From Aldrovandia affinis (Eukaryota > Chordata > Actinopteri > Notacanthiformes > Halosauridae): DNA of 64,000 nt. Positions 1-64,000 of the stretch are shown piece by piece. The translations under genes were made by a program, and so were the position numbers. Location of the stretch: NCBI GenBank assembly GCA_029706075.1, contig JAINUG010000055.1, positions 3,505,885 through 3,569,884 on the forward strand, given 5' to 3'. Every line of letters begins with the position of its first letter. Position 1 is the stretch's first letter. A model generated the notes under the pieces. It was given only the letters and a program-made list of their open reading frames with translations, was not told the origin of the DNA and did no database searches.

Positions 1-544
1 CTGGGCGTCTCGCGGCCTCACATCTGTTCGCGCACGTCGGACTGGGAAGGACCTCTGAGCGATCCACCGCTCATCTTCTCACGGGGAGTTTGGAGGCTTC
101 GGAACACATTCTGCCGGTACTTCTCACGTCAGATCTCGCGCCCAAAGAGTCTGTCTGTTTCTCATCTGCCGCGCAGTCCTTTCAGCTCATGCAAGACCGG
201 GTGCTCTCCCATCTGGACCGATGCAGCTCCCGGCAGGCAGACCCGATCCCGTCAAATCATCGAGAATCCGGCCGCTCACCTGGTTGCCTGCCTCCCTTAC
301 CTGGCCCTGTGCTACCCCACTGCTCACCTCTTCATCCTGGCCAACATTTGTGGCACACTGAGTCTTCTCCCACGCTGCCCCTTTCCACTTACAAACTAGT
401 GCGTGTCCCTGTACTCCAGTCCAAGCCCGGCACCCCTCCTTGCCGCACAGCCGAAGCACTATTCTACATGCTTGCAATTTAATTTCCATTTAGCGGATTC
501 GTTTCTGTTTAATCACAGTTGTGCGTCAGCTGTTTTCTACCGTG
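1..544. other. Unassigned GC-rich stretch
   Basis: No repeat or gene recognised. A 130-codon plus-strand reading frame (90-482) starts at TTG, is low in complexity and resembles no family I know; I do not treat it as a gene. It could be unique flanking DNA or part of an untranslated exon, but nothing proves either. Confidence 0.3.
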
Positions 545-802
545 CTCACATTTTTTTTTTTAGTGTTTTTCCCCCTTTTTCACCCAATTTGGAAAACCGC
601 CTAATTGTATACTCAAGCTGCGCACACTGCAACCCCCGCCATCAATCCGGGAGAGAGCGCAGGCAAGCACATGCTCTCCTCTGAAATGCAATGATATCAG
701 CCAGACGTGCAGCTTCACACAGGCAGACTGCGGGCGCCCCCCATTGATCCGCAGGGGTCGCCAGTGCGCGACGAGACACGGGCAAACACTCTAGAGCACT
801 TT
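545..802 (-). repeat. SINE family D copy (minus strand)
   Basis: Read on the minus strand this ends in an A-rich tail (T run at 550-560) preceded by a CCAAATTGGGTG motif like the tail of SINE family C (for example near 12805). The body at 640-720 matches 44045-44120 segment by segment (GGGAGAG, CTCTCCTC, GATGTCAGCC-like blocks), so it is a dispersed repeat. The 5' limit is approximate and no target duplication was found. Confidence 0.6.
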
Positions 803-2100
803 GATTCTCCAGCTTTGGGAAGTTGTACAGACTAAGGGCTCCCTGCCCCACACCACCAACTTTCTGTTTTTAAGTTCCAGTCAAAGCACAAGATTCAAAT
901 GTGCCTCGAAGTGAACTGATCTGGATTGTTTTTCTCTTATCGTTTCTGGAACTGATTCAGGATTTCTCTTTGGGATGTTTGGCTCAGGTCTGATTGGTGG
1001 AGGGCTCTGGGCGCTTGGCCTGAAGAAGCTGCATTTGCAATGTTTTTTTTTTTGCTTTCTTTGGATGATCAATTTGATTGCTTGATATTCTTTGCTTTGT
1101 TGATAATTGTTTTCAATGCACATATAGTTTGTTTTTTCCAATCATCTGTTGTCCACATTCCTACACCTTATGCAATAGCTAGAACATGTTTTGCTGCATT
1201 GTTATATTTTCTTGTTCTATGCAGGTTTGATTGTTATACTGTATATTTGAAAGAAATGGAGTCAACGTCAAAGATGTCACTGCAATGCAATGTTAAGCAA
1301 GTGCTTCCTAAATCATTGAGATAAATGCATGTAGTATATATCAATTGCAGTCAATGTGTCCTTGCATTCGAGCTCTTCCTGTCATTAACAAATGGGTAGA
1401 TACACCCACACCTGAAAAGTATGGCCTGTGATCACTTCCAAGTGCAAATGAATAAACTCACCTCCTCGAATTTTGTATGGCAACAACACAAATGCACAGC
1501 TTGAACGCCGAAGTGCTGCTTCTTCTGTTCCTTTCACGTGAACGTGTTTCAAATGAAATGGTGAGCATTTTTTAAACCCACTTGGTTCTCCTTTTTTGGG
1601 TGATTGCTCTATTTTTCCTCATTGACATAGAAAACAGTTTTTTTATGCACGCATACCAAAACAAAACCTGTGACATTGAGTGCATTCCTTACCATTCCGT
1701 TCTAATGACACACGCAAACCCTGAAACATGCCCCACCCCGCTCGCTCGCTGTAATCAACGAGAGAAGTCAAAATAGTGCGGCACACTCCGTCATCGTGGC
1801 CAGGACTGCGCGCGATCGCACATTAATTTGTTTGGAATGAACTGTCATTACGCTGAAGTGTTACAGCGGACATGCTGATGTAGATCTCATGGTCAATTTA
1901 ATCGTGTTTGGGTTTGGTTTCCTACACACTCGCTGAGAGCTCTGCCTGATGAGGCAGGGCACCACTTGGCATTTTCGCAATGTAATTAAAGTGTTTAAGA
2001 GGGGGCTAATGTGATGCCGTGCGGCACTGTTCTGGCTCGGCGACGAAAGCCATCGGGGTTGACGGCTGAGCAGTGGGTTGAGCAGTGGCGCCGCTGTCTT
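803..2100. other. Unassigned, AT-rich
   Basis: No gene or repeat family recognised. Reading frames here are short and do not look coding. Polypyrimidine and poly-T tracts occur near 1040 and 1575. Confidence 0.3.
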
Positions 2101-2104
2101 TTAA

Positions 2105-2284
2105 CCCGTTGACGAGTGAGTTTTTTTTTGAGAGTTCTAGTTCTAATTCATAGCGTTCTATTCTATTCTAGTTCTTTGAGGTTGCCATTAGCGGCGCTTT
2201 ATGATGTCATCGATTAGAATACACTTAGAATTCTGTGGCATGTTCTAGAATAAGCATCACACTGCGACAGTGCCCCTCAAAGGG
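2105..2284. mobile_element. piggyBac-type MITE with TTAA duplication
   Basis: A 180-bp segment is flanked by TTAA at 2101-2104 and TTAA at 2285-2288, the target duplication of piggyBac-superfamily elements. Its ends are inverted and similar: CCCGTTGACGAGTG on the left and, reverse-complemented, CCCTTTGAGGGGCACTG on the right. The CCCTTTG start is a known piggyBac-type terminus. The interior has no coding capacity and holds a TTCTA-rich stretch at 2141-2176. It would need an enzyme supplied by another element. Confidence 0.65.
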
Positions 2285-2288
2285 TTAA

Positions 2289-4016
2289 TTCCAAATGGGA
2301 AAACTAAACAATAAGGCCATTTAAGTCGGCAGCGATGCGCACAGGCTGCCATGTTTCCAGAAAGAATGCGTTTCTTGGCCAGTTGTTGCAATGTGTGTTG
2401 AGTCAGATAAGCGGAAGCAACATATGTTTCAGCCCCTGATCCGTATAATAAAGGCACAATAAAAAAGAGGGGGGGTTGGAAGAAAAAGAAAACACCAAGG
2501 AAGTGTTTAATAAATGCACGTGTTTTACCCCAAACTAGATATTCCCTTTCTGAGGGTTTTTTTCTTCTTCCGCAAATGTCTGTTCTTTGGACATGCAACA
2601 TTAAATATTCAGATGAAAACAACAAGTCGAGTAGTTTTTTTTATTTTTTATGAAACTGGGTCGTTCACTGGAAAAATTGCATTCGTTGCCAAAAAGAGCA
2701 CAGCCGTACACAGAACACAAAGTAAATTGCAAACAAACCACCAACAACAACAACAACAACAACAAACAAACAAAAAACTATCCTACGGCACTTCCTTCAA
2801 TCGACTGCGCTTCTCTGTAAACGTGTTTATTTAGACATGAAGTGAAATGTCTCACTCTCGTTCGTTCATGTTTGTTTGAACGGGAGTGTTGCGTACAGTA
2901 TAGCTGTCAGCATCAAAATGAGCACCGGGGTCTTTGCATGGAGACAGCGGCTGAGTTATTCTGAAGTAAGATCCTGACAGCAGGGCGTCTGAACTAGCAC
3001 GTGGTCCCCTCCCCCGAGCCGCCACGCGTCTCTCCCTGTGAGCTCGTTCACTCCACCGAGTGGAGAACACATTCCTGTTGCTGGAGACCCCGGCAAGGAA
3101 GAATAAGACTGATCTTCTGAGTGGATCGTACTGGAGGTTTGATTTTTATAGTCTGACTTGAATTAGTGAAGGCTGTATGTTTGAAATGATTTTACATCCA
3201 CCTGTCTGTTCTGTTTTCTCTCTCTCTCCCCCCTCCTCCCTCCCTCCCAACCGCTCCCAAGAAGGATATAGGTACGTCTCTCTCCCTCTTTCGATCACAC
3301 TCTCTTTCTCTGCCTCTCTCCTCCTCTCTTTCGCTCAATTCATTTACTTTCCATGAACCAGAGCAGTATTGCCAAAGCACATACAAAACATGCAAAGTAT
3401 GACATTTAATATACGGAATTATGACATTCTTCGGTGAACATAATAATTACAATAATATGATTGTAATGATAATAATAAAATGTACAGTTAGTAAAACAAA
3501 AGTAAACAGGTAGTTAACAACTACATGGATTGATTGATCTCTCTCCCCCCCCTCCCTCACTCTCTCTTTCTCCCTCTCCATAGAAGGTCAGGAATTCTTA
3601 ACGCATGCAGGTCTTAGAACACTTCCGGTCATTTTCAGTAATGAGTGGACTCTGGGCTCTATTTTGTGTCGACTGATGTGTCCGACTAATTATGTGGTCA
3701 GTTTGAGCAAACTAGACCTCAATGTTCAATTCAAATCTTCAGGATCTTCAGTATCCTGGCTCAACTATTTCAATAGTGACCCAGATAAAAATGTCACATT
3801 TCACCTGAGGGATACATTTTCATAATACAAGTAGTCAATAACATTGCTTCACTAATTATTCAGTTGTGAAAATTCAAAACCAATTCGAATCTGACGCGAA
3901 ACACTGTGACATAATAATGTAATTTAATTTAGAGACATTGTAATTTGTTTGAAAAATGTAAGCTGCATCACCAAAATGTTGACGGTTTATTATGCTGAAA
4001 GTAACAGCTTGCTCCA
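2289..4016. other. Unassigned stretch with simple repeats
   Basis: No gene recognised. It holds a CAA microsatellite passing into CAAA (2742-2776), CT-rich tracts (3218-3335 and 3538-3580), and AT-rich DNA with ATAAT runs around 3440-3480. Confidence 0.4.
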
Positions 4017-4265
4017 GGCTTATAACAGAGCAGTATAGCACTGGCACACAAGGCTTATAACAGAGGAGTCTACGACTGACACACAAGGCTTCTAAAAGAC
4101 TGGACTTAGACTGGCACACAAGGCTTATAACACAGTGGTCTACGACTAGCACACAAGGCTTATAACACAGTGGTCTATGACTGGCACACAAGGCTTATAA
4201 CAGAGTGGTCTACCACAGGCACACAAGGCTTATAACGGAGTGGTCTACAACTGGCACATGAGGCT
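4017..4265. repeat. 35-bp minisatellite, about 7 units
   Basis: The motif GGCTTATAACAGAGTGGTCT and its variants restart at 4017, 4052, 4087, 4122, 4157, 4192, 4227 and 4262, an exact 35-bp period throughout. Units differ by scattered substitutions without length change. The 105-codon minus-strand frame across it is a by-product: 35 is not a multiple of 3, so the three frames simply alternate. Confidence 0.95.
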
Positions 4266-4674
4266 AGCCAGACCTAAGCTATGACAAAATATTTCAGAGT
4301 GGTCTTCCCCTCACCAAGATGCAAATAGTAATTCCCTGTCTCTCCACATTTGAATTATTTTTCCAGATAAGTGTCGTTACAATTACAGAACAGGCCTAAA
4401 GCAGGAACCAAGGGCAACGCTGCTCCATCTTTAATTCACAGGAATCTATATTTAATTTCTTCTAAATTATGAATTCCTGTAAAGCAACAGAGACACACAC
4501 TCTGTGTTGTTGAGTTAAATGCATTTAGACGTCATGTAGACTTTTGATAACATTCCTAAAAACATTCCTCAAAGCAGGATATTACGATATAATAAACAAA
4601 TGTAATGCATTTTGATTCGAGTTTATACATTTATAGCAGCTATGATCATGACACTGTGGAGGGCGTCAGTCTCG
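4266..4674. other. Unassigned, AT-rich
   Basis: No gene or named repeat recognised between the minisatellite and the composite repeat. Confidence 0.3.
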
Positions 4675-4950
4675 GCCACATGGGAGTGGCAGGGTTGCCT
4701 TTGTTTTTACATGTTGTGGAGGCCTTTGGAGCAGGGAGACTTTCCGGGGGCAGGTTTGGCACTCAAAGGCCATAATTGATTTAATTATTATTTAATTGAT
4801 GTTAATTGGTAAGTGATTATTCACTTACCTGCTTGTGTGTGAGAATGTGAGTGGGTGTGGTCTGTCAATTGTTTGGTGTTTTGTGATTAGGTGTGTGAAT
4901 GTTAGATGGGTGATTGCCTCACGAGTCCCACCTGAGCCAGGCAGTAAGCC

Positions 4951-4958
4951 TATTTAAG
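4951..4958 (+). promoter_or_regulatory. TATA-type box in composite repeat
   Basis: TATTTAAG followed by a G-rich stretch; the same box and surroundings recur on the minus strand in copy 2 near 14935-14942. Transcription would be expected to start about 25-30 bp downstream, near 4980-4988, just before the GTTAGTC repeats. Promoter activity is inferred. Confidence 0.45.
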
Positions 4959-5032
4959 AGCAGGTGGGGCGAGTGGAGAATCAGTTAGTTAGTCTTTTGT
5001 CTTGTCATTCATGTGTATGTATCAAGAGTATC

Positions 5033-5081
5033 CATTCATTCATTCATTCATTCATTCATTCATTCATTCATTCATTCATTC
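5033..5081. repeat. ATTC microsatellite
   Basis: About twelve perfect tandem CATT units, located inside composite repeat copy 1. Confidence 0.97.
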
Positions 5082-5296
5082 AGATGTGTAGTGTAAAGTT
5101 AGTTTGTCTTTGTCATTTATGTGTGTGTTTCCAGAGAGTTAGTCTTGTCTTGTCATTGATGTGTGTGCCTTGAGAGTTAGTCTTTGTCTTGTCATTGTGT
5201 GTGTATCTTGGAGAGTTGTGAATCTTTGTGTGGTCATTCGTGTGTGGGAGTGCGCGAGCACGTATATTGTGGAGTGTTGGTGTTTGATGTGACTCT

Positions 5297-5345
5297 GTCG
5301 GGCATGGTGGCGCGTGTCTGTAATCCAAGCTTCTGGGAGGCGGAG
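5297..5345 (+). ncRNA. 7SL (SRP) RNA 5'-end-like sequence in a repeat
   Basis: These 49 nt align with the remembered vertebrate 7SL 5' end, about 41 of 50 positions by hand, with one gap. Matching blocks include GGTGGCGCGTG (7SL loop and internal A-box region), CTGTAATCC (region of the SRP9/14-binding turn) and GGGAGGC. Similarity stops after the GGAG at 5345, so only the first part of the Alu domain is present and no B-box or S domain is seen. It is a fragment or derivative, not a functional SRP RNA gene. The same sequence recurs without a change at 49973-50021. Confidence 0.6.
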
Positions 5346-5764
5346 TCTGTGTGGAATGTTGAGTTATGTGTGCGTTTGTCGAAAGTGAATGAGAAGAGTG
5401 TTTCCTGTGTGTGTGGGAAAGAGGGAGAGGGGGCGCACTAAGAGTGTCCGCCTCTCTCCCTCGGTGTGATTGTGAAAGAGAGTGAGAGGGCGGCCTAAAG
5501 GAGGGTCCGCCTCTCGCCCTCGGTGTGATTGGAAGAGAACTCGCACTCAGGCAGTGGAGAGTGTTTCTGGACAACGGCCCGAGAGCTCTCACTGAAAGAG
5601 TGGAGAGTGTCTCGGGGCTGGTTGCCAGATAACTCTCACTGTGAGGAGTGGCAAGGGTCTCGGTGTGTCTCGTGTCTGGGGGGAGAGACAGAAAAAATAC
5701 AAAATAAATCCAGTCCGTGGACCAAAGAATCCACTCCGTCTCCAGACTGCTCTGTTCCCGTCCA

Positions 5765-6704
5765 CATTTATTCAACAACATGTATTCAGTCCAACAAAAG
5801 GGCCTTTGTTATGCTTCTTAAAGATCCCAAAGCAATTCTATATAATAATATGGAATAAACTGCTTTTAAAATGTACCTGTGATTGTCTTGGTAACTGCCT
5901 TTCTTTGGGGGGGGTTATTTAATTAAAGCGAAGCTTGATCTTTGACATGTTTATTCATATTTGCACGTTGTAAAGAAAGCTCAGGCAGAAAATTCATTTT
6001 TGGGAATAATTACCTGCCCATTACTCCTCAGAAACATTTGACATTTTCAGTGTAAATACACTGGTGAAAGTCCAAACATTGGGACACAGGCGGCAGAATG
6101 ACCACTTTCCTGCAGACAGGTTCATTACTGAACCTAAGTTGCAGTGACTTTGTTCAGAGTGGAAAAGGCACTTTAATTCTTGTCTTGAATCCCCCTTCCC
6201 CTTCAAGACTAAACGCTTATTCACTGAACTACAACTCCAACAGAAAACATAAAAGGTTTTGACAGATAGGTCTGAGAATCCAATTGTGGGATGTCAACTG
6301 TGAGGGAGGAAGCAAAGACAATTCTAGGCTGTGGCAAATATGTACAAACAGAAGCAAATAATGCAGCTGGCACAACTGCTCTATTCAAACTCAGACCACA
6401 GCTACACCAATGTAAAACTGGAATAAACCTATATATTATGTTTACATGTCATAACCCTTAAAATACCTTTATATTTTCGACACAAGTAATGCAAAAGAAC
6501 CAAGCTAAGCCTTTGATCATTTTTGCTTTGCAACAAAGGAATAATGCTATCTAATAAATAGAAATATTGTCAGAAGCAACAGAACTACTCTATATTTTAT
6601 TAAATGTATCCTTGACGCAGAACATAATAATATCTACATGCCACACCGGGAATTGTGCTGCAACCTTTTCACTTTTGAAAGAGCCATCTACATCTCTCTC
6701 TATA
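5765..6704. other. Unassigned, AT-rich
   Basis: Nothing recognised. Homology to composite repeat copy 2 stops at about 5764. The rest is AT-rich DNA with scattered stops in all frames. Confidence 0.3.
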
Positions 6705-7626
6705 CACTACCGGTCAAAAGTTTTAGAACATCCCCATTTTCCAGTTTTTACTGAAATTTAAGCAGTTCAAGTCCAGTGAATAACCTTAAATGGTACAAAG
6801 CTAATCGGTAAACTACCAGAGGTTAAAAAAAATGTTTTAGGTTGCCAAAAACAGAAAAATAATGTACATTTTTGGCAGTGAGTAGTTTCCTACGCCATCA
6901 AAAGGCATTTGGAAACTGGAGGAAACTCTGACAGGAAGAGGTCTGGCAGACCCAGAGCCACAACAAAATCAGAAGACACGTTTCTGAGAGTCAACAGCTT
7001 GCAGGATAGGTGGCTCACAAGACAACAGCTTCAAGCTCAGCTTAACACTGGTCGAAGTAAGGAAGTCTCAGTTTCAACTGTGAAGAGAAGACTTCGAGCT
7101 GCAGGTTTGACAGGTCGAGTGGCAGTAAGAAAGCCATTGCTAAGATGGCAAAATAAGAAAAAGAGGCTTGCCTGGGCCATGAAGCACCGCCAATGGACTA
7201 CTGAAGACTGGAAGAAGGTCTTATGCACCAATGAATCCAAATTTGAAATCTTGAAATTTTGAAAGGTTTTTGTAGGCCGTCGAGTAGGCAAAAGGATGGT
7301 TCCTCAGTGTGTGACACCAACTGTCAAACATGGAGGAGGAAGCGTGATGATCTGGGGCTCTTTTGCTGGATCCAGAGTCGGCGACTTGCACAGAGTGAAT
7401 GTTAACCCACGTTAACCCATTACTTGTTCCCTGAAAGGGCCTTTTTTTATAACTCTGAAATGTACATTATTTTTCAGTTTTTGGTAACCTAAACTTTTTT
7501 TTTTTTTTACCTTTGGCAGTTTACCGCTTACCTTTGTACCATTTCAGGTTATTCACTGGACTTGAACTGCTTAAATTTCAGTAAAAACTGGAAGAACTGG
7601 TGTTCTAAAACCTTTGACCGGTAGTG
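6705..7626 (+). mobile_element. Tc1-like transposon, internally deleted
   Basis: Terminal inverted repeats of roughly 90 bp begin CACTACCGGTCAAAAGTTTT on the left and end in the near-perfect complement on the right. Both ends are flanked by TA (6703-6704 and 7627-7628), the Tc1/mariner target duplication. The 922-bp element keeps the N-terminal two thirds of a transposase but has lost the C-terminal catalytic part, so it is non-autonomous. Confidence 0.93.
6909..7413 (+). pseudogene. Tc1-like transposase fragment
   Basis: The frame reads a Tc1 transposase with the GRPRATT hinge motif, a second helix-turn-helix (STVKRRLRAAGL), and the start of the catalytic domain. The usual TDES motif reads TNES here, so the first catalytic aspartate is asparagine. 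One in-frame TGA follows at about 7259-7261, after which the same frame continues through VKHGGGSVMIWG. The reading then runs out near the deletion, and the second aspartate and the glutamate are absent. It has no ATG of its own. It cannot encode an active enzyme. Confidence 0.9.
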
Positions 7627-8288
7627 TAGATATCTGATATCAATGGCTTTTTTCCTCTTGCTTACACCGTACATTAAGGACAAAATTTCTCTTGCACATC
7701 CGAAAGCGCCAAGGCTTTTAAGGGCTGCAGTAAGACATCCACTTTTAACACGACTCTTAAAAATTGGGCCTACATCTTGATGCACGATATTCATTTATTC
7801 ACCAGATAATGTACTTATTTTTTTATGTCTTTCCCCTCATTGCACAATCATTCACCGCAGACACTGCAAAAAGTTTCATAAAGCATGTAATGTACACATT
7901 ATTGCAAAAAATGTAACTTTTCTTTTGGCAAATGAAGTAGAGAACCTATTTTATAACTCCCCGATATGCTATAATTTCAGAGGCACCAAGGAAGATGGTG
8001 CAATATATCAAACACTAAGTGCTCAGTTCTAAAGAGGAATGGGTACTTTTTGGAAAAAGTTCTCCACTGGCCTCTTTGAAATGAGCAAGCCAGATAAGGT
8101 TTGAAATGTTGAAGCGGAAATAGTGGGGGCCTCTTGAGTTGCTCAATCAGTCAAGTAAAGGTCTTCACCATGAGCAAAGCTTGTGGCCCATATCCTAGGC
8201 AAGGGGTGGGCGAGGAGGGTCGTATCAGAATCATCTTCTGGATTTTATGCTAACTTCTGCATCTGGTTTTGCTTGTGGAATTGCTTGC
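7627..8288. other. Unassigned
   Basis: No gene or repeat recognised. Confidence 0.3.
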
Positions 8289-8394
8289 GGTTCTGTGTGG
8301 CTCAGTAGGTAGAGCATGGCATTGTATGCTTTCAAAAAGTTGAAAAGTTGCTTTCGATAAAAGCGTCTGCAGAGTGGCATATACTGTATGGTTA
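8289..8394 (+). repeat. SINE family A, internally deleted copy
   Basis: It starts with the tRNA-like head GGTTCTGTGTGGCTCAGTAG GTAGAGCATGG (A-box region) and ends with ATAAAAGCGTCTGC, as in the minus-strand copies at 13040 and 31295. The B-box region and body are replaced by about 30 unrelated bases. It is a short relic. Confidence 0.7.
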
Positions 8395-9015
8395 TCATAT
8401 TAATTAGCTCAGTCATTTACATTATGTGACAGTCACTTTAGCTTCATCAATAGTTAAGCTCACGAATGCCAGCTGAAGACTGTTCTTGTGTCCCTACGTG
8501 CAACGTTTACAGTGATCTAATCCATGAGTTAACTTGCATCGCTGTGTGTAGCTAATTGGCTAACTGGGCCCTTCAGGAATGGAATTGCAGTCTCCTCCAT
8601 CCTGCTGGTCAACCAATCATTGTCCGTGGTGCCGCACGCTGTGTTTAACAATTTGGGAGGCGTGTGGCACCGCACACGGATCCGTATTTCGGCCAACAGC
8701 CACGGCCCTCTGCACCGTGGATCCCAGATAGGTCTTAAGCTTTAGTGGTGGCTGACTGCTCGTGTTTCAACGCAAATACTGTTCGCCCACCAAGTCGAAC
8801 AGAGGTAGTAGAAGTAGAAACAATGGAGCAAGAATACAGTCGTGGGGAAAAGTTGTTCAAAAGAAAAAAAGAAAGAAAAAAAACATGTGACTGTGACCTA
8901 CATCTGGATTTGAAACATAAGAGAATACATTTTGGCATTTATTTCATATTGAATTATTCACTTCATGTACACGTCATGTATGCAGTTATTAAACATTAAT
9001 CGTGAAGTCCATAAG
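8395..9015. other. Unassigned
   Basis: No gene recognised. The segment 8620-8730 is GC-richer, with a CGCACACGGATCCGT block, but shows no clear repeat structure. Confidence 0.3.
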
Positions 9016-9028
9016 GAAGTAGAGCTGG

Positions 9029-9388
9029 GCCCCCAGTTGGCGCAACCGGTAAAGGTACTCGCTCAGAGTGCAGGTTGCCTACCTCAGCTGGGGTTCAATC
9101 CCCGGCTGCGCTCTGTGGCTGCACTCTGGCTGGGAGTCCCGCTCGGGGGCGGCGATTGGCTGTCTACCCCGGTGGAAGGGGGGAGGAAGAGCCGGCACGA
9201 GCTTACTGCTAGCACAGTGCGCTTCCCTGTTGCCAAAACGAATAGGCGAGTTCAGTCTCAAAGGAAGCGGTTCATTGCCGGCCCTGGGGTAATGGCTGGT
9301 CCGGGCAGCGGGCTCGTGGGGGAGGGTGAATTGAAGAAAGAGAAAGAGTCACCAAATTGGGGGAAAAGAAATCTGAAATTTTAAAAAG
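9029..9388 (+). repeat. SINE family C, full copy with target duplication
   Basis: A tRNA-like head (A-box region GTTGGCGCAACCGGTAAAGG, B-box region GGTTCAATCCCC) is followed by the family body GGGGGCGGCGATTGGCTGTC and the tail ACCAAATTGGGGGAAAAG plus an A-rich end. It is flanked by GAAGTAGAGCTGG (9016-9028) and GGAGTAGAACTGG (9389-9401), a 13-bp duplication with two differences. RNA polymerase III transcription is expected of the family. The shadow frames across it are not genes. Confidence 0.88.
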
Positions 9389-9401
9389 GGAGTAGAACTG
9401 G

Positions 9402-10011
9402 CAGAAGTAGCTCGCAGATTCTGAGTGGTTAACTCCTTTTCCGATGAACTCAGTGCTGCAGGTTCAGAAGGCAAGTGTAAATTGGAGGCACAATTTTTGT
9501 CGATTGAAAATGAATTTTAAGCGAGGCAGTGAAAAAGGAGGAAGTGACTTGTGCTCACATTCCACACACACATGAAAAGAATTTCCATCGTGGGCTCTCA
9601 TAGAATGAATTAACATATACAGTATATGTGGAGTCATTATAATTTTTTTCTCTCCTTTTTGAAGAGCTGTTTCTTGAGCATGGCAGTGCTACGAGGCTGG
9701 TATTATAAAAAATGGACAGGTATTGTTTTTTTAACTCTCACTGTAGATTAAGACTTTTTGGCCCCAAGTGTATCTCTTCTAATCAAGAAAGTGTAAGGTA
9801 GGGGCCTTATTTCCCCTTGCTGCGGCCTTTGAAATTAGATTACTTCTCTGTCTCCTCAGTCCCTGTCGATTTCATGTCCTTGAGTGACTGCTCGACTATT
9901 ACATGTCCTTTCCAAGACCAAAATTCAGAGGTGAAGACCAGAAAAACAGGATATCAGATACAATGTGCGTACAACCATGAAGGCCAAAGAGACACTAGTA
10001 GGCCAATTAGT
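9402..10011. other. Unassigned
   Basis: No gene or repeat recognised. Confidence 0.3.
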
Positions 10012-10225
10012 GGGGTGGCGTTGTAGTATAATGGTTAGGGAACTAGGCCTGTACCTCAGCTTGCAGGGTCGATTCCAAGGCGGGGGTCACTGTCATTGTA
10101 CCCCTTGAGCATAAGGTACTTGACCTGAACTGCTTCAGTAAAATATCCAGCTGTATAAATGGTTTGTACGTAAAGAAAATGTAAACTGGATAAAAGCATG
10201 TGCTAAATGCCTTAAAATTTAAACG
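10012..10225 (+). repeat. SINE family B copy
   Basis: The tRNA-like head has an A-box-like TAGTATAATGGTTAGGGA and a B-box-like GGGTCGATTCC. A body with CCTTGAGCATAAGGTACTTG, shared with copies at 31456 and 57802, leads to the tail GGATAAAAGCATGTGCTAAA, a variant of the L2-type 3' tail. This copy is diverged. Confidence 0.8.
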
Positions 10226-12012
10226 TAAAAAACGCTAAAACGAACGGCGTCCAGGAAAGGGAAAAGCATCGAGGGCATCCGATGGGAACGCCCTCGACAT
10301 TTAATGTAGCAGAGATATGTTTTTGGTAGAGTAACTGGTAGCTTAGCTTGCTACATTTTCCAAGTAGCTTGCCCAACACTGGCTATAATGATCACTGGTC
10401 CTACCCAACGCCTGTTACTCTGGAGCGTCATTCCAGATACCGTGATCTGGATTCCATCAACGTTTTGTCCTCAACGTTTGACTTTACGAACGCTAGTGTT
10501 GGTGTTCACAAACATAGTTTGGCAAAGTTCGGAAATCGCCAAAATGAGGTCACTGAACTGTGTTTGTGGAAGAAAGAAGCTCATTCATTTTATAGAGGCC
10601 TGCGGTCAGAGAAAACCCTTGATCTTATCTCTGAGGTAGATAACTCAGAAGGGCAGAATCATATTTAATACCACTACAACTGTACTTATTTTTATACAAG
10701 AAGAGATAAACGCCCATATAAAGGACATGTATAATGTTTTTCTAAATCTTCCCGGTAAGCAGTCTGACACCTTATAACAGATACATATTTGGTGGAACTT
10801 AGACGTTGATTGAATAAATGTACAAAGACTAACAATACCACAATGTCACGACATCTGCAGTGATTTTCCCCTGAACAAGTTTTGCACACCAAATGCATTT
10901 TGGAGCAACGCTTTCTGTTTAATAAAATCTCATTGTCCTGGAGTAATATCACAATAAATATGTTATCTTCCTAGCCATGCAGAGCCACAAGACGGCTTTG
11001 TGGGAAAAAAAGAATTAAAAAAAAGTAATGGAAGTGTAACAGAATTAATTCTCAGCTGATAACCACATAGCAGCTCTCTTCAATGTGATCGTTGCTATTA
11101 GACTGCCTTTCAGTGCAGTGCTCCAAAGATGCGGTTGGATCATTGCACTGGCAGACTGGGTGACATATTCAGATCTGTTTAATTAACTCAGAGCATGAAT
11201 CCTCTGATCTCACAGGATTGCGTTCCTCCCTCCCCTCCCTCCCCCCCCCCTCCCTCAGCGGATAGTTTGGCATCTTGGGCTCTTTGTGAGGCAATAAAAG
11301 AAAAGGCAGGACGCGGCGCTACGTTCCATCGCAGTTGAATGAAAATAAAGCAGTGGATTATATTATATGGTAACGGCTTTGTGTGATATGCCAACTGCTT
11401 CAGAAATGAATGAAAAGAAACGGGCTGCTTTTAGCGAAAGGCCCGTGTTTACAGACAGACACGGCTTAAGTCTTTCTTTTTTACCTGAGCGCTTCAATCA
11501 TTTCCATCATAGTAAGACACGTTTGAATCCTGTGTCATCACGGAATCCTTTTGGCTTGATCAATAGAGAGTAGTTGAAATATGTAGGCCGTGCTGGTTCA
11601 AATTAGCTTTAGTACCATTTTTAATTAAGGCTGTGTTAGACATTATTTATGCTTGCATGAGTGAATTGCGGAAATGTAAATTTAGAAAGAACCATTTCAA
11701 ATGTGATTTAAAGAGAAAATTCAATGAATCCTGCCACGGTTTGCACAGACCCAACCATATTAATTCTGAAATAGTGGCCAGTGTTTAGCGGTAAAGATAA
11801 CACCTCTTGAATTATATTTTTATTCATTGGGGGCCAGACTGAATTGTACACCTCTTGGAATGAATGAATATAGCACTAATTCATGGCACACTTTTCTAAT
11901 TCATTTCACTGCCATATAATATAAATATTGTCATTTTGTAAATATGATTTAATATTCATTTTGATACATTTGTAGATTAAAGGTCTTGAAATCATAATTC
12001 GGGAATCAATAT
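10226..12012. other. Unassigned, mostly AT-rich
   Basis: No gene recognised. It holds a C-rich tract at 11225-11256 and AT-rich DNA after 11600. Short reading frames here look random. Confidence 0.3.
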
Positions 12013-12308
12013 TTATACCACACCTTGGTTAAATACTCCATTCTGATTGGTCAAGATAGTGTCGACTATTTTTCAGTAAACCACATTAAAAAAACATAAT
12101 AATGCATAGCTATGAAGTAGTTTCAGCGATAGTGCCCTCATTACAGTTCTAAATCAATGCACAAGCCCGTCCAACGCTGTTTAAATTGAACATTCCATTC
12201 ACAACTAAAAATAAAGGCAAGTAATTAATAACAACATAGCACTACAACAATTCTGTTTAATTGTATCCGAGTTTTGGATTATTTCTGTTGCAAGCAGCCG
12301 TGGTATAA
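12013..12308. mobile_element. Possible MITE with TTATACCAC ends
   Basis: TTATACCAC at 12013 is matched by its complement GTGGTATAA ending at 12308. The left end (TTGGTTAAATACTCCATTCTG) resembles widespread fish DNA-transposon repeats as I remember them. No flanking duplication was found and the superfamily is not assigned. Confidence 0.4.
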
Positions 12309-12532
12309 GTGGAATGAACCACTCTGGGCTATACAGTTGTATGAAAATAAACCACCTCAGGGTCAGCTTTGCCACAGGGCCACATCACACCACCCTGCCG
12401 TGGTTTACTTCCATACAACTGAACAGCCCGCAGGGATTTATACCATACATTTTTAACAGATTAATGACGAAAATGAAGACTGCTGATGAATTACATATGG
12501 CCTTTCTTTGCCATATGCAAGAATATGTACAA

Positions 12533-12830
12533 GGCCTCCCACGTGGCCCAGTGGTTACAACGTTCGACGCTGGCCACGGCGACCGGGGTTCAATTCCCGG
12601 CTCTGGCTGGGAGTACCACCGGGGGCGGCGATTGGCTGTCCACCCCAGGGAGTGGCTCTGGGGTGCCGGAGTTACGGTCGACGGCTTGGCGGTGCCGTCT
12701 CGAAGAGACGATGCTTCGCGCCGACACCGCCGGTCACAGGGCTACAGCAACAAACTCATAGTATGAGGGGGATTTACATGAAAATAGCAGGTGTAATTGG
12801 ATACCAAATTGGGAGAAAAAAAAAAAAAAA
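12533..12830 (+). repeat. SINE family C, copy with target duplication
   Basis: The head reads GGCCTCCCACGTGGCCCAGT GGTTAC and the B-box region GGTTCAATTCCC. The body has GGGGGCGGCGATTGGCTGTC and the tail is GGATACCAAATTGGGAG plus poly-A. Flanks AGAATATGTACAA (12520-12532) and AGAATATGCACAA (12831-12843) form a 13-bp target duplication with one difference, so insertion was by LINE-type retrotransposition and is relatively recent. Confidence 0.92.
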
Positions 12831-13039
12831 AGAATATGCACAAGAATATTGTACATGTGCATTAACACTTACATGTACTGAATACACATACTTGGTATCT
12901 CTCCTTTCTGTGTAATAGAAACATTTAGCCATTTACAGTGTGCATATTCCACAGATTTATCTGATCTTCCCCGGTAATTCCTTTTATAATCACGAGTCAC
13001 GACACAAAACAGACCTTAGAAATGTGTGAGGTATACAGT

Positions 13040-13192
13040 ATATATGCCATTTAGCAGACGCTTTTATCCAAATTGACTTACAGTAATGAATGCATACATT
13101 TTTTTCATATTATGTGGTCCCAATGGGAATCAAACCCACAACCTAAGCTTTGTCAGCGCCATGCTCTACCTACTGAGCCACACAGAACCATA
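13040..13192 (-). repeat. SINE family A copy (minus strand)
   Basis: Read on the minus strand: tRNA-like head GGTTCTGTGTGGCTCAGTAG, B-box region GGTTTGATTCCCATTGGGA, then ACTGTAAGTC and the tail GGATAAAAGCGTCTGCTAAA. The tail matches the L2 3' end found at 40095 and 47570. It lies directly beside a short AT repeat next to the Tc1-like element. Confidence 0.85.
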
Positions 13193-13334
13193 TATATATA
13201 TACAGTACTGTGCAAAAGTTGTGTGAAAAAATGCTGTAAAGTAAGAATGCTTTCAAAAATAGAAGTGTTAATAGTTTATTTTTATCAATGAACAAAATGC
13301 AAAGTGAATGAACAGAAGAGAAATCTAAATCAAA

Positions 13335-14360
13335 TCAATATTTGGTGTGACCACCCTTTGCCTTCAAAACAGCATCAATTCTTCTAGGTACACTTGCAAA
13401 CAGTTTTTGAAGGAACTCGGCAGGTAGGTTGTTCCAAACATCTTGGAGAACTCACCAAAGATCTACTGTGGATGTAGGCTGCCTCAAATCCTTCTGTCTC
13501 TTCATGTAATCCCAGACAGACTTGATGATGTTGAGATCAGGGCTCTGTGGGGGCCAAACCATCACTTCCAGGACTCCTTGTTCTTCTTTACGCTGAAGAT
13601 AGTTCTTAATGACATTGGCTGTATGTTTGGGGTCGTTGTCCTGCTGCAGAATAAATTTTGGGCCAATCAGACGCCTCCCTGATGGTATTGCATGATGAAT
13701 AAGTATCTGCCTGTATTTCTCAGCATTGAGGACACCATTACTCCTGACCAAATCCCCAACTCCATTTGCAGAAATGCAGCCCCAAACTTGCAAGGAACCT
13801 CCACCATGCTTCACTGTTGCCTGCAGACACTCATTATTGTACCACTCTCCAGCCCTTCGGCGAACACACTGCCTTCTGCTACAACCAAATATTTCACATT
13901 TTGACTCATCAGTCCAGAGCACCTGCTGCCATTTTTCTACACCCCAGTTCCTATGTTTTCGTGCATAGTTGAGTCGCTTAGCCTTGTTTCCACGTCGGAG
14001 GTATGGCTTTTTGGCCGCAATTCTTCCATGAAGACCACTTCTGGCCAGACTTCTCCAGACAGTAGATGGGTGTACCTGGGTCCCACTGGTTTCTGCCAGT
14101 TCTGAGCTGATGGCACTGCTGGACAGCTTCCGATTTTGAAGGGAAGTAAGCATGATGTGTCTTTCATCTGCTGCATGAAGTTTCCTTGGCCGACCACTGC
14201 GTCTACGGTCCTCAACGTTGCCCATTTCTTTGTGCTTCTTCAAAAGAGCTTGAACAGCACATCTTGAAACCCCAGTCTGCTTTGAAATCTTTGCCTGGGA
14301 GAGACCTTGCTGATGCAGTATAACTACCTTGTGTCTTGTTGCTGTGCTCAGTCTTGCCAT
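13335..14360 (-). pseudogene. Tc1-like transposase, near-intact, two crippling changes
   Basis: From the ATG at 14360 (MARLSTATRHKVV) the frame runs to a stop at 13335-13337, 341 codons, the usual Tc1 length. It is interrupted once, by TGA at 13452-13454 where the family has tryptophan (DLW-stop-VLQDVWNNLP). It has paired helix-turn-helix regions (residues ~5-110), the GRPRKL hinge, and a DDE domain: WTDES with first aspartate, LQQDNDPKHT with second, then PDLNIIKSVWD where the usual glutamate (NIIES) is lysine. Downstream residues end KGGHTKY. A longer frame starting at 14402 uses GTG and is not the likely start. The family cuts and pastes at TA; this copy should be inactive. Confidence 0.95.
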
Positions 14361-14415
14361 GGTGTATGACCTGTGACATGAAACTGTCTTCCACAACCTC
14401 ACCTTAGTAGCAGAG

Positions 14416-15234
14416 TGTCACACGCCACGTGACAAACCCTGAATGGGAACAGAGCAGCCAGGAGACGGAGTGGAGTTTGTCGGTCTACGGACCAGATATA
14501 TATATATTTTTTTCTGTCTCTCCCCCCAGACATGGGGAAGAGACAGTGGGAGTAGCAGGTTAACATATAACAAACACAAACACAAACACCCAAATCTTCA
14601 CCCTACTCACCGCGAAGCTTTCGGGTAAAAACAACAAACTAAAATAATCATAATTTATGGGACACCGCGCCTCTTACTCCGGAGTTCCCCTGGAACCTCT
14701 CCAGGCACACACATATCCAGTGACCTTTCAAGTGCTTCCCCCCCATGCATACTGAGACACTCGCCACTCCCCACAGTGAGAGTTCTGGCAACCAGCCCCA
14801 AGAAACTCTCCACTCTTCCAGTGAGAGTTATTGGGCTGTTGCCCAGAAACACTCTCCACTGCCGAGTGCGGCACGCACGCACCCATCGAGACAAAGACAA
14901 AAGACTAACTGATTCCCCACTCACCCCACCTGCTCTTAAATAGGCTTAGTTTCTGCCTGGCTCAGGTGGGACTCGTGAGGCAATCACCCAATTACAATAA
15001 TTCACTCACATTCTCACACAGACACCCAATCAGCCAATTGACTTCCATATCAATTGACTGATTGACACCAATTAAATAATAATTAAACCAATTATGGCCT
15101 TTGGAGCAACCCTCCAGGCGACAGTTCACTCTCACACCCTGTGAGAGTGCCAAACCTGCCCCCGGAAAGTCTCCCTGCTCCAAAGGCCTCCACAACGTAT
15201 AAAACACAGGCAACCATGCCACTCCCACGTGGCT
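14416..15234 (-). mobile_element. Composite repeat family A, copy 2, inside Tc1 element
   Basis: The Tc1 sequence is interrupted cleanly here, so the ends can be read: TGTCACACGCCACGTGACA on the left and GCCACTCCCACGTGGC on the right. Each end is a short hairpin: arms TGTCAC/GTGACA (14416-14434) and GCCAC/GTGGC (15218-15233). The flanks share GAG (14413-14415 and 15235-15237), a possible 3-bp duplication. On the minus strand it carries the TATTTAAG box near 14935-14942 and the same blocks as copy 1, but not the 7SL-like module. There is no open frame of note. It is not a typical LTR, because the 5' end is not TG. Class unknown. Confidence 0.8.
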
Positions 15235-15600
15235 GAGTTTGGCTGTTCCTCACCCAGTTTTAAGCCTCCTACACAGCTCTTTCTGTTTCAGTTAATGACT
15301 GTGTTTCAACCTACATATGAAATTGATGATCATTAGCACCTGTTTGGTATAATTGGTTAATCATGCACCTGCCTATAATCCTACAAAATCCCTGAATTTG
15401 TGCAAGTGTACCTATAAGAATTGATGCTGGTTTGAAGGCAAAGGGGAGTCACACCAAATATTGATTTGATTCAGATTTTTCTTCTGTCGCTCACTTTGCA
15501 TTTTGTAAATTGATCAAAATAAACAATTAAAATTTATATTTTGGAAAGCATTCTTACTTTACAGCATTTCTTCACACCTGCCTAAAACTTTTGCACAGTA

Positions 15601-15603
<3 letters not shown>

Positions 15604-15632
<29 letters not shown>
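15604..15632. repeat. AT microsatellite
   Basis: A TA run directly after the right end of the Tc1-like element; a shorter TA run also borders the left end. TA tracts are natural Tc1 targets. Confidence 0.9.
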
Positions 15633-15636
<4 letters not shown>

Positions 15637-15759
15637 GCAGGGTAAGGCAAAGAAATTAGTAAAACAACATAGCAGAAAACATAATGAAAACACGGGAAAA
15701 CAATGTATATGAAAGAAGATCCAAGGTGTCATTGGATAAAAGCAAGTGCATTTTAACCC

Positions 15760-16325
15760 CTTCTGCTCCACCCCCCTTTTCTCCAACATTCCATCCCAGT
15801 GCATATACATATATTTGTATAAATTAAATTCCCTATAACTTTTCAAGTATGAGGGGCACATAAATGAAATTGGTATCAAATGAAAGGGGGGAATTGAGAG
15901 ATTGTGTGATAGCATCCTAGTCTGAGTATAAATTACTTACCCCATGTTATTGTTAACTAAAATATATAAAATATAGCAATTTTATATAAAAAAATATATT
16001 TGAATGTATAATACTTCAAAAATATGTAAATAATGATATGGATAGCGAAGCTATAGCTAGAACACCTTGATTTGTGTCTATGTGATGTCATGAACTCCTG
16101 TAAAAAATTTGGAGGAGATTGAACAAATTACTTTTGTAATAATAGACTCGGGCATTTTTTGATACATACATTTCCCCTATTTTTCCCCTATATGCATGTT
16201 GCCCAATTGTATTTGCCTGTCATTTCTCAAATATGAGGGGCAGGTCCATGATCTTGGTATTAAATGAAAGGGTACAACTGAGAGATGGAGTATAATAAAT
16301 CTGAGGATATAATTAATAATGATTT
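15760..16325. repeat. Diverged duplicated unit of unknown family
   Basis: Two stretches about 385 bp apart resemble each other: 15825-15930 and 16210-16320. Shared blocks are TATGAGGGGCA, TTGGTATNAAATGAAAGG and TTGAGAGAT. The unit between is AT-rich. Minus-strand frames through both read a PFHLIP...CPSYL pattern, but differences mostly change amino acids, so this looks like decayed repeat DNA, not a conserved protein. I do not recognise the family. Confidence 0.6.
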
Positions 16326-16391
16326 TTTTGATCATAATGTGAATAGAGGTGGTTCGGCACACTCGTGTGTGGAGGGGAAGGACAACGTAAG

Positions 16392-17090
16392 TGTGAGTAA
16401 GGCTCTGAAGTTCATGTGTTTAAATGCGAGAAGCATAAAAAATTAATTTTTGGAACTGGAGGCTGTCATGTTGAATGGGGGTTATGACATTGTTGGGATT
16501 ACTGAGACATGGCTTGGCGCAGCGGATGGGGATGAAGGTACAACAAGAGGGGGTACAAATTGTTTAGGAAGGACAGACCTAATAAAAGAGGAGGGGGAGT
16601 GGCCCTTTATGTGAAAGACAATCTTAATGTGCAGGAAATTCCAGGTATAAACTCATTAGTTTCTTGTGAGGACATCTGGATTAGATTACTGGGAGATCAT
16701 GAGAAGGGTCTTAATATAGGAGTATGCTATAGACCTCCAGCTTCAGACAGTAACATAAATAGTACGCTCTTTGGTAACATAAAACAAACCTGTGCTGAAG
16801 GAGAGACGATAATAATGGACGACTTCAATTACCCCTCTATTAATTGGGAGATAGTGACAGGTCAGGGCAAATGTGAAGAGGAGTTTTTAGATATGGTCAA
16901 TGACTGCTTTTTGGTACAGTCTGTTACTCAGCCTACGAGAGGGAAATCAATACTGGATCTGGTTTTGTGTAACAATCCTGATAGAATTTGCAGCACAGAG
17001 GTAGGAGAACCACTAGGGGCAAGTGACCACAGTGCAGTCATTTTTGATATTTTTTGGCAAGTTAAGTCTCCTCTAACTCTTGAATTTTGA
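16392..17090 (+). pseudogene. CR1-like LINE endonuclease domain
   Basis: The domain nicks target DNA to prime reverse transcription. Visible motifs in order are CLNARSI, ITETW, the YRPP block, DDFN (GDFN in the family) and SDHSAV. A TAA occurs early (about 16442) and a frameshift lies near 16560; the clean part is 16560-17090. The next 420 bases have multiple stops. It is not functional. Confidence 0.85.
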
Positions 17091-17515
17091 ATTTTAGACA
17101 AGCTGACTTTAATAAAATGAGAGAGAATTTAAGTAATATAGATTGGGTAAATTGCAAAATGAAAAATGGACTATATTCAAAAGGGTTATTGTAGATGTAC
17201 AGTGTAAATTCTTCCCCAAAGTAAGGAAAAATAGGATGAACTGTCTCCGCAGTGGATGACTAAAGCTTTACGGGAGATTTTGAGGCAAAAGAAGCGACTG
17301 TACAGAGTATATAAAAAGGATAACTCAAAGAGAAACAAGTTTGATTATTGTAATATGCAGGCAAAGGCTAAAAAGGAAATAAGATCAGCTAAGAGGCGGT
17401 TTGAATTTTTTTTTCCCAAGATGCAAAAAGTAATCCTAAGAAGTTTTTTCAATATTGTAGTAGAAAAAGGAAAGTTAAGGATGAGGTTAAGTCCATTAAG
17501 AATAAGGAAGGAACC

Positions 17516-18725
17516 TTGGTTTATAATAATAAGGATATTGCTAACACACTAAACAGTTACTTTGTTGAGAGCTTTACTAGAGAAGAGGTTATACATATGC
17601 CTAAATGTATAGAAAAGGTACAGAATGTTTTGGAGGACTTTGAGATAAGGGACGTAGAAGTACTACAAAAACTACAAAAACTTAAGACAAATAAGGCAGC
17701 AGGCCCGGATGGCATATATCCCAGAGTACTCAAAGAACTTGGGGAAATTATATATAAATCATTGACAGATATTTTAATTCAATCCATAATCACTGGAGAA
17801 ATACCAGATGACTGGAAGCAGGGTAGTATAATTCCAATATATAAGAAGGGGGACCGTACTGACCCAGGGAACTATAGGCCTGTCGGTTTAACTTGCATCG
17901 CATGTAAAATGCTGGAAGGTATTATTAGGGATAAGTTGGAATCATTCTTGAAGAATAATAGTATTTTAAGGAGAGCCAACATCGTTTTTCTCAAAGGGAG
18001 GTCATGCCTAACAAATCTCCTGTACTTATCCTGGACTTATTTACATAAATGATCTGGATATGGACATTAGTAGCAAAATAGTTACATTTGCAGATGATAC
18101 TAAACTTGGGGGTTTGGCAAACAGTTTGGAATCGACTAAAGTAATCCAAGATGATTTAAACAAAATCAAAAAATGGGCAGATACATGGCAGATGACATTC
18201 AATATTGCTAAATGTAAAGTTATGCATGTGGGAAATAAAAACATTAGACAGGAGTATTTTATGGGAGGAGAAAAGTTAGTAGGTGTTCCATTTGAAAAAG
18301 ACTTAGGAATTGTAGCCTATCTGCATCAAAGCAGTGTGCTACAGCAGTGAAAAAAGCCAACAGGGATACATAGCAAAAAGTATTGAGTATAAATCAAAGG
18401 AGGTTATATTAATGCCTTTGTCAGACCTCACTTAGAATACTGTGTGCAGTTCTGGGCACCGCACTACAAGAAAGATATAGAAGCTCTTGAAAAAGTCCAA
18501 AGAAGGGCAACTAAACTGATACCGGGTATGAAAGGTAAAAGTTATGATGATAGACTTAAGGCACTCAATCTATTTAAACTTAGCAAATGGAGACTTAGGG
18601 GGAATTAGACTGAGGTTTTTAAATTCCTAAAAGGGATTAACAAAGTAAAATACCAAAGATTTTTTAAGATAAGTGGGGTCAGCAGAACAAGAGGCCACAG
18701 GTGGAAATTAGTTAAAGGCAAATTC
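17516..18725 (+). pseudogene. CR1-like LINE reverse transcriptase and C-terminal domain
   Basis: Frame 17516-18052 holds the fingers region: KAAGPDGI, then PIYKKGDRTDPGNYRPVGLT. After the deletion the other frame (18030-18350) holds LIYINDLD and FADDTKLGG, retaining the catalytic aspartate pair, then KWADTWQM and KCKVMHVGNK. Further frames to 18725 read [31 protein letters not shown] and RTRGHRWKLVKG, with stops and frameshifts. It lacks the AFDT motif, so it is inactive. Confidence 0.9.
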
Positions 18726-18730
18726 CGCAC

Positions 18731-20067
18731 GAAAACAGTGCTATAATACGTACTTATGCGATGTAGATGTGTTTATACTGATTTTCACGTTAACAAGTTT
18801 GTCTTTTACAATCTACCAGTGTTTTGATTACTTTCTCGGTATTTCGTGTATTACGAGAGATATTACTTTCAGTTTCTGCTAACTCATACAAGTTCGCGTT
18901 GTTGAAAGTCAATGGGAAATGCATGTAAAACTTGTGGTAACTTTGGTAATTTATATGTAAAATATGCAACTTTGTTCTTATTTTAATCCTTAGAATATTT
19001 TGTATTTAGCTATGTCCACCATGTATTATATTTGATTTTATATGAAAACATGTCAACATTGTCAACACGCCATAACCCAAAACGGCCGTTGGCTGTGGTG
19101 CAGCCTGTAAGTTTTGCCCATTTTAATTAAAATGTGTTAATATACTTAAAAACAACGTATAGGGTTGGATTCGGGACAAAAATCTCCATTGTTTTATATA
19201 TTATATGTAGGTATTGTGTGATATGTGGAGAAGTATATACTTATTAATATCCATATTTTTATATGAGGCGTGGCAGAGTGTCCCACTGGTGGGACACCGG
19301 AGTAGAGGGGGAAGAGATTTAAAAGAGGACACTGATCTTGCTAGGCCTGATATCTTCAGGCAGGTCGTTCCAAAGCCTACACTTTGCTAGCTCTCTTCAG
19401 CTACCCCGGGACCTAGCTTGCTAATCAGATGGAGTGGAGTGGTTTCACAAATGAACGTTATAATATATGTGATGATTAATTAATTTACATTTATAAGTTA
19501 TAACTTGCGCATGAATTTGATGAGGCGGCAGCTTTACCCTGACTCTTAGGGATGGGGACTTCCTCGGCTGTGAGTCTGTAATGTCATAAATGGACGTGTA
19601 GAAATACCAGCTAATAAAGCTGGTTTTGGCACCATAGTTTGCCAATGGCTCCCCCAGCAGGCTGTCATAAAACAACATATATAGTATTATGACATATACT
19701 GCAGTATACAATTTTGAGGAAATTTAATGGCATTTATAGAATAAAAATGTGTAATTTTCTTCAACTCTAATCAAGTCAATGGAGCAGTTGCTGCATCTTT
19801 CACTGCTAGTGCCTTGACTCCTCTCACACCGACATCTTCCATGCATTTTGCCCTCACCATGTGACAAGTGGCTTCATAAGGCCTTACAAGACACGCATAA
19901 TATCATTATGAGCATGACATTCCGCAGCCCTTGGAGACAGTGGACGTAGTGATCTAGCAAATTCTGTGCTAAATATAATGTCTACATGGTATATCTATCT
20001 AATTATGTCAACTGTCATAAGGACATCAACGTTTTGTGCTTTTGTGATTCGCCCCATGGTGAGGTGT
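18731..20067. other. Unassigned, AT-rich
   Basis: No gene recognised. A 9-bp inverted repeat with a 2-base spacer (GTGTCCCAC / GTGGGACAC) lies at 19278-19297. The stretch 19355-19440 (GGCAGGTCGTTCCAAAGCC) resembles LINE 3' untranslated sequence in style, without proof. Confidence 0.3.
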
Positions 20068-20340
20068 TGAAACCTAACCATGGTTGGTAGCCCCACAGGG
20101 CAGCACACGATTGGGCGCAGCATCGTCTAGGGAAGGAGAGGTTTCAGCCACACAGCCAGGCTGTCCCTGTCGCCCAGCGACTGCTCCAGCTGCACACAAA
20201 GTGTACTCCTCCGCCACAACGACTGAGCCTATTGAGGACTGTGGAGACAGCAGAAGCAACAGCTAGCAGGACAAGCTTCCGAGCCGAGTGAGTGTGTGCT
20301 CGCCTGTGCTCCCCTCAACCGAAGGGGGGGCACTGTATTT
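20068..20340 (+). repeat. SINE family E, partial copy
   Basis: It aligns with 60770-60890: AGCCCCA(C/T)(A/G)GGG, ATTGG and AGGGAAGGAG(A/G)G(A/G)TTTCAG occur in the same order and spacing. The tRNA-like head present at 60525 is not seen here. A CT/CG-rich end reaches about 20330. Confidence 0.55.
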
Positions 20341-20344
20341 AAAA

Positions 20345-20690
20345 AAAAAATATATGTAACCAGACAAGTTAATTGAGAACAAATTCTCATTTACAATAAA
20401 GGCCTGGCCAAGCACAGGCCAAACACAGCAAAAACTGAATAAAATTTGACAAACAGGAATGTATAAACACACACAGGCATTAAAGATAAACAAGACACAG
20501 TAGTCATGCATCAATTGTAGCAGGAACATGAGTCTGTGAAAATGTCCATGATCAGAGACATAAAAACAGGAACTGCAACAAAATTGTTCAATCTCAGGGT
20601 TTTTTGCAGCTCACTCCAGTCTGAGTCTGGCACTGTAGCGATGAATGAGACAGGCCCACGGATACGATTGGCAAATTCCAAACTGGAGAA
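20345..20690. repeat. LINE 3'-end-like repeat
   Basis: AACCAGACAAGTTAATTGAG followed by AACAAATTCTCATTTACAA is, from memory, a widespread fish LINE 3'-region sequence. The element class and limits are not fixed. An A-rich run follows at 20687-20710. Confidence 0.45.
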
Positions 20691-21929
20691 AAAAAAAAAG
20701 AAAAAAAAATTGGGGATAAAAACTAGTGAAAATAAAGGGCTGGATTTTCTTACTTATAAGTAGCAGCACTCTCAGAATTAATGCGAAGCATGCTTTGTGA
20801 AGGTCGTTCGAGGTCATGTTTAATGTTAAGTTTCGCTCATTTTTCTGAGCCCCGAGGGCAAAATCGTCCAAAGGACGCAGGACCGCCGTGTGTGTATGTT
20901 TGATCTCCTATCCATGTTACCCAGAGCATAAAGTACATATTGAACTTTCTTCAGAGAAACTGATAGTCAAAGGAATCTTGCATTTGAAAGTGGGATCGTA
21001 GCATGCCATGATGGACAGAGAGGCCTCGCGAGGAGCCGCAGAACTCAAACAGCCTTGGACTTAAAAGTGCCGAAGAGCAACAGCTCACACTGAATCTCCT
21101 CTAAGCCAAAATGTATGGCTTCCATCTCAATCTGGTACCTCCGAGAACTTCACACACAACTCTAAGGGCAATAGCTGAAATGGAATTCCAAATAAGGTGG
21201 CAGTGAGAACATCACAGGGGTGTGCATGTGCTTGCAGTGTGAAAAGCCATTTAGCCAATTAATTAGCTTCCTCATGGAATTACAGTGCAATACACAGGGT
21301 CACTAATATATAGAATTCTAAATAATAAAACGCGCTTCAACATTTTATTTCAGTTTTTACCCCTGTGGATTATTAAAGGATTATGAAACCACTCTGAACA
21401 TTATGGTTAATGCATGAGGACAGTCTCAAGGCCCATCTCTATAATGACTATAATGATAAAGATAAAAAAAGATAAAATCAAAGAAATCATTCCGATTCAA
21501 ATAAATGAAAGCATCTACACTTCAACTATCACTATAAAAATTAGCTCTAATGATAGATGTTGTTCAGATGGCTCTAAGAGAGATTTTTAGAACATCTTTT
21601 CAATGACGAAACATAGTAATAAACGGTTTAGTAGTAGTAGTAGTAAACGGTTTATTTGTTTATAAAAATGAGATAAAATACCATAATGTACATGTGGCAG
21701 CAACCAAGCTGAATTGAAAGTACATTTTACATCGGTGTAATCTAAAATATATATATTTTTTAATTACAATTAAATTAAATTACATTTAAAAAATTACAAA
21801 ATAATCTAAAACATAAACAGCAACATTAAAAGCATAACATAGACTGGCATAAAATAGACTAACCGACACACAATAACGTGACAAACCGACATACCAGCAC
21901 ACAACAATCATTATAGTGTTAACTTGTGT
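20691..21929. other. Unassigned
   Basis: No gene recognised. It holds a TAG repeat near 21630-21645 and AT-rich DNA at 21720-21830. The part after about 21600 may be 3' untranslated sequence of the LINE fragment that follows. Confidence 0.3.
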
Positions 21930-22425
21930 TAAAAGTCTGGTCATGTGTGGGATAGCACTCCGCCAGTAGCGCTCAGTTCTACGCCGGACCACGTCCAGTT
22001 TTGCTGAGGACCGTGTCTGGCGGTGGCTTATGGCGGATCGCTCAGGTGGGAGCCACTTGCGGAACAGGGGGATTTGAGGAGTGAATTGGCGCAGGCTCTG
22101 GTGAGGTCATCACGCCGTGAGCAGAGGGGAGGGAGCTCAAGGCGACTACACGCCTCGCTGTAAGAAGTAAACTCCCGACCCAGGATGATTCGTACAGCTC
22201 TTCTCTGCACCTTTTCTATGGCCTTGGATTGCGCTCTGGTGAGGCCAGGATGCCACACCGGCGCAGCATACTCCAGAGTGGGTCTGATGTAGGTGGTATA
22301 GATAGTACCCAGATCATCTGGAGGAATGCCAGAATTCTTAAGGCGTCGGAGAAGATCACTGCTGTGCGCTGTCTGTCCGCACTGGAAGTGAGTGTTGATT
22401 GACAGGTACAGTGATGAAAACGTTG
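21930..22425 (-). pseudogene. LINE reverse transcriptase C-terminal fragment
   Basis: The minus strand reads GTIYTTYIRPTLEYAAPVWH, then PGLTRAQSKAIEKVQRRAVR and IILGREFTSYSEACSRLELP PL. It resumes after a frameshift with KLDVVRRRTERYWRSAIPHM. This is the region after the catalytic domain in jockey/CR1-related LINEs. It is a different family from the CR1-like element nearby. It is 5' truncated, frameshifted and non-functional. Confidence 0.8.
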
Positions 22426-22569
22426 TTGGTGCAGACGATTTATAGATTGTTGTTACGGTTATGGTTATAGTTCCTGATGGAGGTGGGCCTTAAGAGTGAG
22501 GTCAGAGCTGGGCCGTGCTGGGCACTGACGTGTGGTGAGAGGTGCACTCCACCCTCTCGTCCACTGGGC

Positions 22570-23686
22570 ATGAGAACATAAAAACACACAATGACGGACA
22601 GGCCATCCAGCCACTTATGTTCCTTTCCTATAGTCTAGAGCAGGGGTGGGCAACCTGAGATGTTCTGGGTTTTCGTTCCATCCGAGCTCTTGATTGCACA
22701 ATTTGAACTATTATTCAGAGTCTGAGTCTGAATGGTGAAACACTGAGTACACCCAGCACATGGTCACCTGTGTTCATTAAAGCCTAATAATTAATCCAGT
22801 TATGTAGGTAGGGGGTTCGGATGGAGCAAAAAAACTGAAACGTCTCTGGCACTCCAGGAGCAGGGCTGCCTACCTCTGGGAAGTATCGAGCACTGCATCG
22901 AGCCTCTGCCTCCAGTACCTGCCCTCCAAGCTGTTCCACGCATTCACAACTCTCTGTGTAAAATAAATAAAAAATTATCCCTGGTATAAGAAGAACCTAA
23001 GAATACATAATGACAAGAACATTATGTTCAGTCCATTTCGGCTCATCATGTCCTAATCTAAAGAGTATCTAGTGCTGCATCTAACCTGGACTTGAATAGC
23101 CCAAATATTTCTGCCAGGAACAGACCTGGCAAGCTGTTCCAGGCATAGACAACTCTCTGTGTAAAAAAAAAAAACGCCCTAGTATCCGTGCAGAATTAGC
23201 CTTTAACTAATTCCCACCTGTGGCCTCTTGTTCTTTGTAGTTCACTTTGTTAATCCCTTTTAGGAATTTAAAAACCTAAATAAAATCAGCCCCTAAATTC
23301 CCATTTGCTAACCTTTAATAGATTGAGCACTTCAAGTCTATCTTCATAACTTTTACCTTTCATACCAGGTACCAATTTAGTTGCCCTTCTTTCTATATAT
23401 TCCTTGTAGTGTGGTGCCCAGAACTGCATACAGTACTCTAAGTGAGGTCTGATAAAGGCATTATATGACATTAATATAACCTCCTTTGATTTATACTCAA
23501 TACTTTTAGCTATATATCCCAACATCCTGTTGCCCCTTTTCACTGCTGTAGCACCCTGCTTTGATACAGATAGACTTTGAACAAATACAACTCCTAAGTC
23601 ATTTTCAAATTGAACACCTACAACTTTTGCCTCCCATAAAATATATATTTTATATTTTTATTTCCCACATGCATAACTTTACATAT
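22570..23686 (-). mobile_element. CR1-like LINE, 3' part, minus strand (nest host)
   Basis: The minus strand reads the same C-terminal region as 18360-18600: YNAFIRPHLEYCMQFWAPHY, then [20 protein letters not shown] (23286-23543). The 3' untranslated part appears twice in tandem: a block with GTTCCANGCAT..GACAACTCTCTGTGTAAAA ends near 23175, and a second such block ends near 22965, the second interrupted by a hAT-type MITE. The body continues past the L2 insertion at 27352-27708 and past the solo LTR at 28649-28930. Confidence 0.88.
22642..22878. mobile_element. hAT-type MITE in CR1 3' UTR
   Basis: The ends CAGGGGTGGGCAACC and, reverse-complemented, CAGAGGTAGGCAGCC form 15-bp inverted repeats with three mismatches and the CAGNGGT start common in hAT elements. 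It is 237 bp with no coding. The expected 8-bp duplication is not recognisable (GTCTAGAG versus GGAAGTAT). Confidence 0.65.
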
Positions 23687-24399
23687 AACAATATCAATCA
23701 ATCAATCAATCTTTATTTTTGTATAGCGCCATTTACAAACAGGTTGTCTCACAGCGCTTCACAATTTACATTTTCCAGAGGGAATCAAAAAACCAGAAAA
23801 CCATTAGAGCCAATGTCGGAAACTGGAAAATTATTCCCTGACCCCTTAAAAGGCGATTAAGATGAACTCCTGGAAAATAGTGCGATACAGAGAAAAAAAA
23901 TAGTCCTTGAGGCTCTTGAGGCTTAAGAGACCACCGGAAGGGCATTCTTCGGCATCCTAAGTGTAGGGGTGGGGTGGACCTCATCCCTCCATACCAGGCG
24001 GCTAACACATGGCAGGGGTGGGGGGTTGACTCTGGGCAGCTGGGTACTGGGCTGACGGAAATCCCCTGGGACTAGGCTTGGTAAGTGAGCTCCGGGCAGG
24101 TGCCGGGGAGAAAAGAGGAAAGGTGCAATTACGACTATGATAAATATCACACCAGATCAGGAGAGAGTAGAGTGATAACAACACTTTTGCACCAGCAGAA
24201 GTAATCTAGGGCAGCATAACTAATTAGGTGAGTGGCACAGGGAACACGCAGCCATGAGGGCACTCAAAGACCATCCCACCACATCATCAGCAGTCCTGAT
24301 AAGGGGCGGATCATCACTTATGATTGGTGACAGTCAGGATAACTCATTGCACCAGAAGGCTCTATTGCTACACCCCCTCCAGATCTGCACCTAATGACT

Positions 24400-26500
24400 A
24401 TAAGAGAGACTAAAGAGATGTGTTTTTAACCTAGACGTGAAATTGAGACTGTGTCTGGCTCCTTCACAGAGACGGGTAGACCGTTCCACAGTAAAGGAGC
24501 TCTATATGAGAAAGCTCTGCCACCTGCTGTATTTTTTGATATTCTAGGGACTACCAAGTTGCCTGCATCTTGTGAACAAAGCGAATGTGGGGATGTAGGG
24601 ATGAAGTAAATCAGTCAAGTAAGAAGGTGCAAGTCCATGCAAAGTTAAGAGGAGTACCTTATAGTCTACACGATAGTTTATAGGAAGTCAGTGAAGTGAC
24701 GATAACACAGGACTAATGTGCTCATACTTCTTTGTTCTAGTCAGGATCCTTGCAGCAGCATTCTGTACAAGTTGTAGGCTCCTAAGTGAGGTATTGGAAC
24801 AGCCAGACAGTAATGCATTGCAGTAATCTAATCTAGATGTAACAAAGGCATGTACCAATTTTTCTGCATCTATTAATGACAGGAAGCCCTAATTTTGGCA
24901 ATATTCCTCAAGTGAAAAAAGGTTACTCTGGAAATGTTTTTGATGTGACTATCAAATGAGAGACCAAGATCTATAGTAACACCAAGGTATTTTACCACCA
25001 AACTTGCAGCAACAGAGCAACAATCCAGATTCAGAGCTAAATCAGATAACCCACTTCTGAGGTTTTTAGGCCCCAAGACCAACATCTGCCTCCAAGCCTC
25101 CAACTGTTCGAATTGTACTTCGCCAGGTTTCATTGATAGGTATAATTGTGTGTCATCTGTGTTGCAGTGAAAATGTACACCATGTTTACGAATAACATCA
25201 CCGAGTGGCAACATGTAAAGGGAGAACAACAATGGCCCCAAAACAGAACCTTGAGGGACACCATATTCCACCTTGATGTGAGCAGAGGACTCATAATTTA
25301 ACTGCACAAATTGATACCTATCTGACAGGTAGGATTTAAACCAGGAGAGTGCCTGTCCATGCAGTCCAACTAGGTTTTCAAGTCTGCTCAGAAGAGTTTG
25401 GTAGTCTATTGTATCAAATGCAGCACCTAAGTCCAAAAGCACAAGAATAGAGACACATCCACGGTCAGCTGATACCAGTAAGTCATTGACAACTTTAATA
25501 AGAGCAGTCTCAGTGCTATGGTGTTGCCTAAATCCTGACTGAAAAGTTTCATAAATGTCATTTGATTTCAGGAATGAAGTCAGTCTCTGAGCTACAGCTT
25601 TCTCTAGAATTTTAGAAAGAAAAAAAAGATTAGAAATTGGCCTGTAGTTCCTGAGATTTTCGGGGTCAAGGTTTGGTTTCTTTAAAAGTGGCACTTTTTG
25701 AGAATTTGGCATATAGCCTGATGAGAGAGGCAGATTCATAATGTCTAGCATGCGTTGCCGCATAACAGGAAGAAGTTCTTTGACAAGTTTTGTTGGGATT
25801 GGATCGAATTGGCAAGTAGATGGTTTGGAGGACATAACCAATTTAGAAAATTCAGTCCACTCCAGAGCACTAAAAAACTCAAGAGTAGTCATAGGACCCC
25901 TGTCCTGGTAAGCCTGTGCTTTCTGATCAGTGTCCGCTACAGCAGAAGGTGCCATTTTAGTAATTCCATCTCTAATTTTCTCAATCTTCTCAGAGAAGAA
26001 GTTAATGAAATCATTACTATTATAGGCTGCTGGAGGCTTAGCATTGGTTTCAGTATGGTTCTTTGTCAGTTTGGCCACTGTATCAAAAATACATTTCGGA
26101 TTATTCTTATTATGCTCAATCAGATCAGACAAATAGGTTGACCTTGCGGAGGAGAGAGCATATTTGTACTGTACCAGACTGTCTTTCCAGGCAGAATAAA
26201 ATACTTCTAATTTAGTGGATCGCCATTTACGTTCCAACTTGCGAGAAGCTTGTTTAAGAGCACGTGTGTGGTCAGTATACCATGGTGCAAGCTTCTTTTG
26301 GCTAGTTTTTTTCTTTTTGAGAGGCGCAACAACATCAAGAGTGTTGCGCAGGGTGTAATTTAGATTGTCTGTCAGCTGATCAATAGATTGTAGACTAGTG
26401 GGATCCTGATTAACAGTAAATTATTCTTGGAACAGGCTGACAAAGTTCGGTATAGTAGGGGAATTTAGGGAGCGGCTAAAGTAGAACACTGGTTTTGAAC
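24400..26500 (-). pseudogene. L2-clade reverse transcriptase
   Basis: The main open part is 24873-26237 (about 454 codons). Motifs in order: [60 protein letters not shown] (first catalytic aspartate), [13 protein letters not shown], and NTDDTQLY. The family has YADD, so the catalytic aspartates remain but the preceding tyrosine and alanine are changed. Upstream, the frame continues past a TAA near 26420 towards 26500. After 24880 a frameshift leads into SRLDYCNALLSG, LQLVQNAAARILT and further C-terminal motifs to about 24400. The 3' untranslated part follows to 23695. Inactive. Confidence 0.92.
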
Positions 26501-26513
26501 AAAGCCAACGGAG

Positions 26514-27209
26514 TCAAGAATAGAAGCAAAAGCCTTCACTAGAGTTTCCATTATCAACATGAATATTAAAGTACCCTATAATCACAACTTTATTTGCCAT
26601 AACTGCTAGGTTTGATAAAAAGAAAACTGAGAGGAAAGCAGCATAGGGTCCAGGGGGTCTGTAGATAGTAACTAGAATAAAAGATGAAGTAAATATAGAT
26701 CTATTATCTACATTAGTCTGTATGGAGCCCAGGGAAAGCACTTCAAATGAAGAGAATATGTTTATAGATTTCTTAGTAAGGCGCAGTCTAGTGTCAAAAA
26801 TAACAGCCACACCACCACCTCTGCCTGACTGTCGAGGATTGTGACAACCAGAGTATCCAACCGGGGTAGATTCATTTAATGCTATGTACTCATCAGGTCT
26901 AAGCTAAGTCTCCGTCAAACTTAAAATGTCAAGTTTATAATCAATGATCAGTTCGTTCACAAGGGGAGCTTTAGGAGCTAGTGATCTTATATGTAGCAAC
27001 TCAATTTTTAGGAGAGTTCTATCGAAATTAGGTTTAGCATTTGCATTAGGATGGTTCGTGTTGATCCTTATCAGATTATTAGAAAAAATCCCACGAGAGG
27101 GCTTGAGTTTCAATAGACTACCGTTTTTTCTACGTGGAACAGACACAGTCTCAATTATGTAGGAACTAGGGTGGAAACTAGTCACGAGCTCAAGGAAACT
27201 TGCAGACAA
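26514..27209 (-). pseudogene. L2-clade endonuclease domain
   Basis: The minus-strand frame 27209-26904 ends LLHIRSLAPKAPLVNELIID and ILSLTET followed by TAG where the family has TETW. The same frame resumes with LRPDEY and GRGGGVAVIFDTRL, then ILVTIYRPPGPYAAF and VVIIGYFNIHVDN (GDFN in the family). The domain nicks target DNA. It is broken by at least one stop and a changed catalytic motif. Confidence 0.88.
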
Positions 27210-27351
27210 TTGTTTAAGGCTGTCTGTCTGCTGCCTGGCTGTAGCTCTTGAATGTCAATTTTGTTGGTTCAGACTATGGGCTATGTTGTTAGATAAAAGA
27301 AGAGCACCCCTCCAGCTCGGGTGGAGTCCGTCTCTCTTCAGTAAACAATAT

Positions 27352-27708
27352 GTAATGCCATCTGTCATGTTTCTGCCCATTCTTGGATTTTGTTTAAATC
27401 ATCTTGGATTGCCTTACTAAACCCCCAAGTTTTGTATGATCTGCAAATTTTACTATTTTGCTACTAACATTCCTATAAAGATTATTTATGCAAATAAGGA
27501 AGAGCATAGATCCCTGCGGGACTCCACTGCCCACAGCACCTAGGTCAGATACAACCCCACCTACTGTTACTCTTTGTATTTGTTATGAACCCACTCTGAA
27601 ACAAGTGCTGTAATTCCTGCTGAATTCTTAAATTCAGAATTTTTTAAATGAGCCTCTCGTGTGTTACCTTCTTTTTGAAAGTCCAAATATATATCATAAG
27701 CCTAGTTC
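27352..27708 (-). pseudogene. CR1-like LINE reverse transcriptase, segment 2 of the nest host
   Basis: The minus strand reads AYDIYLDFQKE, then SGVPQGSMLFLICINNLY and SSKIVKFADHTKLGG. The family motif FADDTKLG reads FADHTKLG, so one catalytic aspartate is histidine. Stops and frameshifts are present. It joins 23686 across the L2 element and 28649 across the solo LTR. Confidence 0.88.
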
Positions 27709-28648
27709 TGTGACGTTCGGGATAAGGACCCAGATGCAGATCAGGAGTAGGCAAAATAATCGTTTAATAAAGGCAGAAATCAAAACCAGGAGTCAGGGTA
27801 ACGAAAGTACAAAATCAAAATCCAAAGAGAAGTCACAAACAATCCAAAAGTCAAAACCAGTAAATCAGAGAAGGCAAACAAACAGAATCGGCAGGCAAAC
27901 ACGAAGTGAAAAACAGAAGGGGTGTCTCGGGAAAATGCTACAGACTCTGGTTTACAAGTAATCGGCGCAGGGAATGAAGATCAATGTTCTGACGGGGAAG
28001 GAACATAAACACGGAACTTATATACAAGCAGGGAAGGGAAACACAATAGGAATGAGGTGTGACTGGGAGGAGAGAGGGGTAGGAACACAGGTGAAAACGA
28101 TGGGATTCGTTAATACAATAACGAGGGGAAACGAAAGACACGGACTGGGAATAACACAGAAACATAGACAATAAACGACCTGGAAGAGCAGGCAGAGCAG
28201 GCAGTGCACAGTTCTAAGGGGAGGAACGCATAAAGAAATCTGCGTGCAAATGAAGTGAAACGTGAGAAGCGTACAGGGATAGGACAACGAGAGAGAGAAT
28301 GATAGCGATAGTTAGAAGCGTGAGATAATTAGTGATTAGTAATGTTAGTAACTAAATCTAAATCCCTAATGTTAGTAGTTTAGTAGGTTAGTACTATATA
28401 CATCTAACTAATATATACAAAGTGTTATAGAAAGAAAGAAAGAAGTAAAACGAGATTAGAAACTAAGACGGAAAAAAACGAAACATAGAATTTCCCGAAG
28501 TGCATGACAAAAGACAAGGAGTGGATCTCAAGATAAACAGGAACAATGACAACAGGGGAACAGAACATGAATCGAACGAAAATGATGAATAATTAATAAT
28601 GAATAAACAAATAACAAAAACAACCGAACAGACATTCAGAATATAACA
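27709..28648 (-). mobile_element. Solo LTR of a retrotransposon
   Basis: The 940-bp segment starts TGTGACG and ends TATAACA, with TG and CA at its two ends. It is flanked by AGTTC at 27704-27708 and 28649-28653, a 5-bp duplication. The CR1-like reading resumes on both sides. On the minus strand it has TATATAAG (28018-28025) and, downstream, TTTATTAAACG with a possible ATTAAA poly(A) signal near 27766. No internal coding region remains, as expected after recombination between two LTRs. Superfamily is not determined; the style is Gypsy-like. Confidence 0.88.
28018..28025 (-). promoter_or_regulatory. LTR TATA box
   Basis: TATATAAG on the minus strand of the solo LTR, roughly 630 bp from its 5' end and about 310 bp from its 3' end, where a U3/R boundary promoter is plausible. 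Activity is inferred. Confidence 0.45.
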
Positions 28649-28930
28649 AGTTCAGGTCAAAACATCCTCCTTTGTAGCCTCCTCAAAAATGTCCAGGAGG
28701 TTTGTTAGGCATGACCTCCCCTCAAGCAAACTATATTAGCTCTCCCTTAAAATGCTATTATTTTTCAAGAAGGATTCCAACTTGTCCCTACTAATACATT
28801 CCAGTATTTTACATGAGATGCAAGTTAAACTGACAGGCTTATAGTTTCCTGGGTCAGTATGGTCCCCCTTCTAATACATTGGAATTATACTACCATGCTT
28901 ATACTATACATACTACCAGTCATATGGTAT
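28649..28930 (-). pseudogene. CR1-like LINE reverse transcriptase, segment 1 of the nest host
   Basis: The minus strand reads KGDHTDPGNYKPVSLTCISC, then KILECISRDKLESFLKNNSI L and GRSCLTNLLDIFEEATKEDV. This aligns directly with 17840-18030 of the plus-strand CR1-like copy. The upstream limit is uncertain. Confidence 0.88.
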
Positions 28931-29323
28931 TTCTCTAGTGTTTAGGGATTGCAGTGTTTAGGGATAACATTTACTACATATACTATTGAAACTGAAGTGC
29001 TTTATAATAATTCATTAATGACAAAGATAAGGGTATTATCATACTGTTTGCTTCAGAAACCATCAAAGTACTGATTGTGAGCTCTCCATATATCATATAT
29101 ATCAACCCAAATTGTGAAAAATATGTTGTACGTTTAGGAGATGACTGTGAACAGACTCCACACCTTCCATCAACAGTAACAGAGCTATAACTGTATAATG
29201 TACACATAGGTAGTCTCAAACATGATTCTATCTTTAATTACTCCATCTACAACATTAAAAAAGTCCATGTTGATATTCCACAGATATTTATTAAGGCTGT
29301 GAATAAAAATCCAATTGAATATA
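28931..29323. other. Unassigned
   Basis: No recognisable coding or repeat. It may be more decayed CR1-like sequence. Confidence 0.3.
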
Positions 29324-29543
29324 CAGGTAACTGCCAAAATACATAATTACACAAAAGCAAAACTTCAGTAAATGAGGGATCCTTAAAACGGATGCACTAC
29401 CATTGGGGGGTACCAGCCAGTGTATAGACGCAGCCGTCCCCTTTCCAACAACCCCCCCCATGAGCTGTAGCCTGGGCCAGGGCCATTTTAGTGTCCCCCC
29501 CCCCGGGTTACCAAACTGTTGCCTTTATTTGAGCAGTTACCTC
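29324..29543. mobile_element. Tc1/mariner-type MITE, CAGGTAACTGCC family
   Basis: The ends CAGGTAACTGCCAAAAT and GCAGTTACCTC (complement of the left end, last base changed) are flanked by TA (29322-29323, 29544-29545). The interior GGCCAGGGCCATTTTAGTGTC block is shared with copies at 50930 and 61277. It is 220 bp and non-coding. Confidence 0.88.
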
Positions 29544-29604
29544 TATTTGCTAATACAGCGCAGAGATGTAATTAATATGGCAGGGGTTATATGTGAAGAG
29601 GGCC

Positions 29605-29732
29605 GGTCTGGGTGCAGGTTTTGTTCTAGCCTAGCACTACAACACCTGATTCAACTAATCAAGGTCTCGATTAAAGAACATTAGTTGATTAGTTGGATCA
29701 GGTGTTTTAGTGATAAGATTGGATGCCCCTGG
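29605..29732. mobile_element. hAT-type MITE fragment
   Basis: It ends GGATGCCCCTG, the complement of CAGGGGCATCC, a hAT-like terminus. Inside, CACCTGATTCAACTAATCAA and TTGATTAGTTGGATCAGGTG are near-complementary, giving a long imperfect hairpin. The left terminus (GAGGGCCGGTCTGGGTGCAG) is internal for this type, so the copy is truncated. Confidence 0.55.
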
Positions 29733-31258
29733 TCTATGGTCCTACCCATCCAAATGTACTGTTTTAAGCAATTGCGTTGAGAGGTTTAATGATGTGTGTA
29801 AAAAAAATATTGGGCACAGACCAACATTGATTTCATTCACTAAAGATGTACCCATGCATCACGAGCTAGGTCAACAGGCTCAGCATTTAGTTCGCACAGA
29901 CACAGAGAGTGTGTGAGCTGGCTGCTTCTGATAGGGGACAGTACTGCACCAAGGACCATTGATTTAGCAGCCCATTAACACATACATTTTAATAAATGAA
30001 TTTTGTACATTTATAGAACTTCAGAGGAAGCACACGTTGAGGGGTCAACAAGCACCATTCTCCACTCGGAGAGCTTACACATCCTGTCCATCAAGAACTA
30101 CGAGAGTCTATAAACATGATTCAGGCACTGGGAAAAAATAATGGACATTGAAAGCCTACTTATGCTATAAACCACTGGTAAAGCTTCACATCTCACATGC
30201 AATGCGTATAAATTCCAAAGAAACGTGCCTCTCGACAAATGTTAACATCCGCACATCTTAATTCTCGGATACCTTCTGCTAATAAAATTGTCCCAAAAAG
30301 ATAAAAAGACAACTGCGCCCTCAGGTAAATAGACTCTCTCTCTGTCGCCTTGAGATTTCCCGACGGTGAAACCAAATTGTCAATGAGCCTGTTGCACCAC
30401 CGAGCGCTGCGGATGAGTCATCCGCTCCTCGTCTTTCCCGTTTCAACCGGTGCTCTGCAACTCCACGGGACCTTGGGTTTTCAAATTAAATAAGTAAAAG
30501 GAAGAGGAGGAGAAGAAAAAAAAGGAATAGAAAAGAAAAGAAAAGCAGAGCAGTCCTACGCCTGTCCTTCGGTCGGCGAGTGTCTGCGCAATTGAAAAAA
30601 GAAAGCTCAAGGATTGCACAATTTGTCTCCTCTAATGAAGCGCTTCGCGGGAGTGCCACGCGGCAGTTAAGAAATGCGGCGTGTTTTCATTTTTCGCTGA
30701 CAGGCTATTTCCCAGTGCATATTTCAAGGGTGTGTAATTTGTCCTGCAGCACGCAGAAGCATCTTGGTTATTGTATTCAATGAGCGATTGGGTGTTTCCG
30801 GGGCGCGAGAGAAAAGTGCATTACAGCCTGCAGGTTTTTTCTCGCCTTTCGGATTGTGCCTTAGCCCTTTTTTGGGCCCCATTTCCTATGTGTCCGACGT
30901 TTCCCGTGCCAGTCTGATCCAGACTCTCTATATCTCTATATCTATACAATCTCTGTGACGGGGCTGTTTTGTTGTTGGCTGTGAGATAAACATGGGCTTT
31001 GACAGTCTTTTGTGATAAATGACCCTCTGCAGTGCTAATGTTTTCTCTCCCTCCTATCTCTGCTGTGAGGTGTGTCAGATTGATCTCTGCGCTTACCATC
31101 CCCCCGTACGCTAAGTTGCCTGGTGTGTATATGCAAGTGCCTACACAATGCACATCTGGAGTCAAAGTTCTGAATTAATGTGGTCACGCTTTCCCCTCGA
31201 ATTGGATCTGTTACTTTATAAAGGAAATGACGCACAACGTGATCACTGACTTCTATCT
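29733..31258. other. Unassigned unique-looking stretch
   Basis: No gene proven. 30390-30480 is CpG-richer and includes GATGAGTCATCCG (an AP-1-type TGAGTCA core). 30500-30545 is GA-rich. It could be regulatory or unique sequence; no open frame is convincing. Confidence 0.3.
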
Positions 31259-31292
31259 TACAGGTAGTGACAAAAACAATTAAATAATATTA

Positions 31293-31444
31293 CAATATAT
31301 GCCATTTAGCAGACATTTTTATCCAAAGTGACTTACAGTAGTGAATGCATACATTTTTCAGTATATGTGGCCCCCAATGGGAATTGAACCCACAACGTAA
31401 GCGTTGCCAACGCCATGCTCTAACAACTGAGCCACACAGAACCA
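31293..31444 (-). repeat. SINE family A copy (minus strand)
   Basis: Minus strand: GGTTCTGTGTGGCTCAGTTG head, B-box region GGTTCAATTCCCATTGGGG, then ACTGTAAGTCACTTTGGATA and AAATGTCTGCTAAATGGCAT. It is nearly colinear with the copy at 13040. No clear target duplication. Confidence 0.87.
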
Positions 31445-31455
31445 TAGAAAGGAAA

Positions 31456-31688
31456 TAACATTACATTACATTACATTACATTACAGGCATTTAGCAGACG
31501 CTTTTATCCAGAGCGACTTACAGTTTACATTTCTTTACAATCCATTTATACAGCTGGATATTAACTGAAGCAATCCAGGTTAAGTACCTTGCTCAAGGGT
31601 ACAACGGCAGTGTCCCACCTGGGGATTGAACCTGCAACCTTTCCGTTACAAGCCCAGCTCCCTAACCATTATACCACACTGCCTGCCT
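31456..31688 (-). repeat. SINE family B copy with target duplication
   Basis: Minus strand: tRNA-like head with GGTATAATGGTTAGGGAGCT, B-box region GGTTCAATCCCC, body CCTTGAGCAAGGTACTTAAC, tail CTCTGGATAAAAGCGTCTGC and a (TGTAA)n end (plus-strand TTACA run, 31458-31484). Flanks ATAGAAAGGAAA (31444-31455) and ATAAAAAGGAAA (31689-31700) form a 12-bp duplication with one difference. The (TGTAA)n end is typical of SINEs copied by L2-type LINEs. Confidence 0.9.
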
Positions 31689-31709
31689 ATAAAAAGGAAA
31701 CCGAACAGT

Positions 31710-32193
31710 GCTCCAACAGTAAAGGGCTCTGGTGGATCCGTAATGGAGGTGCATCTTCCTGGCATTGTTTGGGTGCGCTGATAACCCCAGAAGGCAAGGT
31801 CGATGTCAATCATTTCTTAATGGTACTGAGTGATCATCTTCACCCCACGTTAAATCATTGCTTTTCCGTGGAGAGGGGTGTCTTTCAGGATGACCGTGCC
31901 CCCGTCCACTGAACGAGTAGTTTCCCAGTGGTTTGACAAGCAGGACACAGATGTTATCCATGTCTTGGCCTTCTCAGACACCAGATCTGAACCCAATCAG
32001 GCATCTATGGGATATACTGGAACAACGCCCGAAACAGCATTTTCAGCCTCCATCAACTAAGTATAAGTGGATTGACTTTTTCATGGAACAGTGGTATCGT
32101 ATTCCTCCTGCAGAATTCCAGACGCTGAAAGATTCTATGCCACAGTGCATACAGGCCGTACTGGCCACACATGGCAGCCCAACACGTCATTAA
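31710..32193 (+). pseudogene. Tc1-like transposase C-terminal remnant
   Basis: Three frames together read a catalytic domain: VFQDDRAPVH (second aspartate), then FDKQDTDVIH, then PSQTPDLNPIRHLWDILEQR. In the family the last motif is NPIEHLW, so the catalytic glutamate is arginine here. The tail reads RIPPAEFQTLKDSMPQCIQA VL and ends near 32193. At least two frameshifts are needed. Non-functional. Confidence 0.9.
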
Positions 32194-32236
32194 GTGACTT
32201 TATATTGGTGTTTCCTTTTTTTGTTTACTACCTGTA

Positions 32237-35200
32237 TGCACCACATTAATTTTTACACATGCATACATCACAAACACACACAGACCCAACCCATGGACAT
32301 GCAAAGGAAAGGGAAAAAATCCTATGACATCATGCAAATGATGACACCATGCTAATTATATAAAAGTACAGAACAGCTCATAGCCTATCTTTATACTATA
32401 CCTGTAATTATTTTTCTGTCATTTGCATTTCCTTCATTTTGGCAAGGCCACTGGATTGAACTTAAATGATGCAGCAGTGGTTCTGATACTAATCTGATAT
32501 TGGCGGTACCAATACCTCTTTGCAAAGTATCGGAAGGGAAACGCGTGGATAGTTGGTGAGAGCAAGTGAAGAGAATTATGTTTTGGGATTATTGTGTATG
32601 ACCTGGACTGCCTGACTAACCTGATTATTGCCTAAACGGATTGTATGAGAAAGTCGATGTGGATAAGACCTTGGAAAATGGATTACGACAACGAGTACGA
32701 ATTACGGATTTGAACTGTTTGCCAGATTTTTTCCCCTCTCCCTTATTGTGCGTTATCCTTAATAAGACCAGTTTTTTTCCAGTTGTTCGTCTTGTGTGGT
32801 GTTTGGTTAGCAAACTTGGTTGCGTGGAAACCCCACACCCCTATTCCCACTACAATATATATTATTTTGACAGTTACCTGTATATTGAATGTAACAAACT
32901 AAAACATGAGAGCACTTTCATTTTTAGAGACAACTGCAACATCCTTGTCACAGTCAAGGCGCCCTCTTATTAAAAAAACCCAAAACAACACCCCTGACAG
33001 CTGAAACAGCGTGGAGATCAGTGGGGTGGTTGACATGCCCATGCAAAGACTTCTCAAGTGTGGAACAACACAGACCTTTTTTTTAATTGGTTGCTGAAGA
33101 GAGAAGAGAGAGAGAAAGAGAGCTGAAGTGAAAAACAGCATTTTTGTTTTACAATACTGTTCTGTAGCCGAACAGGTGTAACGTTTGTTTATGTAAAGCT
33201 TTGGCAATATTTTGAAATATGTCGTGCCAATGAAGCATTTTGAATTGAAACGAGGGAGGCATAGAGAAAGAGAGTGAGCGAGTGAGCGACAGAGACATAG
33301 TTGAAGACACATTCACGCACGCACGCATGAGAGAGAGAGAGAGAGATAAAAGCTCACCAATTTGATACTGTAGCGCTTTCAAAACAAAGTAGTTTCTCTT
33401 CAAGGTCCGACTTCGCCAAACACTGCTGACAGAGCGTATGTGTTGGGGGTGAAAACGGCACCTAAGACACCTTCGACACCTAAGAGGGGGAGAGCATTTT
33501 AAGGCTCATGATTAATTGCCGTTGGACATGAAGCCTTAGACTGGGTGTCATATCCTTAGTTCCAGAATGGTTTTTTTGTGTGTGCTGGCATTTTACGTAT
33601 TTATTTATTTATTTATATATTTTTTCTACAAACCAGGGAATTTACCACGGCTAATAAGAAGGCAATGTCATCCAGGCATCATCGTGTCATACCTCGCAGG
33701 GTATTTTTGGGAGAGAGGCGCACGCTAGACCTGTCCGTGTAGGAGAAGCGAGGTCTGTCACTTCACAAGCAGGAGGCAGGAAGCTGTGGGCGATGTCTGT
33801 CCTCTCTGACAGGAGCATGGCAAGCCTGCCTGGGAGGGCACGCCGTGTGTTTCAAAGTGTGAAGGGGGGGGGGGCAGTACCTCTCTGCAGTTACTGTTTT
33901 CAAGGTCTTGACATCTCCTGGCCCTCTCTTACTGCAAGGACTGGCCCTGCCCTCCTATCAGCGCCACAGTTTGGATAATTGGCTCTTGGGTTCTGTGGAC
34001 GTACGCTGTGCCCGAAGCAGTACAGCTCAGTCCTGGAGCGCTGCGTGTCCTTAGCACTGAATGACTCACACCAGGAACCGTACCGCAATGACACACGGAC
34101 ATAAACATACCTTTTGTTTACGGAACATTGCTATAAAACACAATATTGACAGTTTGGTTTTAGTCTGTATTACAACACATTTGTTTAGGCTTTAAAGCAT
34201 AAGATATATGTTTCCTTCATAATAGCATGTCCAAGCACCTTATGGCCCTTGCATTTATTTTTATTTTTTTTAGCTCTGTCTCAAATGCTTCTTAAATTAT
34301 GCATTACACAGTATATGCAACAGCACCTGGCTTCTGAACCGCAATCATTTGTTTGGGATAAAGATTATACATTTATTCAAATATGTATTAAAATGCGACA
34401 AACAATCTAGCTGCTTTGCTAGATTACAAATGAGACAGTGCAATTTAGCAAAGCAGCGTTAACAATGCCAGGTCAGTTTTTGGAAAACCCGGGCTCTGCA
34501 CATTAAGAACAGCTCCTTCCTGGTCTTCTGGAACTAGCTACAGTAAGATATCAGGGAATGATGCCTGACCAATGGAAATCAGGCATGTTTAGATGATGCA
34601 TTGCTAATTGGTAAGATAGCGGTGGTAGTTGATGTACTAACAGTATGTTATAAGCAAATAGTCTACTCTATAAAGATGAAACTATTGAAATGTCAGAAGA
34701 AGAATGCCACTTTTTAAAGATCACATTTGGCAATCTTATGTTGACAATTTAATAGTAAGTATAGGCCACCTTAATTTCCAATCAAAACAGCCAGGCGTGT
34801 GTACGGGTGTGTGTGTGTGGGTGCGAGCGTGTGTGTGTGTGTGTATGAGAGTGTGTGTGTGTATGTAAGTGTAAGGCCGTGTGTAAGTGCGCATGCGTGT
34901 GTGTGAGAGATTGTTGCTAACCCTTCCAAATTACTCTCATGCCTTCTAACATGCAGGCTGGCTTCCAGGACTGTATAAGTTGATTGTGAACTGATTTCAC
35001 ATTACAAGGAGGTACACAAAAGGACAGAAATGCGCCAAGACGCCTCCTCTCCCGTCACCTTTACTCACCCACAGCAGGGCAACATTATCATGCATGTGTT
35101 TGGCGCACAGCTGAACATACGGTGATTCAAGAGCAGAGATTTATGGTGATTGCAGGTTATTGGTCAGGCCGATGTTATTAGACGACACACCGAGGCTCAC

Positions 35201-35802
35201 TGAAACCCCCCGGAAGGCAATGAATAAATTGAATAAAATTAGGTTTCATTATCTCCAGCCCTTCTCCGTCTGAGGATTAACGCTCAGAAAGTGAGATGTA
35301 AGAGAAACACAGTTATGATTTTTTTTTTAACACTACTGCGTGTTCACCATCTGACGTGCAGTGTAGTAGGTATCAGTGGCTTGTCTTATCCGTCACCCTT
35401 CAGGAATATCTAGCAATTTGCCGTATAAAAATGAAATGAAAGGTTTGCAAATCTGTACCTGGCACGATTGTGGGCATGGTTCTTTCTATTCTTATTAATA
35501 TTAGAACTATTAGGCCTATTATCAGTAGGCCTCTGAATGTGAAGGCATCTGAATTCAGCTGTACAATTATCACAGGCCTATAAGATGTACATTTCAGGAA
35601 CTGCAAATCATCATTGAAAAAAGCATACACAAAAGTACGCAACACTAAAAAAAGAGTAACCTTAATGAAAATAACAAGCCTGCAAGACAAATAACAGAAC
35701 TGCAATACTTGAAGAAGAAGAAAATGCCACTCATTAAGCTAACAATATGTATTTTTGATATAGATTATAGTTCACATAGTTGACAGTATGTGTCTGTGTG
35801 CG
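32237..35802. other. Unassigned stretch with simple repeats
   Basis: No gene recognised in about 3.5 kb. It contains GA repeats (33098-33122 and 33328-33346), an ATTT run (33598-33621), and a GT-rich tract (34798-34905). 35020-35300 looks unique and moderately GC-rich; nothing identifies it. Confidence 0.35.
34798..34905. repeat. GT-rich microsatellite tract
   Basis: Interrupted GT runs with GTGTGTGTGTG blocks. Confidence 0.9.
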
Positions 35803-35962
35803 TGTGCACCAGAGGGTTGAAATTCCATTAATTGAAATTCAATTACTGAATTGCGAAATGGCCATAATGTCCTATGGGAATTATTCAGTTAATTAATTGA
35901 ATTTCTATACATTTCCTGAATTGATGTAATGGAAATGGAATTCACCCCAACTCTGGTGCACA
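35803..35962. mobile_element. MITE with TGTGCACCAGAG ends
   Basis: TGTGCACCAGAGGGTTGAA on the left is matched by TTCACCCCAACTCTGGTGCA on the right in inverted order. The interior is AT-rich and partly self-complementary (AATTGAAATTCAATT). A similar AATTCCATTTCAATTCAGG stretch lies at 43328-43450. Superfamily unknown. Confidence 0.6.
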
Positions 35963-36704
35963 TGTCGTGACACTGTTAGCCGCTGCTATCACTAAAGTAG
36001 GAGATGGAAAGATAATAGCACCTGCAAATGTTGGTTTTATGGTCGTACATAAAATCTGATTTAATCAACGGATGGTCATCAGTGTTTGCCGAGCTTCAAC
36101 TTCATTTAAAAACCCTAAAGTGCATTTATTTATTGATCTATATTCATTATTTAATCCCAGTAAAGCATGAAAGCTAGTTCAATTAACTAGTTAGGCTTAA
36201 CTAGCTCCAAAAAGGCTCTGTTCCATGCCACTTGATATCCTGCAAATTTGTAATTTATAAAAATGTTAAAAGTTAATTGTGTAATTCACAAATTTGTCAT
36301 CTCCTATTAATGTCCTTGTTTCTGTATTTCTGTGATTTTGTTTTCTTTCTTCTTCTCCATGAACTTCCACGCCACGGTTAGTCACCCCGGAAACGCTCTG
36401 CAGCCCACAAGGGCTCAGAATGATTCACATTCAGCACGGAGGAGTCCTTGTGTTGTACAAAAACATCACATGCTGTTCATTTGTATGTTGATAAAACCGT
36501 GTTCCCCCCGGTACCTGACTGAATTTGTAAATGCTATTCTTTTGACATTTCAGAATGCCAAGCGCCAAATTCCCAGCCTGCCAGCGACAGGCTCGTTAGT
36601 CTCACACGGCCAAACTGCTGAGGCAAACATTTGTTCATGACTATAGATACGGTTTTAATGGCCAGTCTGGCGTCATACTGAAAGAGAACGCTTTCGCACG
36701 TTAC
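35963..36704. other. Unassigned
   Basis: No gene or repeat recognised. Confidence 0.3.
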
Positions 36705-37340
36705 ATAAAATCAAATCAAATGTATTTGTATAACACATTTTACTAAACATTTGTCCCAATACTGCTTTACAGCAGGCCCTAAACCGACACAAACAAAAGC
36801 AAGCCAAGGGCAACCTTGGCAAGGAAAATGTCCCTTGGTGGAACAAATGGGAAGAAACCTTAGGAGGAACCTAGAGGGGTCTCTGGCCGGCTCAGGGTCT
36901 GAGTTTGAAATGATCAACAACAGTCAATCAGCCAATATGCAAAACAATTGTTCAAAACGAGCTAGGTAGTGGTGAGAGATGAAGAGGCATGGGACTTAAT
37001 TATATTAACATTACAAGTTCAGTCCAAAGCAGCTGAAGGTGGCTGTCCTCGAGTGGGGTGGGGGCGGAGGGACAGATGGATGGACGGCAGGTTTAGGAGA
37101 TTCGGGCGTCACGTTCGGGACTCGGGGCAGGCACCCCACTGGTGGGAGAGGAAGACAGAAGCAAGAACACGTACAGAGTACACATACAGCAGCAAGTACA
37201 GAAGCAAGCACGTTTGCCACAGCTGCAGAGATTTCAGGGATTCAGAGATTTCTGGGGTAGCACTATGCACCCCTCATCCTTACTGCAATGTGGAACAAGC
37301 AGGGTGAAGATTAAACACATTTCCCTTCCTCCCCTTTAAC
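36705..37340 (-). repeat. LINE 3'-end fragment, minus strand
   Basis: It starts ATCAAATCAAATGTATTTGT ATAAC, followed by CCAAGGGCAACCTTGGCAAG and GGAGGAACCTAGAGGGG, sequences typical of fish LINE 3' untranslated regions in reverse, as I remember them. A similar opening marks the 3' end of the L2 element at 23695. No coding part is seen. The right limit is uncertain. Confidence 0.6.
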
Positions 37341-37348
37341 AGGGGTAA

Positions 37349-37590
37349 TACTACTACTACTACTACTAATAATAATAATGGATTGCATTTATATAACGCT
37401 TTATATATTTATAGCACTCAAAGCGCTTTACAGTGAAGGGGGAAAACTCACCTCAACCACCACCAATGTGTAGCACCCACCTGGATGATGCACGGCAGCC
37501 ATTTTGTGTCAGAATTCTCATCCACACATCAGCTGGAGGTTGAGAGGGAATACATTTAAGAGAGTGTGCCCTATCCTACTTCATGTCAAT
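37349..37590 (-). repeat. LINE 3'-end fragment with ACT/AAT microsatellite
   Basis: An ACT then AAT microsatellite (37349-37378) is followed by ATTGCATTTATATAACGCTT and CTCAAAGCGCTTTACAG, a common fish LINE 3' end read backwards. Then CCTCAACCACCACCAATGTG follows, as in such repeats. Clade not fixed. Confidence 0.6.
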
Positions 37591-37689
37591 TCATGAGGAT
37601 AGGGGGAAAAGAAGGGGGTGGGGGGGTTGTTAGTGTTACTGAATTGAAGCCTCCGTTTCTCATGAATCATTAATGGGCACTGTGCCTGC

Positions 37690-38025
37690 CACCCAGATCA
37701 AGCGCACATATTTTGTCATCATGCGGACTGGCATCCAGACGCGTCGTCTAACCTGTCATGGTGATTTCCCAGGGGAAGAAGTACGGGGGGGGGGTGGGGG
37801 AGAGAACATGGTCATGTGTGTCACGCAAGTTGAACAGTGTGATGATTTTTATTTATCACTAAAATAAAGATTATCGCATTTGACTTACCGTCACTTGGTG
37901 CTGCTGTCCATACTGGTTATAGGAAGAGAGGGGGATTTCCCCACCTTTTACTCCCGGATCAAGTGCATGTATTTTATGCCGTCATTCCGGACTGGCAACC
38001 AAAATGAGCATCTAACCTGCCATGG
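37690..38025. repeat. Diverged pair of direct repeats, unknown family
   Basis: 37691-37762 and 37952-38024 align: CC(A/G)GATCAAG(C/T)GCA, then TATTTT, GGACTGGCA and CTAACCTG(T/C)CATGG in the same order. The copies are about 262 bp apart. The segment between is not otherwise repeated. Origin unknown. Confidence 0.65.
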
Positions 38026-39964
38026 CTTGATTAGCGTTAGTGCGTTCCGGTGGAATTACCGTCTGTCATTGAGCGAAGATGATCGTTGATCGTCAAGCTG
38101 CAGAACCCCCCAGAGTGTGTGTGCAGTGGTACGTGCTACGTACAGCTACCGGCGAAACAACCCCCCCATATCTATCATCTGTCCTGTAGACATTACTGTG
38201 ATGTTCCTTCTCATTTCCCCCCCCCGCCCCTTTCACTCCCACTCTTCCTCAGTTTTCCCCCGGGAAAGTGTGTCAAACAAATTGCGCCTATCAAAAAAAA
38301 ACTGCAAAAAAAATCTCCCCCGCTCCGGAGTCCCAGTGTTAAGTAACAAAGCCGGTTTGTTCCAGATCCTCAGGTATCAAAGAATCCGGTACCCCCTGAT
38401 CTCTCCAGCAGGTTCCACAGAGGAGGGTCAACAGAGGCTGAATGTATTAGGAGCTATCTGTGGCGGAGGTGCCCGGCACCAGGCTCCCAGTACCCCCCCA
38501 CGGCCGGCATGGGTGCCGCCGAGGAGCAGCACTCTCACTGCCTGCCTTCAAAACCCGTCACGATGAAGCGATCGGAAAAACGTCCTGCTGCGTGAAGAAA
38601 CGTAAAGAAGAAGGGGGATGCCTTCACTTTTATTTTTCGGGTATGTTAGTGAGAAATGGTACAGCCTCTCTCATGCTGCGTCAGTGATATTGAATGTGAG
38701 TCTTTGGCATTTATTTTTCTCTTTAACCGCGGCTGTCTCGGTGTTAGGTGAAAACACCATTCTTTGACTGTGACATTTAGCACATAGCATCTTAAGCTAC
38801 TAGCCGCCCATTTACTGTACTTTCGCTAAGTGAAATTTCACCATCAACCGAATGTTTGTGGGCAATGGCATCTTTTCAAGAGAAACACCTAGCAAGCCAC
38901 ACTCTCATAATGTAGTCCGCTGAATGCCTCTGTGTTCTTTGCATGAATATATTGCAGGCAATAATTAAGTAATTCATTCATTCATTCATTCATTAGTAGT
39001 TAATTAACCCCAGTAGTGCCATGGCACAGTGCAGTGCGCTGTTGCACTAAAGCACATCGCATCTGTCATCGCCCAAGAAACAATTGACACATCTCACCTG
39101 AGGGGATCTAACATTGACACACGACACAGCCAGTCTCTCGTTGAGATGTCGCCAACCCTGTAGTAATTGTCAGGCATTAACATTTGGGCCACGAGACCAG
39201 GCTGAGACACTGACAATGTAATGGCCATCCCCGTTGCCGTTCTGCTGCCGGGTTTTTTGCCCCTCGAAGGAATTTCACCACAACAAACATCGGCCTCTTT
39301 TACGTTTGAGTCGGGGAATTGTTCGCCAAGAGAGAATCTCCAACACAATTGTGTTGCAAAGACATTAAAGAATGAACAGTTCTTTGTTGGAAAGTCAGTG
39401 TCAAGTGAAGCTAAGCATTGAACAGGAAGCAGAACATGGGCCCCCGGGAGACCGTGCAGAAGAACTCAAAGGGACTACTGCCCACATGCAGTGGCTTGAA
39501 TGACCTTCATCGTTATGTATTTATAAACAACCCAGCCATTAAGTCACACAAAAGACAACTGTGAATGTGTGCATTAGCTGAAAGAAGACCGTAACTGGGA
39601 AGCAGAACAGCTTGGTGAGCGCACAATGTTATCAATGTTGCAGCTTTTTACAGCGGTAAGGTTGTGGTGAATATCAACATTGTAGCAATGATTACAGTGG
39701 TTCTTTCTTTCACCACCCACAAACCGAAACATGATTTTAAAAACATGGTTTGCTGAGTGGAAAGCCCATTATGATTAAACCCCAAAAAACGACATTTTGG
39801 GTGAGAAGACAGGAAATTCAAATGAGCATCAAAACCTTTTTCACATATGCAGTAACAAGGTTTTCCTGCGCACAGCTTTGACACCTGCTACAGTATAGTA
39901 GCTCTGTTGGTCCACTGTGCTCCAAACAACATGTAGGCCCCTGCTTACTCCACTTAATAATAAA
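38026..39964. other. Unassigned
   Basis: No gene recognised. It contains C-rich runs near 38160 and 38215, an ATTC run (38973-38994), and a frame of 149 codons (38117-38566) whose composition (proline, arginine, serine) looks like random GC-rich translation. Confidence 0.3.
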
Positions 39965-40137
39965 AAAATTCCCAGTGTTACAGGTATGGTACGCAGCTAC
40001 CTGCAATGATGTCTATCGCTGTATTACTGCACTGATCTCTTGCGCGTACTATGATTGTTCCTACCATGTATTTATGCACATCTTGTAAGTCGCTCTGGAT
40101 AAGAGCGTCTGCTAAATGCTAAAAATGTAAAATGCTA
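39965..40137 (+). repeat. L2 LINE 3' untranslated fragment
   Basis: It matches the 3' end of the L2 fragment at 47450-47610 over its whole length: CCCAGTGTTACAGGTAT, CTGTATTACTGCACTGATCT CTTGCG, CTATGATTGTTCCTACCATG, then CTCTGGATAAGAGCGTCTGC TAAATG. It ends in the L2-type tail. It is a severely 5'-truncated insertion. Confidence 0.9.
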
Positions 40138-40839
40138 CTGACCACTGGGCACGGGCAGGTTGCTTAGGATTCAAACCTTCTCTCAAACAGCTTAATTCAT
40201 ACTTAGTCAGTAGATAATTATCGGCCCTGCTGTCACCCATTCTAATTTCCAAAAAAGTTTTTTTGGTAGCTTCTTCCATTTGTGTTGATGAAATGTATTA
40301 AATCTTTCTCCCTTTGTGTGTGCATAGGAACTTCTCTCCATCTACTTTACAATAGATCAGTCAGTACAAAAACGTAATTTCGGTCCTAACCAACCAATTC
40401 CAAAACCGTAATTAGCCATATTCATTATAAGCGATAATATGTATTCATGTGTGTAAGGGGCAAAGTGCAATTGCATTAAAATGTTAAATAAATTTGGGCT
40501 CGCGCAATGATGTTACAAAAAAAGTTATACCCTCTTAATTTCAGTTGTTTTCCCTTGCCGGCTACTCGTTTAACACGGAAGCATAAAGGGCATGGCAAGC
40601 ATTACAATAAATGATTAAATAAATAAATAAATAAATAACCCCTAGGCGTTAACGTTTCGTCTGTAATGCGGTCATGACAATTATCGCTTGTTGAGAATGT
40701 AAAATATGTATTTGGAAGTGTCAATCAGCGCGGCCGCCGGCTTCGCCTGTATTGTTGTGCATGCCTGAGCCTCATTAGCGTAGGAAAAGTCATCCTGAAA
40801 TCTCGACTGTGACAGTTTGCGGGGAAGGGTGAGCGAAAG
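40138..40839. other. Unassigned; AAAT microsatellite at 40615-40638
   Basis: No gene recognised. 40720-40830 is CpG-richer. A poly-A run follows at 40840-40861. Confidence 0.35.
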
Positions 40840-41080
40840 AAAAAAAAAAAAAAAAAAAAAACTATTTTTAATGCAAATTAAACTAATTAGAAGGTGGCAT
40901 ACATCGTTAGAGAGGGCTGACTGCGCTTGACTAATTACCGGAGCTAATTGGTATTTGAAAAAGTTAGCCGTCGTTTCTCGCCTGTTTCGGAGTGCAACTC
41001 CAGGTGATCGTTCTGCTCAAAGACTGGAGGCCCTGAGGAAATTAGGGTGAATATCAGGCAATTAACGAGCGCTGACGAGC
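40840..41080. promoter_or_regulatory. Candidate conserved non-coding element, homeodomain-type motif cluster
   Basis: After a poly-A run (40840-40861) there is an octamer ATGCAAAT (40871-40878), then TAATTAG (40884), CTAATTACC (40931) and CTAATTGG (40944). Such clusters of POU and homeodomain cores are typical of developmental enhancers. Conservation cannot be seen from one genome, so this is only a candidate. Confidence 0.25.
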
Positions 41081-41275
41081 AGTGCGGTGCCTCACGCTGG
41101 CTGGAGGACCACGCCACGCACCAGGGAGAGTTTTTCCACGGCAAAGAGCCAATCTACTTTTCCCTGCTTGAGGGGCCAGGAGGGTATATCGAGTGGACAG
41201 GGGATCGATGTATCTGAATCCTCTTTGTTTCTGTCACCAGGACAAATGGGCCCAGAGACGAGAGAGGGAGTGAGG

Positions 41276-41306
<31 letters not shown>

Positions 41307-41889
41307 CAAGGCTATTGATATCTGACTTCATCCTTGCCCTTGTGATTCCTTTCTCCCAAATAACTTTATCTTGGCTTTGGCCCTATTCCTTGCGACCTTA
41401 AAAAAATAAAAAATAAAAACCATAGACATGTCGATGCATAGATGTTAACTTCAAGTTTTAAGTTCAACTTCTTTTTTAAAACATGGTGGGAGAACAAGTT
41501 TTCAGAATTTTTTAATTACAATTAATCACAGCTCTCTGTTAGGTTCCTCCTTATATATTAGCTGCTGTGCTTTAAAAAAAAGAAACTTGTAATTATTTTA
41601 TTGCTTGCTGCCTAAGTGGGAGTTAGATACGATGGCTAGCTTGCCATTTGAATACAGAGCTGAGGTGAAAAGCGTAGGATCGGTCAATGCATCCAGCGTT
41701 GCTGCTGCAGCAGGTCTGTGAGGAGTGTCTTCGGGTCGCCTTGCCTCCCTCTCAGGTAATCTTGAAGAGAAAAAGATAACGTTGTCCCCTGGACATGTAA
41801 ATAAGGGTGCCTGTGCCAGCAGCTGGGCCAGTCCTCAAAGCTCTGACTGCCTCATTTGGAGTGGTATTATAGACCCTATCGATTGAGCA
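41081..41889. other. Unassigned; GA repeat at 41268-41308
   Basis: No gene recognised. Beyond the GA tract the sequence is AT-rich. Confidence 0.35.
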
Positions 41890-41899
41890 ATTGCAGTAT

Positions 41900-42300
41900 A
41901 TATAGTGTAGCCTATATATATTTTAAATTTTGTTTCTAATTTTTTCCCCGTTTTTCTCCCAATTTAGCAGCCAATTCCACCCTCCATTTATTTTGATTTG
42001 CCCTCCCCTCACAAGCCCGCCGCCCGTCCTCCGGGTCAAGCTAATATCCTGAGGCCGGCAATGATCCGCCTTCTCTGAACTTTGCTCACCTGCTTTTTAG
42101 GAACGCCCTACTGCTCCTCAGCGAATTTGTGCCGACTATCCCTCCCCCCACCCCCTGGGGCAGACAGCCAAAAGCAGCCCGCAATCGGGGCTCCCGGCCA
42201 GAGTCAGACTGACGCAGTGGGATTTCTAACCGCGACTACGGTAGGCAGCTTGCACTTCCGGTGGAGTGCGTTAGACCGCTATGCTACCCGGGGCCCCACG
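41900..42300 (-). repeat. SINE family C copy (minus strand) with target duplication
   Basis: Minus strand: head GGGGCCCCGGGTAGCATAGC GGTCTAAC, body GGCCGGGAGCCCCGATTG, and the tail block TAAATTGGGAGAAAAACGGG ending A/T-rich. ATTGCAGTAT occurs at 41890-41899 and 42301-42310, a 10-bp target duplication, if an AT-rich extension of about 20 bp is counted as tail. The head differs from the other copies. Confidence 0.75.
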
Positions 42301-42310
42301 ATTGCAGTAT

Positions 42311-43209
42311 TTTTTTACTGAATAGCCCTAGTTACGTATGGACTCACTGCTCTATTCTGATTTGTTCAATGTTACGTGGATCTCTCCACTCAGAATTGGC
42401 AATTTTCATGTGATGATGAGATGTGAATTTTCAATTTTTTCCAGTCTTGTTAACCGCTGGAACCTCTGTGATCTTGGCCTGGCTGAAGGTGAGGGGTGTT
42501 CGGTAATTATCATTAGAGCCGGCAGCTGTTGGGGGGGAGGAGGTCAATGTTAGAGAAGTAGTGGTGAAGTAGCGCACGTACATGCTCTCTGTGGAGAGAA
42601 GCATTCTATGTTGCATTAAAGTAGTGAAGGTTAAGGCAAGCTGTGGCAAGAACGTTCATTAAAAACAGCCAGGGGTATACAAGGTCAGCTCCTCTATACT
42701 GCCCAAGATAGTTGTCAGTTAATAAATAGTCACTGTCTTGTGTGTGTGTGTGTTTGTGCGTGGGTGGGTGGAGATATATACGGATATCTCTGTTTAAATG
42801 GTCTGGTCCTGGTAAATGATAAAAGGTTACTCCGGGGTTTTTTCGCATGATTGATTTACCAATGATGTTGTTGATAGTATTTTTTGTGTGCATTTTCTCA
42901 TTATTTGGTGAGGTATACAGCCACAACTTTTCACCTACTTTCTGCAGTCTACCTACAGGCGAATGTATCTGTGAAACGCTAGTTAGTCCCAGCAGGAAGA
43001 CTAGCACGTTTTTTTATAATTATCAACATTTATTCTAGTAATTGCTAAAAACAACGATCAATGATATTGCAAAATAACTTTGCTATATGGGTTATGATGG
43101 AGTTTGTTAGGGGACATTGTCATGCTTTATGGAGTGGTTCCTTTAGCATTTTAGCTACGGTAGCTAATGCTTAAAAAAACCGCTGTATCTCTCCAAATAC
43201 TGTGAATAA

Positions 43210-43259
<50 letters not shown>

Positions 43260-43974
43260 ATCTAGACCGATCAACAGCATTGTGGGCAAATCAAAAATAT
43301 ATCAGAATATCATCGCCAGACTTTTCCAATTCCATTTCAATTCAGGTGCTTCAGAAAATTGGAATTGAATTAATTTAAAATATAGAATATTATAGGCATT
43401 TTTTACATTTCAATTCATGTCCAGAATTGACTGAATTAAAATGGAATCGGCAACAATCCTGCTCATAACTGAAAAATAAAACCAATTAATAAAATAAAAA
43501 CGCAAACAGAACCCTGACGTCTAACCGCTTTACCATACAGTATCCGTCACCACATCACTAATGACTTGTTTTAACATTCAAATGAATGAAAAAGAACCTT
43601 AAACTGTTATGTGCCACTGTGATTTTGCCTAGCCCCAGTGTATCCGCCTTTGTGCTCCATGACTAGACACACTGCACCGGATCAATAAATATGTTGCCCC
43701 ACCCCTGAGTCAGCTCCTCACACCAGTATTTACAAATTGCTGTTTGCAGTCGGTCTTTTGTGGAGTTTTTTTTCCCTAAGGTAGTCCTTCAGGGAGCTCC
43801 AGACCATGTTTTTGCAGACCTGCATCTAAATGAGAGTGAATATTAAACAGGCTGCACGCGGGACATCCTTTGTGTTTTTTACATCTCGCCACAAATGTTT
43901 CCCTGTATGGGTTATTGATATGACTGGAGCAAAGCTTACTCTGAAGTTTTGGCCCTGTCGGGGCCTGCTGCTTC
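42311..43974. other. Unassigned; CA microsatellite at 43216-43256
   Basis: No gene recognised. It holds a GT tract (42738-42756), a CA microsatellite (43216-43256), and at 43328-43450 an AATTCCATTTCAATTCAGG-containing palindromic stretch similar to the MITE at 35803. Confidence 0.4.
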
Positions 43975-44130
43975 GACACAGGCTCTTGCCAGTGTGTGGT
44001 GACCCATTGCATCCTGAGCCACGCTCGCTGCAACCTCCGCTGCCAGTTCGGGAGAGCATAGATGAGCGCGCACTCTCCTCCGAAACGCGAGATGTCAGCC
44101 GCCGCTTCTTTTCACACCGCAGCTCACGAA
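43975..44130 (-). repeat. SINE family D copy (minus strand)
   Basis: It aligns with 590-730: CTGCAACC(T/C)CCGC, CGGGAGAG, CTCTCCTC(C/T)GAAA and GATGTCAGCC blocks in order. The A-rich tail is missing, so it is truncated. The family differs in the middle from family C. Confidence 0.55.
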
Positions 44131-44204
44131 TTAAGATTGCGCAGACATGAGTCAAATCCGCCCCTTAGTCTCCGTTCCCTAACTGGACGAAGCGTTAAGT
44201 CTTT

Positions 44205-44310
44205 CCTCAAAACTTTTAACTTTCATACCAGGTACCAATTCAGTTGCCCTTCTTTGTACTTTGTACTTTGTGCTTCTATATCTTTCCTGTAGTGTGGTGC
44301 TCAGAATGTG
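44205..44310 (-). repeat. CR1-like LINE fragment
   Basis: AACTTTCATACCAGGTACCA followed by ATTCAGTTGCCCTTCTTTG and TGTAGTGTGGTGCTCAGAA matches 23355-23430 (minus-strand CR1-like coding region RRATKLVPGMKG). A TACTTTG triplication (44255-44272) has been added. It is a short relic. Confidence 0.85.
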
Positions 44311-44392
44311 CGTTAACATGTGAACGTGCGCTACAGAATGTGACGTCAATAAGAGCGTGATTAGTTCCCTTGGCTGTGTACTTGAGTCTTTA

Positions 44393-44470
44393 GCTCGGCG
44401 GGCTAATCATATCTCTTGTTGCGTTGGGATTCTCGGTTCGAAACTCACTGCAGGCGGAAGCAACTCCATA
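44393..44470 (+). tRNA. tRNA-like sequence, probably a SINE head
   Basis: It has an A-box-like TAGCTCGGCGGGCTA and, about 35 bases on, a B-box-like GGTTCGAAACTC. A real tRNA would need complementary acceptor stems; I could not form a convincing one. The following 150 bases (GGCGGAAGCAACTCC onwards) suggest a tRNA-derived SINE of another family, or a pseudogene. Confidence 0.3.
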
Positions 44471-44806
44471 AACCAGCATCCTGTTGGCCTGCGGTAGTAA
44501 CCTTCTTTCTGATGCTCTGTCATAGCCGCGCTCTCCTGCAATGCCAGCCCAGATTCAACGAGCGGTGGAGGACAACGGTGCCTCTGACACACTGGTTTGG
44601 GTATGACTGCTTTGACAGCTCGGCCACTGAAGTGATCATACCAAGCACATAGTATTCACAGCTCTCACAGTATATGCAAGTCAAAATAGGCTTGCAGCCT
44701 CAACCTGTTTTAGAGAGGTATTTATTTTTAAATTACTGACATGCCAGTAAAGATCCACCGGATTCAGCAAACTTGAACCCTCATGAATTCTCTTTGTCTG
44801 AATTTT

Positions 44807-45235
44807 GGTGTCTGCATTGAGTGAGACAAGGATATTTTGCATTCAAGCAACTTCTTCATCTGTTTTGATTACGTTTTTTGGTGTCTGCGTCGAGGGAGAG
44901 TTGGCCATTTAGCATTTTGATCATGTTTTTGGTGTCTGCGTCGAGCGAGAGGTGGACATTTTGCATTCCAGTAACTTCTTCATCTGTTTTGGTCATGTTT
45001 TATTGGTGTCTGCGTCGAGTGAGAGACGGACATTTTGCATTTTGATCATGTTTTTGGTGTCCGCGTTGAGCGAGAAACAGACATTTTGCATTCAAGCAAC
45101 TTCTTCATCTGTTTTGATCATGTTTTTTGGTGTCTGCATTGAGCAAGAGACAGACATTTTGCATTTTTATCATGTTTTTGGTGTCTGCATCGAGGGAGAG
45201 ACGGGCATTTTGTATTCAGTAAACTCTGCATCTGT
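44807..45235. repeat. Higher-order tandem repeat, 124-bp unit (73 + 51)
   Basis: The motif GGTGTCTGCGTCGAG and variants start at 44807, 44880, 44931, 45005, 45056, 45129 and 45180. Spacing alternates 73, 51, 74, 51, 73, 51. Long subunits contain GCAACTTCTTCATCTGTTTT; short ones lack it. The array therefore grew as a 124-bp dimer, about 3.5 copies. The plus-strand frame across it (44952-45251) is a by-product. Confidence 0.93.
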
Positions 45236-45514
45236 TGGGACCGTGAAATAGGACTGCACCTAATTGTCATTTCTTTCACTTCCATGTCCAGCCAGTATTA
45301 GGAGCGATGTCTAGCCAGAACCTTCAGACTAGACCACCTGCAGGTTGCCTGATTTCCTCTGTAGTGTGAGACCAGTGTGGCAGGTGTGGAGATCACGCTT
45401 TTATCCTTAGTTCCCAGCCTTCGGGAACTATTTCAGTACTGACAAGTATATGTCTTTGCCTTGAACACTTCATCAGCATGTGGCTCCTATTTTTATAGTT
45501 AAAATGTCAAGTTT

Positions 45515-45850
45515 TGCAGCCACGGTTTGAAACCCAACTGCACCAGTCTGGCCCTGGTTGGGAGCCCCGATCGGGGGTGGTGATTGGCTGTCCGCCCCAG
45601 GGGGAGGGGAGAGGGTGAGCTGGCACGAGCTCGCCGAGAAGTGCGAAGGGTGTCTATTGAAAGTAGGTGGGCGAGTTCCGTCTCGGAGGAGGCAGATCAT
45701 CGCCTGGCCTCGGGGAATTCGCTTGCCCCGTAGTGACGGGTGGCGGTTTCGTGGGGGAGGGCGAATCAAAAGAAATAGAGAACATAATTGGCTACCAGAT
45801 TGGGAGAAAACGGGAAAAAAGTCTGAAACTAAATTATTTAAAAAAAATTA
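45515..45850 (+). repeat. SINE family C copy, partly 5' truncated
   Basis: It keeps GCCACGGTTTGAAACCCAAC (B-box region), GGTTGGGAGCCCCGATCGGG, GGTGATTGGCTGTCCGCCCC, and the tail TACCAGATTGGGAGAAAACG GG with A-rich end. The tRNA-like A-box is not seen. No target duplication found. Confidence 0.8.
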
Positions 45851-46465
45851 AGTTCAGTTTGTTCATAAATCTTGAAGCCAGGGGACACTGTACCTACATA
45901 CGTATGTTCTTGTGTTTCCATACAGTAGACAATGCATGCATTTTAATGCTTGTGACAACCTCAGAGTTTATGTAATTTTTCTGTGCCTCTGTGTCTCTGT
46001 TAAAATTTTCACTGCCCCAATTCATTGATTTATTTACATACTTGTCCTGTTTTAATGTAGTCTGATATTATCATCCTTAATCACATGGACGCGTATGTGT
46101 CTTTTTGGCAGTGGAAACGCTGTGATCTCCTTCACCTTTCTCTTGTGCTGTTTTGGTTTTTGGTTTTGATATGGAATTGTCTGCCAAGTCTGCTGTTAAC
46201 GTCCACATCTCCAAGCAAATCAAAGTTAACTTGAAATATAGCAGACACGTTTACATCACTGCCTTTGATACAGTCCAACGAAGATAAAAAATGACAGTAG
46301 AATAATCAAACGCACAAACCTGTTTTACATCGCAGAAGATGCTTTGGAGAGCTGGTAAAGTTGACCCTGACTTGCTTGTTACTCTACACACTCGAGAAAC
46401 ACAAAACAGGCTCAAAATAAAATAAAAGTCTAAGTGTTAAAAAAAAAAATTCTGCAACCCAGAGA
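45851..46465. other. Unassigned
   Basis: No gene or repeat recognised, apart from an A run near 46440. Confidence 0.3.
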
Positions 46466-46534
46466 GTTGAGTGTATACTGCAGAGAGGTGAATGAGTGAG
46501 TGAGTGTGCACTCCAGAGAGGTGAGTGAGTGAGT
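46466..46534. repeat. GTGAGTGTGCACTCCAGAGAG minisatellite, left part
   Basis: Units of about 28-33 bp with GTGTGCACTCCAGAGAGGTG. The array is interrupted at about 46535 and resumes at 47620. The left part has two units. Confidence 0.8.
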
Positions 46535-46599
46535 GGGTGGGCCTCACCCAAGAGACCACACAACTCCTGGTCCAGGCCCTGGTGATCTCACATCAGGAC

Positions 46600-47035
46600 A
46601 ACTGCAATACCAGCCTGTGCCATCAAGCCACTGCAACTAGTCCAGAATGCTGCCACACGTCTGGTGTTCAATCAACCTAAGTTCACCCATGTCACCCCTC
46701 TACTCTCCTCTCTGCACTGGCTCCCCATCACAGCACGCATCAGATTCAAATCACTGGTGCTTGCTTTTCAAGTGGTTAGAGGAACTGCTCCCGCTTACCT
46801 CCAGACACTCATCACACCCTACACCCCGGCCAGACCCCTCCGCTCCGCCTCCTCTGGCAAACTGACTGACCCATCCCTCCGGGCGCCCGGCAGCCGCTCC
46901 TCGCGGTCTCGCCTCTTCTCTGTCCTGACCCCTCAGTGGTGGAACGACCTTCCGCAATCGGTCAGGACCGTGGAATCACTTCGATCTTCCGCAAGAGACC
47001 CAAAACCCACCTTTTCAGACTCCACTACCACTGAA
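46600..47035 (+). pseudogene. L2 LINE C-terminal domain
   Basis: The plus-strand frame reads LVQNAATRLVFNQPKFTHVT, PLLSSLHWLPITARIRFKSL, APAYLQTLITPYTPARPLRS and LFSVLTPQWWNDLPQSVRTV, the conserved end of L2 reverse transcriptase proteins (WNDLP motif). The catalytic region is missing. The upstream part, about 46560-46640, has a frameshift (SHQDNCNTSL in place of the family's DYCNSLL). Confidence 0.92.
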
Positions 47036-47051
47036 TTCTGTTCATCTAGCC

Positions 47052-47341
47052 CAGGGGTGTCCAAACTACGGCCCGCGGGCCAACTGCGGCCCGCGGTCCA
47101 TTTTTAATTGGCCCGCGGCCGCATTCCAATATAAGGAATATGGCCCGCGCATGAAACTTGCACTTGACTGAGTTGTAATTCTTAGTTTCACCACTAGTGG
47201 AGCCACCCGTATTCATTGAAAACTCCGCGAAATAAACGAACTGCTCTCAGGTTTTTTCGCGTAGCACCCCCCAATAGTGGCCCAGCCTTTCGTATATTTT
47301 TCTGTATTTGGCCCTCAGTGGAAAAAGTTTGGACACCCCTG
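47052..47341. mobile_element. hAT-type MITE with 8-bp duplication
   Basis: The ends CAGGGGTGTCCAAACTACGG and (complement of) GTTTGGACACCCCTG are inverted repeats. ATCTAGCC flanks it at 47044-47051 and 47342-47349, a perfect 8-bp hAT target duplication. The interior is GGCCCGCGG-rich. At 290 bp it is non-coding. It lies in the L2 3' untranslated region. Confidence 0.95.
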
Positions 47342-47619
47342 ATCTAGCCAATTGTCATCAGCAATGCCTACTTGTTCAATACTTTTTGTATATGTATCCC
47401 TGCTTGCTCCTCATTTAAAAAGAAAAAAAGAAATTACTAACCTTTTCCTTCCCAGTGTTACAGGTATAGTATGCAGCTGCCTGCAACGATGTCTGTCGCT
47501 GTATTACTGCACTGATCTCTTGCGTGAACTATGATTGTTCCTACCATGTATTAATGCACATCTTGCTCTGGATAAGAGCGTCTGCTAAATGCTTAAAATG
47601 TAAAATGTAAATGTAAAAA

Positions 47620-47673
47620 TGAGTGAGTGTGCACTCCAGCGAGGTGGTCGAGTGAGTGTGCACTCCAGAGAGG
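47620..47673. repeat. GTGAGTGTGCACTCCAGAGAG minisatellite, right part
   Basis: Two units of GAGTGAGTGTGCACTCCAGNG continue the array beyond the L2 insertion, 28 bp apart. Confidence 0.8.
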
Positions 47674-47773
47674 TATGTCCTTGCATGCCATATAACCTCA
47701 CTCAGAACCCTGAATGCAAGAAAAGTATTTTCTATATATCTATATATTTTTGCCTTCATATAAAGTATAAACC

Positions 47774-47850
47774 ATTTACATGTACATTTTAGGCATTTAG
47801 CAGATTCTCTTATCCAGAACGACTTACAATGAGTGCATTTAAACATAGCA
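47774..47850 (-). repeat. L2-tail-containing repeat, minus strand
   Basis: Minus strand: TTGTAAGTCGTTCTGGATAA GAGAATCTGCTAAATGCC followed by TAAAATGTACATGT. This is the L2/SINE 3' tail. Whether a LINE or SINE body follows to the right (up to about 48240) is unclear. Confidence 0.7.
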
Positions 47851-48283
47851 AGAACAATCACAGCTAGCGAAATAGCTCAGTAAAGTAACTATAAAACAGA
47901 CATCACCTTAGACAGCTGCACACCGTATCTACAACACAGGGATGAAAACTCTGGATGATCAAATTCACAGGCACAGGGAGAGAGAGCATTCATGGTGAAT
48001 GTTAAAACCAAATAGCAGCTACAGCAACTTACAAACCAGGAATGTAAAACAATGAACAGACGCCACTAAACATTTCAGCTGTTGGATTTTAACTGAGACT
48101 AATTCAAACCCACATGAAACAGCAGTGCTTTTGAGGTGTTGTGTTGAACCGTTCACTACGTAATGCTCTTCTGCTAGTCTCTTCTCGTAATGCAAGAAAA
48201 TGTTGCATACAGCTGATGCAAAACATGATGTAGCCAGATGGAGAAGAAATTACATAGTGCTATCTCTACACAGCAGTATTGTT
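47851..48283. other. Unassigned
   Basis: No gene recognised; it may be a diverged LINE body. Confidence 0.3.
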
Positions 48284-48545
48284 CAGGTAACTGCCAAAAT
48301 AAAGGCAACACTTAAATGTAAATGAGGGATCATTCTATCCAGCTGGGACAATTTTTTACCGTTTGAGTGAGCCCCTCCCCCTTTCTCATGGGTGAATGGT
48401 GTTGTATCCCTCCAATAGAGTTCCAGACACTTGTAGAATCAATGTCGAGGCATTGAAGCTGTTCTGGCAGCTCTTGGTGGCCCAACACCCTTTTAAGACA
48501 CTTTCTGTTGTCTTTATGTTGTCTGTTGACTTTATGTTTGTTAAG
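48284..48545 (+). mobile_element. Tc1-like transposon remnant, CAGGTAACTGCC family
   Basis: The left terminus CAGGTAACTGCCAAAATAAA is followed after about 110 bases by a transposase C-terminus reading PPIEFQTLVESMSRH, ending in a stop, then a frame change (GGPTP region). The MITE copies in this window share this terminus, so this is a relic related to their likely source. The right terminus is missing, and TA does not flank the left end. Confidence 0.75.
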
Positions 48546-48552
48546 ACACTTG

Positions 48553-49847
48553 GGGCCCTATTTTCGTGCCGGCGGTAAGCAGCGTTATGCCCTAACGCTG
48601 GCGAATTGCCAGTTTCATCTGTCGCAAACGGAATATTTCCCGTCTCCGTCGAGTTTGCCAATTTTGTGGTGCGCAATGAAGGCGCCATAGGGGGTGCGAC
48701 AATGAAAACAGTCGGCGCTATGCAAGTTTGGTGTCAAATAATGAGTTTGCGCTAACGTCCAACTAGACCACCTCTTAACGCAAACACTGGCACTCTTTGG
48801 TGACTTTATTTATGCGCACATATGAACATAGGGTTATCTGAAATCACATGAGAATGTTTTGTGAATATTGTGAATTTCCCCCCACGTTGAGGGAAATCGT
48901 CCAATCCATTGGTAACTTGCAAACTGTAATCAATTAAGCTAAAAACGAATTACGATAAGCTAAAAGCTTGTGGTTATTCAATGCACGGACATGAAAGACT
49001 GAAGCCAGCAGGCCATTCATCGCTACTGTTCAGTAAGATACACCTGTTAAATAAATATATGTTTGTATGCACATTGTTTTTCTTATGTGAAAGGGTTTTA
49101 TTTTTTCCATTTGCACTACAGAAAATGGAGTACATAATTGGACGCCGAATACCCTGGGTTTGGTAGCCGGTGTTGGCCAGATGGCTATCAGTTCGGCTGT
49201 ACATGCAGTTTCTTCCAGTCTTGTCCAACATGCAAATTAGTTTATTACTTTTCCTACACCCGACAGCAAGCGGAGAACTAAACAGGATTTTTATACGCAA
49301 TGTGGATTCCCTGGGGTCTTGGGTGCCATTGACTGCACACGTGCAGTTGCGCGCACCATCTGATCACGCTATCATTTATGTGAATCGGAAGGGGGTCCAC
49401 TCCATTAATATCCAGGTGGTTTGTGATGCACACTCCAGGGTGACGCATGTAGGCCTACTGCATGATGAACATAAATGAAACAGGCCTAGTTGCAGTTGTG
49501 AGTTTGTTATTTATTGCTTTCCATTTAACAATTACATTAAATTAGAAGAAAAGAAACGTTGTTTTTTAAGTTGGAAAGCCTACAAATAAGGAAAAAAGAG
49601 ATGGTAAAATAAAACACTTTCTTTTAAGAATGTAGGTCTCAAAATATAAACTCAAATCATGAAAATAACAAATTAATTAACTTTTTCGCACCTTCCGTAC
49701 AAGCAAATCGCTTTCCTCTTTTGAGAAGCGCTCTTGGCGCAGCCGCGCAAAACTATCATCCATGTCAGGAAATGTCCAATTTGCTATAGCGTTAGCGGAC
49801 TGGTATTTAAAGGGATAGAAAATAGGTGTTCTCTTAACGCAAACGCA
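48553..49847 (+). mobile_element. PIF/Harbinger transposon, right end cut off
   Basis: The left end is GGGCCCTATTTTCGTGCC, like Harbinger termini I know from fish. The subterminal GCCCTAACGCTGGCGAATT reappears, inverted and diverged, near 49770-49800. A transposase remnant lies at 49140-49480. The right end is replaced at about 49848 by the 7SL-containing repeat. Length is about 1.3 kb as left. Confidence 0.82.
49140..49480 (+). pseudogene. PIF/Harbinger transposase remnant
   Basis: Two frames together read FITFPTPDSKRR, then DFYTQCGFPGVLGAIDCT (first catalytic aspartate), then RAPSDHAIIYVNRKGVHSIN and IQVVCDAHSRVTHVGLL (second aspartate). The style matches HARBI1-like proteins (YVNRKG..SIN). 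The frame breaks near 49340, as if two bases (CA) had been lost from an ACACAC run. The third catalytic residue is not found. Confidence 0.9.
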
Positions 49848-50143
49848 GAGAGAGGGAGGCGGACACTATTTCAGTGCGGCCTCTCTCTCCCTTTCCCAGA
49901 CACACACAGGAAGCACTCTACTCAGTCACTTTCGACAAACGCACCAAGAACTCAACATAAACTCCACACAGACTCCGCCTCCCAGAAGCTTGGATTACAG
50001 ACACGCGCCACCATGCCCGACAGAGTCACATCAAACATCAAACACTACACAATACTACACAATAATACACAATAATACACAATAATACACAACAATATGT
50101 GCACGCACACTCACACAAATGAATGACCAGACAAAGACTAACC
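49848..50143 (-). mobile_element. Composite repeat family A, copy 3 (7SL-like module only)
   Basis: Minus strand aligns with 5213-5450 of copy 1: GTTAGTCTTTGTCTGGTCAT, the 7SL-like block, TTCGACAAACGCACC (complement), GGGAAAG and the GTGTCCGCCTC block. A microsatellite-like AATACTACACAATAATACAC run (50048-50095) has expanded. Only this module is present, so it behaves as an independent unit. It ends abruptly in the Harbinger element. Confidence 0.82.
49973..50021 (-). ncRNA. 7SL (SRP) RNA 5'-end-like sequence, second copy
   Basis: Its reverse complement is identical over 49 nt to 5297-5345, within an identical block of 75 nt (49963-50037). Flanks differ by substitutions and indels. It holds GGTGGCGCGTG and CTGTAATCC as in the first copy. 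A derivative, not an SRP RNA gene. Confidence 0.6.
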
Positions 50144-50929
50144 GGAATGAAATGCAGAACTGCGGAAAGTGCCACAATGACACAAGCGGCAGAGTAGTGA
50201 GGTAAATTGTGTATAAAATAATTAAATGTGTTCATTTAATTTCAAGCTTATTTCATTCTTTGTTTAACGACTCCCCCGTGAGAAAGGGAACTGATGAAAT
50301 AGGAATGTTGTGAAAAGTGTCAAAGTCAAATCAAGGTGGAAGTGCCTCTTTATTTATTTCACGACGCATTCATTTCAGGTTTGTTTATTTGATTTCATTT
50401 CCTTTCATTTCATTTCACCATTTTTCAGTCTCGCTTTTAAGTGGCTCGATTGCCAGTGTTACGGCTGTGCAGAGTAACTTTTTCAATGCGGTTAAATGAA
50501 TAAGAAATATACCATAAAAGCCACCTCAATTCTGGGGGCTAAGTGAGCTAAGGGATTCCCCCCTCTCCTCTCTCTTATCACCGGGTTGCTAATCAACTTA
50601 ACGGGCAGCCGTAACAAAGCGGGGGCTTACACTCACAGTCACTGTGAAGAAGGGGAGGGGAGCACGCATGCACACACACACGTTACCCGAGTTTTAACAG
50701 TGGCCTGTTGGCCCGCTCGCACTGGCTCCTCCCAGCAGGTGCTTGGCCCTGGTGTCTCCTGCGCCGCGCTCGTTTATAATTCAGTCTGAGGGCTGATTGA
50801 TGGCAGGTGTGTGACAGGTAATGTCTCCAGTGCCAGGCGGGGGAGGCAGTGGGCAGGTCCACAGTCAAGCCTTCAGCACGTAGCGCCCATCAATCACTGC
50901 CTGCATTGTCATGCCACTGTAGGAATGTG
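50144..50929. other. Unassigned
   Basis: No gene recognised. It contains T-rich ATTTC repeats around 50380-50430 and a CA tract near 50670. Confidence 0.3.
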
Positions 50930-51102
50930 CAGGTAACTGCCAAAATAAAAGCAACCCAGGGGGGCACTCAAATGGCCCTGGCCCAGGCTAGGAGGGTCCC
51001 AGCCAGGAGATGAGGAGCTCGTTGGAAAAGGGAGGGTCGTGGTACTGCACCAATTTAAAGGATCCCACATTAACTTAAGTGTTGCCTTTATTTAGGCACT
51101 TA

Positions 51103-51104
<2 letters not shown>
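50930..51104. mobile_element. Tc1/mariner-type MITE, CAGGTAACTGCC family, inverted copy
   Basis: The ends CAGGTAACTGCCAAAATAAA and GTTGCCTTTATTTAGGCACT plus TACCTA are inverted. The interior, read on the minus strand, matches 29324-29543 and 61277-61497. The right end adjoins TA microsatellite DNA. The left flank is TG, so a TA duplication cannot be shown. Confidence 0.82.

Positions 51105-51144
<40 letters not shown>
51105..51144. repeat. TA microsatellite
   Basis: A nearly perfect TA run directly beside the MITE's right end; TA is the MITE's target. Confidence 0.95.
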
Positions 51145-51151
<7 letters not shown>

Positions 51152-52928
51152 TCAAATTGATTTATTTATTCATTTTTTACTCAATAACATGCAATTTAAA
51201 ATCCTGACAATAATGTCCTCTTCTCATGCAAATCCTGATCCTGACATAATTGTTGCGAAATACGGAATTGAAAAGCCATTTGTTTCATCGTGTCACGAGG
51301 GGGGCCACGGGGGTTCATGGGTTTCATTGTTGTTGACAGGCACCGTAATACATCTGTTTATCATTCTCAGTCATTCTCATGCACATGTAAGATACGGTTC
51401 TCTTGTTCGGTCCTTCCTGTGTGCCTGTGAAACCGCCTCGCTGGTTCCACAGTAGCATGGACAATTGGGGGGAACAATCTTCAGGTCAGTGCAAAACAAT
51501 GGATTTGCCTCAGCTAGTAAATTTGCTGCTCTCCGTACTGCGTACAGATATATGCAGCCGGAATGGTGCAGGCAATCTGGAGAGTGGAAAAACAATATGG
51601 TGTCCAAGGTGATGCAGTGTTACGCTTACATACCGTTCTCTAACAATCTCATTTAGCCAGCTTCTTCTGTCAAGGTCAGACTCGTTGTTTTGTCTGCAAA
51701 CAATCAGGACACAAATAGCTCACAGGGCGCCGGGTGTAAGTAAAGCACGGGGGGAGAGATACAACGCCTTCTTCTGGGAACATTTTCACTCATTCTACAG
51801 AAAATTAAATGCGGGGGGGGGGAGAACTTCTCAAGGTCGTTGTCAATCCGTTCCAGTCTCACAAACCTGCCACAAACAATCTTTTCTGATGGCCGAGACA
51901 AGTGAGAAAGATGCCCCCTTTGGTCTGATTGACGACACAGTGTCATTCTCAAAGGGGCAATAAAGACAGTTGTGTGATCGGAAAACTTTTATGTTTTCAT
52001 GCACTATTTAGTGACCTTTTGTAGGCGGCAAAATTCTGTGTTCTTATGAGCAGAATTATAGAAGGATTTTTGGGTACATTCTGTGCTTCATGACATCAAG
52101 GTATCTTTTAAATGACTGCTGTTTGTTGGTTTGGTTAAATAGACCAGCCCTGAGGACTTGAGCTAGCATGGGAGATTCTCTCAAGAAGCTGCTTGGGGCT
52201 TGCTTTCTGAATACTTAATATACTCTCACAAACAATATCATAGGATTGTTAGCTACGGCAGTAAAAAAGTTTTGACTTCTAATGGTGTATTAACATATTT
52301 TATTAACCTCTCTTTTGTGTACAAGGTAGCACAGTAAAAATATTTTCAATGTAAAAAAAAAGCTAAAGATAAAATTGCTCAGAAATACATTCCATGCAGT
52401 CTCCATAGATCTGAAAATCCACACTCACTTAAATCAATCTGCCCGCCAAATTGTGGTTAAAAAATGATGCGACAAACACTTTGACCCACGTTTCACAGAA
52501 ACTGTTGTATTTTGGTCTCGACATCTCAAGGGAATGCATCCTAAAGAAGTAGGTTGAGATTCCACATGGTCTGGAAATGCTCAAGTTTGTAAAAATAGTT
52601 TACCTGTGACACTTGCAGCGGGTCCGGGAGTATTTTAACCACCCGGGGAGAAACGTTGCGGCGGTTTACTGAAATGTTTGGCCCTTCCTCTTTCATTTGA
52701 CAATAGGACGAAAACCCTGTGCCTTTCAAAGAGCACCGATGTCATCTCATAAAGGTAAAATGTGTCTAATCTCGTTTCGGAATAGAGCTGTTGACTTGCT
52801 GGTAATTTGATTTCTCCTTTTTTGCTCGGTGCCTAGAGGAGGCTACCACAGGAAATGCGTGTTTGGTTTTTATCTGAACGTGTAACCGTTGGACACTATC
52901 TGAATTCACATTTTTGTAAGTCTTAAGT
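51145..52928. other. Unassigned
   Basis: No gene or repeat recognised in 1.8 kb. A G run occurs at 51813-51822. Confidence 0.3.
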
Positions 52929-53045
52929 CAGGGGTGTCAAACTCATTCCATCGAGGGCCAGGTGTTTGCAGGATTTTGTTGCAACTGCACCCTGTGATGT
53001 CAATAATTGGCTCACTTCTTCAGCCAATTGAACTTTGGTTCTCAG
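52929..53045. mobile_element. hAT-type MITE, left end only
   Basis: CAGGGGTGTCAAACTCATTC CATCGAGGGCC is a common hAT-like MITE terminus in vertebrates as I remember it. The right terminus is not present in the next 300 bases. Truncated copy. Confidence 0.6.
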
Positions 53046-53879
53046 TCCCTGCCGGTGGTTGTCTTGCTTTGCAGTATGTCCGTGTGCACGTATATGTTTC
53101 CACTCAGTGACATTTCACACAGGAAAGCTCTTTGACAGCGTCTCAGTGACAGATTTCCCTAACCTTCCCAGAGGGGTAGAACTCACAACAGGGTGATTCA
53201 CAAATTGTTTTAGACACAAACATTACTGGACTCCATTACCTGTACAATTGTATTTGTATTTGCAGCTGTTCCAGCTTCCAGTTGATATCTGCATAATTTT
53301 ACCACAATCATTACTACAGTGATGATGGTGATGATGATGATGATGATGATGATTATTACTAATCATTATTATAATAATAACAATAATAATAATGATCATA
53401 TTTATAAACTTTTTTGTGTTTTTTTGGGGGGTGGGCAGTGATATTATTATATCTGGCCTACTGGCCAAAATACATTTTTCCTAAATATTACACTGATGAT
53501 ATGGAAGTGAAGAGCCACTCTGGGAGCTAATTTCCTGTATTTCTGTCACTTCTAACAGGCAACATAAGCAGATTCTATTAATAATTAGCCAGATTTTCAG
53601 ATTCCAGACCATAAAATACCTCTTTTTACCCTATTAATATTTTCACCAAAACCTTTCTGCATGATGCATGTTAGATGGAGTTTACACCCCACGGTTTAAA
53701 AATATTGTGTTATATTACAAACAGTGTCAGCACCAAAAATGAAGTTGCCTGCACTGCACACATTAGTGGAAGATCAATATAAGACAACAGGGTCCAATTA
53801 ATATCCGACAACGTGTACAAACAGTCAGCTATAGCCTTTACCCTGTAGCCCTATAACCTAACATGATGCTAATTATAAA
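53046..53879. other. Unassigned; GATG/AAT microsatellite at 53319-53395
   Basis: A TGA repeat (53319-53352) passes into ATAAT repeats (53365-53395). The remainder is AT-rich and unassigned. Confidence 0.35.
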
Positions 53880-53884
53880 ATTAT

Positions 53885-54630
53885 ACCACAGCGATGGGGC
53901 TTATAAGCAACAGCAATGAGAGTGCCTACATGAGTGAGGTGGATGACCTAGCTGTATGGTGTCAGAAAAACAATCTCACTCTCAATATCAAGGAAATCAC
54001 TGTTGACTTCAGGGGGAGCCGAGGCCACCACTCCCCTACTCTCATTGATGGGTCATCTATGGACGCTGTTAGTTTTAGGTTTCTTGGTGTTCAAATCGCA
54101 GACAACCTCACGTGGTGCCTTGACAGTAGCTGCATCATAAAGGAAGCACAACAAAGACCGTCCTTTCTTTTTCTTTTTTTCAGATTTTGTTTCAGATTTT
54201 TCTCCAGCGTGGCCAGCGTCAAACGTTGTAACCGCTAGACCACCCGGGAGGCCCGAGACCATCCTTTCTGAGGCCCCTCGGGAACTTTGGCATGGACGAA
54301 ACATCTCTCGTCAACTTCTCCCGCTGTGTCATCAAGAGCATCCTGTCTGGGCGCATCGCAGTGCGGCGTGGTAACCTCGCCGCTCAGGACCACCAATCCT
54401 TGCAGAGTGTCGTGAGGGCGGCTGGGAAGATCACCTGGTGCAGAGCTTCCGTCCCCAGACGGCATCTACGACGCCCGCTGTCATGGGAAAGGCTCAGGGC
54501 ATCGCCAAGGGCCCTAAGCACCCAACTTGTAGACTGTTCTGCCTCCTATCGTCTGGCAAACGGTATCGGGGCATCGAAGCTCACTCTTCCCACCTCAGAG
54601 ATGGTTTCTTTCCTCGGGCTGTACGCATGC
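53885..54630 (+). pseudogene. LINE reverse transcriptase C-terminal region
   Basis: Before the SINE insert the frame reads MGLISNSNESAYMSEVDDLA, VWCQKNNLTLNIKE, VDFRGSR and RFLGVQIADNLTW. After it, frames read VIKSILSGRIAVRRGN, LQSVVRAAGKITW and, in another frame, SGKRYRGIEAHSSHLRDGFF PRAVRMLN. This is the thumb and connection region that follows the catalytic DD. Frame changes at about 54440 and elsewhere. Non-functional. Confidence 0.85.
54169..54255 (-). repeat. 87-bp SINE C derivative with target duplication
   Basis: Minus strand: head GGCCTCCCGGGTGGTCTAGC GGTTACAACG, then GACGCTGGCCACG, then directly the A-rich tail with AATCTGAAAC. The whole SINE body is missing. Flanks AGACCGTCCTTTCT (54155-54168) and AGACCATCCTTTCT (54256-54269) form a 14-bp duplication with one difference. 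So the shortened RNA itself was retroposed into the LINE. Confidence 0.9.
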
Positions 54631-54865
54631 TGAACAGCAAAACCGTTGAAATGACAGTGCTCAATGCACTCACACTCACGCACTCACACTTGCATACTGC
54701 ACTGCACTTACTGTGTGTGTGTGTGTATATTTTTTTTGTGTGTGTGTTCCTGTGTCTTGTGTACAGTGATGTTTTGTCGTCCATGTAAGGGTATGCTTGT
54801 GAACAAGAATCCCATTGTATTTTTCTTAATGTACAAGACAAATACAGTGAACTTGAACTTGCTTT

Positions 54866-55767
54866 GTTTAATATAAACAAGATACATTTGTTTGTATTAA
54901 GTTATTATTAATTTCATATAACCAGATAGATTTGCAAACGGCACAAATGCATACCATCACAGACTGTCACACGCACGTACGAGTCAATTTGTAGCTGTTA
55001 GCCTGTCGTTTTCAGTAATTCAGTCGCACAAGAGAAATGTCATTCTGTGTCACAGTTAGAGAATTAAAGTCAATGCGAGGAGCAACCAGTAGGGGGGGAG
55101 GACTATAGCCCAGTTACCCCGATGGTCAGTTTGCACCTGGACACTCAGCAAGAGGCTCAAGATAGCTGTCCACCACAGATCAGTCAATGAAGTCGCCATT
55201 CTCCACGCCGGGCCACAGCTGCAAAGCGTCGGATTATACTCTGCTCCCTTCCCGACTCCGGATCGTAAAACAGGCGTGGATGTTTTCCACTGGTAATCTG
55301 GCTGTCAGTGAGATATGCCCTTTGTCTCCCCTAATGAGTGCAGGCAGCAGAGAGACTAATTAGCCTTAATTTGCTCAATACCGACTTTTAGAAGCCTGTC
55401 TCAGGGGCCACCGTACCTCTGCCCCGAGAAATGTCAGTGACGATGGCACTAAGCAATGGTGGCACCAGATCAGCCGCCACCGTGCTCCTCTTTGCAAACG
55501 CCGTCGCTCCAGCTGGCCTTCGGCGTAGCGTGTTTCACCGTCGAAAGGGGAAACTTGTTTTTGATGAATGGCTCTGGGGCTTGGCTTTGCCCTCACGGAA
55601 AGAAAAAAAAAGTACCGTGAAAGGCGAATGGAAATGACGTGGCCATATTGGCACTTGCTGCAGGATGTGTAGGACGTGACCTTCGGAAGGCAAGGGCATC
55701 AAAAGGGGGGAAGGTATGTTTTTAAAAAGAAAGACTAAAGTTACAGTGACTGGCTATCGAAGAATAG
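54866..55767. other. Unassigned
   Basis: No gene recognised. 55340-55620 is unique-looking and contains ACTAATTAGCCTTAATTTGC, a homeodomain-type core, but nothing else marks it. Confidence 0.3.
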
Positions 55768-56075
55768 GAGGCCAAGTGGCTCAGTGAGTAAAAGGCCCAT
55801 GCCATAGGCCCAGAATGGGCCCTGTACCCTGGACGCCGCAGTTTAAAACCTGGACTTGTGTCAGTCAGAGACTGTGCCCAGGAAATAGGGCGTGGGACAT
55901 GTCTGGCTTTGTTCCACCAGGGGTAGGGTGTGTTCAAAGGTGGGAAACCGTTGCTCGGGTTACCATTGCCTTGGCTACTGCCAATGACGTGCCGGGTGCT
56001 GGCTGTCGATTGGCTTCAGTGAGAGTTCTATCACTCTGGTTGGTTCTGGAACCCCCTCAAAATGTTTTCTTTTAA
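55768..56075 (+). repeat. Possible tRNA-derived SINE, family F
   Basis: GGAGGCCAAGTGGCTCAGTG AGTAAAAGG resembles a tRNA-type A-box head. A B-box is degenerate (CAGTTTAAAACCTGG). It is a single copy in this window, so the family is not proven. Confidence 0.4.
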
Positions 56076-56562
56076 AGGACTGCAATGGCATACAAAATAT
56101 GATACATATACATATATAGAATATATATTTCTACCATGCATTTACAGATTTATGGATCCCACCTAATCTCAGGAGAAGGTGCACAATCATTAGACTATAC
56201 CACAATTTTATGATTGCAAGCCTCCCATCCTCACAGTCGTAAAAATAGAAAGGAAATTGAATTGGCATAATTACAGATGCAGTGCCTCCTTAGCTTACTC
56301 AAGTGCACGTCTAAAGGGCCTGGGCAACAATCGGAGAGGAGGATTGTGTTGGAGAGGGACTTTGGGGTTTGTCATCATAAAGGGCGGGGTGCTGGTGTTC
56401 ATGCTGAGAACCGTGATCTATGCTAGTGCATGTTTTATTTCCAGTTTGAATGACTCACTCAAAGAAGCGGCAGCATATAATTTTCTTCTTTGCAACCTAT
56501 TCTTTTTCTCTTCGTGTTTCTCCCCTTTCCCACCTTGCAAATTTTTCCACACAAGCACACAC

Positions 56563-56669
56563 AAATTCACACACGCGCACACACACACACACGCAAAAAC
56601 ACACACGCACAGGCGCACACACAAAGGAAAACACATACACACACACACACACACACACAAACCCACTCA

Positions 56670-56704
<35 letters not shown>

Positions 56705-56757
56705 ACAGTCACTCCCTCACTCGCACTCACTCACACACTCACACTCACACATGCTGC
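56563..56757. repeat. CA-rich microsatellite, compound
   Basis: Long CA runs mixed with CTCA units. The histidine/threonine-rich frames across it on both strands (up to 191 codons) are simple-repeat translations, not genes. Confidence 0.95.
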
Positions 56758-57801
56758 AGCGACTCAGATGTACTGTTTCTACAGCAGCATTCTGGTGTGC
56801 ATCCTCTGTCTTCTCCTCATCGGCTGATCTGATGACCATCCCACCCCTTTCCACACTTGCTATATTTATCCCGTCCCAATTGTTCTCCTCTCCCCCATGC
56901 CCCCTCTCCCCCCACCCCCCAAAGAGAGAGTGAAGGTTTTATCCACAGCGGTGTACATAAAGCAACGTACTTCCGTTGCTACGCTGGGGAGTAATGTACC
57001 GACAGGGCATAGCAGGCAATGAGCTCCTCACATCACCAGAGAAGCTTAGACTCTGCAAATGACCGGACACTTGGCGAGATAAAATCCTTGGCACGATATT
57101 ATAAATGCTGGCCCCACAGCGCACAGGGAAAGAGCGGAGTCACCCGGACGAGACTGAGATTACATCCAGTTACTCGTTCTCTGAGCCTCCAGCGGTGGAT
57201 ACAGCAGAGTATTTAGGAGATTGGCTTGTAGTCTCGTCTGCGCGAGGAAGCGTAAATCATCCTAAAAATGGGGCCGGGCCAACGGGCCTGATTCACTTCT
57301 CAACTCCTCGGAATCATGGAAGACGTGGAGGTTGGGAACGCTTGCCAACCTTCCCATTTTTCCCCGGAGAGTCCTGCTTTTATCCAGGTTGTTTATGTAG
57401 TCGCAAGTTGCCCCCCGCCCCAGCCCAGTCCCCTTACTGCTTAACAACTCATCCCAAGTGCACTCAAAACGATTTCCCAACAAAACCTCCTGGATTTCTA
57501 AGTCTCAATGTTAGCAAGTAAAGTGGTGATGGTGGGGAAAATGGAAATTCTGTTCTGAGCTTCTACAACTAATCGGAGTGGCTCGTAGACTGAAAACCCC
57601 AGAGAACCATAGTCTGTCTCTGGGCTGTGTACGGATGTTTGTGTGTATGGTAATAGAGGGCCAGGGGGTGATGATGGGGAAATTGAGGGATTTGATTTGA
57701 GCCTAACGCCGCTCCATTGCTGACACATCAACCCACACACCATTATCCATGACACTGACGCAGGGATATGACACAAGTGTGATGTGTTTTCCTTGTAAAA
57801 T
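56758..57801. other. Unassigned
   Basis: No gene recognised. It is a moderately GC-rich, unique-looking stretch. Confidence 0.3.
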
Positions 57802-58030
57802 ACATTTTACATTTACATTTTAAGGCATTTAGCAGACTATCCAGAGCGACTTACACAGTTTTAAATTTCTTTACATACAATCCATTTATACAGCTGGATA
57901 TTTTACTGAAGCAGGTTAAGGTTAAGTACCTTGCTGAAGGATACAACAGCAGTGCCCCACCTGGGAATTGAACTTGCAACCTCTGAGTTACAAGCCCAGC
58001 TCCCTAACCATTACACTACACTGCCAGCCA
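57802..58030 (-). repeat. SINE family B copy (minus strand)
   Basis: Minus strand: tRNA-like head GTAGTGTAATGGTTAGGGAG, B-box region GTTCAATTCCC, body CCTTCAGCAAGGTACTTAAC, tail GTCGCTCTGGATAGTCTGCT AAATGCC (a few bases lost in GATAAAAGCGTC). It is colinear with 31456-31688. No clear duplication. Confidence 0.88.
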
Positions 58031-58065
58031 GTGGTATTGGTATTAACTGTACTTGTGTGCTCATC

Positions 58066-58098
<33 letters not shown>

Positions 58099-58419
58099 GT
58101 CACACTCCCTCCCTCCCTCCACTCTTCTCTCCCCTCTCTCCATCATCCTCCTTCTATTTTTGGGCTCCTTGCCGACACTTCTCCCCCGGTCTGCTCCATC
58201 CCAAGCAAATAACTGCTTCAGTTTGAAAATGTTTAATTAAGTTTGTAGGGTTTTTCTTTTTTCCTTTTTTTCACCTCCTTGGATTCCCTCAGAGAGGAGA
58301 TGCATTCTCTCTTGCTTTAACCCCCCACCCCCACCAAACATCGCTGTTCTATGATTACCGCTATTGGCGCCTGGCATATGTTGCCCAGCTGGTTCTCATC
58401 CCTCCTGCGCCGCACTGCT
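58031..58419. other. CT microsatellite (58074-58099) and flanking unassigned DNA
   Basis: A CT run followed by CCCT-rich low-complexity sequence. No gene recognised. Confidence 0.5.
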
Positions 58420-58740
58420 TATTCCCCAGCCCCTCGTGGATGGCTGCTGTTCTTCAGCGTCTTCAAGGCAACTTCAGAACCGTCGGGTCCCAAGGAGAAT
58501 CTCCAGGCTGCGTTCCAGCTTCCCTTCGGCTGACAGGATCCGCTCCGCGCCCGGGCAACTTAGCAACCCCCTCCGAAAAACTTTACCGCGTCTCATCTCA
58601 GCACCTACGATCCCAGAACTCGTTTACCGGGTGGCAAAAAAAAGCCCCGCGTGACTTGGGTCGACCAATCAGAAACAGGTTTTAAATGTGGTCACGTGCC
58701 CTCGCGTTTGCCCTCACGTGCACAAGTGAGAGCAGATGAC
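58420..58740. promoter_or_regulatory. Candidate CpG-rich promoter or enhancer
   Basis: The stretch is CpG-rich compared with its surroundings. At its end it has a CCAAT box (ACCAATCAG, 58674-58682) and two CACGTG E-boxes (58693-58698 and 58715-58720), about 16 bp apart. TTTTAAATG (58680) might serve as a weak TATA. No exon or open frame follows that I recognise. Function is a guess. Confidence 0.3.
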
Positions 58741-59942
58741 TCGGCCTCCCCTTGCTCCGGATCGTCTGTGTTCCAAACTCTATCAGCCAGTCAGCCTGCT
58801 TCATAATTATCTTTCAGACCCTGGGGGTTGAACGACAGAGGTTGATTCATTTGCATTTAAAAAAAAAAAAATTAACACACTCTATTACAGTAGTATATTT
58901 CCAAGTTGCTGCATATTTATAAACTGTCAAAACGGAGATTACAATGTTACCGTTCACTCTCGCGAAATGACACATTTCATGTTTGTTGTGCTGCATGGGT
59001 ATTTGAGCGAACTCTATGACAACATGAGAATAATTCAATTGAGCACAGTTGTGTGCATGCAGCTCTTGATTTCTCACCCTGGGGAAGTGTATATGCAATG
59101 CTTCTCTTTTCCCCCCTAAAGCACAACTGTGGATTTATTTGTCTAGTTTTACCCCGCGATTGACTTCCCATTTCCTTAAGAGAATTTATGGCAGCTTACG
59201 GTGTATTAGTGTTTAGCTCGATTGCAAAAAAAAAGTTAAAATTAAAAAAGAAAAAAAGACAGAATAATATGTATATTTTGCACAGCGCTGAAGAAGCCAA
59301 TAAATAATGTAACAGTGAAAGGTAATTTCCTCACACAGTTCATTTTTTCTTGGTGTGGTCTTGCATCTTATGAAAATATGATTCAATAAGACCCTTCATT
59401 CCTTTTAAGAGCGTTCCTGAGTAATGGCGGCCTGCCTCACCGTCAGGGCGGTGTGCAGAAAATCTGTGTTCTTTTGCAGCCTTTCTGTAGTTATCTCCCT
59501 CCCATTAATGTCCTCTGACAGAGAAGCATGTTCCCCTCCCCCTGCCATTATTCCGTGTTTCACTGCAGTGGCATTTTGGTTTATTCGATTTCGTACTTTT
59601 GTCCAAAACCCCTTTGATAATCCCCGTCCCGGATCAAAGACAACTTTTGTGTAACATTTTGGTGTCCCGCTCTGCAGGTAATTCTATTCACTGAGTGCCA
59701 ATGAGCTTGACAACAAAGTTATCGGTGGCTGGCTGATCCTGTCTCCACATCCTGTCTTCTGATCTCTCTGTCGTGTGCAGTCGTTTCTATCAGGACCAGG
59801 CGATGCATGTGTTCGTTAATTGATGGTTATTTATTCATTTATTGGGCAAGGCCGTTGTTATTCCATTGTTATTCATTCATGGTGCAATTTCAGCATGACT
59901 GAAGTAAGTGTTGTAACAGCTGATTAGACTTGGGTGGAGGTA
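58741..59942. other. Unassigned
   Basis: No gene recognised. Poly-A runs at 58859-58871 and 59226-59262. The stretch 59420-59680 is unique-looking. Confidence 0.3.
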
Positions 59943-60495
59943 CACTACCGTTCAAAAGTTTGGGGTCACCTTCCATCGGGACTATGGGTAACCAGGCACT
60001 CCTTCATTCTTCAGCAAGATAACGACCCGAAACACACCTTGAAGTTGTGCAAGAACTATCTGGTGAAGGAGGAATGTGAACAACAACTCAAACTAAAGAC
60101 CTGGCCTGCCCAGTGTCCAGACCTCAATCCCATATAACTTGTATGGGACAAACTGGAAAGGAAGAGTCAAAGCAAAGCAACCCACAAGTTTCTCTGGGAA
60201 TTGCTGCAGGATAGCTGCGAAAACATGTCGGGTGATTTCCTGCTAAAACTTATTAACCGAATGGCCACTGTTTGTGAGGCTATTCTCACGCCAAAGGGTG
60301 ACTATTTTGAGGAATCCAAGATTCAATTTTCAATATAATTTTCTTGAACATTTCTTTGATGTTCATTTTGTTCATTGTTACATGTGTTTTTTGTCATTTT
60401 AAAGTATTTACAGAAATGTATACGGTGTAAAGCATTGTCAATTATGAGATAAAAATAGTTTCCAGCAGGTGACCCCAAACTTTTGAACGGTAGTG
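59943..60495 (+). mobile_element. Tc1-like transposon, deleted
   Basis: The ends CACTACCGTTCAAAAGTTTG and its complement are flanked by TA (59941-59942, 60496-60497). GGGGTCACC follows the left end and is mirrored on the right (GGTGACCCC). At 553 bp it keeps only the C-terminal part of the transposase. Confidence 0.95.
59985..60340 (+). pseudogene. Tc1-like transposase C-terminus, catalytic Glu is a stop
   Basis: Reads SFILQQDNDPKHTLKLCKNY (second aspartate), then CPDLNPI-stop-LVWDKLERK. The family has NPIELVWDKL, so the catalytic glutamate codon (probably GAA) is TAA here. The same frame continues cleanly to CEAILTPKGDYFEESKIQFS I and a final stop. The N-terminal half is deleted. Non-functional. 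Confidence 0.93.
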
Positions 60496-60514
60496 TATGT
60501 GATTTAAAGTGCTT

Positions 60515-60910
60515 TTTTTTAATAGGGATGCTGGGTGGCTCATCCTGTTAAGGCACTGTTCTAGTGTGTGGATGAACCCCACGGTCTGCACCTTGTTAGG
60601 GCACTGTTCTAGTGTGTGGATGAGCTCCACGGTCTGCATCCTGTTAGGTCACTGTTCTAGTGTGTGGATGAGCCCCATGGTCTGCATCCTGTTAGGGCAC
60701 TGTTCTAGAGTGTGAATGGGCCCCACGGTCTGGTATAGAAGCCGGACCGTTCCCGTGCTGACTGTGGTCAGCAGCCCCATGGGGTAACGCATAATTGGCC
60801 ATAGTGTCGCCCAGGGAAGGAGGGATTTCAGTTGGCCAGGCGTCCCGGTCTTATTGCGTGCCAGCGCCAGCTGTTCCATTGGGGCGGCCACAGTACATGA
60901 AGTGTCTTCC
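60515..60910 (+). repeat. SINE family E with amplified head
   Basis: Head GCTGGGTGGCTCATCCTGTT AAGGCACTG resembles a tRNA A-box; the body AGCCCCATGGGG, ATTGG and AGGGAAGGAGGGATTTCAG matches the copy at 20090-20150. Between them a 48-bp unit is repeated four times. No target duplication seen. Confidence 0.6.
60543..60735. repeat. 48-bp minisatellite, about 4 units
   Basis: CTGTTAGGGCACTGTTCTAG recurs at 60545, 60593, 60641 and 60689, an exact 48-bp period; units differ by a few substitutions and have no indels. Because 48 is a multiple of 3, both strands show 16-residue repeated frames (for example VWMSPMVCILLGHCSS). This is a product of the period, not evidence for a protein. Confidence 0.95.
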
Positions 60911-61276
60911 TCCAACTCATGTCTGTGAAAGCTTAACTTGTAGACCGCAGAGTGAAAAGAGGCAGTGGCTTGACATCACGTTTATCAGAGGAGAGCTCTA
61001 TTTTTTGAGGGGGTTAAGATAATTGTGCTTTCCTCACGTCACTCCGATTGAGTGTCCCTTTCACCTTAGCGGGTCACAAAAGGCCAACTCCATGACAACA
61101 GCACATACCGAACACCTTGTCCCAGACGTCTCGGCGGTGGGAACATCTCTAAAATAACATGGACATGATAGGACCTGAGCTCAGCAATCACCAAAATGAG
61201 GTTGCAAATATTTGTGAAGTAAATATAAAAAAATGAACACTTGCATTTATTTGTAAGTTGAGGACAAAAAGGGCTA
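60911..61276. other. Unassigned
   Basis: No gene or repeat recognised. Confidence 0.3.
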
Positions 61277-61497
61277 CAGGTAATGACTAAAATAAAGTCT
61301 AAACACTCGAGTAAGTGAGGGATCCTTTAAACTGCTGCAGTACCGCAACTGTCCAGAGGATAGGCCTGGCCCTTCCCTCTCCAACGAGAGGCCCCCCGCT
61401 CCCCACCCGTGCCCAGCTGGGACTCTCCTAGCCCGGGCCAGGGCCGTTTGAGTCCCCCCAACCCCCCCAAGTGTTGCCTTTATTTTGGCAGTTACTG
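61277..61497. mobile_element. Tc1/mariner-type MITE, CAGGTAACTGCC family
   Basis: The ends CAGGTAATGACTAAAATAAA and TTGCCTTTATTTTGGCAGTT ACTG are inverted, flanked by TA (61275-61276 and 61498-61499). The interior GGCCAGGGCCGTTTGAGTCC matches 29324-29543 in the same orientation. Confidence 0.88.
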
Positions 61498-62603
61498 TAC
61501 CTGTATAGCTCACTAAATAACCTTGATCAGCACCTCCGTACGATATTGATTTAAGAAAGTCAATGACCTTTGAGTGATTTTAGTCACGTTACTTGTGCTA
61601 CCTCTTATAATATGGTGATTGCTCCTATCTGACACATTCCAGTTTGTGCCTACATTAGATCACATGGCCCTAGACGCAAACAACATTTGTCCCTAATGTT
61701 GAATGAAAATGGTTTTTTTATAATATTAAATGTTCTGTAATAATAATTAAAAAAACTATCAAAATGAAGAGGCGGATGTTGACTGAATTCAGGCCAAGGT
61801 GTGTGTTCTTCTTAAAACCCAGCTTTTGTTGCCTTCAGGGACCAAGGTGGAACTTTCCCTTCAAGCAATTTTTTTGTGTGTGGCTTCATCATTCATTCAA
61901 GAGAAACTTGCAAAACCCACAAAACGGTACATAAACATGACTGATATCTTTGTCAACAAACCACCTTCGCTCTTATCCAACTTATTTTTATTCCAATGCC
62001 ATCCGTATCTTTTAAATGTATTGTGTTTCATTTGGCTGTGTGGATTGTATATCAATGAACTATTTTTCCTCCAATGTTCCTCAACGTTATATAAAACTGT
62101 GCATCGCCTTTCTGCACTGCTCTCTTTAGCTCTCAATGGTCATTCTTCTTGTTTTTAAGCGTGCCCTAAACATTATATTACATTATATCGATTGAGGGAT
62201 TGAATATTCAGAAGCATGTTGAACCTGCAGCTATGCACCTGCTAGTGTTTGGGTTGGCTGTCCTTTGACAGTCTTGTTTTTTCTTTCCCCGATTCACTGA
62301 CATGCACAGTATCTGGATGAATATAAAGGAGACAGTGAGTGTAACAACCCATCCAGTTAATCGGTGGAACGAACCATCCATGTGACCAGTGGACTCGAAC
62401 AGTATTTTATGTGGTGCAGTACCCTGTGTGTGAATATAGAAGAGGCATGCGTGAGATGAGACAGCAATGCAGGAGCAAATGTGAGATGTACTTTGCTTAT
62501 AATTAGTCAATTACTATATTTTATACAATGTAGAAATTTCACTCAAAAAGGTTTTTTTCAAAGTCCCTTTTAGTGGATTTTATGCTCCGTGATGATGACC
62601 ATA
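61498..62603. other. Unassigned
   Basis: No gene recognised. It is AT-rich, and the 119-codon frame at 61799-62158 starts mid-sequence and resembles nothing known to me. Confidence 0.3.
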
Positions 62604-62632
62604 ATGATGATGATGATGATGATGATGAGACA
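62604..62632. repeat. ATG microsatellite
   Basis: About eight tandem ATG/GAT triplets. Confidence 0.93.
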
Positions 62633-62817
62633 TATTATTCTCATGTGTTTATTAATGCCCAAATGATGAAGATGGGTGGAGAAGCTTAATGTTTGTTAAG
62701 AGCAAAAATAAGACATAACATCATTATTATTATGGTGCCCTGTATGTATTCTCTCTCCGGTTTTATCCACTGTCCCAATACAAACCTGAGAAGGATGTTA
62801 TTCCAGGCAGGGCCGTT

Positions 62818-62965
62818 TCTTGCTATAAGCGGTATAAGTGGCTGATTAGGGCCCCCAAGCCACAAGCGGGCCCCCGTGACCATCTGATACATCATAAAAC
62901 AAAATAAGGGGGGCTCCCCAAAAAGAATTTCGCTTAGGGCCCCAAAAAGACTAGAAACGGGCCTG
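62818..62965. mobile_element. hAT-type MITE
   Basis: The ends CAGGGCCGTTTCT and, reverse-complemented, CAGGCCCGTTTCT are inverted with one mismatch. The interior has GGGCCCC blocks near both ends. Flanking octamers ATTCCAGG and GTTCCACA share TTCCA only, so a target duplication is doubtful. At 148 bp it is non-coding. Confidence 0.65.
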
Positions 62966-64000
62966 GTTCCACATAAAGAGAGCCCAATGTTCAAAGCAAA
63001 CAGTGCACACAGTATGGAGAACATTTTGATCAGGGTATTGTTTTCAGTCCACGTAATTCACAACTTTTGTGTGTTTCCCAGATCTAGGCTCTGTGAATAA
63101 TATATAATATTATTATTATGTAATAACATGTACCCCCAAAAAAATTAAATAATAATAATCATAAAAACAAATAAAAAGTTTATACAAATATTTTACAAAT
63201 AATAGTAATAATAATTGAGGTAAAATACACTGATTATGTTAATTAACAGTCATTTCAGTGGCCCCCCTAAGTGTGCTGATGAAGGAGGTGGAGGGAGAGA
63301 GAGATTTTCCGGCCGATGCCTTGTTCTGAGGTTGTTATGCCAGCGTGGGGTAAGGCTCTTCCCCTCGTATGGCTCCTCCTCACCCTGGCTCTCGGCATAG
63401 TCCCGCGTTAAGTAAAGGAGCAGTCAGTCTCTTACATCTGAGCCTGTAAGCTCCGAGAGACAATCTGAGCAAACATTCCCGGTGATATCCTGAGACGGCC
63501 ACCTCCCTCCCCCACCCCACTGTTTTTGACTACAGATTGAAGCCGTAATCCTGGAGACTATAATTCTCATTTGCATAATCAACACAGGTGCTTGGCATGC
63601 TTTCCATGACAACTCGGAATGTTTTTTTCCTGTCCGTTCTTATGAGCAAATATTGATTTTATTTGGGGTTTTTTCAGTGTGTGTGTTTGTGTGTATGTGT
63701 GAGTGTGTGTGTGAAAGAGAGTGTGTCTGTGTGTCCCCGTGTTTGAGATAGAGAGATACATTTTGAAAGCAGGGGGAAAAGAACACTGTGCTGAATAACA
63801 CACAAAAAAAACAATATGCGAGTACAAGTGGGAGACATCCTTTCCTCTGTCTATCCTGTTCTACTGGGACCCCTCTGTGGGGGCGTCCGCAATGTACTGT
63901 ACCTGACAATTAATTTGACACTTTTTTTTTTGTTTGTCCTATCCCAAGTTTGCACCATTGCTGCAGCAGCTGACCTTTCTGATTAATTTATGTGTTTACC
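62966..64000. other. Unassigned; AT-rich and GT microsatellites
   Basis: No gene recognised. ATAAT-rich stretch 63095-63215, GT microsatellite 63678-63735, and a T run at 63922. Window ends without a feature. Confidence 0.4.

Follow-up and report, generated by a model that had tools for sequence, protein, structure and literature searches.

A 7SL RNA-derived segment within the long terminal repeat of a non-autonomous retrotransposon of the fish Aldrovandia affinis

Pieces of tRNA and 5S rRNA are known both in the heads of SINEs and in the LTRs of retrotransposons, and 7SL sequences had previously been known in SINE heads only. LTR elements hosting tRNA (Helenus) and 5S rRNA (Ajax and, earlier, Cassandra) sequences have been described as TRIMp3 by Kojima 2024 (PMC10886601); in the accessible text of that paper a TRIM family carrying 7SL sequence is conceivable by speculation, and not found so far. 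SINEs of 7SL origin occur in hagfish besides Euarchontoglires, according to the accessible part of Kojima 2020 (PMC7245038). The range assigned to them by an earlier, sequence-only reading of the DNA analysed here (primates, rodents and tree shrews) has to be widened to include hagfish, and the repeat at issue is an LTR, not a SINE. No report of 7SL sequence in an LTR was found among the titles and abstract openings searched in the open-access literature; an unremarked Repbase consensus may exist.

The family described in this work is a small-RNA-bearing LTR element with a 7SL piece, too long to be a TRIM. As in Helenus, Ajax and Cassandra, to the extent that they are covered by the available text of PMC10886601, the element is non-autonomous, a small-RNA piece resides inside the LTR, and movement plausibly depends on coding partners with the same primer site. 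It differs from them in that the piece comes from 7SL, and in an LTR of more than 1 kb which contains a TATA segment and is probably transcribed by Pol II. TRIM and TRIMp3 elements measure less than about 1,000 bp in total, whereas here the LTR alone spans 1,091-1,503 bp, border to border, in 18 core-bearing rows. A 7SL 5' piece in a dispersed repeat is also typical of SINE1 (Alu, B1, Tu and hagfish SINE1-1_EBu; PMC7245038, accessible part). In SINE1, however, 7SL heads an element moved by LINEs and retains the A and B boxes; here the piece sits in the middle part of an LTR, downstream of the TATA segment, rather than at the head of an element with a LINE-type tail, the target-site duplications are 5 bp long and of integrase type, and only nt 1-45 are secured. 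The family fills the 7SL gap named in the accessible text of Kojima 2024 (PMC10886601), with hundreds of copies residing beside sister LTRs that host another sequence at the same site. It thereby provides a natural comparison for asking if 7SL sequence benefits an element by promoter action, by way of SRP9/14, or in no way, and if host RNAs taken up into the particles of a retroelement can join the element.

The 75-nt block and its 7SL-derived core

The window, that is, the whole stretch of 64,000 nucleotides analysed, carries at 5281-5355 a block of 75 nt which is letter for letter the complement of 49963-50037, exactly as the sequence-only reading had it. Extended without gaps, the match covers 79 nt at 99% identity, and the flanks of the two copies differ by indels, again as claimed. 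The features of the block are the following.

5281..5355, plus strand: the reported block, made of 16 nt of LTR, the 45-nt core of 7SL origin, and 14 nt resembling the LTR right of the core
5297..5341, plus strand: 7SL-derived core (7SL nt 1-45), from the RF00017 match, comparison with the 7SL genes of the same genome, and controls
49977..50021, minus strand: second copy of the core, same sequence as 5297-5341
5301..5310, plus strand: counterpart of the 7SL A box (GGCATGGTGG), from the window letters set against the human and hagfish 7SL box given in the accessible part of PMC7245038
5319..5321, plus strand: UGU motif, counterpart of the SRP9/14 site, from the window letters; UGU is named as the SRP9/14 site in the accessible part of PMC8137916

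A match of 33.8 bits (E 5.7e-7, 801 bases searched) to the Rfam model RF00017 (Metazoa_SRP) spans 5297-5367 and covers only the first ~50 and the last few positions of the model. The gathering score of 70 is missed because only the 5' end of 7SL is present in the block, and the whole-window Rfam scan omits it. At 33.8 against 70 bits, the block is not a 7SL (SRP) RNA gene with full Alu and S domains. Genuine 7SL genes were searched in the genome to which the window belongs (1.22 Gb, 2,576 contigs). At least 22 RF00017 matches over the cut-off were obtained (206.8-280.5 bits; 26 of 19,448 first-look candidates scored), and 16 of the 22 listed reside on contig C25, where a 7SL gene array extends over about 569-727 kb. 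Other 7SL genes (L093-L098) have a distinct 5' domain, nearer to the captured piece. In bacterial and archaeal control genomes, the same model gave sub-cut-off matches in 7 of 14.

The resemblance to the 7SL 5' end proposed earlier is borne out by gapless comparison with the genome's own 7SL genes. The core differs at 5 of 45 positions from L094 and L098 (40/45 match), at 6, 7 and 9 of 45 from L093, L095 and L101, respectively, and at 8 of 45 from the array-type genes (L031, L037, L042, L099, L100, L102). That a G-rich LTR stretch should look like 7SL by chance would agree with a match that is short and below the Rfam gathering score. Yet the local score of the block to the genome's own 7SL is 63, against 27 at most for 415 other window segments, and the core scores 58 and 70, against 36 at most in dinucleotide shuffles (2,000 each). 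These controls rule chance similarity out, and the E value of RF00017 leaves it a vanishingly small probability. Derivation of 5297-5341 from the first 45 nt of 7SL RNA is secure. Extension of the homology through the B box is not accepted: the 7SL-type piece gave P values of 0.05 and 0.30, the hairpin-type pieces described below 0.02-0.42, and homology can be regarded as secured for nt 1-45 only.

The repeat as the LTR of a gene-poor retrotransposon

The block is carried not by a SINE but by the LTR of a non-autonomous retrotransposon. Three LTR copies and a TATA-like segment have been located in the window.

4655..5763, plus strand: LTR copy 1, which has the left border TGTGGAGGGCG at 4655 and lacks the right one (...GTGTGACA)
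49848..50142, minus strand: LTR copy 2, fragmentary and lacking both borders, from window self-comparison and sequence
14416..15237, minus strand: related LTR copy devoid of 7SL core, with GTGTGACA as its right border at 14416
4951..4969, plus strand: TATA-like segment TATTTAAGAGCAGGTGGGG, where Pol II presumably starts on the LTR, from its position and a genome pattern count

LTRs are about 1.1-1.5 kb long, have TGTGG...TGACA ends, and are flanked by 5-bp target-site duplications. The left border is sharp and common to the copies (window position 4655 in the border alignment, 20 loci). In LTR copy 1, likeness to other loci stops at 5762-5763, and the stretch found in other copies after about 5668 is lacking, the right parts being longer elsewhere. 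LTR sequence adjoins the block in 30 of 30 block-selected loci (L001-L030). Both borders were recognized in 22 of 60 loci checked by script; perfect 5-bp duplications flank 18 of these 22, and duplications with one mismatch 2 more, three places occurring twice in the tally (L043 coincides with L021, L061 with L013, and L067 with L017). The tally covers loci other than the two block-bearing window copies, which have no right border. Both the TG...CA ends and the fixed length of the duplications are as in LTR retrotransposons.

Beyond the right border, two loci (L047, L063) have a word similar to TGGTGCCGAAACCCGGGA, resembling a primer site, then an interior of ~300 bp with a purine-rich end, and then a new left border; here two LTRs surround an interior provided with primer site and polypurine tract. 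The downstream LTR hosts the block at 72/75 in L063 and part of the block in L047; the upstream LTR is alignable over its last 116-157 bp only. The primer site, of tRNA type, would presumably fit tRNA-Phe. From borders, duplications, primer site, short interior and second LTR it follows that the element is a gene-poor LTR retrotransposon, left in the sample mostly as solo LTRs. The interior of the LTR appears to be assembled from repeated modules; at 5406-5523 of the window a 59-nt hairpin-like module is found in two copies, 75% alike. The core-less LTR is adjoined at its right border by a 321-codon open frame (13452-14417), presumably a Tc1/mariner transposase.

Coding relatives were sought with the gag-like stretch found downstream of the LTR end at L064 (148 first-look genome candidates, 40 scored). 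The partner sample consists of six loci (L124-L129), L124 being the place of the query itself. All six carry 38-209 bp of the LTR 3' end together with a word resembling the primer site. Pieces read between stops match a SCAN domain in L125 (2.6e-6; 27.6 bits, cut-off 27), a zinc knuckle in L126 (1.6e-5) and a retroviral protease in L128 (3.2e-6); a fourth such piece gave no domain match. The LTRs of L125, L126 and L128 open with a TGTGGAAGGC-like border and measure 355, 359 and 466 bp, respectively. The 7SL core was found in none of the six loci, the truncated LTR of L124 being weakly informative in this respect. The partner, known here from gag and protease pieces, is probably Ty3/gypsy-like. 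The coding partners L125, L126 and L128, of this putative type with a SCAN-like gag, have LTR ends and primer site in common with the 7SL-bearing element, and differ from the window family in the size of the LTR and in the lack of the core. The window LTR is, on this evidence, a much enlarged relative of the LTR of the coding element, with the same ends and a new interior.

Copy number, subfamilies and divergence

With as many as 3 mismatches allowed, a 41-nt core pattern found 521 matches in the genome, of which 98 are exact, and a 41-nt pattern from the TATA segment 2,222 matches; the control was 0 in both cases, the core pattern having been reversed for the purpose. The sequence-only reading had judged that a fish repeat with a module derived from 7SL would be unusual; both the module, in a dispersed repeat, and its unusual character are supported. 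A single segmental duplication behind the two window copies, which would have undone the claim, is excluded, both copies being among the dispersed matches. No exact 30-mer match was obtained in collections of viral and prokaryote contigs, as expected for a fish element.

The core is typical of some LTRs only. At the same site other subfamilies have a CCCC...GGGG hairpin unrelated to 7SL (L080, L081, L082, L087, L091). To the right of the core hairpin-type and 7SL-type LTRs agree in 4 of the 5 hairpin copies (L091 aligns poorly), to the left less clearly. In many LTRs a hairpin of similar make appears again farther to the right. Among loci retrieved by the LTR 5' end (2,531 candidates, 40 scored), 12 of 39 non-window places carry the core, whole or in part, and about 9 the hairpin; in the remaining places the site is deleted, interrupted, or cut by the end of the stretch. 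Among loci retrieved by the LTR 3' end (1,269 candidates, 40 scored), the block is present, whole or in part, in 14 of 30 places, in three of which (L043, L047, L063) it lies in the neighbouring downstream LTR. No SRP match was obtained by cmscan in 16 loci without the full core.

The identity of the two window copies had also been read as a possible sign of constraint, and this suggestion is not upheld. As many as 98 of the 521 matches are exact over 41 nt, and the identity of the two copies is ordinary for the family. The block-selected search returned the best block matches, and the 22 exact 75-mers among 40 scored are uninformative on constraint because copies were chosen by the block. Divergence was determined in 21 copies selected through an LTR end. 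With three partial copies (L083, L085, L055) left out, the sample shrank from 24 to 21 and divergence of the core fell to 4.6%, from 7.0% before; L061 and L062, whose 3' flanks begin alike and which are hence not independent, were both kept. In the core 4.6% of the cells differ (2.5% without CpG), compared to 4.8% in the 16 nt before it, 4.5% (3.4% without CpG) in the 35 conserved nt after it, and 8.4% (8.1% without CpG) in the next 50 nt. The core is kept as well as other good parts of the LTR, not clearly better, and special constraint on the block is rejected, divergence in these copies being no lower than in the neighbours.

Proposed origin and possible role of the 7SL piece

How 7SL sequence entered the LTR can be argued with good, if not full, confidence. 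The 5' end of 7SL RNA (nt 1-~45) has, in the favoured account, been captured, probably once, into the LTR of a non-autonomous element of the presumed Ty3/gypsy sort, and multiplied with it within an LTR presumably transcribed by Pol II. Reverse transcription has probably switched template from LTR RNA to 7SL RNA, run off the end of the 7SL template, and switched back to LTR RNA. Such a template switch is suggested by a captured sequence whose start coincides with the 5' end of 7SL RNA or lies no more than about 3 nt from it, and by the abundance of 7SL RNA in retroviral particles, as stated in the accessible part of PMC4997597. For the capture account the absence of the core in L124 counts little, the LTR being truncated. 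A TATA segment precedes the core by 111-346 nt in 37 of 48 core-bearing loci, and we infer from it that Pol II would transcribe the LTR from this conserved segment, the 7SL fold lying in the transcript leader. At present the piece is most likely a tolerated, folded passenger, recruitment of SRP9/14 coming next and promotion by Pol III last. A 7SL SINE inserted into an LTR, however, would look much like the product of a template switch. A 7SL-derived SINE, now lost or rare, may have landed in the LTR and been trimmed later, a route proposed for TRIMp3 elements in the accessible text of PMC10886601. That all 30 block-selected loci lie in LTR sequence, and that no free 7SL SINE was encountered among the 26 of 19,448 RF00017 candidates scored, makes this origin rather unlikely.

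A pure passenger fits less well with weak signs that the pairing pattern of the 7SL 5' part may have been kept in the core. The piece corresponds to the 5' part of the Alu domain, and contains the UGU motif. Standard pairing holds for 13 of the 14 pairs of the model, both in the core and in array-type 7SL (12 in the L094 type), a figure retained in 4-5% of trials with random substitutions; RNAfold predicts the H3 hairpin both in the core and in array-type 7SL, and the whole model fold in neither. Substitutions are fewer at paired than at unpaired positions (5/420 vs 14/347, p 0.017, the cells not being independent), but p rises to 0.11 once one shared variant is set aside. According to a different view, the piece may have been kept since the RNA of the element would bind SRP9/14 through the Alu-domain fold and reach ribosomes or particles, as has been proposed for Alu RNA and the LINE machinery; SRP9/14 binding is reported as important for Alu retrotransposition in the accessible part of PMC7245038. 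The view is hard to reconcile with a core no better kept than the neighbouring LTR, and lost in part from several copies (L088 and L090 among them). Loop position 34 and position 24, next to UGU, vary among copies, the 3' half of the Alu domain is missing, and hairpin-type LTRs have multiplied without any 7SL piece. Retention through SRP9/14 is for these reasons improbable. Equally doubtful is the broader scenario in which this would be the first known LTR retrotransposon with a 7SL Alu-domain module, kept since the folded RNA recruits SRP9/14, and first acquired from 7SL RNA carried in the particles of the element itself. If true, recruitment of SRP9/14 would constitute, in the LTR pathway, a parallel to the proposed use of LINEs by Alu.

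The piece could alternatively work as an internal Pol III promoter, the element being a 7SL version of the proposed TRIMp3. The counterpart of the A box is present, and 32 of 48 core-bearing loci have a word AGTTCTG, similar to the 7SL B box core, at 59-70 nt from where the core begins. The word, however, belongs to the LTR and is shared by hairpin-type LTRs, and its homology to 7SL is not significant by the P values given above. The first TTTT occurs 152-1,401 nt after the core in the 40 loci that have one, a conserved TATA segment lies upstream of the core, and the LTR alone exceeds the TRIM limit set in the accessible text of PMC10886601. Transcription by Pol III is on the whole very unlikely, and the tolerated passenger remains the preferred reading.

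Other repeats are scattered in the window. At 13041-13180 and 31296-31434 tRNA-like matches lie beside UnaL2 LINE 3' elements, likely two tRNA-headed SINEs with a UnaL2 tail. A 515-codon open frame at 24873-26420 is presumably a LINE reverse transcriptase. Tandem repeats are found at 3981-4300, with a spacing of 35 bp, and at 60541-60732, with a spacing of 48 bp.
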